Assembly: GCA_021927905.1 (NCBI GenBank) | Contig: BLLK01000062.1 | Coordinates: 248,001 to 312,000, forward strand | DNA length: 64,000 nucleotides | Reading direction: 5' to 3' | From: Chaetoceros tenuissimus | Lineage: Eukaryota > Bacillariophyta > Thalassiosirophyceae > Chaetocerotales > Chaetocerotaceae | In this document: one piece after another, positions 1 to 64,000 of the stretch | How the letters are laid out: every line of letters begins with the position of its first letter | Position numbering within the stretch: the stretch's first letter is position 1 | Program-made: the position numbers and the translations under genes | Notes under the pieces: generated by a model | What the model was told of the DNA's origin: nothing | What the model saw: the letters and a program-made list of their open reading frames with translations, nothing else | The model's database searches: none

Positions 1-1130
1 CATGACCGTCTTTGAAAAGAGTAAACTTTAAAAAGAGGGTGCAGGAAGAATCACCAGTAACCTAAGATAAACGAAAGTCGAGGTGTAAAAAGTGAGAGCG
101 AGAGAGATAATTTAACGTAGGGTAAGAGTACTGAATGTCATCACAGAATGAATGTACTCACGCTCTTAAAGGAAGATGAGACTGGATGAGCAATAGATGC
201 AAGGAAGGGAAGGAAATTGAATTTCATGATGACTCTGCTTTGAATTGTGTGCAAAGAATAATGAGACTATTGCACGAGGTTTGGGGGTTCAGGAAAAGAG
301 GGAAGAATGAGAAGAAAACTTCCCTGGGAGCAGGGAGAAGAAGTTTTTTTCTTTTTCTAGTGTCAATAGTATTTTATTCTTTTTCGGGCAAAATTATAAC
401 TTGAATTTCTAAAAAAGAGTAAATTTTCCAAGAGATAGATAAAATTTAATATGACCTTGCTCTGGTACGACCCACCCAGGAGTTCTTTTTCTTCTTCGGA
501 AAAATGAGTAGCAGTTTCTCCGAAAGTGCTGACAGCTTTTCCATCTGAGAGGTGAAAGTACTGACAGTTTTTACCCTAGAAACTGTTGACAGCTGAACAA
601 GCTGCAATTGAAATATGGTTACTATGAGAAAGTAAACTAGGAGTTTGGCTGAGCTTTGTGTCACCTTTTCACGCTTGATGGTTGCCGAAAGTTGAATCTA
701 ATGTTTCCAGGGCAGCATGTCTAATTGGGCTATTGGAGGTAGCGTGACACTCTCACGACAAAAGTGTCAAAGTGGATAGTGTAGGGAAAAGGAAAGGAGC
801 TGAAATGCTTTAAATCTGTTTTTCCATATTGAATATGATGAAGGGAAAGGCAGGGTTTGAGGATACATACTTGAAGCAATCAAAAAGAAGAAGAAGAAGA
901 AGAAGGAACGTCCGCACCAGTAGGTTTAAGGGTACAAGTAGAGAAAAGTATTGAGACATGCTTAGAAAGAGAATGAGGGCGTGGTGGTGCTTTGAGGGTC
1001 AGGCTACTCCAGGCTGCTAGTTTCCTTTTAAACAAAATACAAGAAACAGTAAAATCTGTAATAGCTTCGAGCCAATTGAGAACGAGATCATACCCTTGAC
1101 ACTTTTCTTCATTTTTTTGGCTATGCGGCT
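1..1130. other. Intergenic, no gene recognised
   Basis: No convincing coding region is seen. Short ORFs at 186-404, 446-664 and 880-1200 are low-complexity or start at non-ATG codons and resemble no family. The last one runs antisense into a decayed gene copy that begins near 1130. A short AAG microsatellite lies at 885-906. Confidence 0.6.
885..906. repeat. (AAG)n microsatellite
   Basis: About seven uninterrupted AAG units. Simple repeat with no inferred function. Confidence 0.85.
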
Positions 1131-1745
1131 TGAAAATATTCAATAGTATAACTTCATTCCGGACGTCAGTAAATCTTACAACCTTGCCTGTGCGACACAA
1201 TTATTGCTCAAAGAAGCCAATCATGTCCTTGAAATCGATTCCATAGACTTGACGCATTTGACTGCATCTGATGCATTGCGAGGCCAAATGGCTATCATGT
1301 CTCTAATAGAAGGAATACCGTTGCTAATATTGTCATGGAGAAGTAACTGAATGGAATCTCTTCTTAGATGCAGATACCATTTTTGAGCCTTTGAGAAGAT
1401 AAGAGATATGAATATGAGTTGAGGAATTTACGAAGAATTATTATGGCTGTAAATCAAGAACTTACTTCATTTCATAAATGGTCCGCGACATTTCTTGTTA
1501 ACCCTACAAGCTTTGTGGTTTGATGCTTCTTTAGTCGTTCTTGCAGACTTACGCTTTTGCAGTGCTTTATTAAATAGAGTAACTTAATCGTATTATTATT
1601 ATTATCATAAATGGCGGTCGTGACCCTATCATTTGTGATTGTTGTCTGTATCGACATTTATACTATGTAGATATACTCGTAGCTATGTATTGGATCAGAA
1701 ATCTTACTAGATTCTGATTAGGGAAGGCCTTTGCAATAGCTGGAA
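1130..1745 (+). pseudogene. Decayed copy A of family X plus TLC fragment
   Basis: This stretch is a shortened relic of the unit seen again at about 2500-3570. Bases 1150-1300 translate on the plus strand to a family X piece (IPDVSKSYNLACATQ... then TASDALRGQ), matching the same piece of the copy at 2261-2848. At about 1300 it jumps into sequence that on the minus strand matches the start of the TLC-domain fragment (SMTILATVFL versus SMTISATVFL). Homology then continues through upstream non-coding DNA (ATAAATGGCGGTCGTG...) to about 1740. Relative to copy B roughly 600 bp are missing at the internal junction, next to a shared ATGTCT. No open frame survives. Alignment was done by eye. Confidence 0.65.
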
Positions 1746-1846
1746 GATCGACATGAAGAGCAGTCGTAAAACACATCCTCATAAAAATAGGAATTGATTC
1801 AATCTCTAGTTTCTAGTATCTCCCAGTGCAATCCGACATACATACA

Positions 1847-2848
1847 ATGACTAAAAGCCTCGACCAAGAAGCGTTCGGTGTCTTTGAAGATGTGCTGCTC
1901 GAAGAGATCACATCCGAGAACAAGTACATTCAAGAGAACATCAATGGCTTCAAGACATGTCACCAAATGCTGGAAGAACTTCGTATTCATACTGGAATAG
2001 AGACCCATACCTACTCTATTCTAGATGGTGTTATTGGTCCAGACGATTCAATGCAAAGAGGTGAACGCAATCAAGGCAATATCATCAAATTTACCCTGGA
2101 CCGTTTCGAAGCGCCGACATTTACTCTTGATGCATTCAAGCAAACAGAATGGACGGCAGAAAACAACGAAGCCTTACTATTCTGGAAGTTATTTATACTT
2201 TCTTTTGAATACCCTGGGTCATTCTGTTCCAACCTGGCATGTATATCAATGTAACTGAAGATGACGGTACTGCATGCTTTCTGCGGAGATGGAGTCACTT
2301 TGCAGGGTACGTTGCACAACATTGGACCAATAGATATGCTAAGAGGTATGGAAGAACTCATCAGACATGCTATTGAATATATGATTCTTACGAGTCTGGC
2401 TGCGAAAGCTGGAGTAGAAGTAGCTGAGTTCCGCATGGATGCTTTCTTTCGCGATAGTCCTGAATTATACTTCGAGCTTGAAAATTTCAGTACCCACTTC
2501 ACTCCAGAAGTCAGTACAGTTTATGAACTCGCCCATAAAATCAAAGAAACCAACATCCCCGAAGTCAATTCAATAGATTCGACTGCATCCGATGCATTGC
2601 GGGGCCAAGTGGCTATGTCTCCAGGTCATGGCGACTTTGTTGATGGTCTGAGGGCAAACAAAAAGTTGCGCTGTGAACTCAAATCGCTGTGCTATATGAA
2701 GAGTCTGCTTCAAAATGCTGTTTTGAAATATGGCGGTGAGATTCTTCACAAGAGCAGTGAGACTCTCGACAGAGGAAAAGTGAGTAGAATTAGCTTTACA
2801 AGAGTAGAAAACAAAATCAAACCGAATAAAGGCAAGCAATGTCCATAA
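1847..2848 (+). pseudogene. Family X gene copy B (frameshifted, 3' truncated)
   Basis: Two open segments (1847-2254 and 2261-2848, different frames) together match the intact family X protein at 55710-57356. Shared landmarks are EAFxVFEDxL near the start, HSYSILEG versus HTYSILDG, the stretch around NIGPKDM versus NIGPIDM, DSPDMRFILE versus DSPELYFELE, and ANKKLxxE. At least two frame changes between about 2230 and 2285 separate the halves, and similarity to the paralog is lost near 2830, so the C-terminal third is missing. The first ATG in frame is at 1847. The family's function is not recognised; the protein is soluble, acidic and without a signal peptide. The gene is probably dead, although the second half keeps about 195 open codons. 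Confidence 0.7.
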
Positions 2849-3273
2849 AAGACATCATCATGAGCTCTCCTCCACTCCAGAACGTAAACGACAAGAATCG
2901 TTTGAGCTATATGGTGCAAATACGTTAATAAATCGAATTTACATCGCTGTGTCAACTCAAACAGATCAACAGATATGTACACATGCGTAATGTTGAACAC
3001 AAGTTTCTTGTTTGCAAGAAACCAATCTATATCTTGAACAGTTTGAAAGGCGGCATAACCCAATACGGTGCTCAAAAGTAGCCCAGATATTACCCGCATG
3101 ATAATGTTTACATCGTGACATTGAAGATCTTTTGGCAATTCTCGAAATGATCGAAAGAGGTGCTGCCAGATTTGCCTTGTTGGATATTTGGCAATATTTA
3201 ATACAAGGAATACTGTTGCTGATATTGTCATGGAACACCAGCTGTATGGAGTATCTTCTTGTGCAGATTGCAT
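2746..3273 (-). pseudogene. TLC-domain membrane protein, truncated
   Basis: Reading from ATG 3273, the protein begins MQSAQEDTPYSWCSM and has several hydrophobic segments. The stretch YISVDLFEL...LTYLHHIAQTILVVY looks like the TLC (TRAM-LAG1-CLN8) signature, with an aspartate-bearing helix followed by a His-His-Ile pair. TLC proteins are multi-pass ER or plasma-membrane proteins linked to lipid sensing or ceramide synthesis. Only the first half of the domain is present: after residue ~140 the frame runs antisense through the 3' end of the family X copy and stops at 2746, so the gene was cut at about 2840. A shorter homologous 5' piece lies at 1310-1440. Likely a non-functional fragment; family assignment is by eye. 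Confidence 0.5.
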
Positions 3274-3574
3274 TTTCGAAGACTTGAAAAATGTGAGATA
3301 CGAGTTGAGGAATTGACATTTTAGAAATGTAATAGTTTTTGTACAAAAGCAGCGGTCATGCATAAATGGCGGTCGTGGTCATGCATAAATGACGGTCATG
3401 CATACTTATTACAGCACTTGGTTATACATTGTTCGCACCAATCACATCAGTCGTGCTTATTCTCTACATCGACAGTCGTCCTCTGTAGGTATAGCTATGC
3501 ATGAGTAGCATTGGATCCGAGATCTTGTGAGAGTTTGATGAGGGAAAGCCTTGGAGTCAATGAAGGAGCCCAGA

Positions 3575-4651
3575 CACTACTCTTTATATTCAAAGCGGAT
3601 TCGCTCACAACTTTTAAACTTTTACATGCAATACTGTACATCACCATTAATCTCTGTATAAGAGTAATTTCGGATCAGACCCTTTGAAGGTTGTCTTTTT
3701 CGTAGATTCCACAACATCATTCTTATACAAATGAATTTTATTGTAGTCACTGTATTTTGCAATCTTGTTCGAGTCGTTTCAACGAGATAAATCATCAATG
3801 TAGAACCATCATCTATTCAAAATTTATACTATTGGAATCCACCACATTATTCAGATTATAAGTAAACACAGCACCACCTATTATCCATCTGCAATGTGAC
3901 TCACGAGTCACGAGAAAGAGCCATGTCTCTGGATTCCATATTCTACAACCTATAGGATGAAACCATTACTCTCATCACTCATGGGTCTATTTTCTTTTGA
4001 ATATCAAGCATCTGAGTCCTTATATATAACTAACGCTCCGTAGAAGAACACCAACAGCAAAGGGTATATATAAATAATGTAGAAACGTTTCACTTGGTAT
4101 TTGCCAAGTCTTTGTCCGCATGCAAGAACCTTTTAGATCTCATTCATGTTCTCTTCACTTGCAGTACATTAGACATTGAGTTTGTATTCCATAGTAGAAT
4201 TGATTTTGATCCTTTTGGCATTCTCCTAGCTAGTAGAGAAGTTGGATTGTATGGAACCGTCGAGATCACGAGATCACCGATGCATCTCCCGCCTCATTCT
4301 TTGTGTCCGTTACATATTTCTCCCGTATGTACTTATACATACCATCACCCCGCAACGAGAGAGCAACTGTAGTTTGTCATTTACTTCAGTTTTACTTGCC
4401 TTTTGTTTATCGAGAAGATTGATTTGCTCTTGAACAGTAGGAGAATTGACTTCGTTTGACGCTTCATCTACTAATTCCATTGACTCATTGTGGGTCTGTT
4501 TGCTCAACTTTGCCATTTCATTGTTCAACTCAGTTCTAGATACTCAACGACAACGACAACAACATTCTTTTGTTACTCTCTTCTCTCTCCATACAATTAC
4601 AATCCCTAGCAACACCACACTCACCACTCATAATCACACCATATTATCATA
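3575..4651. other. Intergenic region upstream of glycosyltransferase
   Basis: No gene is supported. The final 100 bp (C-rich, ACTCAACGACAACGACAACAA and following) look like the 5' UTR and promoter of the glycosyltransferase. A minus-strand run at 4310-4528 reads like a hydrophilic coiled-coil exon but lacks an ATG start and is not assigned. Confidence 0.5.
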
Positions 4652-7219
4652 ATGACAACACTCAACTCATCTAAACCTCCCCCTCGACATTTACGATCTC
4701 GTAAACGATTCAACCAACAAAAGAAAAACTCTGCACTGTTTAAACTCTGCATCACATGTTCCATCCTCATCTTTTCAATCCTCTTTTTCATTCTTCCATC
4801 CAACTCCTCCACAAACTCAGTAAGATCCAAATTCCATAACATGATTGAACACTACGAACTCACAGGCTATGGACCATCACATCCCAGAGCGGCATTCATT
4901 CTAGTCGCTACTCAAGACTTGTCCGATCCTGTAGAATCTATGCAAAAATCCATTGCAAGTATTTTGGAAACCACGGATCGAAATCGTATTCTAGTGATTT
5001 GTGCAGTCTTTCAACAAAATGTATTGACTCAAGAAGAACAAGAGGCAGTCAATCAAGCTCTTTTAAAATTGGATGGAGGAGTGGGGACACATTGGCATGG
5101 AACTACTCAACATACACATTCCAATGCGATAGACTCCGATGGTCATTCGCATGGACACAAAATTAAAACAATCTTTTCAGATTCTACTTCTGTATCCTCT
5201 TCCAGAAAAGATGCAGCTACCTATATAAAGTTTTTAAGTGAAGAACATGAACAACACAAACTGAAAGCAAAAGAGGAACAAATTATAACTATATTGATGC
5301 GACCTGATTCTATCATAACCACCAGTCACTGGATTGATACTGTATCTCATGCACTCATTTCAAAAGATGGTACTACACAAAATGCTATATCGTTTGCAAG
5401 TAGTAGTACAGAAACGATTAATGAGGGTGAAACCAAATCTATAAATTTGGAATTGAAACCAATAAAGAGTCATGCTTCAAATGATGCAATGACACTGACA
5501 CAGGGTCAATCTTACCCCAGTCCTATTCTTGAGGGGTCAGTCACTGCCATGACTTTAGAAACTTTTCATAATTTGCCTGTCAAGGATTTATACTTGGATA
5601 GTCACTTTGGAAGTGATTTAGAATTGAGTTTGAATTTATGGATGTGTGCGGATGGAATTGATATTGTAAGTTCTCTCAAGGCGCAGACTACTCTAGGTGT
5701 GTTGCAACATAAAGATAAAGCAGGTATGATGCCGTCTAGTATGGTACGACTTGTCAATGTTTGGATGGGAAAAGAGAGTTTTATTGGGAAAAAGGTTTTG
5801 GAATTGTTGGAGGGGAATTTGGGTGTCAATGTAGGACAATTGGAAAAGGATGGGAAATTGAAGGAATTGCCAGACAAGAGTTTGTTGAATCATTGTAGGA
5901 CTTTTGAATGGTTTGCCAAGGAAGTCAATGTCGCTTTGGAGAAGGAATTGAAACAGATCAAGGGTGAGGTTAGTGAGAAGAAGCCTGCCGTTGTTTCCGA
6001 TGGACAAAAGAGAGGTGGACATTTGGCACCGGGTTTTGAACAACACTTGAAAGATGCCAAGAATGCATTCATGAATGGTGGTGATTCGAATGCTTTGGGG
6101 CAACTTCCATCCAAACCTCTTAGTGAGACAAACAAACAAATTATTTCCACTGCGAAAATGGTGGATTTGAAATATGTCGATGTAACGAATGGACATACCG
6201 AAGATCCTCATCGTGGTGCCATGGATGAAAATGGAGTCTTTGGATACGTACATGATGCAACTGCTTTGAGAAAGAATCCACCACCATTCAAATTCGTAAA
6301 GGAACAAGTCAATTGTGATAAAAACGACGGAGACAAGAAAATGTTGACGCAAAAGGTTTCCATTGACTTTGCGGCGGATCAAGCTGCCAATCACATTGCA
6401 GAAACTTCAGGAAAACCTCGTGCGAAAATCTTTTGTTTAGTGTATACTATTGAAAAGTTTCATGATCGTATCCCTGCTATTCGGGAGACTTGGGGTCAAA
6501 AATGTGATGGGTTTATGGTTGGATCTACCAAGACGGATCCTGCTCTCGGTACTGTCAATATTCCTCATGAAGGTCCTGAAGAATACAATAATATTTGGCA
6601 AAAGGTTAGATCCATGTGGAGCTACATTTACGATAACTACTATGAGGATTATGACTGGTTCCACATTGGTGGTGACGATTTATTCTTGCTCGTGGAGAAC
6701 CTTCGACTATATCTAGAGTCGGAAGAAATTCAACTTGCTGCAAATGGCGGCGAGCGCCTTCCAACCGGTAAGGAAACACAGCAAGTGCCACTATTCCTTG
6801 GTAGACGCTTTAAAGAACAAGGAAATTGGGATCGTATCTTCAACTCGGGAGGTAGTGGATATACCATGAACAAAGCTGCACTGAAGGCATTGGTAGTGGA
6901 TGCTTTCCCTACATGTATGCCTCATTTGCATACTTTTGCGGAGGATGTCATGGTTGCACAATGCTTCCGTAATAAATTGAAGGTATTCCCATTTGATACC
7001 AAGGACGAAACAGGAGCAGAGAGATACATGCCATTTGCACCAAAGCATCATTTGAACTACAGAATTCCAAAAGACGTCAACAGTGATTGGTATGCTAATT
7101 ATAGTATTGACATCAAGGAAGGACTTGATCATTGTTCAGACCATTCAGTTGCATTCCATTACATTAAGGGCGATCTAATGAATAGGATGTATGCTATTCT
7201 TTATGGTCATTGTGCATAG
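4652..7219 (+). CDS. GT27-like / GT31 fusion glycosyltransferase
   Basis: An 855-residue type II membrane protein: basic cytosolic tail, one TM segment at ~29-50, then two lumenal glycosyltransferase-like regions. Residues ~70-425 resemble polypeptide GalNAc-transferases (GT27): LELSLNLWMC matches the family's ELSF-x-WMC block, a VWM element follows, and CRTFEWF matches the conserved CKSFKWF near the end of that domain. The usual DSH metal motif appears as DSI (residues 219-221), so this half may be inactive. A His-rich loop lies at ~145-170. Residues ~590-850 resemble core-1 beta-1,3-galactosyltransferase (GT31): RIPAIRETWG, DWFHIGGDDLF (metal DxD region), NSGGSGYTMNKAAL and FAEDVMVAQCF. Intronless, ATG in good context. 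Likely a Golgi enzyme of O-glycan or cell-surface glycan synthesis. GT31 assignment is strong, GT27 moderate. Confidence 0.85.
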   Translation: MTTLNSSKPPPRHLRSRKRFNQQKKNSALFKLCITCSILIFSILFFILPSNSSTNSVRSKFHNMIEHYELTGYGPSHPRAAFILVATQDLSDPVESMQKSIASILETTDRNRILVICAVFQQNVLTQEEQEAVNQALLKLDGGVGTHWHGTTQHTHSNAIDSDGHSHGHKIKTIFSDSTSVSSSRKDAATYIKFLSEEHEQHKLKAKEEQIITILMRPDSIITTSHWIDTVSHALISKDGTTQNAISFASSSTETINEGETKSINLELKPIKSHASNDAMTLTQGQSYPSPILEGSVTAMTLETFHNLPVKDLYLDSHFGSDLELSLNLWMCADGIDIVSSLKAQTTLGVLQHKDKAGMMPSSMVRLVNVWMGKESFIGKKVLELLEGNLGVNVGQLEKDGKLKELPDKSLLNHCRTFEWFAKEVNVALEKELKQIKGEVSEKKPAVVSDGQKRGGHLAPGFEQHLKDAKNAFMNGGDSNALGQLPSKPLSETNKQIISTAKMVDLKYVDVTNGHTEDPHRGAMDENGVFGYVHDATALRKNPPPFKFVKEQVNCDKNDGDKKMLTQKVSIDFAADQAANHIAETSGKPRAKIFCLVYTIEKFHDRIPAIRETWGQKCDGFMVGSTKTDPALGTVNIPHEGPEEYNNIWQKVRSMWSYIYDNYYEDYDWFHIGGDDLFLLVENLRLYLESEEIQLAANGGERLPTGKETQQVPLFLGRRFKEQGNWDRIFNSGGSGYTMNKAALKALVVDAFPTCMPHLHTFAEDVMVAQCFRNKLKVFPFDTKDETGAERYMPFAPKHHLNYRIPKDVNSDWYANYSIDIKEGLDHCSDHSVAFHYIKGDLMNRMYAILYGHCA

Positions 7220-7764
7220 GAGATACGAGGTCATAAGGAATTCTTAAAAATAAAAACTACCAGAACATGATTTTGATTTTAACGTAGTCTACTATTACTA
7301 TTATTATTGTACTAATTTTTTCCATTCTCAATTTTTTCCATTCTCAACTTTTTCTTCAAACATTATTTGGGTAATGCACAATGACAGAGGGGGTCCAAAA
7401 GCCACCCCTTTCTAGATCCAAATTTTGCGCGAACTCTTGCGAAGCCAAGAAAGATCGTCGTTTCCTTTGTCGCTTCGTCAGATGAAGATGGGCTAAAAGA
7501 CGAGGCGTCGTCTCGTTCATTCTCCTGATCTACACAACATATAATTGCAATCACTACTTTGCTGCTACTCTCTTGACAAACCAACCGTTTGAATCAAGAG
7601 TATTACCAACATTTCTGTTACCGAGGTAAGTCACTAAACTAGCAGCGAGGTGAGAATGACGGGTGCACGAAAGTGCGCTCAAAATTCAATGCCTCCTTCT
7701 TCGTTCAAAATTTATGTGTCATTTTCTCATGATTGCCTACCTCTTACAGTCTAAGTCAACCAGC
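7220..7764. other. Intergenic and 5' UTR with probable intron
   Basis: Begins with the AT-rich 3' flank of the glycosyltransferase. A consensus donor (AGGTAAGT, near 7625) and acceptor (CTCTTACAG, ending 7749) suggest a 5' UTR intron of the gene starting at 7765. No other coding sequence is supported. Confidence 0.5.
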
Positions 7765-8142
7765 ATGAACCGTCACAACGCCTGTCTTTTGGTGGAGGGA
7801 ATCAGCCTCCTTTCTATCGCTGGGGTCCATCATCATAGACAGAGACCACAGGCAGTAGGGGCATCTGATCCACTTCAGTTCGTGGCAACCAAGGCAATGA
7901 TGAAATCTGCTCCGCTAAATGGACCAGCGGGATGTGAATCTGCTCCATCATATGCATACGGATACCCGAAAGTGATTTCCCATTACACTGAGATTACTTA
8001 TGGGTTATCTCTTTTGGATTTGTTCTTAGTATTCGTAGGCTTCATTGTAGTAATGATGCTTTCTCTTTGGCTTTTGTTGCAGGCAAGAATTCTTCGTTTT
8101 GAACTTGTTCTAGATGGAGATCTTCTCCAGCCACAAAATTGA
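7765..8142 (+). CDS. Small single-pass membrane protein, hypothetical
   Basis: A 125-residue protein from the ATG at 7765, which lies just downstream of a plausible splice acceptor. The frame is open further upstream but that part overlaps the apparent intron, so the shorter start is preferred. It has a short hydrophobic stretch near residues 7-20, a polar middle with HHHRQRPQ, and one strong C-terminal TM segment (YGLSLLDLFLVFVGFIVVMM) followed by a short cytosolic or lumenal tail. No family is recognised. Could be a mitochondrial or ER subunit-sized protein. Confidence 0.5.
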   Translation: MNRHNACLLVEGISLLSIAGVHHHRQRPQAVGASDPLQFVATKAMMKSAPLNGPAGCESAPSYAYGYPKVISHYTEITYGLSLLDLFLVFVGFIVVMMLSLWLLLQARILRFELVLDGDLLQPQN

Positions 8143-8512
8143 ATGAGTACTTGTAGTACCTCACAGGAGACGCACTATCAGTCTTTTAGTATATCCAAAT
8201 GTTCATTACTTGTATTTAGGTAGATTTCAATGTTTAGGATGTTGTCACGACGACGAGAATAGAGTATGCAATATTAGATTTTTATTATAAAAGAAATTTA
8301 CTCGTCTTCTTGTTTATAAAATGTTTTACACTACGTAGTTATTAGACTTTAGACCCATCATCAAATATATCATTACCCTTCGCTTCCGTATGATATGATC
8401 TAATTATGCAAAACATTTTGAGGAGCATCCATTTTCGATACTGAAACAAGTGGCAATGACTCCAGAAGCGCAAAAGTTATTCATTCAAAGACCAGTTAGC
8501 TAATCTAATATC
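8143..8512. other. Intergenic, nothing recognised
   Basis: AT-rich sequence holding the 3' flank of the small membrane protein and the tail of the dead MetRS-like gene on the opposite strand. No further feature seen. Confidence 0.5.
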
Positions 8513-9310
<798 letters not shown>

Positions 9311-9329
9311 ATTGACTCTCCAAAAATGA

Positions 9330-9830
9330 ATGTAGGTGTTGCGCAATCTGTAATAGGAACCGCGTGTAGAACAGCCCCTAAAGAATTTCAGTATAGTTTG
9401 TTTCTGTTTTGACTGATCATCAGGCATAACTATAATTACAGAATGACCTCTTTGAGCTGACAGTGTCGATAGAGAAATTCCAGTTGACCCTGATGTTCCT
9501 TCTACGACTATGCACCTGTTTTCGATTCTTTGAATTGCTTTCGATAGTGAATAACATTGGGTTGTTGCTATTGTCAAAATCTTCATTTGATATATTCAAC
9601 GTTGATTCTAGATTTGTGTTGATTGGTGTATCTTTCTTTGATTTCTATGGAGGAGGCAATAGTCCCCTTTCTTCAACGTCACGAAGCATATACAACACGG
9701 CGCGATCTTGTTCCCGCTGGATTCAAGGACTCCATTTTGACATAGATATATTTCCTATTCGTTTGCTGAATGATATCTTGCCTTTCAATGAACAGATTGT
9801 AGATTGCTTCATACTTTGTTTGCTTCAGAA
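9330..9830 (-). pseudogene. Cysteine synthase-like (PLP fold II) pseudogene
   Basis: Minus-strand pieces reproduce the cysteine synthase/CBS family order: KYIYVKMESLNPAGT (PLP-lysine region, normally FLNPGGSxKDR, lysine lost here), then LRDVEERGLLPPP in another frame, then VVEGTSGSTGIS (phosphate-binding GTSGxTG loop) and GHSVIIVMPDDQS with KQTILKFF. At least two frame changes (about 9695 and 9380) break it. These enzymes make cysteine from O-acetylserine or related substrates. The remnant ends where MetRS-like sequence begins (about 9310-9350) with no obvious spacer, so both were probably brought together by one rearrangement. Confidence 0.75.
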
Positions 9831-10070
9831 AGAAAAACGAATGGAGAAGATGCGATGAAGATATGGTACCCGTCGGGTTGGGACGAGAAGAGTTCTCTTT
9901 TCCCTTCATTTTTAATTTTGACACCTAAACGTGAAGCGATGACATCGAATCTGATGGAAATTAGAATGCTGAAAACCTTTTCGCGCTTCTGAAAAACCTG
10001 ACGGAGAAGAACACTCAATCAACGAAATAGTGAGTATTCTTTTCACACAAGTAATCAAGGAAAGAACAAC

Positions 10071-11633
10071 ATGTCAGTTTCCACAAGGTCCATTCCGGTC
10101 CATAAAACAAAGGAAAACATTGTAATAACAATGGCTGCTGACAGCAATATGTGTATTAAACTCCATGTCGATGACGGATGTGGAAATGGTAAGTTAGAAA
10201 CTGTATTCGCTTCATGGCTTCTGATAGTTTTCACTCTTTAGTTTTGAATGGGAGAAGGATTATGATTTTTGAGACATTATGACTTTTGAGAATGAGTGGG
10301 AGGTGAGAGAGATTAAGCAACTTTCAGCTTACTCTGTATTGATAATGTTGAGCAAGCTACTAGGTTGTACTTGATGTTCCTTCCCTTTCATTCCAAAGCA
10401 TCACGATGTTACAACTTCTCAAGACATTCCATTCTTAAGCTCAGAGTGGAAGGGTGCACCAAGAATGTCACCATCAACATAAATTTTGCATATTAAATTT
10501 TTAATAACTAACTCCTACTCTTTTCTGTAAATAAAGAAGGATTTGGAATCCCACTCAAGCAGCTTCTTCCTAATAAAAGACATGGGTCATCCTACAATAC
10601 ACTTCGTTATTTTGCACTCGCAGCTTTATTTCGATATGAGAATGGAGTTGTACCAGAATACGCTCTCAAAAACTTTGGCACACGCTTTACTTTCAAACAC
10701 CAAGGAAAAACTATTGTCATCCCAGACGATGCTCGATTCTCTGACTTGCTTGAGAAGTACTGTAGCGAATACTTGATGGATGATACTAACGAAGATGTTG
10801 TTTTGGAAGTATATTGTCAATTCAGTGATCAATATTGGCAAAAAAGAAAACAGCGTCAGAGAGGAGCTGATACGGCTGACAATATGGTCAAAACTATGAA
10901 GCATTGGGTAACCAAAGCTTCCAATGCATTCAAAAAGATGCAAAACAAGATGGAGCAGAATAAAGTTGGAGCTGATTTTGTCGAAATTGATGGCCAAGGT
11001 CAAGAAAAGAAGAAACGCGCATATGGTAATCCTATTGAGCAGTGGACAACCAATTTTGTTCGTTTAGTTCTACACGAAGGCGCGAAGCAAAAGACTAAAA
11101 AGATTGTCAACTCACAAGAAGTTGTAATGGAGAAGGTCGAACATGCCTTTGATATCTTTGCCTTTACTTTACTGAAAGTATGCAAGGAGGCTTCTGGACT
11201 ATTGGAGGATTTCGTAGTACGCCATGAAGATGCTATCCATGATGTATTCATGATTGCGGTGGGACAAGAACCAAGAAGTGTTTTGGATGCAAGATTGGCT
11301 TATTCGCCTAGCGCTCCTGCAGTTGAAGAAGAAACCATAGTAGAAGAGACTGCAAACATTTCTTACGAGCAAGATGACAAGAATGCACCTGAAGAGTGGA
11401 AGATTTTCTTTGAGAAAGAGGAGAATGTAAATGGTGTTATACTCGAACGACCTAACACCGACGATGTAATTTCCATCAGTTCCGAGGAACAGTCATCTTC
11501 TAGTGATGAGTCTTCCATTGTGCATGTAGATGCAGCTATGGATGTACTTGACAAGTATGCTGTACCAGACAAAGAGACAGCTGAAGAAGTGGAGGACGAT
11601 GATAGTTGGGCAATGTTGGATGATGAAATGTAA
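10071..11633 (+). CDS. PB1-like N-terminal protein with acidic WxxL tail
   Basis: Two exons: ATG 10071 to 10188, intron from 10189 (GTAAGT) to an acceptor at 10536 or 10539, then an exon to the stop at 11633; about 405 residues. The spliced N-terminal ~125 residues (CIKLHVDDGCG, then GIPLKQLLPN, NFGTRFTFKHQGKTIVI) look like a beta-grasp or PB1-type fold, suggested by pattern only. A charged helical middle follows (residues ~130-290), then an acidic Ser/Glu-rich region ending DDDSWAMLDDEM, a canonical acidic-flanked W-x-x-L motif of the kind that binds Atg8/LC3. No enzyme domain is seen. An autophagy-adaptor role is only an inference. The last codons and 3' UTR are repeated at about 13174-13295. 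Confidence 0.6.
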
Positions 11634-11720
11634 AATGTAAAAATGTTTAGGTAAGGATAAGTCAATGTCTTATTAGTAAAATAAAGCAGTGGTTGTTTTT
11701 GTATCATGATTCTATGTACT
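11610..11720 (+). repeat. 3'-end duplication, copy 1
   Basis: The end of the PB1-like gene plus its 3' UTR (TTGGATGATGAAATGTAAAA ... TAAAATAAAGCA ... TCATGATTCTA) is closely similar to 13174-13295, the end of the MYND pseudogene. It includes a probable AATAAA poly(A) signal. Confidence 0.7.
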
Positions 11721-11865
11721 TAGCGGTAGTGATTGTATATCTTCATTTGGAGGCATTTAGCCATAAAACATAATCTTTTTAGAACTGACAAAGGAAGATA
11801 TTTCAACAAGCTGCAATTGTGTACAACTAACAGCATCTACTACATAGATATCAAACATAGCTACT

Positions 11866-13192
11866 ATGGGGAAGAAAGGAAAGCGAAGCAAAAAGAAGGA
11901 TGCAAGGGAAAAAGCTGACAAAAGTGAGTGTTGAATCATCTTTCTCTACTGGATATCATGGATTGATTCGTGTCTATATTCATAATCCTCAACTTTTCCC
12001 TCAGTTATAAGGGAGAGTGACAAGCTCATGAAATTAGCAGACTGCGATCGGAAGATGAATTTATGCTCAAAAGCTGTCAATCATTATAGAGAGGCCATTC
12101 AGCTCTTAGAATCGAAGAGTGAACATACACTATAGACGAGTATTTAATCGCATGCTTTGTTCTCATGCAATTGGAGTATCGAAGACGGAATTACTCTACA
12201 GCGATCGATTACTGCAACAACTTCATGACAAACTCTAAACACATTAGTTCAAACGTGAGAAGTATTATCTCGCTTTACTATCAGCTGATCATGTTGCGAC
12301 TAAGTGGTCAAGAGTGCCAACTTTCAGATTTCCTTAGCATAGCCGGGCAGGGAACCAAAATAGGAAGAGTTTTTTTCGAAAACGCTGTGCTCGCATTTAG
12401 AGCTCATGAGCAGTTTGATTCTGCGATTAGAGTAGAAATGACGTTTGGGTCTTTACTGCGAAAATCTGAACTAAAGAGCAAGTTGTCTCTAGCATTGACT
12501 TATCTCTAGCAGTATAGATTAGAATTCTACCAGAGATTAGTAATGAGAAAGGAAGATAGCCAAAGAATCATTGGCCTTATACAATCTCTCCTGACAGAGT
12601 ATCCACCATTTGAGGGTGACCACGCTAATCTTGAATATTTCTTAGTACTTGCACAGTGGTACTATCTTTCTCAAATAATTGTACAGGAAGAACAGACCAT
12701 TGTCATGGCTTCACGTATGATCAAATATTTTCTCTTTGTAGGACTGATGAGAGACAAAGGTGGAAGGAAAATAGTACGGGATAATTGTTACACGTGTGGT
12801 CAGGCAACTACCCCCACCGAGGTGCAATATGTATGCAGTGGCTGTCGAGTAGCTTGCTACTGTAGTATCGACCATCAGCGAGCAACTTGGAAGAAGGAGG
12901 CAGTAAAGGGAACACGTATTGGTCATGAGATTCTTTGTCCTCTCTACAAGGCTTTCCGAAAGGATCAACTTCAAAAAGTAAGTCAAGACAGAGATGAAGA
13001 GAAAGAATCAAAGGTGCAAAGACGCTTGCATGAGAATATGTGGTTTCTCGAGTATGGATTGGGCTTGCACTTCATCATGTTAGTCAAAAATATGTTTGTA
13101 TCATACAGAAGTATAACTACAATGGCATTTGTTTTCATCATGAAATGCCTAAACCAATCATCATCGATACTCAGTTGGATGATGAAATGTAA
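11866..13192 (+). pseudogene. TPR-MYND zinc-finger protein, broken
   Basis: Exon 1 (11866-11923) encodes a basic start MGKKGKRSKKKDAREKADK. A 81-bp intron (GTGAGT...CTCAG) leads to exon 2 at 12005, with a TPR-like helix (LADCDRKMNLCSKAVNHYRE). The frame then changes near 12125 into TIDEYLIACFVLMQLEYRRRN. It meets an in-frame TAG at 12507-12509, resumes through a MYND zinc finger at about 12785-12950 (CYTCGQ, YVCSGC, CYCSIDHQ, GHEILC, all ligands present), and changes frame again near 13090, where the better reading is YNYNGICFHHEMPKP ending LDDEM at 13192. MYND proteins are protein-interaction or methyltransferase-associated factors. Three disruptions in otherwise well-kept sequence indicate a recent pseudogene or sequencing errors. 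Confidence 0.75.
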
Positions 13193-13295
13193 AAAGTAAA
13201 TGTACAATGTGTAGGTGACTTCGAAGGATAGTCGAGTCTTCTTTGTAAAATAAAGCAATGGTTTTATTTTCGTATTTTCATCATGATTCTAGGTT
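13174..13295 (+). repeat. 3'-end duplication, copy 2
   Basis: Matches 11610-11720: same LDDEM-stop codons, TAAAATAAAGCAATGG poly(A) region and TCATGATTCTA tail, with small indels. Confidence 0.7.
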
Positions 13296-13391
13296 GAGTA
13301 TAGTCGCAATCTTATTGGCCCTTGTAGGTACAACCGTTTCGATAAACGAGTATTCATGAAATCAGAACTTTCGAAATATCAGTTGGGCAAT

Positions 13392-13440
13392 AATCAAATA
13401 CAAAATCAAATACAAAATCAAAATTCAAATTCAAATTCAC
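13392..13440. repeat. AAATC/AAATT short tandem repeat
   Basis: Run of AATACAAAATCAAAT-type units followed by AAATTC units. Simple sequence in the promoter region of the next gene. Confidence 0.7.
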
Positions 13441-13617
13441 ATAAATCTGTTGGAACATTGGAAGAATTTACAATCGCAACTAATTCTCAATCCTAATACT
13501 GAGTCTATTTCCACACTTTAGGAAATCTAGAGACTTCACGGTAAATCACAACTGATTCCAACCCTAATTCTGAGTCCATTCCCGTCCTCTCACTTTTGAT
13601 TGTCAAGAACCGTAACA

Positions 13618-14136
13618 ATGCTTTTTGTCCAAGCTCTTTCTCTTTGCCTCTTATCAGCCATCACTCACATGACAGCTGATGCTACTTCCTTTCCGCATCC
13701 ACTTCCGACAGGCTACTATCCAGAGGAGAGATTCCTTGGTTTCCGATATGTACTGACGGGAAGCGGCATATCTAAATACGACCCGATGGATCTGATGGGT
13801 GCAGTGGTTGAAAAGGCCGACGAGCTCTTTTGCTTCGGGTGGATACAACAGACCAAGTCAGATGGAAAAAGAATAATTTTGGGTCAAGACGCCTACGCTG
13901 GGGAAGCAAGATGTTGGGTTGAAGAGGGCAAACTATTTCAAACGTTTCTAAAAGAAGAAATGAAGGAAATGCTGCCGGAAGTTAACGACTATGATATTGT
14001 CTTTAAGGAATATACCGATACAAAGATTCTTTTACACTTTTCCCACTTCAAAGTTTTGGACAGTAGAAGAAATACTTGTTTTAGAGACGAGCCTCATCAA
14101 TGCGATGAGGACCTGTTGGACATTCCCCTTTGGTGA
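13618..14136 (+). CDS. Secreted acylphosphatase-like protein
   Basis: From the ATG at 13618 the protein has 172 residues and starts with a clear signal peptide (MLFVQALSLCLLSAITHMTA). The mature part has RFLGFRYVLTG, then a short insertion, then FCFGWIQQTK and YAGEARCWVE. This order resembles the acylphosphatase fold (GRVQGVxFR, GWVxNT, GEARG). The catalytic Asn of GWVxN appears to be Gln and the GVxFR loop is altered, so activity is uncertain. Two C-terminal cysteines (CFRDEPHQC) could pair. The gene ends 24 bp from the stop of the convergent protease gene. Assignment is weak; a lineage-specific secreted protein is the alternative. Confidence 0.55.
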   Translation: MLFVQALSLCLLSAITHMTADATSFPHPLPTGYYPEERFLGFRYVLTGSGISKYDPMDLMGAVVEKADELFCFGWIQQTKSDGKRIILGQDAYAGEARCWVEEGKLFQTFLKEEMKEMLPEVNDYDIVFKEYTDTKILLHFSHFKVLDSRRNTCFRDEPHQCDEDLLDIPLW

Positions 14137-14160
14137 AAATTAAATAGCGTTTACTTTACA

Positions 14161-16098
14161 TTATCTAAAAAATAGTTGCACAGCTATCAGAAACAAAGTA
14201 CAGTAATACCCGAATCGAACCAGGGGCCGTCTCGCACTATTTTGTTCGTTTGAGCTCTGGTATCGCGCTCCTCTACATCCAAACTTGTAATTTCCACCTT
14301 GACTTGAATCGTTTCGTACTAGGACATTTCCATCGACTGAAACAGTATACTCAAAGTCTGGGAACTTGTCAACATTGTTTCCAGAAGTTATAGATCTGAA
14401 GACATAACATTCATCTTCAGAAAGTTTAGGAAGACACATTTTCCGACTTAGCGATTTTCCACTATATCCATGGCTTGAGCTTGCCACCACTTCTAAGCTC
14501 TTCTCTTCTATGATCTGCCATAATAGTTCCATACCCTTGCCCCATACATCCACGTCCAAATCTACCATAAGTTCATCGGACCCGCAACTAGATGTACAAT
14601 TCCCGAACTGAAAAGAGTCTGAGAATGAAAAGGATCCACCTGAGAATTCATTCCCATTGACGGAAAGTTGGTACCCCGAATCACCAATCATTCCATCACC
14701 AAAGGAATCTTCTATTCGAAACGTGTAGCAGCCTTGGCACACATTCAGACTAAAATCATATTCTGTATTATCCTGGTAAGTTCTGAGATATCCCCCATCC
14801 CAAATTCGCAAACCTGATGTAGAATCAATAATGCTCCAAGCAGTTTCACTAGCACGATCATCTGTACGAATTTTTAAATTAATTGGCACAGGATCGCACT
14901 CTGAACACTCCCCAAACAAAATTGTTTCTTGTGACTTTTCAAATTTTTGCATCGATGAAAGATCAACGCCGTCTACTTTCACATCGTAACTATTATCTAA
15001 ATGCGCAATGCCATCTCCTTCATCATCATATATAGAAAATTGATAACATGAATCCAGTTGTAGGCACTTTTCTTCGTGATAGGAATGATAGATCTCGGTC
15101 AATCCTTGTACAGCCATCAATTGCGACCCAGAAGATATATCCCTAACTTCATACCAAGTCTCAAATGGAAAGAAATCCGTTTGAAGATCCACTTGCAATT
15201 CCATGCCTTGACATGGTATCTTTTCTGTTGGACTTTGCGTCGGGAAACCACTGCAAAAGCTCATATCTTTATCTTCACCATTGCACACAATTCCAGAAAT
15301 GAAATCCATTTGAGTTGCAATTCTAGAATATACTCCAGGATAGGTCTCATGAGCACATTTGTAGCCCCAGCTAGTCAATCCTACGACTACATTATTCTCA
15401 TGATCCCATAGAGCACCGCCTGAATCACCCTGACATGCATCTTTACCAGTATTCCCAGCACACATCATATTGGAAGTAATATCACGACTTAATTCATCAA
15501 AAAGAGTCGAACATTTTGTTTGTGGTACAAATTCCACAGTAGCATGCTGCAATTTGATAGGAAGATGCTCAGTTTTAATATCTGTAATGCCCATTCCAAT
15601 CACTTGCAATTCTTTCCCTGCTTGGTAATTCGATGAAAGACCCATTGCATCAATTGGTGCAAATGGTATCGTACTCTTTTGCTCTAATTCAATCAACATA
15701 ATATCATGGTTTTGTGATGTACTACCCCATTCGTAATTCGGATGAATATGTTTTCTCTTTATACCAATGTGTTCTTTTCGCTGCGAACAATTGTCGAGAT
15801 ATATACAATAGAACCCAATATCAATTTTTTGCGTCTGAATAAAAGATGTACAATGAGCGGATGTCAATACATATTTTGGTGATATTAATACTCCACCGCA
15901 ATACCCAGACAAGTTGACAAACCATGGATATCTACTTTTTGGTGCATTTGTTCCTCCTATGATTCGTGGTGCGACTTGGTTCTGTGTTGGGTTTCTATTG
16001 GTGATGGACTGAGAAGCTACAAGAACAAAGAAACCAAAGATCAACTGAATTGAAATACTGACACGAAGCTGAAATGAAATATTCCTTTTCGTCCTCAT
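14161..16098 (-). CDS. Secreted trypsin-like serine protease with C-terminal repeats
   Basis: A 645-residue precursor. A hydrophobic signal segment lies at ~13-30, then the activation site PRIIGG (residues 45-49) opens an S1 peptidase domain (~46-272) with the full triad: His82 in TSAHC, Asp132 in NHDIMLIEL, Ser226 in GDSGG. Asp220, six residues before the serine, predicts trypsin-like cleavage after Lys/Arg. Beyond it are three ~100-residue repeats (~300-398, 402-501, 508-608), each with a W-x-I/V segment, CY-x-F, D-x-x-GDG or similar, and F-G-x-C. The tail ends with a hydrophobic stretch that could be a GPI or membrane anchor. Likely extracellular or cell-surface. Confidence 0.9.
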   Translation of the reverse strand: MRTKRNISFQLRVSISIQLIFGFFVLVASQSITNRNPTQNQVAPRIIGGTNAPKSRYPWFVNLSGYCGGVLISPKYVLTSAHCTSFIQTQKIDIGFYCIYLDNCSQRKEHIGIKRKHIHPNYEWGSTSQNHDIMLIELEQKSTIPFAPIDAMGLSSNYQAGKELQVIGMGITDIKTEHLPIKLQHATVEFVPQTKCSTLFDELSRDITSNMMCAGNTGKDACQGDSGGALWDHENNVVVGLTSWGYKCAHETYPGVYSRIATQMDFISGIVCNGEDKDMSFCSGFPTQSPTEKIPCQGMELQVDLQTDFFPFETWYEVRDISSGSQLMAVQGLTEIYHSYHEEKCLQLDSCYQFSIYDDEGDGIAHLDNSYDVKVDGVDLSSMQKFEKSQETILFGECSECDPVPINLKIRTDDRASETAWSIIDSTSGLRIWDGGYLRTYQDNTEYDFSLNVCQGCYTFRIEDSFGDGMIGDSGYQLSVNGNEFSGGSFSFSDSFQFGNCTSSCGSDELMVDLDVDVWGKGMELLWQIIEEKSLEVVASSSHGYSGKSLSRKMCLPKLSEDECYVFRSITSGNNVDKFPDFEYTVSVDGNVLVRNDSSQGGNYKFGCRGARYQSSNEQNSARRPLVRFGYYCTLFLIAVQLFFR

Positions 16099-16417
16099 TA
16101 TTCTTGAACATATATATATATATGAATGAGATCTCGAGAATGCTTATGATACTTTGGAATTCACTAGCTTATGGTGGCGGTTCAACACATAACGCAAAAG
16201 TAAGTAGAATAAGAACAACAACAAGAATGAACGCAAGAATAATGAGCGAAATACCAATTTCCTAGTCGTGTTTCATCTTACTTTTTCTGGCTAGAGACTC
16301 TGGCTAGATAGTCAAAGCCAATGCTGAAAAACTATGGTACTCTACTAGGACAGATTCAGAATTCACCAATCCTTGCACAAAAAGTTATTTACTCATTTTA
16401 TATTGATGGATAGAATT
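16099..16417. other. Intergenic promoter region of protease
   Basis: Holds the protease 5' flank, including a (TA)n stretch near 16112-16124, and the 3' flank of the next minus-strand gene. No coding sequence supported. Confidence 0.5.
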
Positions 16418-17856
16418 TTAGCATTTAAACCTCGGGGGATTCCTTGAATCATCTGGTGTCGTGAGAACTATTTGATCTGGAAGATAGTGATAATTATTTT
16501 TCATTCCTCGGAAAAAGCGTGTTATTTCCACATCAACTGAAAAAGATGATACCTCAGTTCCTATAAATATACTAGATTGAACTGCCAAGAAAAAATCAAT
16601 GATACTGCCTGAAAGCGAGTAATATTTCGAGTACACTTCATGACCTGATTGTTTTGCAAGTTCAACTCCAGCCTCGACAACTTTGACTTTTCCATTCCAA
16701 AGACCCCGTTCGACAGCATTGTTGATTTCTTGTAGATTGTGCTTCGCAAGAACGTTATTGTCCTTACCGTTTACCTCGGATTCTAAAATGCCCCTATTGA
16801 AAAGTATCAGTAATGTAGTAAATGGTGGTTCTGCAAACTTTCGTTCCAAAGAAGTGATGATATCAGTAAAATTTTTGACCTTTAAATCTAAACACATGTT
16901 GTGCTAAACAAGAAATATCGCAGATGATGTGAGTAAAAGTGCCTTGAGATTGACTCTTCTGCATCATAATTTGGACGCACCTTTTGCATGTCGGGTTCAA
17001 CCCTTGCATGTAAAGCTAGATACCCATCTTCGATTCCATGTTTTGCGATAAAGCCATCAATGATCCTTTGTAGTGACGGGTGAGGTCTAAATGCACCCTG
17101 CATCATTTTTAAATCCACACTGTTTCGTTCCTGTTTACCTTCTGTAACCCTTTTCACATACTGTTTATATTGATTCTGAGCTTGAAGCCCTGTATCACCG
17201 AACGCATATGGTTGCTTTGCTTTAGACAAATTTTGAACTTTCCATCGTAAGGATGGTGTTTCATATTTCCCAAATATATTCACATCTGGATGTAAATTCT
17301 TGTCATATTCTACGAATCGAGGTAGGACAGGATAAAAAGAATTCCAATGCACAACATCAAAAAATAAATCGTGCCGGAGTCTTTGATTTGTTCCAAACAA
17401 ATCCTTCCATTTGATACTTGGTGCAATTACTTGCGAAAAGTTTTTCTCACGCATTCCTAGCATGATTCCAGTCAAGGTCATGTATTGATTTCGAAACCCT
17501 CCAAATGGTCCGTGCGAATATGCAATAGTTGACACATTTGATAATGGTATCATGGAAGCTTTCTTTCTATATTCATAATCTTGTAGACTGAACCATCCTA
17601 AAGTTCCACAATAATTGCTAGAAGTACTGGTATTAGTTGAATTCAAGACTAATTTCTTTGGTTTCTGTGCGTGGTATTGCTCACTTTTAAAAGATCTGAA
17701 TTGCTTTGCTAGCTGTGAAGACGAACCACTTTTGAAATCTCTTGTTTCAATGGCAGCTCTGAAGTAGCATATGCTCAACACACCCAATGATATGAATGTG
17801 AGGAGAAATGCAATCAACATACTTGATGTTTTGCGAGATGAGCGTTGTGACCTCAT
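16418..17856 (-). CDS. O-fucosyltransferase-like type II membrane protein
   Basis: Two exons: 17856-16981 and 16903-16418, separated by a 77-bp intron (GTGCGT...TTTAG, phase 0); about 453 residues. A TM anchor lies at ~14-33. The lumenal part has YSHGPFGGFRNQYMTLTG (the GGxxNQ substrate-loop pattern of GT-B O-fucosyltransferases), a central LALHARVEPDMQKHN (family H-x-R-F/V-E-x-D-M), and a C-terminal SGSIIDFFLAVQSSIFIGTEVSSFS (the acidic/serine block normally used in GDP-fucose binding). These point to the GDP-fucose O-fucosyltransferase superfamily acting in ER or Golgi. The exact acceptor is unknown. Located among other secretory genes. Confidence 0.7.
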
Positions 17857-18397
17857 AATTACTGTTTGCCTTTGCCACTGCCAGGCTCATCATTAATGAT
17901 GTTGCGAGAGAAGAGAGAGTATTAACGATTCTAACTTCTTCGTAGGTATTGACTTTTGAGACACAACTCAGGTACACGCACACGTTGAAATAATGCTACT
18001 TTGAGTAACAGCTATGGCTTATAACTTTTGCAACTTGCAACACTTGTGTTTGTATGTTATTCGTTATTAGCTGTGAAGGTTTGTTGTTGAGACTATTGTA
18101 TGTTGTCTAAGATTTGTGGTTAAACGACAGGTATTTTGAATATCTGAGATCCAATGACAACGCTCATCCTTTTACACCAGTGGAAAATGACGAGGAAGGA
18201 GAGTCAGAGAAGGCATTTATAACTGGGAGTCAGCTATATGTATTAGAAGCAAAGGTTCTACATCTAGCACTGAAAGAAGAAAGAAATGAAGGTGACTGAA
18301 GAACGTTGTTGTTTGCCCATGCTGACAAACACCAGTAAAATAATGACACACAGCAAAATACTTATCTATATTACATCTTTATTTCTACATATTTTAA
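17857..18397. other. Intergenic, nothing firm
   Basis: Spacer between the O-FucT-like gene start and the end of the next minus-strand gene. A 61-codon plus-strand frame (18114-18299) is hydrophilic and starts at a non-ATG codon; it is not accepted. Confidence 0.45.
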
Positions 18398-20335
18398 TTA
18401 GTGACTACAAAAGCTTAGACCCAAAATCTTGTACGTCCTTCCTCCAACTAAATCGACTTGCATTTTTATTTTGCTTCCTCTCGGAATAGCGTTCTCCAGA
18501 GTAACTGTATGAGGAAGAGTCAGACTATACGGCATATTATGACTACCAGAGATTTCCACTTGTGCTATAACCTTCATGTCATTTTCCTCAACTGTACTTG
18601 TCTCTTTCTTTTCCATGTTCGCACTCAGGGTGACGCGCACTTTACTATTTTCCCACTTTGTACCATACGAAACTAGCCTTGTAACTGTAACGGTTTTGAT
18701 ATCCTTTTCAAATGGCTCAAACGCAAGTGTGAAGGAAGCATTACTTGGATTGGTGGGTATCCATCCATCTTTACTTTGAAATCCTCCATTGGTATGATCA
18801 CTTTCAAGAGCCCAATTTGTTTTCGAAACGGCATGTTTTCGCATAAACGTCCGGATGTCATCTGCTGTAAAGAGACCAGGTGAAGATACCCACGCTATAG
18901 GACATGGATTCTTATGATCTTTGGAATTCAACTTGCATGCTTCACTTTGTCTTTCAATAACTGGCTCTTGCAGTTGTATTACATTGGTAATGTTTTTCAA
19001 GGAAAGATGATTCGTGAGTGGAGGAGGCATGAGTTCATCAGCATTTGGTTTCTTCTTTAGTTTCTTTTTCTGCTCTTTCAAATCGTGATTCTTCATCGTT
19101 TTCGCATGATATTCATCCGCGCAATAGTTACTGAAAAGATCTAATGTCCCAAAGCCGATTGTCCATGCAATCATCTGATGTGCCCATCGTCCAAAATGCA
19201 CATGACGCCAATGAGCAAAAGTTCGATCTCCTCTATCAGCATAATTCAAATCACGTACTACATCTGCATAACTAACAAACATTGTATCATACCACTTTGC
19301 TAATCTCGTCACTGCAGTATTATACGATAATTCTCCCATGATTGCATCTTGTTGAGGCCCTAAATAATCATCTACATTTAATATAAGAGGAGGTACTTCA
19401 CATGGCTTCGAAGTAAGAGTGATACGAAGAAAATCTTGAATAGTATCATGAATTGTATTGAATGTATCCATGATTGGATCTTCAGAATTTTCCGGAGGCA
19501 AGGAGTCATTGGTAGAATATGCATTGACAATCACATCTGGACCATCCTTCTTCAATTCCTCTGGATATAGCCAGTACTTGACCATTTTATTTCCAATTCC
19601 CTCAGAACCTGTCCCACCCACAGCAAGATTATGCACTTTTACAATATCCATATTTGCAAATTGATTAATGAGCAATTCAAGTCTACGCGGCCAGGCACAT
19701 CTTTTCGTTTCCTGTCCCAAGTCTGGATGACAACCAGCTCCACTTGTAACAGATCCTCCTATAACCACAATTTGCACCACCGGAGCATTAACCGGATCAT
19801 TTATTCTTGCTTCTATTTTGTGAATTAGATTTTTGACAATTTCAAGCGAATACTGTTTGGACGAAGGAATATGTACAATCCCTCGTCTAAGTAATTTGGC
19901 TGTTACAATTTCATTCAAGAGTTTGTATAGAAATTTCCCTTCATCTGTCATGGTTCCATCTGACATCGGATATGAAGGGGTTAATTTTTGCATATCAGGT
20001 ACATGTGATGCAGTATATATTTTGTCTAGATTCTGATGCCATATTTGTGTAGCTGTGAAATATGGAGATGGAAATAAGGAACATAGGCCTTGCGACTCGA
20101 CAAAGGTCTTGAATCCATTGTCTGGCGATTCCGGATGAACATTTTGTTGATAGATAATGGATGCTGGAATATCTTTTCTTGTCGCCTCGTTAAAATACAA
20201 ACTTTCATCGATTAATGTTATGTTGCCATGATGATGAGAATGAAATAGGAAAGTCACAATTCCAATGTAAGTGAGCCCCAAAAGCAAAACGACTAATCGC
20301 GCTCCCTTCAAATAAGATCTGTTTACAGCCTCCAT
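18398..20335 (-). CDS. SGNH-hydrolase-like type II membrane protein
   Basis: A 645-residue protein with a TM anchor at ~11-31 and a large lumenal part. IVVIGGSVTSGAGCHP (Ser195) is the block I nucleophile motif of SGNH/GDSL hydrolases. NLAVGGTGSEG gives the Gly of block II, VNAYSTNDS the Asn of block III, and RHVHFGRWAHQ the C-terminal histidine block. Such enzymes remove or transfer acyl groups on carbohydrates or lipids. The C-terminal ~150 residues contain a possible beta-sandwich (VTVTRLVSYGTKW, TVTLENAIPRGSKIKMQV). Proteins of this layout are frequent in diatoms; the substrate is unknown, perhaps cell-wall or secreted polysaccharide. Intronless. Confidence 0.75.
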   Translation of the reverse strand: MEAVNRSYLKGARLVVLLLGLTYIGIVTFLFHSHHHGNITLIDESLYFNEATRKDIPASIIYQQNVHPESPDNGFKTFVESQGLCSLFPSPYFTATQIWHQNLDKIYTASHVPDMQKLTPSYPMSDGTMTDEGKFLYKLLNEIVTAKLLRRGIVHIPSSKQYSLEIVKNLIHKIEARINDPVNAPVVQIVVIGGSVTSGAGCHPDLGQETKRCAWPRRLELLINQFANMDIVKVHNLAVGGTGSEGIGNKMVKYWLYPEELKKDGPDVIVNAYSTNDSLPPENSEDPIMDTFNTIHDTIQDFLRITLTSKPCEVPPLILNVDDYLGPQQDAIMGELSYNTAVTRLAKWYDTMFVSYADVVRDLNYADRGDRTFAHWRHVHFGRWAHQMIAWTIGFGTLDLFSNYCADEYHAKTMKNHDLKEQKKKLKKKPNADELMPPPLTNHLSLKNITNVIQLQEPVIERQSEACKLNSKDHKNPCPIAWVSSPGLFTADDIRTFMRKHAVSKTNWALESDHTNGGFQSKDGWIPTNPSNASFTLAFEPFEKDIKTVTVTRLVSYGTKWENSKVRVTLSANMEKKETSTVEENDMKVIAQVEISGSHNMPYSLTLPHTVTLENAIPRGSKIKMQVDLVGGRTYKILGLSFCSH

Positions 20336-21290
20336 AGCATATTTTCTAATATTGTATGTAAGTGTATGTTGTGCTTCTCAATAGAAATAGCAAACAAAAA
20401 GAAACACATGCACAAATAAAAGAAGCAAATGTGTGTTTTGTGTTGTCGTTTTTCACTTTAACAAACGAACTTTGCCTACGTATCGCCGAAACAAACAAAT
20501 GGCCTCTCTACCATGTCAAAAGATCAAGATTCTGTCTAAATTATCTATGTACCAATGACTTTCTCTTTTTCATTTTTCATTCAACAAGCATCAGGCGAAA
20601 GGTAGACAGACTATGTTTGCTAAGCAAAAAATCAAAATAATACTAACAAAAGAAAGAAGAAAGTCTATGCTATGCATATCATCTTTTTTATTGGACTTTG
20701 AAGAAATTAAAAAGAATTCTTCCTTTTGGTTCAAATGTTATTTTTATTTCCAAGCATTGTTCATTTGAACTTTCTCTTGAAATTCATCGCGAAGATGATA
20801 TTCTTTAGACGACGACAAATAGCTATGAAACAAATATGCAATGCTGTAACATTCTGCAGCATGTCTTCCTATCATTTTAATTCACAAAATCTAAATGGAT
20901 AAATGAAGCCTTCATTGCGGACAATTTTCAATTTTTAATCATGTAGAAGTTTCAACGCTCTTTTAGACAATTTGCTTCTCATAAGTAATGCATTGTCGAG
21001 TCATGAAGATTCACCTACTCGTACTTTATTCATCGGATGGTGCTGCCATGGCGGGTCATTCTACACAATACGTTCCTCTCCTTCTTTTGTCATGGACAAT
21101 GTCAGAACTTGCCTACAAAAATAGACATAAAAATGGCTAAAATGGTGAAACAAAATGAAATTTGAGTCCCATCTTTAAATTCAACGCATACAAAACTCAA
21201 AACGAAGGACTTCATCCACATTTCATATCTCGTCTCTCGTTTTTGATGGAGTAGAACCAGTTTCTTTCATTTAAATAATAATATTCAACA
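20336..21290. other. Divergent intergenic region
   Basis: 955 bp between the divergent SGNH and PAN-domain genes. AT-rich with no coding sequence accepted; it presumably carries both promoters. Confidence 0.5.
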
Positions 21291-22649
21291 ATGCAATACA
21301 AGCAAATATTCATTGCACTAGCACTTGCATCTAGCACCTCTGCACAGCTCTTCGAGAAGAAGATTCCTGCAAGGCAAGGAAAGAAATGTGTCGGACAAGC
21401 AGATCAAGTAATCAAACTTGGACAGAAGAACCAAACCCTTGAAAGATGTAAATTGAAGTGTATTAACGACTCCAAATGTGAAGCTATGCAATATGAAGCT
21501 CCTAAGATGTGTTCCCTTTATTACAATTCCATCACGATGGCTGCTGCAGACGACGATACTTATTGCGGAAGAGTCAAACTTGTTGAAGTGACTGGTGATG
21601 CTGAAGATGTTACTGAAGCTCCTACCCCAGCTCCACTTCCTGCAAAGAATTACATTATCAAGGACTATACTAAATGTTCTGTAGAATCAACCGAAAAGTC
21701 TACAACTTTGGAAAGAGAATCTCAAGCTGAATGCCAGGCTCAATGTGATGGTTCAAAGAACTGCAAGGCTTACATGTGGAATGGAAAGATCGACAAATGT
21801 GTTATTTACAAATACAGACTTACTTCAGAGAATGTAATCGATGTGAAACCTGAAGGACCTATGCGCGTTTGTGCAATCGTTCCAAAGGAAACATCGGCTC
21901 CAACTGCATCACCTGTTGCATCTATTCCAGTAACTGCATCACCTGTTGCATCTGTTCCAGTAACTTCATCTCCAACTGCATCACCAGTAAGAGCATCTAC
22001 CAAGGCACCAACCGTCTCCGCTACTAATGCACCAACAAAGTCCCCTACTGGAAGTCCAACCGCTTCTCCAGTTGCTGCAGCAGGAACAACTGAGTGTACC
22101 CTCAGAGCAACTCTTGACTTTGACTTTGGAGATGAACCAAATGACGCTCCATACTATGGGTACCATGCAGACTACATGGCTGTGACCCAGCAAGGAGTTT
22201 CTGGAAGATGTTCCTACAACAACAAGAATAATCTTCCATCATGGTGTACATATGAGAACTCTTCTTCTGATGGAGATAGCGCATATGTTGCAAACTTTGA
22301 CGACGATTATTACGATGACGATATTAACGAGATGGTGACCAAGGAGAAAATCTTTGTTACCGGTGCTGCTGGTTCTACTTTTGAGTTTAAAGTTCGCCAT
22401 TGGTTCTATGGAAAAGACTATTATCCAGATGAATGGTTTGACCACATGATGGCAGCTACTTTGAGAATCAGAAACAAATCTAATCCAGACCAGAAAGACT
22501 TGAATGAAGATGGATGGTCTCATCCGGTAGATATGAATACTCCAACTCACAAGAATGGTGCTCAGAATCCTGATTACAAGGGAGACTTTGTTGTAACTGT
22601 ATCATGCAGTGATTCATGCTTCTGTTCAGCGTCATATTTGTTGTTGTAA
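21291..22649 (+). CDS. Secreted PAN/apple-domain protein with PTS-rich linker
   Basis: 452 residues with a signal peptide (MQYKQIFIALALASSTSA). Two PAN/apple-like modules follow at ~26-98 and ~118-196; each has the C-x3-C pairs typical of the fold (RCKLKCINDSKCEAMQY and ECQAQCDGSKNCKAYMW). A Thr/Ala/Pro/Ser linker (~203-265) carries repeated SPVAS-VPVT-type units. The C-terminal ~185 residues form an acidic Tyr/Asp-rich globular domain with CTLRATLDFDFGDEPND and SDSCFCSASYLLL at the end. Apple domains bind proteins or sugars, so an extracellular adhesion or wall role is inferred. Intronless, good ATG context. Confidence 0.75.
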   Translation: MQYKQIFIALALASSTSAQLFEKKIPARQGKKCVGQADQVIKLGQKNQTLERCKLKCINDSKCEAMQYEAPKMCSLYYNSITMAAADDDTYCGRVKLVEVTGDAEDVTEAPTPAPLPAKNYIIKDYTKCSVESTEKSTTLERESQAECQAQCDGSKNCKAYMWNGKIDKCVIYKYRLTSENVIDVKPEGPMRVCAIVPKETSAPTASPVASIPVTASPVASVPVTSSPTASPVRASTKAPTVSATNAPTKSPTGSPTASPVAAAGTTECTLRATLDFDFGDEPNDAPYYGYHADYMAVTQQGVSGRCSYNNKNNLPSWCTYENSSSDGDSAYVANFDDDYYDDDINEMVTKEKIFVTGAAGSTFEFKVRHWFYGKDYYPDEWFDHMMAATLRIRNKSNPDQKDLNEDGWSHPVDMNTPTHKNGAQNPDYKGDFVVTVSCSDSCFCSASYLLL

Positions 22650-22995
22650 ATTTCGTACCACAACACCTATTCGAATTGAAATATATGTGAGATTAATTGA
22701 AGTTACAAGTTAAAATAAAAAAGAAAAGATTTTGAACTATGTTTCTTTGCTTCTATTGCATTTCCATGACAGTGGCTACTAATTGTTTTCTTTGTATTGA
22801 AATAAGCAAACGAAAGTAAACAAGTTTCGTCAAGTCATTGGTAAAGGTAACACATACTAGCTATCTCGAGAAATAGGTCTTGATCTCCAAAACACGTCGT
22901 CAAACAGAAAAGTGAGAAAAAAAGCCAAAGTGAAACAGAACAAAAGCATTCTGAATTCCAAGTCTATTCATTCCTAGTAGTTCCAACAACCCGGC
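22650..22995. other. Intergenic
   Basis: 3' flank of the PAN gene and promoter of the next gene. Nothing else recognised. Confidence 0.5.
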
Positions 22996-23499
22996 ATGCA
23001 AAGCAAAAGCAATTACGGCTCTGTCTCAGAAGCAGCTAGTAAGGCTGAAGAGGGAAGACAAGAACTCGACGAAGAATACAATGTGGAAAACACAAGATTT
23101 CTTACTTCTACAAATGAAGAGAGACGTCGTCAATTCCTGAATGCTCTTTTTCCAATATTGATGTTTGTCTTAATTATGGGATCAATAGTGTTTTTATTAA
23201 GTAAAGACTTCAATCATCTCTATCCTGGTCCTGGTGGAGATGTCAAGAATCACGGAGGTGGGTTGTATCATGAAGAATCATCGTCTGAGTCGCCAAGGCC
23301 TACAAGCATCAATATCAATAGTAGTACTTCTAGTACAAACAGTGAACCTGTTGAAAACACTCAAAAAGCAAAATACACTCAAAATTCAGAGGCTGGTTAT
23401 ACTCCTCAGTGTACTTCTCATAGTAAATGTAAATCTGGAGGTTTAACCGGGCTGTGTTGTCCTACTGCCGAAGGAATATTTTTGGATTGCTGCAATTAA
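22996..23499 (+). CDS. Cys-rich single-pass membrane protein, diatom type
   Basis: 167 residues: acidic N-terminal tail, one TM segment at ~49-68 (FPILMFVLIMGSIVFLL), a Ser/Thr-rich stalk with SSTSSTNS, and a compact C-terminal cysteine cluster (CTSHSKCKSG... GLCCPTAEGIFLDCCN). The CCPT-x4-G-x2-L-x-CC ending is a motif I know as widespread in diatom surface proteins, function unknown. Its gene is convergent with the RSH gene (112 bp between stops). Confidence 0.7.
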   Translation: MQSKSNYGSVSEAASKAEEGRQELDEEYNVENTRFLTSTNEERRRQFLNALFPILMFVLIMGSIVFLLSKDFNHLYPGPGGDVKNHGGGLYHEESSSESPRPTSININSSTSSTNSEPVENTQKAKYTQNSEAGYTPQCTSHSKCKSGGLTGLCCPTAEGIFLDCCN

Positions 23500-23611
23500 T
23501 TCTTTCTCTAAACTTTACTAATTTACTGTGACTATTATTATTCTTCAACGTTTTCGTCTTTATCAAAATTGTAATTATTTGCATTTTTATGTACAACAGT
23601 ATTCTATGAGT

Positions 23612-25960
23612 CTATTTCGAAATAGATGTATTTGATACATTTGGGATGGTAATGATATCACCATTGCGGAGTTGTTGAGTTACAGAAGTAACTGATCCAT
23701 TGCGAATGATGTTTTGTTCCATCATTCTACTAGATGTGAACCCAAATGCACGTTCACTTTCGCGAAGTGCATCCAAGACACATGCCCCATTTGGAAGTTC
23801 TAAAACATGTCCATCATCGTCTTCAGTAGAGAAGAAAACAAAGACATGTTCTCTGGAAAGATTGCTCTGATCCTTCATGAGAGCATCAAGATACGGTGCT
23901 AGATGTTCATCTCTAGCGCGAAGACGCTCGGTAGTTTCAGGATCTCTTTCAAACAAAGGAGTTGCGGAAGAAGATGCCAGCCAAGGATGACGTCCCTGAG
24001 CTTGTAACCAGTGCCACTCTTGAACAGAACGGAGATAAGCATCTGATGAGTTGTCAAGCTTGAATGCATAGTATGATTCAGCATCTTCCTCACTTAAAGT
24101 TTCATCTTCATGATCAAATTGCTGTGCCTTGTAATCCCAATGCGCACCAAGACCGAATTCAGCAACATGGTGCATCTCTCCAGAGCGCACTTGACACTCA
24201 AAAGGCCATACATCATTTTCAAATTCTGTACGAGCTGTGTAATGGAGACTTTGGTATCCATTTGGCTTCGGGTTTGCAATATAATCCTTGAATCTTCCAT
24301 CATTCAAAGGCTTGAATCTTTTTGTCAAAGTTTGACGAATGTAGTAACAAAGAGCACGTTCCCTAGCACGAGTTACTTCATCATCTTCATCCGGAGTCTG
24401 CTTTTTAGCATCAAAAACTACACGAAGAGCAAGGGCATCAGGAACCTCTAAAATATGATCCGCCTTGAGTTTGAGCTTCATTTTCTTCCAGAGTGAGTAG
24501 CTCTCTTTAATCCTAGCAGTGACTTTGTATTGGTCTACATATTGCGTAAAGTATTCGTCTTGCTTGAGCAAAAGTTCCACTTCATGAGTAACTTTGTCAA
24601 GAACAAATCGCATACCATCTTCAAGAGTAGTCACACTGCATTCATCCTGCTTACAAGATTTATCCACAAGAGTAAGCTCGGTAACTTTATCATATTGACG
24701 ACGGTAGAGAATCTTGAAAGCAGCTCCTTCAATTTCATTCTTGAGACGATGCATACCAAGTCTAGAAGCTAGAGGAGCATGAATTGCCAAAGCCTCTCTT
24801 GCAACTCTGAGATCATGTGGTGAATAGGAAAAGGACGAACTATCATGACCATGAATCAACCATTGGTTCTCGAAATGTTGTGCAATTCCTCTCAATCTAT
24901 AGAGACAAGCAGCAGAACGAATAGCCAAAGCTCTCCAGTCGTGAGTTTCAGTCAAGACCATTTTCCGAATATTAGCAGACTCCATAGCAGAAGGACGTGA
25001 TTTGATCGACTCCGAAGCAATCATTTCCGCTCTTTTGATTCTTGCCGCATCTTTGATGAGTTGATGAGCATCCTGACCGATTCTAATCGCTCTCGCACTA
25101 TCACCATAGTTATCTTCAGACTTTTGCTGTTTCCAATAGTCCAAATGACAGAAATCATCACTAAAGGAGGCAACTTTTCGAGCAGTATATGCATCACAGT
25201 AATGAAATGCAGCAGCAATCAAAGTCGCCACACTCATTTCCATGGTTTCAAGCAACACCATACAGAAATCTACTGCACCCGCCACCATTTTCAAATCTCC
25301 CTCCGAAGCCTGTTTAATTGCTGAAATCACCTGTTCCGTTTCCAATTGCGAGAGATAAGAAGTATCAGCATCTTGTAGCACTTCTCTCAAGGCAACCAAT
25401 TTCTCAGCAGCAAGTTCAGCACTTGGATTCAACCATGATGGCATTTTCTCTTGACTAGAGGATTGGGGTTCCGATCGAGGCAATGATGACCGTGTCGACA
25501 TGGTATTGATGATTTCAAGCTTTGAATCAAAGTCAAAGGAAGGGAAATGCTGGATACTAGTGTTTGTTGTGGTAGCAGTGGAGCTCTTACTATCGTTTCT
25601 AACCTTTGATTTGCGTCCACCTTGAATGCTTCTCAAATTTTGTTCGTTGGGCTCGTTGCTGCCATGACTGTTACTGCTCACACCTCCGTCATGGTCAAGT
25701 TGTATGTTTCGAAACAAGATGGAAGTTCTAAAGCTTGTATTAATAGGTGAGATGTCACGAGTCGGTGCGAATGCTTGAGTCGATTGAAACCTAGTTGATG
25801 CAGATAACATAGTCAATGCCACCAGAAGCTGCTTGGTTCTACTAGTACAACATGTCCTTGTTGAGAATCTTCTTCGATTCACATTCCTAGAGCGGCGTGA
25901 GAAGCTCCTCTTTCGGCGCCCTTCCTCTGGACTAATAGGTGACGGTATTTCTGTATTCAT
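23612..25960 (-). CDS. RSH: Plastid RelA/SpoT homolog ((p)ppGpp synthetase)
   Basis: 782 residues. The N-terminus is basic, then hydrophobic, with the heterokont cleavage motif STQAFAPTRD (residues ~60-69), predicting plastid import. Residues ~235-370 occupy the place of the HD hydrolase domain, but the HD pair reads FHYCD and the later DRLHN-like motif reads ACLYRLRG, so hydrolase activity is probably lost. LASRLGMHRLKNEIEGAAF (397-415) is the conserved RSH linker. The synthetase domain (~478-612) keeps RIKESYSLWKKM, the DALALR block, PKPNGYQSLHYT (G-loop) and ECQVRSGEMHHVAEFGLGAHW. A TGS domain occupies ~703-775. It should make the stringent-response alarmone in the plastid. Intronless. Confidence 0.93.
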   Translation of the reverse strand: MNTEIPSPISPEEGRRKRSFSRRSRNVNRRRFSTRTCCTSRTKQLLVALTMLSASTRFQSTQAFAPTRDISPINTSFRTSILFRNIQLDHDGGVSSNSHGSNEPNEQNLRSIQGGRKSKVRNDSKSSTATTTNTSIQHFPSFDFDSKLEIINTMSTRSSLPRSEPQSSSQEKMPSWLNPSAELAAEKLVALREVLQDADTSYLSQLETEQVISAIKQASEGDLKMVAGAVDFCMVLLETMEMSVATLIAAAFHYCDAYTARKVASFSDDFCHLDYWKQQKSEDNYGDSARAIRIGQDAHQLIKDAARIKRAEMIASESIKSRPSAMESANIRKMVLTETHDWRALAIRSAACLYRLRGIAQHFENQWLIHGHDSSSFSYSPHDLRVAREALAIHAPLASRLGMHRLKNEIEGAAFKILYRRQYDKVTELTLVDKSCKQDECSVTTLEDGMRFVLDKVTHEVELLLKQDEYFTQYVDQYKVTARIKESYSLWKKMKLKLKADHILEVPDALALRVVFDAKKQTPDEDDEVTRARERALCYYIRQTLTKRFKPLNDGRFKDYIANPKPNGYQSLHYTARTEFENDVWPFECQVRSGEMHHVAEFGLGAHWDYKAQQFDHEDETLSEEDAESYYAFKLDNSSDAYLRSVQEWHWLQAQGRHPWLASSSATPLFERDPETTERLRARDEHLAPYLDALMKDQSNLSREHVFVFFSTEDDDGHVLELPNGACVLDALRESERAFGFTSSRMMEQNIIRNGSVTSVTQQLRNGDIITIPNVSNTSISK

Positions 25961-27121
25961 ATTGTGTTCCTATTGAGTTGAATGGTTGCAATGGTATGCA
26001 AGGTTAGATAATTCTTTTGTGAAGTAGTTCTGAGAATCATGCCAGTCGTTCTGAAATTTTCGCCTCCTGGAGTGTCACCCTATAATCGTCATGATGACGT
26101 CACAGGGGCTATTGTAATGTTTGTTCTTTTTTGAAAAAAGAAGCAGCATCATAGCTTTGCCATTGTTGCAGAGAATTCTTGGAATCCGTTTTATAGCTTT
26201 GCAGTTAAAATAGAGAAAAACTCACCTATTGTATATTTTGATTGTTTGATGTTTTGTTTCCGAATCAATGAATTTATGCTGTGTTGAAATTGCATCTGGA
26301 AACAATTTTGTTGTGCAATTTTTTTGGACTCTTCTTTGTTGTTCCAAAAAAGAAGTTGGCGGGCAAAACGGTTATTTGGAAAGAGCTTGACACCAGCTCC
26401 TTGAAGCTCGGTATCAAGATGTGACAGCTGAGATTGATGCTATAAGAAAAATTAATTCTACTACACTTGAAGCGAGTAGTAATATTTTCTCCAATATCTT
26501 ACAAAGAGGTATTGACGTGTCGACGACGTGTTAGGATGAAAATGGAGCGTGTCAGTATGTCATTTTAGTTAGATTCTAACGGAAACAAACGGTTCAAATC
26601 CTAAACTTTGGACAAAATCTGTTTAGACAGAAAAATGTCTATGCTGGAAGTTCTGGATCTACGTACACGTACATACCCTTCTTTCCAGAAGAACAAAGAT
26701 AGAGGCAGGCCGGAGAAACTAGAAATCCTTCAAAAACGATTGAAATGATAAAATGATAAAATTTGGAAATTGAGAATGCTCTTAGGGTCGGTTCAACCAT
26801 CTCCATCTTGATGAAATTATTTGGTTTATTATTTTATTTGCTTTTCCAAACAAGACCAGCTGACGATTCTAACCAAAACATTATGTATACGATTCCACCT
26901 TTTAATTTTGCGCTAAACTAATTAAAGTGTCCATCATGGTATACGGAGGAATGCTTCTTTTTACTTTGCGACATGGTGTTCGGTCACTTTGGCCTGGTCT
27001 CATCCAAATCCAAACAAAATCTTCGAAATCGTTTCTTTCGTTCTATAAATACAAAAAACACATTGACTTACGTAGAAACTTCGAAAATTTATGTTTTTCA
27101 ACGTAACATGCATACATTTAA
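25961..27121. other. Intergenic, 1.16 kb
   Basis: Promoter side of RSH and 3' flank of the HSF gene. A 48-codon protein-like frame at about 26390-26533 (ARYQDVTAEIDAIRK) may be a decayed exon but has no start or partner. No other feature accepted. Confidence 0.45.
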
Positions 27122-28891
27122 TTAATTTACTTTACTAATGTTGTCAACCCAAGCCAAAGCGTTTTGGAAGAAAAGTGCGGAATCTTCGCTCGAAACATTC
27201 TTTGTTAACATTTCATTCAGCATATTGTCAGTCTCGTCAATGTTAGTTCCCTTGTCCATGTTGCGACCATGACTACTTGCTTTCGAGCTTTCTTCTGAAG
27301 CAGTGTTTAGAGTTCTACTGCTTTTTAAGGACTCATTGCCCAAACTTTGGTCATCTGTTGCGTAGATTGCATCATCGCTAATTGCCAAGTTATTCGTCAA
27401 TTGCTTAATGGCAATTAAATTCGAAGAAGTTCTTTGCTGTAGTTTCCTTCCTGGAAGCTCTGGTGAAGGCGTTCTACTATTGCTCTCTTCACTATTGGGC
27501 CTCGAATGATCAGATACATATGCTTGAGGACGAAAAGGCTGGCTATTAACATCATTAGCGTCTGTTTCACTGACATATGTTGTCGTTGTCTGTGGTTGAA
27601 TATTAGTGCTCTGGATGCTTAATGGCGTGATTGTATTGGTGTTGGTCAGATTCGTCGAATTGACAGCTTGAACTTGCTGCTGTCTCAACTGTTGTTGCTG
27701 TTGTTGTTCCATGACTTGCTTCAAATTATCTGCCAACATTTGTATTTGCGCAGTCGTCAGAGAGTTCAGGTCCAAGCCATGAAGGTTGGTACCGATAGAA
27801 GAATGGTTCATGAAGTTTCCATTCAAAAAACCATCGGTGTTATTGCTTGTTGGAACTTGCAATGGAGTAACTGATAAGCTTGGAATAGTAGCACCAATAC
27901 CGTTACTCTGCACAGTACCAATACTGTTGGCATGAATAGATTGGGCTTGGACAGTAGCACCGATACCATGACTCTGCACAGTACCGACGCTACCGGTATG
28001 AATAGATTGGACTGGGACAGGAGCACCGATGCCGGTACTTTGCACAGTACCGACGCTACTGGTATGAAGAGGGATTGGGGCCATACCGACAGCTAGGCTT
28101 TGGTTACTCGAAAGATTGTGCTGATTCATTGGAAAAGACAGTGCCAAATTATTTGTAGCTCTGGTGAGAGATGCAGTGCTGCTCCCATCACCTTGGTGAC
28201 GTTTCTTATTATACCCTTCGAGAATTTTTTTCAAGAATCTACTCTTTTTCTTTTTCATGCGACCAGCCTTTGTTGTGGCGAGATTTCTGCACATTTGGTA
28301 ACACAAAGGTCTCTTTCCTCTCATGAATTTAGGGTGAAAGTAGTATCCATCTTCCTCTTTCAAATCTTTCGAAATTCTCTTGTAATCATAGAGGTTGAGC
28401 TGTCGGCGGAAAGATGCGAAATCGGACTGGGTAGGGAAGTGTACAGGTTGGATCAAGGTCTCGAATGCGGCTCTGTCATGAACCCTGAAGCGATTACCAT
28501 CCGGATGCCATGAAACAATCTTGGCAATATTGGGATCAGTGCTTGCATTCTCAAGAATATCATATAGAATTACTGGGAAGGGGTCCTTGATCTGGGAGTT
28601 CTGGTGGTTCCTGTCTACCTTCTTGGTGTTTGTCTCTTTGGCATGGAGGCTTTTTGCAGCCTTGCTCCGAGAACTCTGTGGAGCCTCGACTTCGGATTTC
28701 TCTGAGAGATTGCATTGGGTGTGAACTAAACTCTTGATTGCACTATTAGTCCATTTCAAACCTTTGGGGCTACTAGGCTTCTTGCCTAGTTTGCCTTCCC
28801 CCTTTTCCGAGGATTTTCTAGATGAGCGGGCAAAACTCCAGCTCATCCTTGAACCGCCTTTCTCTGAAGACTTGTTGGATGAGAAAAACAT
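27122..28891 (-). CDS. HSF: Heat shock factor-type transcription factor (1)
   Basis: 589 residues from the first ATG in frame (28891; the frame is open slightly further). A basic N-terminal region precedes the HSF DNA-binding domain at ~104-202: FPVILYDILEN, IVSWHPDGNRFRVHD, FPTQSDFASFRRQLNLYDYK (recognition helix) and YYFHPKFMRGK. The C-terminal half is Gln/Ser/Asn-rich, with a polyQ run and three 22-residue tandem repeats around SVGTVQSTGIGAPVPVQSIH. HSF-type genes are greatly expanded in diatoms, so this need not be a heat-shock regulator. Nuclear. A coiled-coil HR-A/B trimerisation region is not obvious. Confidence 0.88.
   Translation of the reverse strand: MFFSSNKSSEKGGSRMSWSFARSSRKSSEKGEGKLGKKPSSPKGLKWTNSAIKSLVHTQCNLSEKSEVEAPQSSRSKAAKSLHAKETNTKKVDRNHQNSQIKDPFPVILYDILENASTDPNIAKIVSWHPDGNRFRVHDRAAFETLIQPVHFPTQSDFASFRRQLNLYDYKRISKDLKEEDGYYFHPKFMRGKRPLCYQMCRNLATTKAGRMKKKKSRFLKKILEGYNKKRHQGDGSSTASLTRATNNLALSFPMNQHNLSSNQSLAVGMAPIPLHTSSVGTVQSTGIGAPVPVQSIHTGSVGTVQSHGIGATVQAQSIHANSIGTVQSNGIGATIPSLSVTPLQVPTSNNTDGFLNGNFMNHSSIGTNLHGLDLNSLTTAQIQMLADNLKQVMEQQQQQQLRQQQVQAVNSTNLTNTNTITPLSIQSTNIQPQTTTTYVSETDANDVNSQPFRPQAYVSDHSRPNSEESNSRTPSPELPGRKLQQRTSSNLIAIKQLTNNLAISDDAIYATDDQSLGNESLKSSRTLNTASEESSKASSHGRNMDKGTNIDETDNMLNEMLTKNVSSEDSALFFQNALAWVDNISKVN
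27876..28072 (-). repeat. In-frame tandem repeat, 66-bp unit, ~3 copies
   Basis: TGCACAGTACC recurs at 27909, 27975 and 28041, a period of exactly 66 bp (22 codons) inside the HSF gene. Copies diverge by a few bases. Confidence 0.85.
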
Positions 28892-29861
28892 AAGAGGCAA
28901 GCGGTGGCGATTGTACTTTTAGTTCTAGATTAAGGAGCGGGCTTTACACGGGATATGAAGTGATTCTTTTGCTAATCGCGATCTTCGAACATGTGTTGTT
29001 TGGTGTTGCTTATCTGCTCTCTAGAGATTCTCCGAGGCGACGATGAGAGCCTCTTCTGGAACGCCTGCAGAACAAAAAATCTTGTTTCGCCGAAGCTCGG
29101 AAGGGGAAGACGCCTCGAAGACAAAAATGAAAAGAGACATTTCAGACATGACTAGTTAAAAATAGTTTTTATATTAAACTATTTCAACCAGAATTCCAAT
29201 AACATATCATGTGTCAAGATGAAACCGCTTTGATTCAAAAGTAACATGCTAGACACGAGTAAGACTTTTGGAGAAAGCTAGAAACAGCTGTATTGAGGAG
29301 AATAGAAGCAGAACAGTTTCTGGCTATCTACAGCTATGTACACAATTTTGTCAACAGAAGAAAAGGAATTAATCATCTTGCACGAAGAGTACTACCAGCT
29401 CCAGCTAGTTTCAGTTGCTAGATGAGGGATATTGTCAAAATAGATTTTGCAAAAAGTAGAATAAAAATTATAATTGAAAAATTAATGACAGATTCAGATA
29501 GATGATGAAAGAACGATTCTTTGGCATCTTCGCACTCATGTTGTATGACGCATCTATGTTGTTGTGTGTGCATGATGCTGAAAATTTGAAGAAGGAACGT
29601 ACTGTAAGTAGATACGTACGGGTTAAAACAATCTGAGCCGTGAGAGCCAATCATTTTTTCCAAGTTAGCTAGTCATTTTACATGATGATGATGATGATAG
29701 TTGCAAGGTAGATAAATAGAGACTCTACCTTGGATAGTTGTTCGTTGTACGAGAAGATGATACCATGTTGATTGAGGCAAATGGCACAGTTCATGTTTCA
29801 TATATTTCCCATTTTGCCTCAACATCTTTGAATTATTTGATCCTACTTATGAATAACAAAA
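28892..29861. other. Divergent intergenic region HSF / rlmH
   Basis: 970 bp between divergent starts. It contains a short (ATG)n run at 29682-29697. ORFs on the minus strand at 29418-29663 lack family resemblance. Confidence 0.5.
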
Positions 29862-30536
29862 ATGAAACCATCCGATTTTCTCATTCTTTTCTTCATAGCT
29901 GTGGGTATAGATATTATTCATGCTTTTAGTAGCTTTACCAGCTCATCTTTCCTATCAACATCGTTTCAATTACAATCAAATAATGCGCGAAGGAAATGTT
30001 CGAGTCGAGGAGCGGAAGACAATCAACTTACCATGGGAATGGACATCAAAATCCGCATTGTTGGTCGCAAAAATGGGTCAGAGGCTTGGCTGGAAGATGC
30101 TTATTCAATGTACGAAACGAGGTTACAACCATCACTTCTTGATGTTTCTACTATTTGGCATAAAAATGACGACGACCTAACAAAAAATGTATTCGCAGAT
30201 GCAGAGAAAGGACATACTATTGTTCTCTTAGACCCCACAGGGAAAACATTTACCAGTGAAAAGTTCAGCGAGGCTGTATTTGATTGGCTCGATGTTGGTG
30301 GAAGTAGACTGAGCTTTGTTATTGGCGGAGCAGAAGGCCTACCTCCAGAGTTAAAATATGGTTACGAAAATGGTGGTAATGGGGGAAAGGGGAACAAGAA
30401 AAACACAACGGGCCCTCAATTTCAATTATTTAGTCTGTCATCGCTTACATTCACTCATCAATTTGCAAGAACTTTACTGATTGAACAAATATATAGAGCT
30501 TCTGAAATCAGAAAAGGTTCAGGGTATCACAAGTGA
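29862..30536 (+). CDS. rlmH: Plastid-targeted RlmH-type 23S rRNA methyltransferase
   Basis: 224 residues. The N-terminal ~35 residues form a signal-like helix followed by IHAFSSF, an ASAFAP-like plastid entry motif. The rest is a SPOUT methyltransferase of the RlmH (YbeA) family. It has IRIVGRKNGSEAWLED near the start, HTIVLLDPTGKTFTSEKFSE, the SAM-knot FVIGGAEGLP, and FSLSSLTFTHQFARTLLIEQ with IYRA and GSGYH at the end. RlmH methylates pseudouridine 1915 in helix 69 of bacterial 23S rRNA, so this copy likely serves the plastid ribosome. A short Gly/Asn-rich insertion (~165-182) sits after the knot. Intronless. Confidence 0.93.
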   Translation: MKPSDFLILFFIAVGIDIIHAFSSFTSSSFLSTSFQLQSNNARRKCSSRGAEDNQLTMGMDIKIRIVGRKNGSEAWLEDAYSMYETRLQPSLLDVSTIWHKNDDDLTKNVFADAEKGHTIVLLDPTGKTFTSEKFSEAVFDWLDVGGSRLSFVIGGAEGLPPELKYGYENGGNGGKGNKKNTTGPQFQLFSLSSLTFTHQFARTLLIEQIYRASEIRKGSGYHK

Positions 30537-31356
30537 TTTGATGAAGGACAGCATTAAACAATAAATAACATTAATTCATTACTAATCTACATGCCCATTT
30601 TCACATGATACTGATTTGTAAATGCATACCGTAGGTTAGATGACTTTCAACCAAAACATCATCATACTTGGTTGCAAGAAAGAGAAAAACAACGATTCTG
30701 TTTATAGCTACAGTATAGGGAAGAACGTACATTAAAAACTGATTAATTTTCAAGATGCATTGTTTTTCTCAGTCATGTACATTCTAGTAATCTCACCAAG
30801 GGATTGAGAATGTGAAATCTTGCGGGTCGCGTTAAACTATTTCATTAGGATCAGATTTTAGTCCCACTAAGTGATGTGGAGAATAGACATTCACCTCCGT
30901 TGGACATTGGACTCTTATTCACATTTACTGTGTTTCATATTTCGTATTCTTTGACACAGTGGTATTTTCCATGGAATACATATTTTTCTCATGTATCAAT
31001 AGGAAATAATGCAAAAACTTTTCACTCTCCATGCTTAAAATGCTTTGTCATAGAAGAAATATCTGAAACTCGTCGAAATACGATAATATTCATCCAACGC
31101 CTCAGTACAGAAATTTTACTCCAATTTTTTATCATTTTAGCCAACAAACGGCAGAAGTAGAATAGAATATTCAAAATTTAAAATAAAGTCTTTTGGAAGT
31201 AAGAATTTTTCTTTTTTCCCGAGCTGCAAGAAAAAGCATGCTTTTTCTTCCAAAGCACATAAAATGCAAATAGACAGAGTTGATAGATCAATAACTGTCT
31301 AATCATTTCCTCAGACAAAGCTGACATTACAGTTCTGAAGCGAAGATTCTTTCAAA
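30537..31356. other. Intergenic, 0.8 kb
   Basis: AT-rich. The 94-codon frame at 30876-31160 shows no family features. No gene accepted. Confidence 0.5.
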
Positions 31357-33183
31357 ATGGATCCACTGAAGACATTTCAAACAAGATTTTCCTTCTGGAC
31401 TCCAACTGTTGTCAGCGATAACACAACCTCATCTACTCCTCTCTCCACTAGGAACATTGAGTCACGAAATGATATGACAACTCCCCGCTTATGTACTATT
31501 GAGGAGAAGACCCTTTCAAGAGATACATCTAGTGAAAGCAGAGAATGTTATGACGACGAAGCATCTGGAGACTATCGTGAACAAAATTTGCTCCAAGTAG
31601 TGGGTCAGATGGAGTCTATCGAAGTTACCCATCTGGGGGTGGTTAAGAATGAAAAACATAGTTCTACTGATGATGAACAGAAAAGCGTAGAAAAAACAAA
31701 CAAGAAGGAACGTCAAGAAGATATTCCCAACACAATTGTTTTGAAGCAACTGAAGAAGAAAAAGTCGAAGAGGAAAAATAGAGCCGACAAAAGCATTCAA
31801 TCAGATCTTAGCACTCCGTCGGATGATATCAGTTCGATACCAACAACAACAACTAAAGGTGGTGTGTCTGTGTCTACATATGCTATCTCTACCAAGTCGA
31901 GTATTGATTCCACACTAAGAAAGATTGTAAAACAAAAGATTCTGGAGAAACTACAAGAGGATGCACGTATCAATAGCTGTAGTCAATCCATATCTTCTTC
32001 TACTACTACAGCCCACGCCAAAAGTCATCTCTATAAAAAGTGCCTCACTTCTTCTTCTACAGGTAGTTTTCGTAAGGACAAGCAGCCTTTCTATGAACGC
32101 CTACACAATTATAGTACAGCAAGCCAGAAGAGTGCTCAGAAAGGAAGGAAAGACTTCCAAGAAGCCAAGAAGAAGGAACTTTCAAAGCAAAAAATATCCA
32201 GTACTGTAAATCAGACCATGAAAAGTAAGAGCAAGCACTCTCCTAAGAAAGACTTGCTTCCTCAGAAAAAATCAAGGAAGATGCTTCTTGCTTTTGACGA
32301 TGATGAAATATTTAACCGTCTCTACGCTAAAAGTGCAAAGCTTCAAGAGGAAGGAAAGATCCGCCGGCATGCAATTGAAGAGGTCATTGCAAGAGCTCAT
32401 TTCATTCCCGACTTTTCTGATTGGAAAATTCCTCTTTCACAGGCAGAGAACTTTTATTATAGAAATGTGGAATATCAACATGATCTTGAGATGAGACTTG
32501 AAGCTGCTAGGATAACCGGCCGTCCAGTACAAAGATCAAAATTGATGTTTGCCACTGAATTCTCTCCCGACATTGAGAAGAAGAGGCCATTATATCAATC
32601 ATGGTCTCCTCTCCCTCAACCAAATTACCGCAAGAGATCAAAGTCTACGCCAAGGGAAAGAATTCAATCTGAATCTTCTCACTCATCCAACTTCAAAAGC
32701 TCAAAGATGACGTCCAAGTTTAGAGATACCCGAAAAGCAAGCATGTCCCTCAGAGTAACTCCAAATAACACTCCATGCGTTCTTAACCCGTCTACATTGA
32801 AGGTGGATCATGATGTAACTCATGATACATGGTCCGAGTCTCACGTCTCAACAATTGACGACTCATGCATGAATGGCATCATGTATTTGAAGGAAAGAGG
32901 AAGAGATGCCGAAGCTCTCAAGAGAATTGCACAAGTTGATTCCATCATTACTGATGATTTGAGAGCAAAGGGAAAGGAACTAATTCTTACCTTTAAGAAA
33001 AGCGAAGAAGAAAAGGAGCTTTCTTCTGAGGAAGAATGTTATTCTACCATTGATAAGATGGAGTATGATCGTATGCAACGAATGGCTGAGATTGGAATGG
33101 GAAAAACTGAGTACGATCTTTGCCGCATGGCGGTTAAGCGCAGGGTCCACTCTATTTTGACCGAACATGGTCTACTTGCCTAA
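31357..33183 (+). CDS. Hypothetical Lys/Ser-rich protein
   Basis: 608 residues, highly charged, no signal peptide or TM. Low-complexity Lys/Ser regions cover ~90-300 (KKKKSKRKNRADKS may act as a nuclear signal). The best-ordered block is ~307-410: FNRLYAKSAKLQEEGKIRRH, then WKIPLSQAENFYYR and RLEAARITGRP. A second ordered helix pair sits at the C-terminus (YDRMQRMAEIGMGKTEYDL). I do not recognise the family; the RLYxxSxxxQEEGKxRR style occurs in cytoskeletal or ciliary-type proteins of protists, but that is only a resemblance. Intronless; good ATG context. Confidence 0.65.
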   Translation: MDPLKTFQTRFSFWTPTVVSDNTTSSTPLSTRNIESRNDMTTPRLCTIEEKTLSRDTSSESRECYDDEASGDYREQNLLQVVGQMESIEVTHLGVVKNEKHSSTDDEQKSVEKTNKKERQEDIPNTIVLKQLKKKKSKRKNRADKSIQSDLSTPSDDISSIPTTTTKGGVSVSTYAISTKSSIDSTLRKIVKQKILEKLQEDARINSCSQSISSSTTTAHAKSHLYKKCLTSSSTGSFRKDKQPFYERLHNYSTASQKSAQKGRKDFQEAKKKELSKQKISSTVNQTMKSKSKHSPKKDLLPQKKSRKMLLAFDDDEIFNRLYAKSAKLQEEGKIRRHAIEEVIARAHFIPDFSDWKIPLSQAENFYYRNVEYQHDLEMRLEAARITGRPVQRSKLMFATEFSPDIEKKRPLYQSWSPLPQPNYRKRSKSTPRERIQSESSHSSNFKSSKMTSKFRDTRKASMSLRVTPNNTPCVLNPSTLKVDHDVTHDTWSESHVSTIDDSCMNGIMYLKERGRDAEALKRIAQVDSIITDDLRAKGKELILTFKKSEEEKELSSEEECYSTIDKMEYDRMQRMAEIGMGKTEYDLCRMAVKRRVHSILTEHGLLA

Positions 33184-33699
33184 TTTTTTTTAAAGAGTAA
33201 AATAATCATCGTTTTTGTGTCATTTGTTCATAGTCGAGCTGCACATTGATATGCACTGATGCAATCGTAGCGTCAAGCATTGTCATTGGTTTTACTTCGT
33301 TCTTCATTGAAATGCATAGCCATCAAATTCCATGGCATTGTTTTCCAGATTTTTGGATTCATCGATGAGAACCCTAAAAACTTATGGACGGGAGGCGAAC
33401 AGAGAACAACAGATAGTGGGGAGACTGCACCTATTAATAACTATCTCCAACGCTAATTCATATAGAGGCAACACCTTCAGTTCTTTTTACACCAAAGTGA
33501 CTAGCAACAATTTTAGCACAAGCTAGCTGGAATCAAACTTCTGAAAAACTCAAGCAACCAAGCTTGCATGTTGCATGTCAAAAACTAACTGTGCAATTGA
33601 CCCTAGTAGAACAACGAGGAAGCCGAAATCACCATAGCACAGCAAAACATCACAAGACAGAAAACAGCAACGAACAAAAGGCGTCATTCGTATTGTATC
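33184..33699. other. Intergenic
   Basis: Promoter region of the next gene. Small ORFs at 33332 and 33564 are not supported. Confidence 0.5.
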
Positions 33700-35199
33700 A
33701 TGGCAAATATATTCAGAGAATATCCGATTCTTATTCCATATCAAATCGACTTCAACACAACCGGAGTAGGAAAACATATTCGGCAGACAAAACGACACTG
33801 TACATGGAGATTTGGGTTCATACACATTCCTTCCTTACTAAATAATAAAACAGGGGTTGAATGTCGAGGAATAGAGCTAGAGGTACAGCTAGTGTGGTCA
33901 GTAACTAGCAGAAAGCATATCTTGTATTTGAACAAAATACCTATACATCAAACCGTTCCTTCTAGTTCATCCTTAGCTGTGGTGCCGAGTCAAAGATTTG
34001 AAGATTCAGTTTTCGTTCCAGAAGAGGTGCTACCTGGTGGCCATGTGATTCATATCACGGCGTGGGCATTAGGTTTTGGTTATCATTCTCATGACAAGCA
34101 ATTTACACTGAGATTCGACGGGCAGAGTTATAACTCATTCTCTAGGATTTATGAAATAGGTTCGCTTGAAATGAAAAGAAAGTATGCTACAGCTTTGTCA
34201 AAAGCAAAAGAAAAAGTAGATAATGGAGGTGGTTATGTTCCTCAGAATACTTTCAGTACATCTTCTTTAGATGGTAGGAACAGAAGAGATATGCATGGAC
34301 AATATGAACAACAAAGAAATGGAATGAATCAGAAATATTGGACCAAGCCAACTATCCCTTTACCACCAGGTCATGACTCGAACAGAGTTTTTCCATCACA
34401 GTATTCAAATGAACCAAGACCAGTGCGACGATATTCAAATTCAAGTGCTCCAGATTCCTTGCCACAACACTTTTTGAATGATGCTGCCAAGAATGATCAA
34501 GAGGAGGCAGAATTGTTAGCAAGGGCGCGTTTGAATTCGTTCCGTGATTTGAATAGGCAACAAGACAGAGGAGGATATACTAATGATGATGCCACAGTTC
34601 CAACATTTGCAAGACCTCCACCATCACCAAAAAAGACAAGTTATGCACCACAGCCACTTCAAGCTGTGTACGAAGGAAAGGATTTATTGGATATTGATGA
34701 TCCTCCTCCTAATGATCTTCATAATCCCACAACATTTGCAAGACGTCGCTCCAACTCAGATATTACATTAGATACAGCCATTAAAACTGACGACGACCTT
34801 ATGAGTATGGCAAGTGGATTTACCTATGCATACAGTCACATTGACCCAACTCAGAATTGGAAGACACAACAAAATCTATCTTTTCGACTACAACATCCCC
34901 CAGTATACGCAGATAGTGTTGCAGGAGATTTGATCCATCCAGGAGGATCTTCCGCGGTGTCAGTGTCAGGATATCCATCACCACCAGGAGAGAGACCTGG
35001 TAGTTTTGCAGGTCGTCATATGGGCATGCAGTACCCTTCACAAAACATGAATATGAACATGAGCGTGAATACAATGCCTCAGCAAAACCAGAGTCCAATG
35101 GGTGGTGCTTCCACAAGAAGCTTTGCATTTGCCCCTCCACCAACATGGGAAAGTGTGAATGAAAATTTTGGAAGTCAGAGTGTTTATCAACAGAGATAA
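33700..35199 (+). CDS. Conserved diatom-type protein, possible FAIM-like fold
   Basis: 499 residues. The N-terminal ~165 residues form a compact domain (GKHIRQTKRHCTWRFGF, GVECRGIELEVQLVWSVTS, then HVIHITAWA and FTLRFDGQSYNSFSRIYEIG). The arrangement of an H/E-x-V-x-x-W strand, a S-x-K-x-x-I/L-x-x-D/N-G turn and a second sheet is reminiscent of the Fas apoptosis inhibitory molecule (FAIM) beta-sandwich; this is a pattern impression, not an alignment. The remaining ~330 residues are disordered, Pro/Gln/Asn/Met-rich (MGMQYPSQNMNMNMSVN). I recall similar proteins in other diatoms without known function. Confidence 0.65.
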   Translation: MANIFREYPILIPYQIDFNTTGVGKHIRQTKRHCTWRFGFIHIPSLLNNKTGVECRGIELEVQLVWSVTSRKHILYLNKIPIHQTVPSSSSLAVVPSQRFEDSVFVPEEVLPGGHVIHITAWALGFGYHSHDKQFTLRFDGQSYNSFSRIYEIGSLEMKRKYATALSKAKEKVDNGGGYVPQNTFSTSSLDGRNRRDMHGQYEQQRNGMNQKYWTKPTIPLPPGHDSNRVFPSQYSNEPRPVRRYSNSSAPDSLPQHFLNDAAKNDQEEAELLARARLNSFRDLNRQQDRGGYTNDDATVPTFARPPPSPKKTSYAPQPLQAVYEGKDLLDIDDPPPNDLHNPTTFARRRSNSDITLDTAIKTDDDLMSMASGFTYAYSHIDPTQNWKTQQNLSFRLQHPPVYADSVAGDLIHPGGSSAVSVSGYPSPPGERPGSFAGRHMGMQYPSQNMNMNMSVNTMPQQNQSPMGGASTRSFAFAPPPTWESVNENFGSQSVYQQR

Positions 35200-35374
35200 A
35201 AAGTAAAATACTAGTTTTTGTACCACACTCGTTCACAACACTTTTAGGTTTGTCAAAAGTTGAAAAAACAGAAGAATATCCCAGTGAAATAAAAAGAGTA
35301 CTAATGGGGAAAGTCTCATTGGGAACGGATTAAAGTACGTTTTATACTTTTACTTAGTATACATCCCAACAAAT

Positions 35375-36337
35375 TCAAATGAAACCTAAAAGAAACCCAA
35401 TAACACTTTTGACCGTATTTAAAACTCCAAATAGAAACGCAACCGTTGCCACAAATCCAATTCTAGCTCCCATTTTATGTTGATCCAATAATGAATCAGG
35501 AAATCTTCCCTTCTTGTCATTTTCAACTTTTTCCAACAAGGTACTATAATCATCTACACCCTCTGCTTCTTCCACATTCATCACTGTCAAAGTACACTGA
35601 TTGCAATTCTCATGGTTCAAAGATTGAATACACACATCTGCAATTTGATCATATGTCACTGGCGTCACTTTCATATTGCCACCATTATCTCTAATCATCT
35701 TTGCTTTTGGAGGGATATTGTACTCCTCACTACTCTTTAGTAATCCAGGACGTATTATAGAATATTTGACACCACTTGTTCGTAGCAATTGTTCTCCTTC
35801 GTAATTCCAAGCTTTGGCGAGATTTCCAAGCATATTGATCAAAATGGAAAAGATACTGTAAGGTTCTTCCCCTTTTCCAGTGAGTCGAACAATTCTCATA
35901 TTGGGATTATACTGTTTGACGGCATTGATTACATTTTGCATTCCTACATAGTTGACTATACGTGAATGGGAGGTATCATTTTCATTGGAAAGAAAGGGTA
36001 GCATAGATTTGATCGGATTGGGTTTGGGTGGTCCCTGCAGGCATAGAATTGCATCACAGCCTTCAATGAGAGCTGGAAGAGTTTCAGGTTTTGAAATGTC
36101 TCCTTTTATCATTTGAACATTTGGTAATTTCGCAAGTGATGTTGCAATGGTAGCCGAGGGTGATGTCGAGTCTAGGTCATGGCGTAATAGACACTTTGTG
36201 GATATATTGGCTTCGGACAGTTGTTGAATTGCTGTTCGTCCAATATTTCCTGTTGTGCCAATGACTGCCACTTGGAGACTACTGCTGGTGATGCAAAGAA
36301 GGGGCAAGAGGAGGACTGATGATACTATGTACTTCAT
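35375..36337 (-). CDS. Atypical SDR / NmrA-like NAD(P)-binding protein
   Basis: 320 residues: a hydrophobic signal-like N-terminus (~1-21), then the Rossmann motif VAVIGTTGNIGRTAIQQL (G-x2-G-x2-G form), an Arg at the end of strand 2 (LLRHD) suggesting NADP preference, VQMIKGDISKPETL (Asp after strand 3) and CDAILCLQGPP (strand 4). This is the atypical extended SDR layout (NmrA/HSCARG/DVR-like). The C-terminus ends in a hydrophobic helix (VATVAFLFGVLNTVKSVIGF). The start codon lies 339 bp from the divergent hemC start, so the two may share a promoter. Substrate unknown; a plastid or ER role is possible. Confidence 0.8.
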   Translation of the reverse strand: MKYIVSSVLLLPLLCITSSSLQVAVIGTTGNIGRTAIQQLSEANISTKCLLRHDLDSTSPSATIATSLAKLPNVQMIKGDISKPETLPALIEGCDAILCLQGPPKPNPIKSMLPFLSNENDTSHSRIVNYVGMQNVINAVKQYNPNMRIVRLTGKGEEPYSIFSILINMLGNLAKAWNYEGEQLLRTSGVKYSIIRPGLLKSSEEYNIPPKAKMIRDNGGNMKVTPVTYDQIADVCIQSLNHENCNQCTLTVMNVEEAEGVDDYSTLLEKVENDKKGRFPDSLLDQHKMGARIGFVATVAFLFGVLNTVKSVIGFLLGFI

Positions 36338-36676
36338 GACTTCCTTCTCTTGTGAATAATGGAAAACTGTGTTTTCATAACAACATTATCTCATCAATCA
36401 TCGTCTGTATCCTCTGTATCGTATGGTGAGGTACTAACCAAGCGCCTTGAGCTTCATGAAGAACTTCAACAGAGTGTCAAGCTACACCTAAATTATCCAA
36501 ATGACACTATGAGAAAAATACTTTTGTCGGGTTGGTAGATAGATTACACTTGGATGTGCATGTTGAAGTTCGTACTTCCACAAACAAATCTTCCTCCTCC
36601 CTGCAAAGAAAGGCACATCGGTTCTTGACTTCAACTACAACACATTTCCATTCTTTTACATCAATATACTTTCAAT
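36338..36676. promoter_or_regulatory. Bidirectional promoter region SDR / hemC
   Basis: 339 bp between two divergent ATGs. No specific element identified; the call rests on gene geometry only. Confidence 0.4.
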
Positions 36677-38166
36677 ATGAAATTCGCAGCTAATCTTTTC
36701 CTTCTTATCGCATCTGCATCTGCTTTTGCACCAGCGAGCCTTAATGCTAGAACTGCTGCTCCATCGGTAGGTTTCTTTCATATTTTGTTGGAGCTTTTTC
36801 AATTTTCGTGAATGTGATGGGTCAAGGAAAGGATGGGATTGGATGATGTTTAGAAACTAGTCCAAGAGAAGAAGAGATGATACCGCACTGTGATTGCTGC
36901 CGGTAAAATAGTTAGCTGAATATATCGTTGGACACTATCAATTGTCAACATTGGATATGGCAAGACAGCATCATTAGGCATCACATGTTTTTTCTTTTAC
37001 AACTGTACTTCATTTTTTCTCTCTTTGATGTACTTGCGAGCTCTGCATCCACTTTCAAAGAATCCCAGAAAAAGTCATCCATCTTTAATCAAGAGAAACA
37101 AAAAGCGACATATTTACATTTTCTCATTATTCTTTCTGACTGATTTTTCCTTCTTTTACAAAAGGCACTTTACATGTCTGCAGATGGTGCTGAACCAGTT
37201 CGTATCGGAACTCGTGGATCACCACTTGCTCTTGCTCAGGCATACCTTACCCGTGAGCTTCTCATGGAGAAATACCCTGAATTGACAGAAGAAGGAGCTA
37301 TCGAAATCTGCGTAATGAAGACACAAGGAGATATGATTCTTGACAAATCACTCATGGAATTGGGAGGAAAGGGACTCTTCACAAAAGAACTTGATACCGC
37401 TCTTCTCAACAAGGAAGTTGATATCTGTGTTCACTCCATGAAGGATGTTCCAACCTGGCTTCCAGAAGGAACTGTTCTTCCATGTAACCTTGAGCGTGAA
37501 GATACTAATGATGCTTTCATTTCTGGATCTGATGAAGTCAAGAGTCTTGATGATCTTCCTGATAATGCTGTTATTGGAACTGCTTCCCTTCGTCGTCAGG
37601 CACAGCTTATGGCAAAGAACCCTACTTGGAAATGCGTAAACTTCCGTGGAAACGTACAGACTCGTCTTCGTAAATTAGATGATGGAGAGGTAGATGCTAC
37701 CCTTTTGGCTATTGCTGGATTGAAGCGTATGGATATGGCTGGATGCGCAACTAACGTATTGGACTGGGATGAGATGCTCCCAGCTGTAGCACAGGGAGCT
37801 ATTGGAATTCAATGCAGAGATGACGATGAGAGATCATTGAAATACATTGAGGGATTGAACCACGGACCAACCAAGTCATGTGTTGACTGCGAACGTGCTT
37901 TCCTTGAGGCTCTTGATGGAAACTGTAAAACACCAATTGCTGGACAGGCTAGAATTATTGATGACAAGATTCACTTCCGTGGATTGATTTCTATGCCAAA
38001 CGGATCTGTTACATACACGACTGAGACTGTAGGAGAAATCGAGGATGCAGCAAAGATTGGAAAGGAACAAGGAGAGAAGCTCAAGGCAGAGGCTGGAGAG
38101 AAATTCTTTGAAATGATGGTTGAGATGTCACCACAACAAGTTCTTGGACAACTTACTAAGAAGTAA
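36677..38166 (+). CDS. hemC: Porphobilinogen deaminase (hydroxymethylbilane synthase), plastid
   Basis: Exon 1 (36677-36766) encodes only the bipartite presequence MKFAANLFLLIASASAFAPA plus ten residues. A 398-bp intron (GTAGGT...AAAAG, phase 0) follows, and exon 2 (37165-38166) encodes the enzyme. It polymerises four porphobilinogens to hydroxymethylbilane, a step to haem and chlorophyll. Visible motifs: RIGTRGSPLALAQ, VHSMKDVPTWLPEG, LEREDTNDAFISG, GTASLRRQAQL, NFRGNVQTRLRKL, AQGAIGIQCR, and LDGNCKTPIAG with the cysteine that holds the dipyrromethane cofactor. The full mature length is present (about 325 residues). The ASAFAP motif marks stroma targeting in diatoms. Codon use is highly biased, suggesting strong expression. 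Confidence 0.97.
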
Positions 38167-38757
38167 ATTGATTTCTGAAGAAAACAAAAGGTGAAGATAT
38201 TGTTGGGAATTATTGAATGTGATCCGAATATAGTAAAAATCATGGGCGAGATCAATCAAGTTTCCATCATCAGGGATTTTTTTCTTAATTTGTAAGATAG
38301 ACCAATATTAGTTTCATTGCAAGGTCTTTTGTTTTGTATGACAACTACAAAAAACTGAAATAGACTCGAGCATCATGTATGATGATTAGTTTATATACAG
38401 TAAGAATATACAGCTCATCTCTACTAGTAGCTATTATGCGCAAAAAGCTACGTAAAAGAAACTCATGCACTAGAACTCACTGAGAACTGTCCTTTGAAAT
38501 CGTTTATTCTACAATGAAATGACTAGACTAGTAGCTACCTTACTTGAAAATGGAAAAGCTTCAATTTCATTCTTTCAGTCGTGAAAAGAGGTGTCAAAAG
38601 GCCATTTTTAAGGTTCTGTTGGTGAAGAACATCAGGGAATGATGAGGGAGAACACAGTGAAGTGAAAAGAGCGCACCTCACTTGTTCAGATCTCTCTTCT
38701 ATTGATTGTCTACAAATCACATCTCTTCATTTTAGACTTTAAAGAAAAGCGACAAAG
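38167..38757. other. Intergenic
   Basis: 3' flank of hemC and upstream region of the next gene. Nothing recognised. Confidence 0.5.
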
Positions 38758-39681
38758 ATGAGTGTGAATAGTAGCGGTAGAGCGAATAGCAGTGTCAAGA
38801 TATTGATGGTGTTGGCAATCAGTTTCATCTATATGATTAGTTTCGACATCTTTTGTGAAGGATCTCCTCAAATTAACGAACGTAGTATTCGAAAAGTGGG
38901 TCATGAGAAAGATATTGTACTAGCTAGGAACACGTTGGTTCAAGATACAAATGAAGAAACTAAAGGAGACTCAGCAGCTCCTTCCTATTCTCCAACAATA
39001 TCATCACCAAGTTATTCTACAAATACCACAGCGGCACCTTCTACATCTGTCTCTCCATCACAAGTTCCTACCATAACAAATTCACCGAGTATTTCTACAA
39101 CACCGACTTCAGTACCTACAATTATGAATACTACAGATGTCACTAATGCACCTTCTGCAATCCCGACTCAAATTAGCAATAACACAAACACAACAACAAG
39201 TGTACCTTCAGCTGCACCTACTATTCCCTCTGGGAATACTTTGAAGCCTACGAAAAGATACACTTCATCACCTACATCATCGCCAACAACTACAGACCAT
39301 GTACCGAAAAAGAAGAAGCATGGGTTTGTGTATTACCTTTCCAAAATCACCTTTTGGACATTTACATCCATCATTGCCTTCTTGATATTTGGAAAATGTA
39401 TGGCACACAGAGTTGAAATCACTCATTTCCTAACTCAGATCTGGTTTGGACTCAAGCATATTGGATTGGCGGTGAAGAACTTTATATCTAACTCCTGTGT
39501 GTCTTTGCAGGAGTATGAAATTATGCACAAACTTGGATATGTATTTGCCAACATTGGCAATTCTATCAGAGGTCTTTTTGATAGAATTCGTAATAGATTT
39601 GGAGGTGGGGGTCCTACATCAGTTGTTGATGATGATGGGTCTACCATGATGCAAGGTTTGCTAATGAGAGAGAATTTGTAG
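38758..39681 (+). CDS. Ser/Thr/Pro-rich membrane protein, diatom type
   Basis: 307 residues. A hydrophobic segment at ~18-34 acts as signal or anchor. A mucin-like stretch of SAPS, TAAPST and SVPTI-type repeats with several N-x-T sites spans ~70-180. A basic KKKKHG motif then precedes a second TM at ~199-217 (FWTFTSIIAFLIFGKCMAH), and the C-terminal ~90 residues are amphipathic with a Gly-rich turn (RFGGGGP). Similar SAPS-rich modules are common in diatom surface proteins. A glycosylated extracellular loop between two membrane segments is likely. Function unknown. Confidence 0.7.
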   Translation: MSVNSSGRANSSVKILMVLAISFIYMISFDIFCEGSPQINERSIRKVGHEKDIVLARNTLVQDTNEETKGDSAAPSYSPTISSPSYSTNTTAAPSTSVSPSQVPTITNSPSISTTPTSVPTIMNTTDVTNAPSAIPTQISNNTNTTTSVPSAAPTIPSGNTLKPTKRYTSSPTSSPTTTDHVPKKKKHGFVYYLSKITFWTFTSIIAFLIFGKCMAHRVEITHFLTQIWFGLKHIGLAVKNFISNSCVSLQEYEIMHKLGYVFANIGNSIRGLFDRIRNRFGGGGPTSVVDDDGSTMMQGLLMRENL

Positions 39682-40182
39682 ATTGCACTGAGGGCGCTGT
39701 AAAATAGAATTTTACGTGATATTAGTAGGTACATCTGTTGTGGTAAAGGCGTTACAAATATTTACTGAAAAGTTCTGTAATTTCTTCCTTTCTTTTGTAT
39801 TTTATTTTTTCACATAAATTGAAGTATCGAGGGTAGTGCTAGGTTACATGAAAGTATATAGCTATGGGCAGTAGTAAGAAACTTATTTTCATTTCATTGT
39901 TTTCTGAACACTACCTAGATGACTCGAAACTTGAATTATAATAATTGAAAAAAATATGATTGCATTTTTCTTTCATCATACCTTCAACCTTGCTTTCTTC
40001 TGATCCTTGATCTTTGATGGAAATTCATACGACGGACAAATTATTTGCGATTTACCTTTTATTTTTGGATTGTGCCAGCGTTTGAATTGAAATTGTATTT
40101 TATAAAAGAATTGTTTTTATTTACAATTTTAGCCAACAGTTAGTACTAAAATCTTATAAATATAACTTTAAAAGCTAAATAA
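39682..40182. other. Intergenic up to transposon
   Basis: AT-rich 500 bp ending in the TAA target site of the Harbinger element. No gene seen. Confidence 0.55.
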
Positions 40183-40220
40183 GGCCGATCCGCACCGTAC
40201 TACGGTACGAAAGTCGAAAG
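40183..40220 (+). repeat. Left TIR of Harbinger element
   Basis: Starts GGCCGATCCGCAC; the inner part contains a small palindrome GTACTACGGTAC-like segment. Preceded by target duplication TAA. Confidence 0.93.
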
Positions 40221-40319
40221 TTGGAAAAATGTCCTCCCCTGCAATAGGATATATTCTGTAACAAAAAATAACAAAAACATTTCTTTTGCATAGCATCTCA
40301 TTGACACAGCTAAAAAACC

Positions 40320-40390
40320 ACTTTCGTAGTGAGCAGCCCACTACGAAAGTTGAGCTCAACTTTCGTAGTCGCCAATCTCACTACGAAAGT
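40320..40390. repeat. Subterminal inverted repeats of ACTTTCGTAG
   Basis: Four copies of the ACTTTCGTAG word occur in alternating orientation. The central two form a perfect 28-bp palindrome at 40341-40368 centred on GAGCTC. Subterminal repeats in DNA transposons commonly bind the element's own proteins; that role is inferred. Confidence 0.85.
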
Positions 40391-40458
40391 TTACTATCCA
40401 CAAAATTGATTAGGAGATTCACTTCAATAACAACTCCATCCTATTTTCTTTTAAAATA

Positions 40459-42127
40459 ATGGAGACCACCACTAATTCTACTCATAAAGAAGTTAAACTC
40501 AATCAAACACTGAAGATATTTCTGAAGAGAGCTATTGTTCATGTTGCAATCACAAATGTAGAAGGAGGAGAAGATCAACGTCAACTCAAAGTAAACGGAG
40601 ATAAAGGAGATTCTACAGAAGAGAAACTTTATAAGGCATATCACGGTGACATTCCCTCAGGGATTACTTCTTATCTTGACACTTTTATTGAAATGAAAGG
40701 TGAATGGCAATCATTTTTCAATAAAGGCTATGCATTTGAAGAGAATAATGGAGAGAATAATGGAGAGAATAAGGTGGTGAAGATTGACTTGAGTAAAATA
40801 CTTTTTATTCCAAATGGTTGTCTCACTCTTGACCATCGTGTAAGAGATGAACTTTGAAAATCTACTGGTAATCAGATGTTAGGCGGGAGAACAATGATGG
40901 ATTACAAAAGACAGAATATGAGAGAGGTTAAACCTCTTCAAGATCTTGTCCGGCAATTTTGTAATGGGAGTTCTGAAGAAGAGCTTCCTTCTGGAAAAAA
41001 TGTGGAGCAACTGTTTTCTTTCATTTGGAATGAAATGTGGAAAAGAAAACAGAGTAAGAATAGCAGTGCTAAAGCATCTACAGACTCAATAGAATCAGAG
41101 GAATTTGCAGATGAAGAAGAATCGCAGGAGGAAGCAGAACCACAAGAACGTACCTGCATCATTTGAAGGGAAATGGTATCCACCTGGATGGCATGTTTTC
41201 TTTCTTTTTGTTTGCAAGCATACTAGAATTAGTGAGAATTACCGCCATTTGTTTGAATATGATGGTAAAGGATTAGACAGTTCCAATGCCTCAAATCGCA
41301 AACAAGCTCGTCAAAAGAAGCAGGACCAGAGTGAAAAGAGACGAAAGACAGAGTTAGCTGCGGGATTATCTCGAGGTATGAATATTGATGAAGTGCATCA
41401 AAATATTCATTTAAACATGAAGATGTCCAGAGAGAAGAGGGGTGACATTAATGAGGATATTGCTCAGCGACTTGCAACTATTGCTAATTTACAAAACCAA
41501 CAGCAGTCTCTCTATCAACTACTGGGACAGATCAAGCCACCATCAGAAGAGTTTATGACACACCCACTCTATGTAGAAACACAGCGCCTATCAGAGAAAA
41601 TAAAAGCTGAGAACAAAGTCATTGAAGAAAGACGTAGAGAACTGGAAACTTTCAAAAATACTGATGTTTATAGGAAGAAGGCTGAAGAAGATCTTCTCAA
41701 ATTGCATTCCCTAGACTCTCCACTACCTGTTGGAAAAGTTAACATTACTGCACAGACTCCAGTTTCTATCTTAAGTGACACTCACGACTCCACTTTTGTT
41801 GAGGGTAAAAAGGTTGTAGCCTATGAATCTGATGATATGGATAGGCCAGGAGATGAGGGTCGTTCCTTACATGATGATTGTAACAATATTTTTGGAATGA
41901 TGAAGTGTGGAAGAAATCCATCCCAACTTCCACGAAGACAGGAAATTATTTCTGCAATGCAATCTTGTATCAATCATGATTTGAGGTATGTCATTTGCTG
42001 CTTAAAGGTAACTGAACGAGAGGCTTTATTTCCTGGACTTGTAGATCTACCACTTAATGCGGCTGCCCTTTGCTGGTCTGCCGCACAAGATATTTGTACT
42101 GACGAATGGGACAGTAATAGAAACTAA
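40459..42127 (+). pseudogene. Harbinger accessory protein gene, interrupted
   Basis: The reading begins at ATG 40459. It is broken by an in-frame TGA at 40855-40857, continues in frame (40876-41166), and then shifts frame within about 41105-41166 to go on to 42127. The protein is hydrophilic. The middle has PLQDLVRQFCNGSSEEELPS and a WNEMWKRKQ segment; after the shift come FEGKWYPPGWHVFFLF, a basic KQARQKKQDQSEKRRK cluster and a long coiled coil (LSEKIKAENKVIEERRRELE). PIF/Harbinger elements normally carry a second DNA-binding or nuclear-import protein of Myb/SANT type; no clear Myb tryptophans were verified here, so function is by position. A short EENNGENNGEN repeat lies near 40740. Confidence 0.7.
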
Positions 42128-42143
42128 TCGTAACTAATTCAAT

Positions 42144-43661
42144 TCATACTGATCTTGGAACTTTGACCCCAACTGGCCATGCAATCTTTGATTGTTTGAA
42201 TAGTATATCAAAATGCATAGTAAGTTTCTCGCGAAAATATTCAAAGTCAAGGTTGGAAACAACTGAGGTATCAGAAGACATTGTTCTTGGAACTGTAGTG
42301 ATATCAACTGTTTCATTGTTGTCTTCTGCATTTGGATCTAGAAGACGTTGTAATGAAAAGTATCTTGGTTCAGTATTGTCATCTACTGAAGACATATTCT
42401 CAGGTTGCCACATCTCATCAAGCCCATCAATTTCAAGAAGCATATTGTGTAATGCGCAGCAAGTTTTCCAAACACGATCAGCATCAACAATGTTCTTTGC
42501 CTGTACACCTTTGGAGAGCAGTGACCATCTTTTCTTCAAAATACCAATGGTACATTCTACGTCTTTTCTTAAAGATTCAAGCCACTGTGACCATCGTATA
42601 GCTATAGTGGTGGTGCACAAAGTATAGGGAGGAATTGTTGTAGGCCAATCATGATATCCATTATCCACCATACACCAGACCCCAATATATTTTCGTAGCA
42701 CTATATTCCCATCTGGCCCATACTCATATTATAGTTCAAATTGATAATCTTCTAAAAGTTCACCATTCCGCATAGACACAAGGAAGTCATCAAACCAAGC
42801 AATGCTCTGATCGTTCCATCTAGAAGGGTGGCCACTTGTAGAAGAAAGGATTCTCCTAGTATGTGTGACGGAAATATTGTAAGATCTTGCGGTTTTATTT
42901 AATTTCCATCCTTTATGGATCTGTCGCAGACCAAACCGAACATTTTCAAGCATCACATGAGTTGCATCGGATGATGCACAGCAACCAGGGAAACCTGCAG
43001 ACTTCATCATGTCTAATTGCATTTGCAATTCTATATGATTTGTTGGAGTGATTACATATTTAGTGTATAATGTTGATTCTCCAAATTCAATGAACTTCTT
43101 AAAGAATCGTTCATGAGTCCTTTCACTTATGAAGGTGAGTTCTTCCAAACAATCAAAAGTGCATTTTCGACCTAGATATTTCAAAGCTCCAAGGCTCAGC
43201 AATTCAATAGGAGATGATCTCTGACCTATACAATCGACAGATCCTTTATGCCATTTCCGAAGAAGAGGTGCACTATTGAGAACTTCAACAAAATCTTTCC
43301 AAGTTTCATATGGCATTCTATATCTGTGTCGAAACTTCATTCTCTGTCTTGCATTCAGTTTCTCTGGTGGAAGTAAAACATAATTGATCCACCACAGTGA
43401 ATCATATGGAGTGCCCAACCGTATTTTCCCGTTGTCAAGAACATACATATATCCACTGATTTTTTCGTTTGTTGATGTTGAGGATGATGTTGGATGTGAT
43501 GATCTTGGCCTCTTCCTTCCAGGTTTGTTTTTGTGAGACTTCCTTCTTTTTCGTGATCTTTTAATGGATTTATAGAAAAGAGTATCATCTTCTTCATCTA
43601 TATCTCTTCCTTCTTTCATAGATTGAAGTAAACCGAGTGGAGTGAACCTATTTCTATTCAT
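42144..43661 (-). pseudogene. Harbinger transposase (DDE_Tnp_4 type), one stop
   Basis: ATG at 43661 in a frame open a little further upstream. The N-terminus has a basic nuclear-signal-like stretch (KRSRKRRKSHKNKPGRKRPR), then a helical DNA-binding region (RHRYRMPYETWKDFVEVL) and the catalytic core: GCCASSDATHV (first Asp), WCMVDNGYHDW (second Asp), and LRKDVECTIGILKKRW (Glu). A single in-frame TAA at 42729-42731 lies between ...EDYQFEL and YEYGPDGNIVLRKYIG; without it the frame is continuous. All three catalytic acids are present. It cuts and pastes the element with TWA target choice. C-terminus at 42144. Confidence 0.9.
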
Positions 43662-43915
43662 CTTGATGTGTGTATTAAAACCTGAATACAACCTACTTTG
43701 AACAATACAATGCGCATCAATTGCAAAGTAGTTCACTGTACAATGGTGTGTACAGTGGCACCCTTTCTAAAGTATTGAACAAAATAGACGAGAGGAAGAA
43801 ATACAAACAATGCAATTGATTGAGTTGACGATGAATTGATTTATGAGGTCTAGTGATGATGCTTCATCGTGACACTTGTGTTTTTTTAATCGAAAAATGA
43901 AGCGGCCGTTGAATA

Positions 43916-44219
43916 GAGTGGTGTTAGAGGTGTGTTTTGTGCTCGATTCTGCGTTCGATTGAAGAAAAAGTGTGCTCCATTCGATTTTTGAATTTAGGGT
44001 TCTCACCACACTTTTTTGAAAAAAAATCAAATTATGTGCTCGATTTTGCGTCCGCTCAAAATCGAGCACATTTTTCTTCTACGCAGAAATGGTATATCAA
44101 GTACGTGGCCTTTCTACATTTCATCCTCAAATCAAAAATGAAAATTGGGCTTGAAAAGAATCTGTGCTCAATTGAATCAAACGCAAAAAGATCGAGAGCA
44201 CAGATTCCTAACACCACTC
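43916..44219. mobile_element. TA-flanked inverted-repeat element (MITE-like), nested
   Basis: Ends are GAGTGGTGTTAG ... CTAACACCACTC, about 304 bp, directly flanked by TA on both sides. The arms stay similar inward for about 50 bp (TGTGCTC, GCGTTTGATT versus GCGTTCGATT). The centre holds a second hairpin with arms TGTGCTCGATTTT and its complement near 44035-44070. No coding capacity. It sits in the right subterminal zone of the Harbinger element, so it is either a nested MITE or part of that element's own end structure. Confidence 0.6.
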
Positions 44220-44295
44220 TAGTCATATAAAATAGCCAAAATCAGCGAAAAAAGGCCTCTCGTGTATGTACTTGCCTTAGTACTGATTATATTTT

Positions 44296-44333
44296 CGAGT
44301 TTCGTACTTTCGTACCTCTTGTGCGGATCGGCC
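44296..44333 (-). repeat. Right TIR of Harbinger element
   Basis: Inverted copy of the left end: GGCCGATCCGCAC read on the minus strand, then AAGA and GGTACGAAAGT. Followed by target duplication TAA. Confidence 0.93.
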
Positions 44334-44524
44334 TAAGTATCGTCGTCAAAAAATTATTGAAAAGAGGGCTGAAAGTGTCACTAACGCACAATGCTTCTTT
44401 TTTCATTCTGCTTGCGAACGAATGCTTTTGAAAAAGGAACTTTGTTTTCAAAAATCCTTGTCTACCCAAACCCATTACATCTAGATTCATCTCTACTTCA
44501 TCAACACACAGGCTACTGGACAAA

Positions 44525-45571
44525 ATGTTTTCAACCTATATAACGCCCACGTATGTCTTGGTTGTTTCGCTTCTGTTGGTTGTTCTCATAAAAGTCGAGA
44601 TAAACTACAATATTCTACAACTACAAGAGGCATCGAAACAAAGCCTTCGTCCGAGTAAAGGATTTTTACCCAAGTGCGTTGACCAAGTATATACTCAATC
44701 ATCAAGGAAACAGAACCTTCTCAAAGGTGCTATGGTATTTGAAAATCGACATGAATGGCCTGTTTGTAAATTTGAGAAAGACGGACCTATACCTGTTGTA
44801 TTCATTGTTCTTGGTCGATCTGGCAGTGATGCAACATGGTCTACAATATCGAAGCTAGCAGGCGGAAAATCACCTTTGGGAGAACACACTGGAGAAAATA
44901 AAGTGAAAGCTATGGAATTCTTAACTAAAATGAAAACAGAAGAAGCTGGGAAATGGTGGTTAACTGCTCATTTATGCGAGTTTGCACACAAGTACTGTGA
45001 TAGACCACTTGCTGCATTCAAGTGGAAGCCATTTATTGATTCATGGAAGCTGCCCGCGGCACAAGGTATTCTCAAACAGTTAGCAGAATTCGATGACCCG
45101 AGAATCAAAGTAATCTACATGACGAGAAATCCTTTAGATGTTATGATATCCAACTACAAACATGAGCGTAACAAGAATCTTACGGCGCATTGTCACACAG
45201 GGGATCAGTTATGTATTGAAGAGCTCAAAAAGTTAGGTACTGGATTACATCTTCCAACTGAAACTCTTGTGCAAGATTTGAAGAATCAGTTTGAAGCATT
45301 TGCATTTTTCGAGAAAACTCTCGATGAAATGAATATTCATCATGTAAAGACTACATATAAGAAACTATATCAACAGGATCATGCAGAGGAATGGATGAAG
45401 CTATTTAAATTTTTGGGAAAAGGACCCACAGAAGGCTTGACTATGGATGATATAGTGAACAGTTTTGAACTTGCACCCACGTTTCAAAAGAATCACAATG
45501 TTACATTATCGAATTATGAGGAAGTTCGTGATCTTTTGATCGGTACTGACTTTGAAAACTTATTGCACTGA
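44525..45571 (+). CDS. Type II membrane sulfotransferase
   Basis: 348 residues with a TM anchor at ~9-26. The lumenal domain has VVFIVLGRSGSDATWSTI, matching the PAPS 5'-phosphosulfate loop (here GRSGSxAT), and IKVIYMTRNPLDVMISNYKH, the 3'-phosphate-binding Arg/Ser block. Later FFEKTLDEMNIHHVKTTYKK and WMKLFKFLG match the usual C-terminal helices. It should transfer sulfate from PAPS to a glycan or protein in the Golgi. A CHTGDQLC segment could form a lumenal disulfide. Diatoms sulfate their extracellular polysaccharides, so that is a plausible role. The Harbinger element lies immediately upstream and may affect the promoter. Confidence 0.85.
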   Translation: MFSTYITPTYVLVVSLLLVVLIKVEINYNILQLQEASKQSLRPSKGFLPKCVDQVYTQSSRKQNLLKGAMVFENRHEWPVCKFEKDGPIPVVFIVLGRSGSDATWSTISKLAGGKSPLGEHTGENKVKAMEFLTKMKTEEAGKWWLTAHLCEFAHKYCDRPLAAFKWKPFIDSWKLPAAQGILKQLAEFDDPRIKVIYMTRNPLDVMISNYKHERNKNLTAHCHTGDQLCIEELKKLGTGLHLPTETLVQDLKNQFEAFAFFEKTLDEMNIHHVKTTYKKLYQQDHAEEWMKLFKFLGKGPTEGLTMDDIVNSFELAPTFQKNHNVTLSNYEEVRDLLIGTDFENLLH

Positions 45572-46053
45572 ATTTTTATTGTGGTTTCGTAGGTCATTTT
45601 TTGTAATTTCTTGTCACTTGTCAACGCACAGAGCCTGTAGTACAACATGATGAACACTCAAATAAATAAAATTTGTAATATTTTATAGTCGAGCGAATTT
45701 GTATGACGAAGAATTTGATCTCAGCAGATGTATTTTCATGGCTTTGCACTAGGATACCAAATATATTTATTACATAGAAAATAATTTTCAAGCGTACCTT
45801 CACCTCATCGGAACAGATGAATAGAATCAATCAGCAAGCAATGACATGAACACTTTCGTCTGTCAGTCTCCCGTCTCTCGTGTTTCGTACGAGTATGGTT
45901 TTTTTTCCTTCCTTTTCATCATCACGTCATCACGTCATCACACACACTCATTACTCATCTCACCTCTACCATTACCTCTCACCTCAAACTAAAAGTTGAG
46001 CACTAACACCATAGTCATATATATTGCTTACTCTGCGTAGAATCACTCCCAAA
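45572..46053. other. Intergenic with C/T-rich 5' UTR
   Basis: 3' flank of the sulfotransferase, then a pyrimidine-rich repeat CATCACGTCATCACGTCATC (near 45922-45941) just upstream of the thioesterase gene. It contains the ACGTCA core, a bZIP/CRE-type half site seen twice; functional status is unknown. Confidence 0.4.
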
Positions 46054-46773
46054 ATGACTGACGGCACAAAATCGGAATCGACTGTTCAAGTTTCTGCCCG
46101 AGAAGAAACTTCTGCAAAAACAAATATTCCAGAAAATACGACTCGCATGGAAGAAACATACAGAGAGGCAATGAGATGGCCATCACTTCCTTCATGGGCA
46201 TCCTTGTCTAATCGCCAACAGTGGGGTGAAAAGCTTCATATTCTCGAATGGGAGGGTGGAGAAGAAACAGATATGAAACAAGATATGGAGACACAAATAG
46301 ACGAATATAGAATCACCAATGGTTGGAAAGGCAATGATCTAGTCCATTCTATATCCTCTCCTGTGCGTATTTTAGAATATCGGGTTGATTATAATCCAGA
46401 AGGTGTAGGTACAACTCTGACTGGTCTTGTGCACTTTACAAAAAATGCTGAAAGTCATCAGGGGTATTGTCATGGAGGGAGCATGACAAGTATTTTCGAC
46501 GATGTCATCGGTTGGATTGGGTTCTGTGCTACTGGTACCTGTATTCCTTGGTCAGGTTTTACAGTTCAAATTAATTGCCAATTGATGAAGCCTGTCAAAG
46601 TCGATAGTTTACTTTTGGTAAAATGTAGAATCAACAAAATGGAGAGACGAAAGGTGTTTTCTACTGTAGAGTTGATTGATCCGACAGAAGAAAATAGAGA
46701 GGGCAATAGTCATCTTCACGCAGTTGGGGATGGGTTGGTGATTGTGAACCGTGGTGTTATTGATGGACATTAA
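46054..46773 (+). CDS. Acyl-CoA thioesterase-like (4HBT, THEM4/PaaI type)
   Basis: 239 residues from the ATG at 46054 (the longer frame opens with TTG). The N-terminal half is a charged helical extension. The hotdog domain spans ~120-235: HFTKNAESHQGYCHGGSMTS followed by FDDVIGW, where the HGG turn and the following aspartates match the THEM4/PaaI active site, then VQINCQLMKPVKVDSLLLVK, the second strand pair. Such enzymes hydrolyse acyl-CoAs. No clear targeting signal. Stop lies 92 bp from the end of the convergent R3H-like gene. Confidence 0.82.
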   Translation: MTDGTKSESTVQVSAREETSAKTNIPENTTRMEETYREAMRWPSLPSWASLSNRQQWGEKLHILEWEGGEETDMKQDMETQIDEYRITNGWKGNDLVHSISSPVRILEYRVDYNPEGVGTTLTGLVHFTKNAESHQGYCHGGSMTSIFDDVIGWIGFCATGTCIPWSGFTVQINCQLMKPVKVDSLLLVKCRINKMERRKVFSTVELIDPTEENREGNSHLHAVGDGLVIVNRGVIDGH

Positions 46774-46865
46774 AAGTAAGCTCAACTCTTTTGAATACGC
46801 AATATAGTATACTCTTTGGAGTATCAAGTTGAAAACATTACCTTTTAAAATATTAAGTAGTTTGC

Positions 46866-48452
46866 TTATTGCACCTTTAACGCTGACATACTATCTGCAA
46901 GTATGTTTGCAGAACCTTTTGCATTTGATTTTGATGTTACATGAGTTTTCTTCCCATCGTCAAAAGGAACATAATCCAAAAACTTTAAATGGCAACCTTT
47001 ACACAATCCAGTAACGATTAGCATCCTGCTATATCCTTTAGCAGTAGTGTTGGATTCTGTGTCCAGACCATGGAATTGACAAACAGCATGTAGCAATAAA
47101 CGATTAAACGCGCCCTTGCTTTCACCTTCACTGAATAAAAGTCGAATAATAACACCACTGTGAGTATCTGTAATAGCTCCCTTTTTTGTAATGAAAGGCT
47201 TTTGTACTGTAACTTTCTCCCAAAAATCATCATCTTTCATACTTTTCGTTGATGTTGTATCATCAACACCCGCCATATTCTGCACCAATAATTGTTCAAA
47301 CGCTTCCACCACTTTTCGTGTGAATCCAGAACTTTTACAAGCTCTCATTACCACATTCAATAGTCTTTTGTTTACATTCTCTCGCATCATTCTATTACCA
47401 TCATGATACAATGCATCTTGCCTCTTTTGCAATCTAGCTTTGGCAGCATCAGTCATTTGCCTATCTTGTTCCGGTACAACCTCTCCATCCATAAAACGTT
47501 CCTTCAACAATTTCAATTGCTTCTGACTAAGTTTCACTTTATGCTCTTCATCTTGAATTCCATTGAGAGTACTAAACAAAGTATGATTGTGCACAGGTGC
47601 CAATTCAGCATATTTCCCCTTCTCCATTTCCGCTTCAGCGTATATATTTGCAATTTTCATTCCACGTTGTGGATTCGCATGAGAGATATCACTTGCAATA
47701 CCAATAAATTTGTCATTATTCCATCTCCGAACTTTTCGATGTCCAGGACCTTGTTTGGATGATCGAGGTTGTGTGACTGCAGAAGTATGTGATCGATGTT
47801 CATGAAGTGCTGTAAGTGCTGTAGTATGTAGTACAGTTCCAACTGCAAGATTTGCACCTAATCCAACAATACGACTCGGTTGCATATCCGTTTGGGTTGG
47901 AGTCGAATTTCTCATTCTCCCTCTTGAATCTCGTCTAGAATTGGAGGATGGTCTCGATTGATTTCTGGAATTGGATCTTGGTGCACTTCCACTTCGGGGG
48001 TTACTTGCTGGTCTATCTTGTACAATATTCACAGTCATTTCTTCATTGGCAATGGTAGATCTATTGACTGGTCCGAGGATTGGTGTGACACTTCGATTAT
48101 TCCTTGATAAAGATCTAGGTGTTGCATGATCAGATGTATCAATGGTCATGGAATTATTCGATGCAATGGATGAAGCACGTGCCCTCGACTGACTATTGGT
48201 AGCTCTTAATTGTGAAGAAGGCCTGCTCATTGATGTCGGTGTATGGATGTGAAATGATGATGATCGTGTTTTATGATATCGACTCAAAGGTGTATCCCCT
48301 GTCGATGGTGGAGGAGAGAGTAAATGTGAAGTCGGTGTACCTGTTGCATATGAAATCAAGTCATTTCCATCACTAAAGTCGCTACTGGAGCTAGACTTGT
48401 AGCTAATGTCACTGTCTGAAATATAGCCTTGATGCTGATCGTTTGCACTCAT
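46866..48452 (-). CDS. R3H-like domain protein with Ser/Arg-rich N-terminus
   Basis: 528 residues. The first ~200 are disordered and rich in Ser, Arg, Asn and Pro (SRNQSRPSSNSRRDSRGRMR). Ordered sequence follows: RKVRRWNNDKFIGIASDIS, LSQKQLKLLKERFMDG, and near the end GAFNRLLLHAVCQFHGLDTES, which fits the R3H pattern (R-x3-H-x8-L-x-S) used to bind single-stranded nucleic acid. A cysteine pair (CKGCHLKFL) follows. Assignment to R3H-associated proteins is by motif pattern only. Probably an RNA-binding cytosolic or nuclear protein. Intronless. Confidence 0.6.
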   Translation of the reverse strand: MSANDQHQGYISDSDISYKSSSSSDFSDGNDLISYATGTPTSHLLSPPPSTGDTPLSRYHKTRSSSFHIHTPTSMSRPSSQLRATNSQSRARASSIASNNSMTIDTSDHATPRSLSRNNRSVTPILGPVNRSTIANEEMTVNIVQDRPASNPRSGSAPRSNSRNQSRPSSNSRRDSRGRMRNSTPTQTDMQPSRIVGLGANLAVGTVLHTTALTALHEHRSHTSAVTQPRSSKQGPGHRKVRRWNNDKFIGIASDISHANPQRGMKIANIYAEAEMEKGKYAELAPVHNHTLFSTLNGIQDEEHKVKLSQKQLKLLKERFMDGEVVPEQDRQMTDAAKARLQKRQDALYHDGNRMMRENVNKRLLNVVMRACKSSGFTRKVVEAFEQLLVQNMAGVDDTTSTKSMKDDDFWEKVTVQKPFITKKGAITDTHSGVIIRLLFSEGESKGAFNRLLLHAVCQFHGLDTESNTTAKGYSRMLIVTGLCKGCHLKFLDYVPFDDGKKTHVTSKSNAKGSANILADSMSALKVQ

Positions 48453-48997
48453 GTTGATGACCTATGATGATTATTCTTCTTTTGTGTATATTTATTGTTT
48501 TTTCGTATTTTTGATATCTCTTTTTTCAAATTTGTAATTTCCAAAGAATACGTAACAGTGGAACCTCTGGTCCTTCTTGGAACAGAAATGAAACCTATGG
48601 AATGTCTTTGTCAGTATACGTAGGTGGCAAGTTAAGTCTTTGCCTCCAACAAATATTAATCTACAGACAATTACAACCACACTAGTATGGTGTACGGTTT
48701 AAGTAATGTAGAATAATGCTATTTAACAACAGTGTGTTCCGTTGTAGTAAGTAAGATAGGTGATGATGATGTGTAAAATAATAATGTAAAATGGAAGAGA
48801 TGAAGAGATGATCAACTCAGAAGAGAAGAACAAAAGGGGGGAGACGACACAAAGTATCCATAGCAAGTTGGGAAATCCTATTTCCTTCTTCACTCTCATC
48901 TTTCTGTGCATTCTCATCATCTCACACAATCAATATAGCAATATATCTAAATGGATTCGCTCCATCCAATTGTCCATTAGCAACATTCAATCAATTC

Positions 48998-50341
48998 ATG
49001 AAGCTACTCAAAAGAGATATATCCGCCAAAGATGGTTCAGGAAGTATTCTACTCCGACCTGACCTTTTCGAAGACCTATGGCACGCATACAATCTCCTTT
49101 CTCAAAACGATCTTGTAAGATGTACAACCCTTCGCAAAGTCATCAACACTTCCTCTACTGGATCTACAACATCCAACAAAGTACGCATGAACCTTACCAT
49201 CAAAGTCACAAAAGTTGATTTCGACGCGGATACACTTCAAGTACGCATCAGTGGACCCAACGTGGAAGAATCCAAATATGTCAAAATGGGAGCACATCAT
49301 ACACTCACTATAGAACTAGGTCGAAACTTTTCCATTGAAAAAGATTGCTGGGATCAAATTTACCTGGATAGAATAGAAGAAGCGTGTAATCCCGAACGAG
49401 CTGCTGAAATTGCAGCGATTGTGATGCAGCCTGGTTTAGCTCATCTTTGTCTCGTCACTGGGAGTATTACTGTTACCAAAGCGAGGATAGATGTTACGAT
49501 ACCGAAAAAGAGAACGGGGAGTACGAATCATGCCAAAGCTTTGAAGAAATTTTATGAAGCTTGTTATCAGGCTGTACTTCGTCATGTTGATTTTGCAAAG
49601 ATTAAAGCTGTTTTATGTGCTAGTCCAGGGTATGTATGTATGTTTGATATGTCTATTTTTTGGATTCGAAATCTCGAAATACTATTTACATGGCACTCAA
49701 TTGTATTTCTCTCCTAAAGATATGTCAAGGATGACTTTTACAAATACTTGTGTGAAGAATGTGTAAGAAGGGATGATCGAAAATTACTCGAGAATAAATC
49801 CAAGTTTGTACTGTGTAAAGCTAGTTCAGGGCATAAACATGCACTTGAAGAAGTATTTAGTGATGAAGCCATCATGGCTAGAATGACAGAGACCAAAATT
49901 GCAAAGGAAGTAGATGCTTTGAATAGATTTATGAGAATGATTGATACTGATCCAGATAAAGCATATTATGGTTTCAATCATGTTCATAAAGCAAATGAAG
50001 AAATGGCTATTGATACACTTTTGGTGACGGATGAACTATTTCGATCATCTGATATTGTAACGAGGAAAAAGTATGTACAACTTGTGGAATCTGTTCGAGA
50101 AAATGGTGGTACAGTGTACATTTTCAGTGCATTGCACGTTTCGGGAGTTCAATTGAATCAATTGAGTGGAGTTGCTGCAATATTGCGATATCCGTTACCA
50201 GATTTGGATCAATTAGAATTAGATGCGGCTCGATATGAAGACGACTCCTCTGTCGAAAGCAGTGATAGTGATGATGACAGCAATGCTAATGATGATGGAT
50301 TTTCAAGAGTTCAAGAAGATATTGCTGACATGGGCCTCTAA
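48998..50341 (+). CDS. PELO: Pelota / Dom34 ribosome rescue factor
   Basis: Two exons: 48998-49629 and 49720-50341, joined across a 90-bp intron (GTATGT...CTAAAG); 417 residues. The start MKLLKRDISAKDGSGSILL and WHAYNLLSQNDLV are the classic Pelota Lsm-like domain (~1-130). The central eRF1_2-like domain (~135-270) lacks GGQ, as expected. The C-terminal eRF1_3-like domain (~280-385) has YGFNHVHKANEEMAIDTLL and GGTVYIFSALHVSGVQLNQL. An acidic tail ends the protein. With Hbs1 it splits stalled ribosomes in no-go and non-stop decay. The splice makes SPGYVKDDF, the expected family sequence. Confidence 0.96.
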
Positions 50342-50453
50342 ATCATATAAAACATTTTAGTTGTAAAAAGGAAATTCTATTTTATGCTGACCCTTATTGT
50401 TATAGGGTTCATCGTGCATGTTGTAGGTAATATTATAGTCATGTAAATCAAGT

Positions 50454-51236
50454 TTACTCGACAACCTCCCCCATCGTTTCGAGAATAAACTTCTTCATAA
50501 TGCTTTTCTGGTCAATGTTTGCATATGGGTTGGCCTCTAGATATTGTAATGGAGTGAGTCCAATCGAGTTTAAAGCTCTCAAGGCTCCAAGACCTTGTCG
50601 TCTCATTGTCGCAATGATGTCATTTTCGAGAGGAGGATTCAAAGTGGAACATGCCCGATGAAGCGAGTAGATTTCACCTTGATTGATGTTCTTGATCCAT
50701 TGCTTCACTTCTTCTTGGTTCTCAGTAGGGAATGGAGAAGCTCTAATCAATGCCGTGTTGGCAATGACATCGTCACCAAGTTGTGTATTTTGAGAAACAC
50801 TCAAGATGATCAACTTGAAACAACCTTGAAATGCCCAACCACCAATCCATGTACACGATGGTGGAATAAAGATTGGAGTCAGAGATGTACAGAAATGGAA
50901 TACCAAATCTCCAATGTATTCAAGATTTCTTGAAAGTTGAATGTATACAAGACTCGTGCAATGAGAGAAAGCCGCAAATTCAATTCTTCGTACGGTATTG
51001 GCCATGATGACAAACTTGACATTCATACAAAATTTGAAAGTCCATTCTGGAATCACTTCATTTCCAGGAAGAAGAACGATGACTTCCCATGAGTCTCTCT
51101 CTTCTTTACTGTAGACAAGATACTCTCGACTCTCAAAATCAAACAACTTTTCTCCGTTGTAAAAGAGAGTCATCTTCCCTTTCCACATCCGCACTCCGGG
51201 AATGAAGCGACACCACTCCTCTGTCTGGACTTTCAT
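50454..51236 (-). CDS. BspA-like leucine-rich repeat protein
   Basis: 260 residues beginning MKVQTEEWCRFIPGVRMWKG. Four to five LRR_5 (BspA/TpLRR) repeats fill ~55-165, of the form FxxCxxLxxIxIPxxxxxIG (for example SHCTSLVYIQLSRNLEYIG, FCTSLTPIFIPPSCTWIGG). A conserved C-terminal block (WIKNINQGEIYSLHRACSTL, GLTPLQYLEANPYANID) resembles an ankyrin-like helix pair. I recognise this whole layout as a lineage-expanded family in Chaetoceros-type diatoms, likely intracellular recognition or scaffold proteins of unknown role. No signal peptide. Confidence 0.8.
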   Translation of the reverse strand: MKVQTEEWCRFIPGVRMWKGKMTLFYNGEKLFDFESREYLVYSKEERDSWEVIVLLPGNEVIPEWTFKFCMNVKFVIMANTVRRIEFAAFSHCTSLVYIQLSRNLEYIGDLVFHFCTSLTPIFIPPSCTWIGGWAFQGCFKLIILSVSQNTQLGDDVIANTALIRASPFPTENQEEVKQWIKNINQGEIYSLHRACSTLNPPLENDIIATMRRQGLGALRALNSIGLTPLQYLEANPYANIDQKSIMKKFILETMGEVVE

Positions 51237-51576
51237 CTTGAGTAATAAATGAAGTGCTTATGCAAGTACGAGTACCTTATTTGAGCTTTGATGATGCAAG
51301 ATGCACCTAAAAGATCTAAGTCAAGGCAGCCTGGCAGCTGGTTTTCGCCCAATGACATGATACATCATGTGTTGGTTCTCATAAAACCTATTATAATTTA
51401 ACCTATTGAGATTTAGTAAGAGTATCTTTTGTGTTCGTTTCGCTTCGTTGCTTCGTTTGCAACAACAAACAACATCATCTCTCCATCGACCTTATTACTC
51501 ATGTATTAGATATAAGACATACATCATATCAGCATACAGTAGCAGTAGCATCAGATCTCCACATCACCGCATCACC

Positions 51577-54389
51577 ATGGAAAAAACCACTCCATTTGCA
51601 TCGAAATGCCGTCAAGCAAGTCCACATGACACAGTCCTCAATTCAGAATGCGCATTCACATTCCACACACCATTCTCACCCAACGGTATCCTAGTCAATC
51701 TCTCAACATTTATTGGAACAATTGATGATCTCGCACTTGGAAAAGAATCAGAGGGAATATTTGTAAGAATTGTCAAAAAGCGTATTCCAAAAATTGAAAA
51801 GGAAGAAAAAGTTACAAAATTAGGAATTGGAATTGAGGGTGGTTTTGAAACCGATGCATTTGACGAAGAAGCTACCTATTCCATTGTAGTACTCTCTCAA
51901 GATGGTTGTACAGAATTGCCATATAACGCTGAAACGAAAAATGATTTTCCAATGAATGTCACGGCCAGTGTGGAGAGTGTCATTCATCATGCTGGAGCGG
52001 CCGTTCAACAGGATTTACAAGCGTTTGAATTGGATCAAGAGAAACCTGTTAGTAAATATGCTGAATCACTTGAATTTGTTGATAATGGTGTGACAATTTC
52101 ACCAAATCCTTCGGATTGGAAATGTGAAAAGTCAGGTGATGTTGAGAATATTTGGTTGAATCTATCGGATGGATATATTGGAGGGGGGCGTAAGAATTGG
52201 GATGGATCGGGAGGATCCAATGGGGCTTTGGATCATTTTAATGAGACTGGACAGAAGTATCCATTGGTTGTTAAATTGGGGACTATTAGTGAAGATATCA
52301 CTTCTGCTGATTGTTATAGTTATGCGCCAGATGAAGATGGGCCTGTCATTATTCCTAATTTGAAGGAGTTGTTGATGAAACGGGGTATTAATGTTGCTGG
52401 AATGTAAGTATTTGTGGAGTGAGGAGCAGTGCGAACGGAGCGTAGCGGAGTGAGCGCTGTTTGTTTGAGTGAGCGAAGTGAGCGAGTGTGTATGCGAGCC
52501 GCCGAGTAGCTTTAGCTCACGAGTGTGTTTCTTCGAGACATACACAATTCTACTCCGTCGCTGTTTCTACCTACCTATATACACTATGTTTCGACTTACA
52601 CCCTATCCTATTTTTCTCATACTTACTCTCACACCCATGTCTCTCTATTCTTAGGCAAAAAACAGTCAAATCTACTGCAGAGTTGGAAGTGGAATTGAAT
52701 GCAAATTATGCATTTGATGCAATCACAGAAGCAGGTGCAAAACTTGTACCAATTTCAGGACCAGGTTATCAAGGGCTTCAAAATCTAGGAAACTCGTGTT
52801 ACATCAATAGTGTCATGCAAATGCTTTTATCTGGAGTAGTGGCAGAATTGGCTTCTCGTTATGGTACTTCTTCGGGTAGTGATGTGACTCAGCATCCACT
52901 TTTAAAAGTTGATCCTGTAGATGCACCGACTGATCTCTTGTGTCAAACTACAAAACTGGGATGTGCATTGACAAGTGGAGAATTTGCAGTTCCAGTGACT
53001 GAAACAGAGGTAGATGACAGTAGTACTCCTTCGAAAGATCCACAGTATCGAATTCCTCCTAGGATGTTTAAACATTTAATTGGAAAAGGTCATGTCGATT
53101 TCTGTACTGGGCAACAACAAGATGCAGCTCAATTTCTGCAATACTTTTTGGAAAAAATTGATGATGCCGAAGTGAAGAACAATAGTAGGTTACAGAAAGA
53201 TGGCACTGATGGTGAAGCGCCAAGAACTGCAAGCCTTTTTGCACACAAAACTACTTCAAGACTTGTTTGTTCCAAGGATGGAAAAGTAAAGTACAAAGAT
53301 AGTCAGCCTGAAAGTGTCTTGAGTCTGAGAGTGCCAATGGAAAAGGGTGAAGTGATTGCCAAAGCATCTTCCAGTACTGACTCAGAACCAGAAGAAAAGA
53401 GGCAAAAGGCAGAGAAAGAAATCCCTACGGTTTCATTCAATGCATGTCTTGATAGTTGGGCTGAGGCACATACCATTGATGGTGTACGTTGGTCCCATCT
53501 AGGTGACGCTGTTGCTGGGGCTGTGGAAGAAACAAAGTTTGGTAATTTCCCAAGATATCTCATTGTACAAATTCAAAGATATGAGCTTGGACCGGACTGG
53601 ACGCCAAGAAAGCTAGAAGTCAACATTGATGTTCCAAGTGAGGTAGATCTTACACCATATAAATGCAGCGGTCCGTTGGAAGGTGAAGATGTAGTTGCAG
53701 AAGATACAGATATGGAAGTGGATAGTAGCGGTGGAACAAACGAGTCAACATCGGTTAGTGTTGATGAGGGTGCAGTAGCACAGCTAATGGATATGGGCTT
53801 CAGCATGAATGGTTGTATTCGAGCTCTCCATGCTACAGGAGGAAGCAATGTCGAACTTGCCATGAATTGGATCTTTGAGCACAATGGCGACCCTGATTTT
53901 AACGATCCATTACCAGCTGCTTCTGCTACTCCAAATACATCTAGCACTTCAGCAGTCGACGAGAGTGTCGTTTCATCGCTTGTTGCTAACTTAGGAATGT
54001 TCACTGCTGACCAAGTACGAGTAGCGCTGGAGGAATGCAGTGGCTCTGCTGATCGAGCTGCTGATTGGCTTTTCTCGAATATGGACGATCTAGATGGTGC
54101 AATTGCTCGACTTCAAAGTAAAAAGGAAGAATCCAATGCTTCTTCCGGACCAACACCTACTGTATCGTTGGAAGATGGAGAGGGGAAATATAGCTTGGTC
54201 GGTATTGTTTCCCATATTGGAAAGAATACTGGAAGTGGACATTACGTTGCGCATTTAAAAAAGGACAATAAGTGGGTGATTTTCAATGATGAAAATGTAG
54301 CGCTTTCCGAAAAGCCTCCAATTCAACATGCGTATCTTTACCTTTTCCAAAGAATGGATACCATTGGGAAAGAACCAACTTCCTTTTAG
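51577..54389 (+). CDS. USP5: USP5/isopeptidase T-type ubiquitin hydrolase
   Basis: Exons 51577-52403 and 52655-54389, with a 251-bp intron (GTAAGT...TTCTTAG); 853 residues. The ATG at 51577 in CACCATGG context is preferred; the frame upstream lacks ATG. Order: UBP-type zinc finger remnant (~195-260, WKCEKSG, NIWLNLSDGYIGGGR, LVVKLGTI); C19 peptidase with Cys324 in GLQNLGNSCYINS; two UBA domains (~445-490 and ~510-555, LMDMGFSMNGCIRALHATGG and VRVALEECSGSADRAADWL); and the His box SGHYVAHL (~His805) with NKWVIFNDENV. USP5 disassembles unanchored polyubiquitin. The zinc finger has lost most metal ligands. The intron contains GAGTGAGCG-type repeats. Confidence 0.95.
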
Positions 54390-55709
54390 ATAAAATTTTT
54401 TGGCTCTATAGTAATGTCATTTAATAAATACATAGGATATTTTTTTAAGTTGTCATGAATATCAAAATTGAAATTGGATTGAATTTTACACAAATCTTCA
54501 ATTGTCTCATTTGGTCTTTTCTTCTACCATTATTTTAGCCATACAGAAGATCATTTTTTCAAGATGAAAAATATGCCGATGCTCTACTCTGAATTCCTCA
54601 ATAGCAACAAAAGCACCAAACGATCATAAAACATATCGGGACAAAAAACAACCTAAAGTACTGAGCCTTGGCAGATATTTAAGGATGTGACAAAAGAATA
54701 TGATAAATAATGTATTCTTTCTTAGTTCTTAACCATTAAAAGACGTTGTCTCCTGGTCTCTGGATCCTGCTTGTTTTACCTTACCATTTACAATAGGATC
54801 ATATATCCTAGGTTATAAGCGTTTTTAATCACTGTTTCAGACGAGGCATTTATTTTCAATAAAAATAAATTCAATAGACATGAAAAATTATTTCATATCA
54901 TTCCTGATTTTTTCACACAACAGCAATCCCATGGACGATAAAGAATTTTGCCAATGTATAGTAGTCGAAAAGCAGAGGTCTAGAGGTGGTCTCATTCTTT
55001 TTTGAAGTTTTTTACAAAATTACCACCAGTGCATCATGATCATTGTCACCCGCTAAAAATATGGGGAAAGACTATTTAGTAATACAAAAGAAACTCTGCT
55101 CTGATGTAACTTTCATTTACGTGATTGAATAGAGTTGACCTTGGAAATTGGTAAAACAAACATTCCCAGGAAAAGAATGCAAATCATTTGACGGTTTCCC
55201 CAAACAATACAGAACCCCAGCTCTTCCTACCAAAATGAAGTCAAGATTCATAATAATAATTCTCACGAGGAGAGATGTTAGTTGAGAAGAAGGGGTTTTG
55301 TGGTGTTTAGGAGACGCTTCAAAAAAAAGAAAATCAGCATTGTTTCGAAATCGAATGTAGGAGGAGAGTGAAAATAAGTTTTTCTTTACTACCAGCTTCA
55401 AGAGAAAAATAATTTCAAGAAATGTGAAATAGAAGAAAGAGCGAAATCTTTTGGGAGTATTAAGGAGAAATGATTGGAGTCTTGATGTTTATGTATTGCA
55501 AAATAATAATAAACCAACGAATTTCATTCGAAAAATAGGTTACGTACGGGAAGAAACAGCTGCTCGTCGGCTCTCTTTTCGTGTCTACTCCGAAAAATTG
55601 CCTGCCCTCTGAAGCAACAACAGCAAAACACATATCTTTCGACCTCTTTTCACAAAGCGAGCAACAGACGATCATTGGTACAACTCAACTCCAATCACCC
55701 ATAATTAGG
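54390..55709. other. Intergenic, 1.3 kb
   Basis: AT-rich. A minus-strand frame at 55117-55401 contains a GRAG...HSFPGN..F arrangement that faintly recalls a diatom DUF6824-type GRG...HPGN motif, but it is too degraded to call. No other feature. Confidence 0.45.
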
Positions 55710-57356
55710 ATGACAGATAAGGACTCAAAGGATACTGATACTCCTCTCACTGAAGACAATGCTGGACGTGAAGCATTAGGCGTATCATTTGAAGATTTCC
55801 TTGAAGCCTTGTTCTTCATTGGCGCGGTCTTTGTCCTTGGAAATGCCTTCTTCTTAGGTAAAACCTTCTTCGTTGGAGCACTTTTCTTCGTTGGAGTAGT
55901 CTCCTTCTTTGGAGCAGCAGATAAAGACTCAAAAGATACTGATACTGCTACTTCTCTCAGCACTGAAGACAATGCTGCTGCACGTGAAGCATTCAGCGTA
56001 TTTGAGGATTTCCTTGCTTGTGAGATTCAAGCCGAGAATGATGCTCTGAAAGAGGGCAACAATGATCTTATGTGTAACAAGAAAACCCTTCAAGATGTCA
56101 CCATCAAAGCTTATGGAACAAAGATACATTCCTACTCTATTCTTGAAGGTATCGATAGTCAAGATGAAATCATGTGCAGAGGCCTCGAAAGCATTGCCAA
56201 TGATGATCAGATTGGATCTTATGGCCGTAGTCAGATCGCCAAAGATAGAAATCTCGGTCGAACTCTCACATTTCCAATTGAAGATACTTCATTTACAATT
56301 GAAGCCTTCAAGCATGATGTTGAAGTGAAAGGGGGCAATGTTCTAATCCCATCCCCCTCCATTTCTATTGACTATGCAAACGGATTAAGTAGGATGAATG
56401 ATTTTTGTTATGAATGTCTTCATTTGACATTGAACAAAGATGACACTGTGAGCTTCTGCTTTTTCCAAATGCAGGCAATATTCAAGGGAAAAGTTCTCAA
56501 CATTGGTCCTAAAGATATGGAACAAGGTATCAAGGCATTGGCGGCTACCATTGGCAGGGCTGCATTCTTCACTGCTGAAGTTATTGCATCTAAAATGGAA
56601 GGAGAAGAGTTGGACTACTCCTTCATTGACGGCCTGCTCCACGATAGCCCAGATATGAGGTTTATTCTAGAGTCAATCAGCTTACCATTGACACAAGGTG
56701 TTCAGAAAGCCTGTGACTTGCTTCAAGGACTAGAATCTCGCAATGCAATAGGAGAAACTGTGGACAAGGCACCAACTCCCAGTACTGAAACAGATTCTCT
56801 CAGACGTAGTGTTGCTGTCTCGACTGTCCGTGGGGTTGTGGTTGATAAGCTCTGTGCAAACAAAAAGCTACATAGTGAACGAAACACTTTGCTTTCAATG
56901 GGACACCTCTTCGTAAACAGAGTTGTTTTGACACAAGGAGATGATACACTTGTTGAAATGAATCTAGGTGATGCAGCATCTGTGTCTATTGGTGGTCGTG
57001 ACTGTTTCAAATTTGAAGACATCGAAGGAGTTTCTATTGAACTGAATTGGTTGGATAGGTTTAGTATTACAGTTGGAGTAAATGCTTGCTACCAAACTGA
57101 ATCTAAACCCCACAATCAAGTAATTCCCGTCGAAAATGGTGTACGGTTTCGGTATGGCAACGCGTATGTTGTAGGAAATGTGGTGAGCAAATCCAGGGAA
57201 GATTTGGAAGTGTTTGCACAAGAGGGGATCGAAAGAAAGATGCAAAAATGCACTGAATCTGGAGAAAATCCAGGCTTACCAAACAGCATCTTGTTTGAGG
57301 TGAATGAAATCGTATTCTCAAAACCTCAAAGGAATTTTTACATGACTCGTCTTTAG
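55710..57356 (+). CDS. Family X protein (intact paralog), unknown function
   Basis: 548 residues from the ATG at 55710 (the frame opens earlier with GTG only). It begins with a duplicated module: TDKDSKDTDT...TEDNAGREALGVSFEDF and again ADKDSKDTDT...TEDNAAAREAFSVFEDF. Between the copies lies a repetitive hydrophobic stretch (FFIGAVFVLGNAFFLGKTFF and following) that looks like a TM hairpin in this frame. The main body (~110-460) holds HSYSILEGID, LNIGPKDMEQGIKAL, DSPDMRFILESI and LCANKKLHSERN, all shared with the broken copy at 1847-2848. The C-terminus has FRYGNAYVVGNVVSKS and a final Phe-rich end. No known domain is recognised. It is the only intact copy in the window. Confidence 0.7.
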   Translation: MTDKDSKDTDTPLTEDNAGREALGVSFEDFLEALFFIGAVFVLGNAFFLGKTFFVGALFFVGVVSFFGAADKDSKDTDTATSLSTEDNAAAREAFSVFEDFLACEIQAENDALKEGNNDLMCNKKTLQDVTIKAYGTKIHSYSILEGIDSQDEIMCRGLESIANDDQIGSYGRSQIAKDRNLGRTLTFPIEDTSFTIEAFKHDVEVKGGNVLIPSPSISIDYANGLSRMNDFCYECLHLTLNKDDTVSFCFFQMQAIFKGKVLNIGPKDMEQGIKALAATIGRAAFFTAEVIASKMEGEELDYSFIDGLLHDSPDMRFILESISLPLTQGVQKACDLLQGLESRNAIGETVDKAPTPSTETDSLRRSVAVSTVRGVVVDKLCANKKLHSERNTLLSMGHLFVNRVVLTQGDDTLVEMNLGDAASVSIGGRDCFKFEDIEGVSIELNWLDRFSITVGVNACYQTESKPHNQVIPVENGVRFRYGNAYVVGNVVSKSREDLEVFAQEGIERKMQKCTESGENPGLPNSILFEVNEIVFSKPQRNFYMTRL

Positions 57357-57878
57357 GCAATCGAGAGAAAAAGTAATATGTTCTTATATATATATGGGAA
57401 TGTTTCTAATGAACGAGGCCAACAACAGAGACAAAGAATTTGCACATACCAGTTGTTGTTGAGTAAATGTATAATATCAATTATCTACACACTTTCTACA
57501 TTGTGAGCATCATCTATTTCCCATGCTTGTGATGGTTTGGTTTGTCTTTCCCAGCATCTAAACAACAGTCTTGCTCCTTCTTAACTGACGTTGTACAATT
57601 ACAGCATGAATCAAAGTTACAAGTATTCATGAATTCATCGCTATCCGTTATAAAAAGTTGAAGTAGCCAGTGTATTGAAGTAATGGCAACGATCATCATA
57701 AAGACCTAAGCTTTTTTTAAGTAGATTTAATCAAATGACAATAAACGGAGCATCCTTCCCATTCCCAATTGCCCATTCCAAAAGACAGTAGTACTTTCCC
57801 CAACAAAAAATCGTGGCCCGTGCGCACAAGAATTCATCACTCCTTCACCAATACAATCAACATCCCAACGTATTATGA
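57357..57878. other. 3' intergenic region with one small ORF
   Basis: Convergent space between family X and the second HSF gene. It contains the possible small Cys-rich peptide gene annotated separately; otherwise AT-rich. Confidence 0.45.
57514..57699 (-). CDS. Possible small Cys-rich peptide
   Basis: A 61-codon frame from ATG 57699: hydrophobic start MMIVAITSIHWLLQLFI, then six cysteines arranged C-x5-CC-x-C-x10-CC, then a Lys/His-rich tail (KPNHHKHGK). It could be a secreted or metal-binding microprotein. Support is only the composition; no family is known to me and the frame may be chance. Confidence 0.25.
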   Translation of the reverse strand: MMIVAITSIHWLLQLFITDSDEFMNTCNFDSCCNCTTSVKKEQDCCLDAGKDKPNHHKHGK

Positions 57879-59336
57879 TTATACATCAAAAATTTTGCTC
57901 TTATCTTGTACATTTATGGCTTTCATCTCCTGTTCATTAATTGGTGCGAGATTTGAAATTTCGATACTATCATTGAAAGATCCGAAAGCTCTGGAGTCCC
58001 CTTCATCTAGTAAGCTTCGCCGAGAGAGATTGGAATTATCAAAAGGGTTAAGTGCATTATTTGCATTAGTTTCAAAGATATTTCTCAAGCTTGTACCTGG
58101 ACTTTCACTAAGAAGGTGATTTTGTATTGCATGTAAATTCTGTAATGCGTTGGGCTGTGAGTGCGCTTGTTGGTTGGAGTTGAAGTATGGACCTTGGTGG
58201 CTTGTAGGATCAAAATTCAAAGGTATGCATTGATTTCTAGCTTGACTGTTACTATGTAGGAGAATATCGCTGAGTTGATTAGCGGAGACTCCTTGCAGAA
58301 GTTCTTCTCCCATCAATCGAGCTTCGGCCTGCTGGATTTGGGACTGGAGTTTTGACAAATTCATCAACATTTGATTGGCGTTGGTAGTAGATGCTGATGC
58401 CGGATTATCTTCCAATTTGATGTTTGAAGCTGGTTTAGAAGAATGAATAGAATCTGCAGAAGGACTTGAGGAGACATTATGTACAGATGCTGATGAAATC
58501 ACGGTTAAGTGCTCACTGTTGGAATCGAATGATTCTCTTTTAAGTGGCCGATTCTTCAGCATGTGCTCTGTACATGGCATTACATCATTTTCATGGCTTT
58601 TTGTAGATGACGGTGGAAGAGGTTCCATACTAAAGAAATGAGGTTCCCCTTCAGGATTAGATGGACCTCTACCATTTCCAGATCCATTTGCAAGTCTCTC
58701 AATAGCACGGCATAGGTATGTCTTTGTGCGCAAAAACATTTCATGATAGTAAGCTCCATTATCAGGCCCGCTTTGTGTTAGACGTTTGAATCCCCAAAGG
58801 TTCAGCTGGCGGCGGAATGAAGCGTAGTGCTTCTGTTTGAAGAATCTAGGAAGAACCTCATCCTCAAATCTTTTCGGGTTGTGCGTAACAAAGCAACGGC
58901 CATGAGGTTGCCATGAAATAATCTTTGCAAGTTGGGGCTCTTTAAGATCTATATGTTCGAGCATGTTATATAAAACCACTGGGAAGGGGACCTTTACACC
59001 ACCCTTGGTGCAAATTTCTATTCTCTCGTTGCAGTTTGCATAGTCCCGATATTCGCGGGTCAACGGTTCCTTTTTCTCTTCATTCTTTGCAACATCTATT
59101 TGGGCATCTGCACCTTCGGGCTGGAATTGAGACAAAGAAGGTTGAATGCTACTATACAATAGACTGTTCGCACTATTCTGATCTTGTGTGGCGCTTACTT
59201 TCTGCTCTTGCTGGTTTTGATGTGCAAAGTGTTGTAACCACTGAGTCCTGTCTTCATTGCTTATAGCAGCATTCCATAGAGACATATTCCCTCCGGTGGG
59301 CATTGCATCATTGAAATTGTTTTGAAAGAAGCTCAT
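57879..59336 (-). CDS. HSF: Heat shock factor-type transcription factor (2)
   Basis: 485 residues. HSF DNA-binding domain at ~115-213: KVPFPVVLYNMLEHID, KIISWQPHGRCFVTHNPKRF, FFKQKHYASFRRQLNLWGFK (recognition helix) and GAYYHEMFLRTKTYLCRAI. The N-terminal 110 residues are Gln/Asn-rich with HFAHQNQQEQK. After the domain come Ser-rich segments, a short coiled helix (MLMNLSKLQSQIQQAEARLM, ~320-345) and an Asn/Gln/Pro-rich tail. It is closer to the consensus HSF domain than the factor at 27122-28891. Nuclear regulator; targets unknown. Confidence 0.92.
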   Translation of the reverse strand: MSFFQNNFNDAMPTGGNMSLWNAAISNEDRTQWLQHFAHQNQQEQKVSATQDQNSANSLLYSSIQPSLSQFQPEGADAQIDVAKNEEKKEPLTREYRDYANCNERIEICTKGGVKVPFPVVLYNMLEHIDLKEPQLAKIISWQPHGRCFVTHNPKRFEDEVLPRFFKQKHYASFRRQLNLWGFKRLTQSGPDNGAYYHEMFLRTKTYLCRAIERLANGSGNGRGPSNPEGEPHFFSMEPLPPSSTKSHENDVMPCTEHMLKNRPLKRESFDSNSEHLTVISSASVHNVSSSPSADSIHSSKPASNIKLEDNPASASTTNANQMLMNLSKLQSQIQQAEARLMGEELLQGVSANQLSDILLHSNSQARNQCIPLNFDPTSHQGPYFNSNQQAHSQPNALQNLHAIQNHLLSESPGTSLRNIFETNANNALNPFDNSNLSRRSLLDEGDSRAFGSFNDSIEISNLAPINEQEMKAINVQDKSKIFDV

Positions 59337-59828
59337 GATAATCCTAAATTGATTAGTGTATGTGATTTAATTTCGATAAAAGGAGCTTCACTGTGTTTGC
59401 TGCACGCTAAACATCAGAACACCGAGAAGGGTTCTTCAGTTTGCCTTCTCACAAAAGAAGGAAAACGTCTTTTGGAAACTATTTTAGGGTAATTTATGCA
59501 CATTCGTACAAAGTCAGGTTCTCATTTCTGAAATGAAAAACACTGTACATATTTTTTGGTGTTTCAAGAAGTGTCTCGTACCTTGTAGATATTATCTGTT
59601 AAGGCCAATCTAATCATTAGATCTGTTTGAACGAAAAGTGACTGCTATGAAAGTATGTACAAACTATAGAAAAAGATGAGAAATGATGAAGTTGATGCAT
59701 GTAAATTTAAGGTGAAAAAAGTAGCCATGAACTAGTGACAAACTAATTTGATAGCTCAGCTTGCTTCATAACATTATCTACTCATGTTGAAGCATATAAA
59801 AACTACAACTGATGATTTGGAAACCCCT
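59337..59828. other. Intergenic
   Basis: Promoter of the second HSF and 3' flank of the SET gene. Nothing recognised. Confidence 0.5.
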
Positions 59829-60994
59829 TCAAAAATCAATATAAGCAGCGTTTCCGGATGCTGCTTCAATAGCCATGGATAGACCCATCTTTTTCGATTC
59901 GAAGAATTTCACAACAGTATCCCACTGATAATCAGGTATAGGTGAGTTACTCTCTCTCTGCATTTCGTTTTCCATTGATTTCAGACGTTCTAACTCCTTC
60001 TTCAAGGTGTCTACATCTTCTTTCTCAGGAACTCCGAAACCATCTTCGTCCTCAGTATCAAAAGCTACTTTCACCTCTCCATCATTTTCCATAATCAAGT
60101 ACCAGATTGTTTTACCTTGTTGTACTCAATCCAGCGATGAGGATAAGGCTCAACGAAACCAACATCTTTAAGCACTTCTTGCGTTCCCCAATAATCCTCA
60201 ACGTCAAAGCAATCCAAGCAAAGGTCGTACGAAGCAAAGATTTCTTCCCCTTCATCAATAACTCGAGAAGCCATAACCTCGATACCTTTCTTAGAGTAAA
60301 TTGAGGTGTTCTTTGTATTGATGCGACCATTATCGTGATTGACCATATCCCAGAGTGGAATCATAGCAGCATCAAAGCTTCTCTGCAGTACCAGAGCTAG
60401 CATGTGCACTTCAAAAGGATCTTCTGATATACACCCCTTGCTTTGAAAGTTGTCCTGGATCCAGTCTACGATCTGACTCTTTGGCTGAGAGATTTTTCTT
60501 ATCATATCTCTTGCTTCATCCACCCACAAAGCTGGAAGTTGTCCTTCTCTCTGGGTATGGAGGTAAGCAATGTATGGAGCAAACTGCGATTTTTCTCCTA
60601 GTTTCATCTCTTTTGCTAATTTATGAGTTAGTTTGCACAAGTTTGAGTTATTTGCTTCGAAGGCCTCTACACCTTCAAGTTCATCCATATTGATAGCTTC
60701 GTCCCATACATTAAGATAGAGCGAGGTAGGAATATGCATAATGATTTCATCTTCCTCCAAGCGTTCTTTCGCGAACACTCCCATAGGAGATGAAGAATCG
60801 GAATCGTCCAGCCTTCTTATTTCAACTTTTTCATTCAAAGATCCACCGTTTGAATTCACCCAATCGATCATACTCTGAACAACCTCATCAGCTTGAGTTA
60901 TCTTTGCCAACAAGAGGCAGAAAAGCGATTTAATTGCTTTCATTGCCATTGAAGGATTTCTTTTACACTTTGTTTTATTATGTTCTTCCCCCAT
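59829..60994 (-). CDS. SET-domain protein lysine methyltransferase, split by a frameshift
   Basis: Two minus-strand frames overlap by 4 bp (60994-60095 and 60098-59829). The first has a signal-like start (SLFCLLLAKITQADEVVQS), MGVFAKERLEEDEIIMHIPT (SET-N), DAMIPLWDMVNHDNG-like block with NTKN, and VIDEGEEIFASYDL, the SET core of the SETD3/Rubisco-LSMT group. It ends ...HRWIEYNKVKQSGT. The second frame continues as TIWYLIMENDGEVKVAFDTE with a helical C-terminus, which reads as the natural continuation. A single missing base (or two extra) around 60105-60122 explains the break. Either a recent frameshift, a sequencing error, or an unusual recoding site. The N-terminal segment suggests secretory or plastid routing. 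Confidence 0.8.
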
Positions 60995-61241
60995 GACAAG
61001 CTGCTACATGCTAATACTTAATGCAGCACATGATTCCCTTCTCGAAATGACATCTCCATCACTTTGGAATGCTATTTTCTACGCGAGTTGATTTTAATCA
61101 CTGTCACTTTGTCAATTTTTATTTTAAAAAATCTTTTAGTCTCATCAATTTAACGAAGATATGATCATTCCCAACACGATAAAAAGTCGCAAATAGAACA
61201 TTCTTGAAAAGGCTTCTTTTTCAATTTTTTCTATGTAGACA
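60995..61241. other. Short intergenic
   Basis: Spacer between the SET gene start and the ATG2 gene end, both minus strand. No feature seen. Confidence 0.5.
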
Positions 61242-64000
61242 CTAGAATAGACCATCATTGTCATGCAGATTTTTTGAAACTTCTTCCTCTTCTCTTAAAT
61301 CCGGTCTCAATTGGTTTCGAGCGCCTAATAAGCCATACGAAACAGCTTCGGCAGCACCAGATAGAGGAGCACATACTGCTATAGGTATCCCACGAACGAC
61401 GCTCTTCACAGCTTTCTTTGTACCTGATCGTTGGTATTCTCTATATGGAATTATGATCATTTTTGCATTAGCCTCTTTCAAACCTCTTGCTACACTCTCC
61501 ATTGCATGGTCTGAAACCTCATTTATTGTCTTGGGGAGTTTGGATATTTTCTTCTTTTTTCCAAGTCTCTTTGCTGCAAAGTTTGTTAATTTTGCTCCAA
61601 CACCCAATGTTTCATACGCAAGTACATTTGCCAACTGTTTTGAACCCTTTTTTAGTCCTTTTCGCATACTCCCTTTTTGTTTGTACTCGTCCAATGGAAT
61701 CATCACAAAATTTTTCATTCCATCACCTACAGTCGCAAATGGATGAAGCGGTGTCGTTCTAGTCAGAAACTTATGAATCTGAGTCGAACTGACATCTTGT
61801 AACCACGAACAGACCAATTCACTAATGGCAGCGCCCCAGCCTGTTACATTTGTCATTTCAACTTCACTTAGTCTAAGAATCATATCTTCAAGAGGAAGAA
61901 CATTTAAGAGCTCGATCAAGCTTCCGTCTTGGAACAATGCAGAAGTATTCACTTCTTTTGGTTTGTAATCTACTTTCACATTGACAGGATTCACTTTGAA
62001 AATTGGAAAGAATACATCTGGAGGATTTGCATAATTATTGCCAAATTTCTCAGCTACGTTCAGACATTGATCTTCGCTGCGATGGAAAAAGTTGCGAATA
62101 AATCTTAGTGCGACTTGGTGAATGAAGAATCGAATAGGCAACAACTCCAATATTACTCGGGTTTCATTTCCCATAAATTGTCCATCCAATGAAAATCTTT
62201 CTTTTGGCTCCATACTTATCAATTTCATCATGAACTGTCCTTCATTTCGATCACGTGGATGCTCAGCGTTCACCCATTCTCCCATTAGCTTTACTGGTGC
62301 TTTCCCACTTACAGTCTCAAGGATATAGAAGTCATTGAGAACTATGTCCGTTGAAGAAGCAAGTCTTTGCTTCGGAGAAGAAGAGAAAGAATCCATTCTC
62401 AGATTTAGTCCAGAAAATGACAATTGAAAGAACTGATCCGAATGTCTTGAATGCTTGGGATATCCAGGATCTGGTTTGAAAATATCATCGTTATTGATGT
62501 TATCACCTCCTTGTAACAATGCATTCAAGTGAGATGATCCATTTCTTTGTTCTACCGATGTACTCCAGTCATTCCCTGCAAAAAAGCGACAGTCCAATTT
62601 CATATCTGTTATAATAATTCGTGTAATGACATTCAAACGTGAATCTGTTCCGAATAATGTCGATACTCCCATGTCACCCTCATACAACTTATTCTCGTAT
62701 GTTTCAATAGGAATATGCTCAGGCACAACAGTGCATGTTGAATTGTTACTGCTGTGTGGAAGGTTTGGATTGAGGGTCATTGGAGTTGGACATTGCCCAC
62801 TAAACCACCCTGAGGTCTGTTCTTCCTCCCGAGGTAGATCCCAAGAATGGTCAATTTGTGTCCAATCTTCATCATTATCATCATGATCTTGAAAATTATT
62901 CAGACATGTGCTATTAAGATTTGGAACATCTTCCTCTTTAATTTCAAAAAAGTCAGGTATCATGGCTAAGTCATTGTCGATAATCAAATCCTCCTCTATG
63001 ATAGTACTCGAAAAGAGTCCATTTTCTATAACATCATCAAGCGATAGTGCACCATGGCTAAAGACAGTATGTGGGTCCAGAATAGATGTATCTACATTCT
63101 CTGGTGTTTTCCTACCATCAACAGAATTTTCCTTTCCTGCAAAGTAATCATTCGCCATTTGCTTCAATTCTTCAACCGAAGGCATTGTCATAAACGTGAG
63201 AAGGTCATTGATTGTGTCTGTAAAGCATGCAAATGTATCCCTGCAAGAATAAATGCGCGCATGTCCAACATTCAGTTCTAAAGTTTGCTGAGCTGCAGGC
63301 ATATTCGATTTCAATCCTTTGAAGTTCAGGTCGTTTATTATACTTGCTTCAATACAATCTAAAGTGGCAACTTGCACAAAATCGAGTTTCGAGAGAGTAT
63401 GTTCAAAAGAGCTAACTTTCAGTGTCTTTTGGGGCGCGAAATGATCGCTGCTTGGAAAAAGTGCATTGCTACAAGTCAGCTGTTGGTTCTCAGTATCATG
63501 TTTTAACCTTTTGTTCAAGATGAAAATGGATAAATCCTCCAGTGTGACCTTCATTACATTCATTGGCGATGGTGGTGATATTAGATTGCTAGTAAAACGA
63601 ATTTCCCCTAGCCTTAAGATTGATCTCGAAGCCACTGGAAAGCTTTCGGCACTTGTGTAGTCAATATTACAATCATTCATGGTAAAGAAGACCTTGGAGA
63701 ATAAAAAAGGTTAGTTTTCATCATTTGCTTTCGTATATTTCACATTGTGACTATTTCCAACGTACATTGTTGATGCAACTGGAGCTGCAGTCTTCTTCTT
63801 CATTTTTGCCCTGCTGGTAGAAATGGGTTGATATTGCTTTCAGGCGACTGACCCATTCTAAGTCATGGTAATGTCGATGAGTCATGTCATAAATTGAAAT
63901 ATATATGCTTCGTTCGATATGCGCATCGTCGTTTCTAATAAGAACATCTAAGGTCAAGGCTGGTGTAGATGGGGATAAAGGTCTACCAATTTTTGATCGA
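61242..64000 (-). CDS. ATG2: ATG2-like autophagy lipid-transfer protein (C-terminal part)
   Basis: Partial: the gene enters from the right edge. The first visible exon (64000-63765) reads PALTLDVLIRNDDAH...HDLEWVSRLKAIS. A 72-bp intron (63764-63693, GTACGT...CCAAG, phase 0) leads to the last exon (63692-61242, about 816 codons). The C-terminus carries the ATG2 signature: GDGMKNFVMIPLDEYKQKGS, then KGLKKGSKQLANVLAYETLG and GAKLTNFAAKRL, then a second SVARGLKEANAKMIIIPYRE block. FFIHQVALRFIRNFF and VNPVNVKVDYKPKEVN fit the repeating beta-groove part upstream. ATG2 bridges the ER to the growing phagophore and moves lipids. Acidic disordered loops occupy the middle (~240-330 of the visible part). 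Confidence 0.88.

Follow-up and report, generated by a model that had tools for sequence, protein, structure and literature searches.

The window analyzed here, i.e., the whole 64,000-nucleotide stretch of Chaetoceros tenuissimus DNA, harbors an uninterrupted open reading frame (ORF) on the forward strand that encodes a protein of 855 residues, and among all ATG ORFs of the window this is the longest [Table 1]. The original prediction of one 855-residue polypeptide hence agrees with a single open frame. For comparison, the longest ORF among 50 random windows of equal size, generated with a first-order Markov model, comprises 235 aa. A codon-usage score derived from 7918 codons in 15 other ORFs of the window is above zero for this frame in all but the first of 27 sliding windows; this first one, which corresponds to the N-terminal tail, gives -0.01. 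The frame also scores higher than the other two forward frames in 26 of these 27 sliding windows, while it ties with frame 2 (to two decimals) in the first. Across the junction between the N- and C-terminal halves of the protein (below referred to as the N-half and the C-half), the six sliding windows that start at residues 421-571 give scores of 0.19-0.41. Because the in-frame codon bias continues through the junction, the two halves are most simply encoded by one exon and an intron at this position is not needed. An open frame of 233 aa runs antisense to the linker and the end of the N-half (positions 5693-6394, reverse strand). The reverse frame that holds it has a lower codon score than the sense frame in the sliding windows covering it and, therefore, it probably represents shadow coding. 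The idea that the N-half and the C-half are internal duplicates gained no support (best blastp E-value 0.23; nothing with phmmer).

Table 1. Features of the 855-residue protein and its gene; positions refer to the window and residues to the protein.
Feature	Position	Strand	Basis
ORF of 855 aa, stop included	4652..7219	+	single open frame
Hydrophobic stretch, residues 29-50, probable signal anchor	4736..4801	+	hydropathy
First part of the N-half, residues 70-287	4859..5512	+	no significant match
GT27-like region, residues 288-425 (profile match starts at 274-277)	5513..5926	+	phmmer, profile, hhalign
Linker, residues 426-589	5927..6418	+	no known domain; codon bias in frame
GT31 core-1-type domain, residues 590-849	6419..7198	+	DmC1GalT1 match, Pfam Fringe
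GDD replacing DDD, residues 674-676 (D181G, DmC1GalT1 numbering)	6671..6679	+	alignment
D765, equivalent of the catalytic base (xED Asp) D255	6944..6946	+	alignment

Elsewhere in the window, the ORF at 16888-17856 (reverse strand) has a sub-threshold match to O-FucT (PF10250, E-value 0.0091; 16.1 bits with a cut-off of 31.5). Its product shows, by eye, an N-terminal hydrophobic stretch and is perhaps another Golgi glycosyltransferase. A sulfotransferase-domain protein (PF00685, E-value 6.3e-9) is encoded at 44525-45571 (forward strand). Two regions at 1826-2848 and 55581-57356 (forward strand), roughly 53 kb apart, carry text that appears similar by eye (REAFSVFEDFLACEIQAEN vs QEAFGVFEDVLLEEITSEN); they may be members of a single gene family, with the former region split over two ORFs. 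The window also includes a heat-shock transcription factor gene at 57879-59336 (reverse strand; Pfam HSF_DNA-bind, E-value 2.4e-21), a gene that by eye is heat-shock-factor-like at 27122-28900 (reverse strand) and a RelA/SpoT-type gene, and none of these genes argues against a diatom origin. An Rfam search of the whole window found nothing.

The mean hydropathy over 19 residues reaches 2.51 in the hydrophobic stretch near the N-terminus of the 855-residue protein, and is at most 0.97 after residue 60. This feature fits a type II membrane protein of the Golgi, which is the probable topology. For the linker between the two halves, neither Pfam (residues 426-593, E ≤ 0.1) nor the PDB (E ≤ 10) gave a match. 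Almost all metazoan members of GT27, the polypeptide GalNAc-transferase family, carry a ricin-like lectin domain at the C-terminal side of the catalytic domain (PMC8724618). No Pfam family for such a domain was detected C-terminal to the GT27-like part, either with residues 426-593 (E ≤ 0.1) or with the whole protein (E ≤ 10). Within the linker, residues 514-546 (6191-6289, forward strand; GHTEDPHRGAMDENGVFGYVHDATALRKNPPPF) appear by eye to be more constrained than their flanks. This segment is without relatives in Pfam, the PDB or viral contigs, and it may be an extension that belongs to this type of GT31.

When the whole protein was compared with the PDB using phmmer, residues 590-849 matched Drosophila C1GalT1 (DmC1GalT1; 7q4i) with an E-value of 9.6e-34 and 38% identity (87 of 227 aligned pairs). 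Altogether 15 rows were recovered at E ≤ 10, and the others are two chains of chondroitin sulfate synthase 3 (3.4e-5 and 4.2e-5), a beta-1,3-glucosyltransferase (0.0031), ten rows for GalNAc-transferases that match the N-half, with E-values starting at 0.01, and a single row for PCNA (0.4). Moreover, the C-half submitted alone is recognized by Pfam as Fringe (PF02434; 28.6 bits, cut-off 21); with the whole protein as the query, Pfam returned no family at E ≤ 10. The core-1-like GT31 region that had been proposed for residues 590-850 is therefore supported both by structure-derived sequences and by a family model. With residue roles as given for DmC1GalT1 in PMC9065035, the alignment indicates that the base D255, the essential W300, the C-His H324 (H836 in the diatom protein), Y325, D182, D183, E150 and K158 are kept. 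In DmC1GalT1, D182 binds the ribose while D181 and D183 bind Mn (PMC9065035). The metal motif D181-x-D183 is incomplete in the diatom protein and reads G674-D675-D676, such that the first Asp is replaced with Gly and the second Mn ligand is retained. Among the residues that contact the acceptor, W300 is kept and Y218 is replaced with Phe; the DmC1GalT1 Y218A mutant is inactive (PMC9065035). Other changes are R152 to Tyr and L155 to Ile, and Y213 is unconserved as well, with a gap or a Gln at this position depending on the alignment. These residues suggest that the GT31 half is an inverting galactosyltransferase that works, or nearly does. Its activity is not certain in view of the changes at D181, R152, Y218 and Y213; in particular, the replacement of D181, one of two Mn-binding Asp, casts real doubt on it.

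A phmmer search of the PDB with residues 70-425 returned 13 rows at E ≤ 10, and all 13 are GalNAc-transferases (best E-value 0.0038). A GT27 profile built from four catalytic domains (GALNT1, GALNT2, pgant9 and a partial GALNT10) gives 31.0 bits on residues 61-435 and 28.2 bits on the whole protein. In the controls, 1000 shuffled versions of residues 61-435 reached 4.8 bits at most, and the runner-up among the 136 stop-to-stop ORFs of the window (≥80 codons) only 1.5 bits. Comparison with GT27 using hhalign gave a local E-value of 5.7e-6. The match spans positions 157-303 of the 310 profile positions, which corresponds to residues ~274-425 of the protein. It includes the Gal/GalNAc-T motif region followed by R-x-x-x-VWM and C-x-x-F-x-W at the end of the catalytic domain; hence, the GT27 motifs that originally had been matched by eye sit within a real match. 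Pfam gave no family for residues 70-425 at E ≤ 10, and NCBIfam, with the whole protein as the sole query, returned nothing at E ≤ 10. As judged from the profile comparisons, kinship with GT27 is secure over a stretch of about 150 residues, and for the remainder of the N-half it is assumed. The entire segment of residues 70-425 had been put forward as GT27-like, and a failure of this segment to match GT27 had been set in advance as the outcome that speaks against it. The result is split; the second part, residues ~274-425, is GT27-like (31.0 bits vs 4.8 for the shuffles), whereas residues 70-287 show no convincing match.

If the N-half is a GT-A domain, residues 70-287 would be its nucleotide-binding part. 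However, the region is not alignable to the GT27 profile, and neither the Rossmann half nor the DxH strand was recognized in residues 61-288. Scored with an N-terminal GT27 profile, residues 61-288 rank 34th among themselves and 1000 shuffles, and phmmer with residues 60-287 against the PDB gave one unrelated row only, a potassium-transporting ATPase (E-value 0.57). D-x-H triplets are present at residues 163, 316 and 518, and more than half of the shuffled versions of residues 61-288 (555 of 1000) include such a triplet; the triplet at residue 316 falls on the D-x-W of the Gal/GalNAc-T motif and not on the DxH. Two candidate strands were rejected after local alignment with three GalNAc-transferases. 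For residues 204-240, which by eye were attractive as the DxH strand, 485, 906 and 449 of 1000 shuffles scored as well, and for residues 77-126 as the first strand the numbers are 538, 40 and 760, where the value of 40 (pgant9) gives no support because the register differs. AlphaFold run without an alignment produced no usable fold, with mean pLDDT values of 34.7 for residues 65-435 and 31.3 for residues 579-855. Since the clear GT31 domain also came out badly, these models are uninformative with respect to the N-half.

Nine residues of the GalNAc-T2 active site, as listed in Table 2 of PMC4388629, are located in the aligned part, and one of these, G308, is kept in the N-half. The others are replaced (GalNAc-T2 numbering): A307 with Glu, G309 with Ser, W331 with His, E334 with Ser, H359 with Val, R362 with His, H365 with Lys and Y367 with Gly, where H365 itself varies among the four GT27 proteins. 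In the HMMER alignment, there is instead Thr in the H359 column, a gap at R362 and His at Y367. A His at the H359 position is absent irrespective of whether HMMER or MAFFT is used. The two programs disagree in this loop, where the N-half has a His three residues past the position aligned with H359, and if the alignment is off here this His could be a metal ligand. Moreover, the WGGEN motif of GT27 reads HFGSD. Of the columns that do not vary among the four GT27 proteins, the N-half retains one of eight in the active site and 19 of 43 elsewhere, where a single column with a gap in the 855-residue protein was scored as lost. The direction of this difference would be in line with decay of the active site, but it lacks significance (Fisher p 0.13), and general divergence explains the loss of these residues equally well. 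Together, these replacements make it unlikely that the N-half carries out the standard GT27 reaction. GT-A families that have lost the DxD or the C-His yet still work have been described (PMC7185993) and, hence, the N-half might have a chemistry other than that of GT27. The residues of the N-half weaken the suggestion that two consecutive steps, GalNAc addition and galactosylation, are coupled in this protein: eight of the nine alignable positions have changed and the DxH region is unrecognizable.

The unusual layout is, as far as the alignments go, real for residues 274-425 and 590-849. The reading that we favor, and to which we give about an even chance, is a core-1-type galactosyltransferase, probably active, that carries a fused accessory pseudo-domain derived from GT27. 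In this model, which draws on one sequence, the 855-residue protein would be a Golgi-type membrane protein with the topology predicted above. The GT31 domain at its C-terminus probably has beta-1,3-galactosyltransferase activity, and the acceptor would be a protein bearing GalNAc or a similar sugar. The N-domain, with a presumed GT27-like fold, would be derived from, or a sister to, the GT27 catalytic domain and would have lost that chemistry. Most likely it would serve the GT31 domain in cis, either by positioning the (glyco)peptide acceptor close to the site of galactosyl transfer or by stabilizing the GT31 fold, as the inactive GT31 protein COSMC does in trans for the vertebrate C1GalT1. 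Relatives were found neither in viral contigs (queries: the whole protein, the C-half and DmC1GalT1 alignment, the GT27-like alignment and the linker) nor in prokaryotic genome contigs (queries: the C-half and the C-half alignment). Given that these collections represent viruses and prokaryotes, this outcome says little about diatoms.

Chondroitin synthases pair a GT31 half with a GT7-type half, and a different and rather unlikely reading is that the diatom protein is a chondroitin-synthase-like glycan synthase with the halves reversed. The N-half would then be an active GT-A enzyme of other specificity within the clade of GT27, GT60, GT7 and the chondroitin polymerases. The grouping of GT7, GT2-CHS, GT27 and GT60 in one clade (PMC7185993) is in keeping with this, as is the position of chondroitin sulfate synthase 3 as the second molecule in the PDB list for the C-half (3.4e-5). 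Likewise, families without the DxD or the C-His work by other means, and the change of Asn to Asp in the GEN part of the WGGEN motif places an Asp where inverting families have their base (PMC7185993). However, all 13 PDB rows for the N-half are GalNAc-transferases and none is a GT7 protein, the C-half is far nearer to C1GalT1 (9.6e-34) than it is to chondroitin synthase (3.4e-5), and no metal site was found in the N-half.

A bifunctional enzyme, in which the N-half initiates an O-glycan with GalNAc or GlcNAc on Ser/Thr and the C-half adds beta-1,3-Gal, would agree with the order of the homologies in one chain, GT27 before GT31. It also has parallels among protists, where fusions of consecutive glycosyltransferases exist in the form of a GT2 beta3GalT joined to a GT74 fucosyltransferase (PMC8724618, PMC11468063). 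Against this stand the single active-site residue kept out of nine, HFGSD in place of WGGEN, the unrecognizable DxH strand and the chance-level occurrence of D-x-H triplets, and we regard this enzyme as quite unlikely. A decidedly unlikely reading is a one-chain O-glycan synthase that perhaps also occurs in other algae. Its GT27-like half would have given up the retaining, DxH-metal chemistry for a new mechanism, possibly inverting with the Asp of the changed GEN as the base, so that one protein would both initiate and galactosylate a novel algal O-glycan.

The changes D181 to Gly, Y218 to Phe and R152 to Tyr in the GT31 half and the loss of the active site in the N-half agree with the view that both halves are inactive or that the gene is decaying, but the 855 open codons with coding bias throughout and the retention of the GT31 base, the C-His and W300 make it very improbable. 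That the resemblance to GT27 is due to chance, as the modest best single-sequence E-value of 0.0038 and the unmatched half of the domain might suggest, is hardly credible in view of the 31.0 bits of the GT27 profile (at most 4.8 for 1000 shuffles and 1.5 for the other ORFs of the window) and the hhalign E-value of 5.7e-6.

A GT27-related domain joined to a core-1-type synthase makes this locus a candidate gene for the extension of algal O-glycans. It may also represent a lineage of GT27 in protists, and it bears on the reported absence of GT27 from protists other than apicomplexans. According to a 2021 review (PMC8724618), GalNAc-transferases among protists are restricted to apicomplexans and absent from other protist genomes, and GT60 polypeptide GlcNAc-transferases are present in diatoms, oomycetes and algae. 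A 2020 review predicts, on purely computational grounds, that O-GalNAc cores are possible in Phaeodactylum and Porphyridium, and that a GALNT1 homologue is possible in Botryococcus (PMC7140410). Brown algal genomes have about nine GT31 genes each and GT60 has been reported, while GT27 goes unmentioned for brown algae in the available part of that source (PMC11468063). A fusion of GT27 and GT31 does not appear among the matches listed in the open-licence literature, as judged by titles and the beginnings of abstracts.

Compared with known systems, the C-half resembles C1GalT1 (T-synthase; GT31, Drosophila 7q4i) in that the xED base, the C-His and W300 are kept in residues 590-849. It differs in having GDD instead of DDD, R152Y and Y218F, and in being preceded by 589 residues that include the GT27-like region. 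The N-half shares the second part of the catalytic domain, residues ~274-425, with the GT27 polypeptide GalNAc-transferases, but its active-site residues are replaced, the first part is unrecognizable, no lectin domain was found and a GT31 domain is fused to it. The polypeptide GlcNAc-transferases of family GT60 are the expected initiating enzymes in such organisms (diatoms and other protists). Pfam contains a GT60 model, and with the HMMER filters on no GT60 family was obtained at E ≤ 10 for the 855-residue protein in this comparison by family model. GT60 and GT27, together with GT7 and the GT2-type chondroitin polymerases, belong to one GT-A clade (PMC7185993). The GT2-GT74 enzyme of Dictyostelium, Toxoplasma and Pythium likewise has two glycosyltransferase modules per chain; unlike the situation in the diatom protein, these modules are from other families and both are active. 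COSMC (C1GALT1C1), which has lost the DxD and the xED and acts as a chaperone (PMC7185993), would be a functional parallel, i.e., an inactive glycosyltransferase-derived partner of a core-1 synthase. While COSMC is a separate GT31 protein, the partner here is GT27-related and part of the same chain and, if the pseudo-domain reading is true, the diatom protein would correspond to COSMC and C1GalT1 acting in cis.
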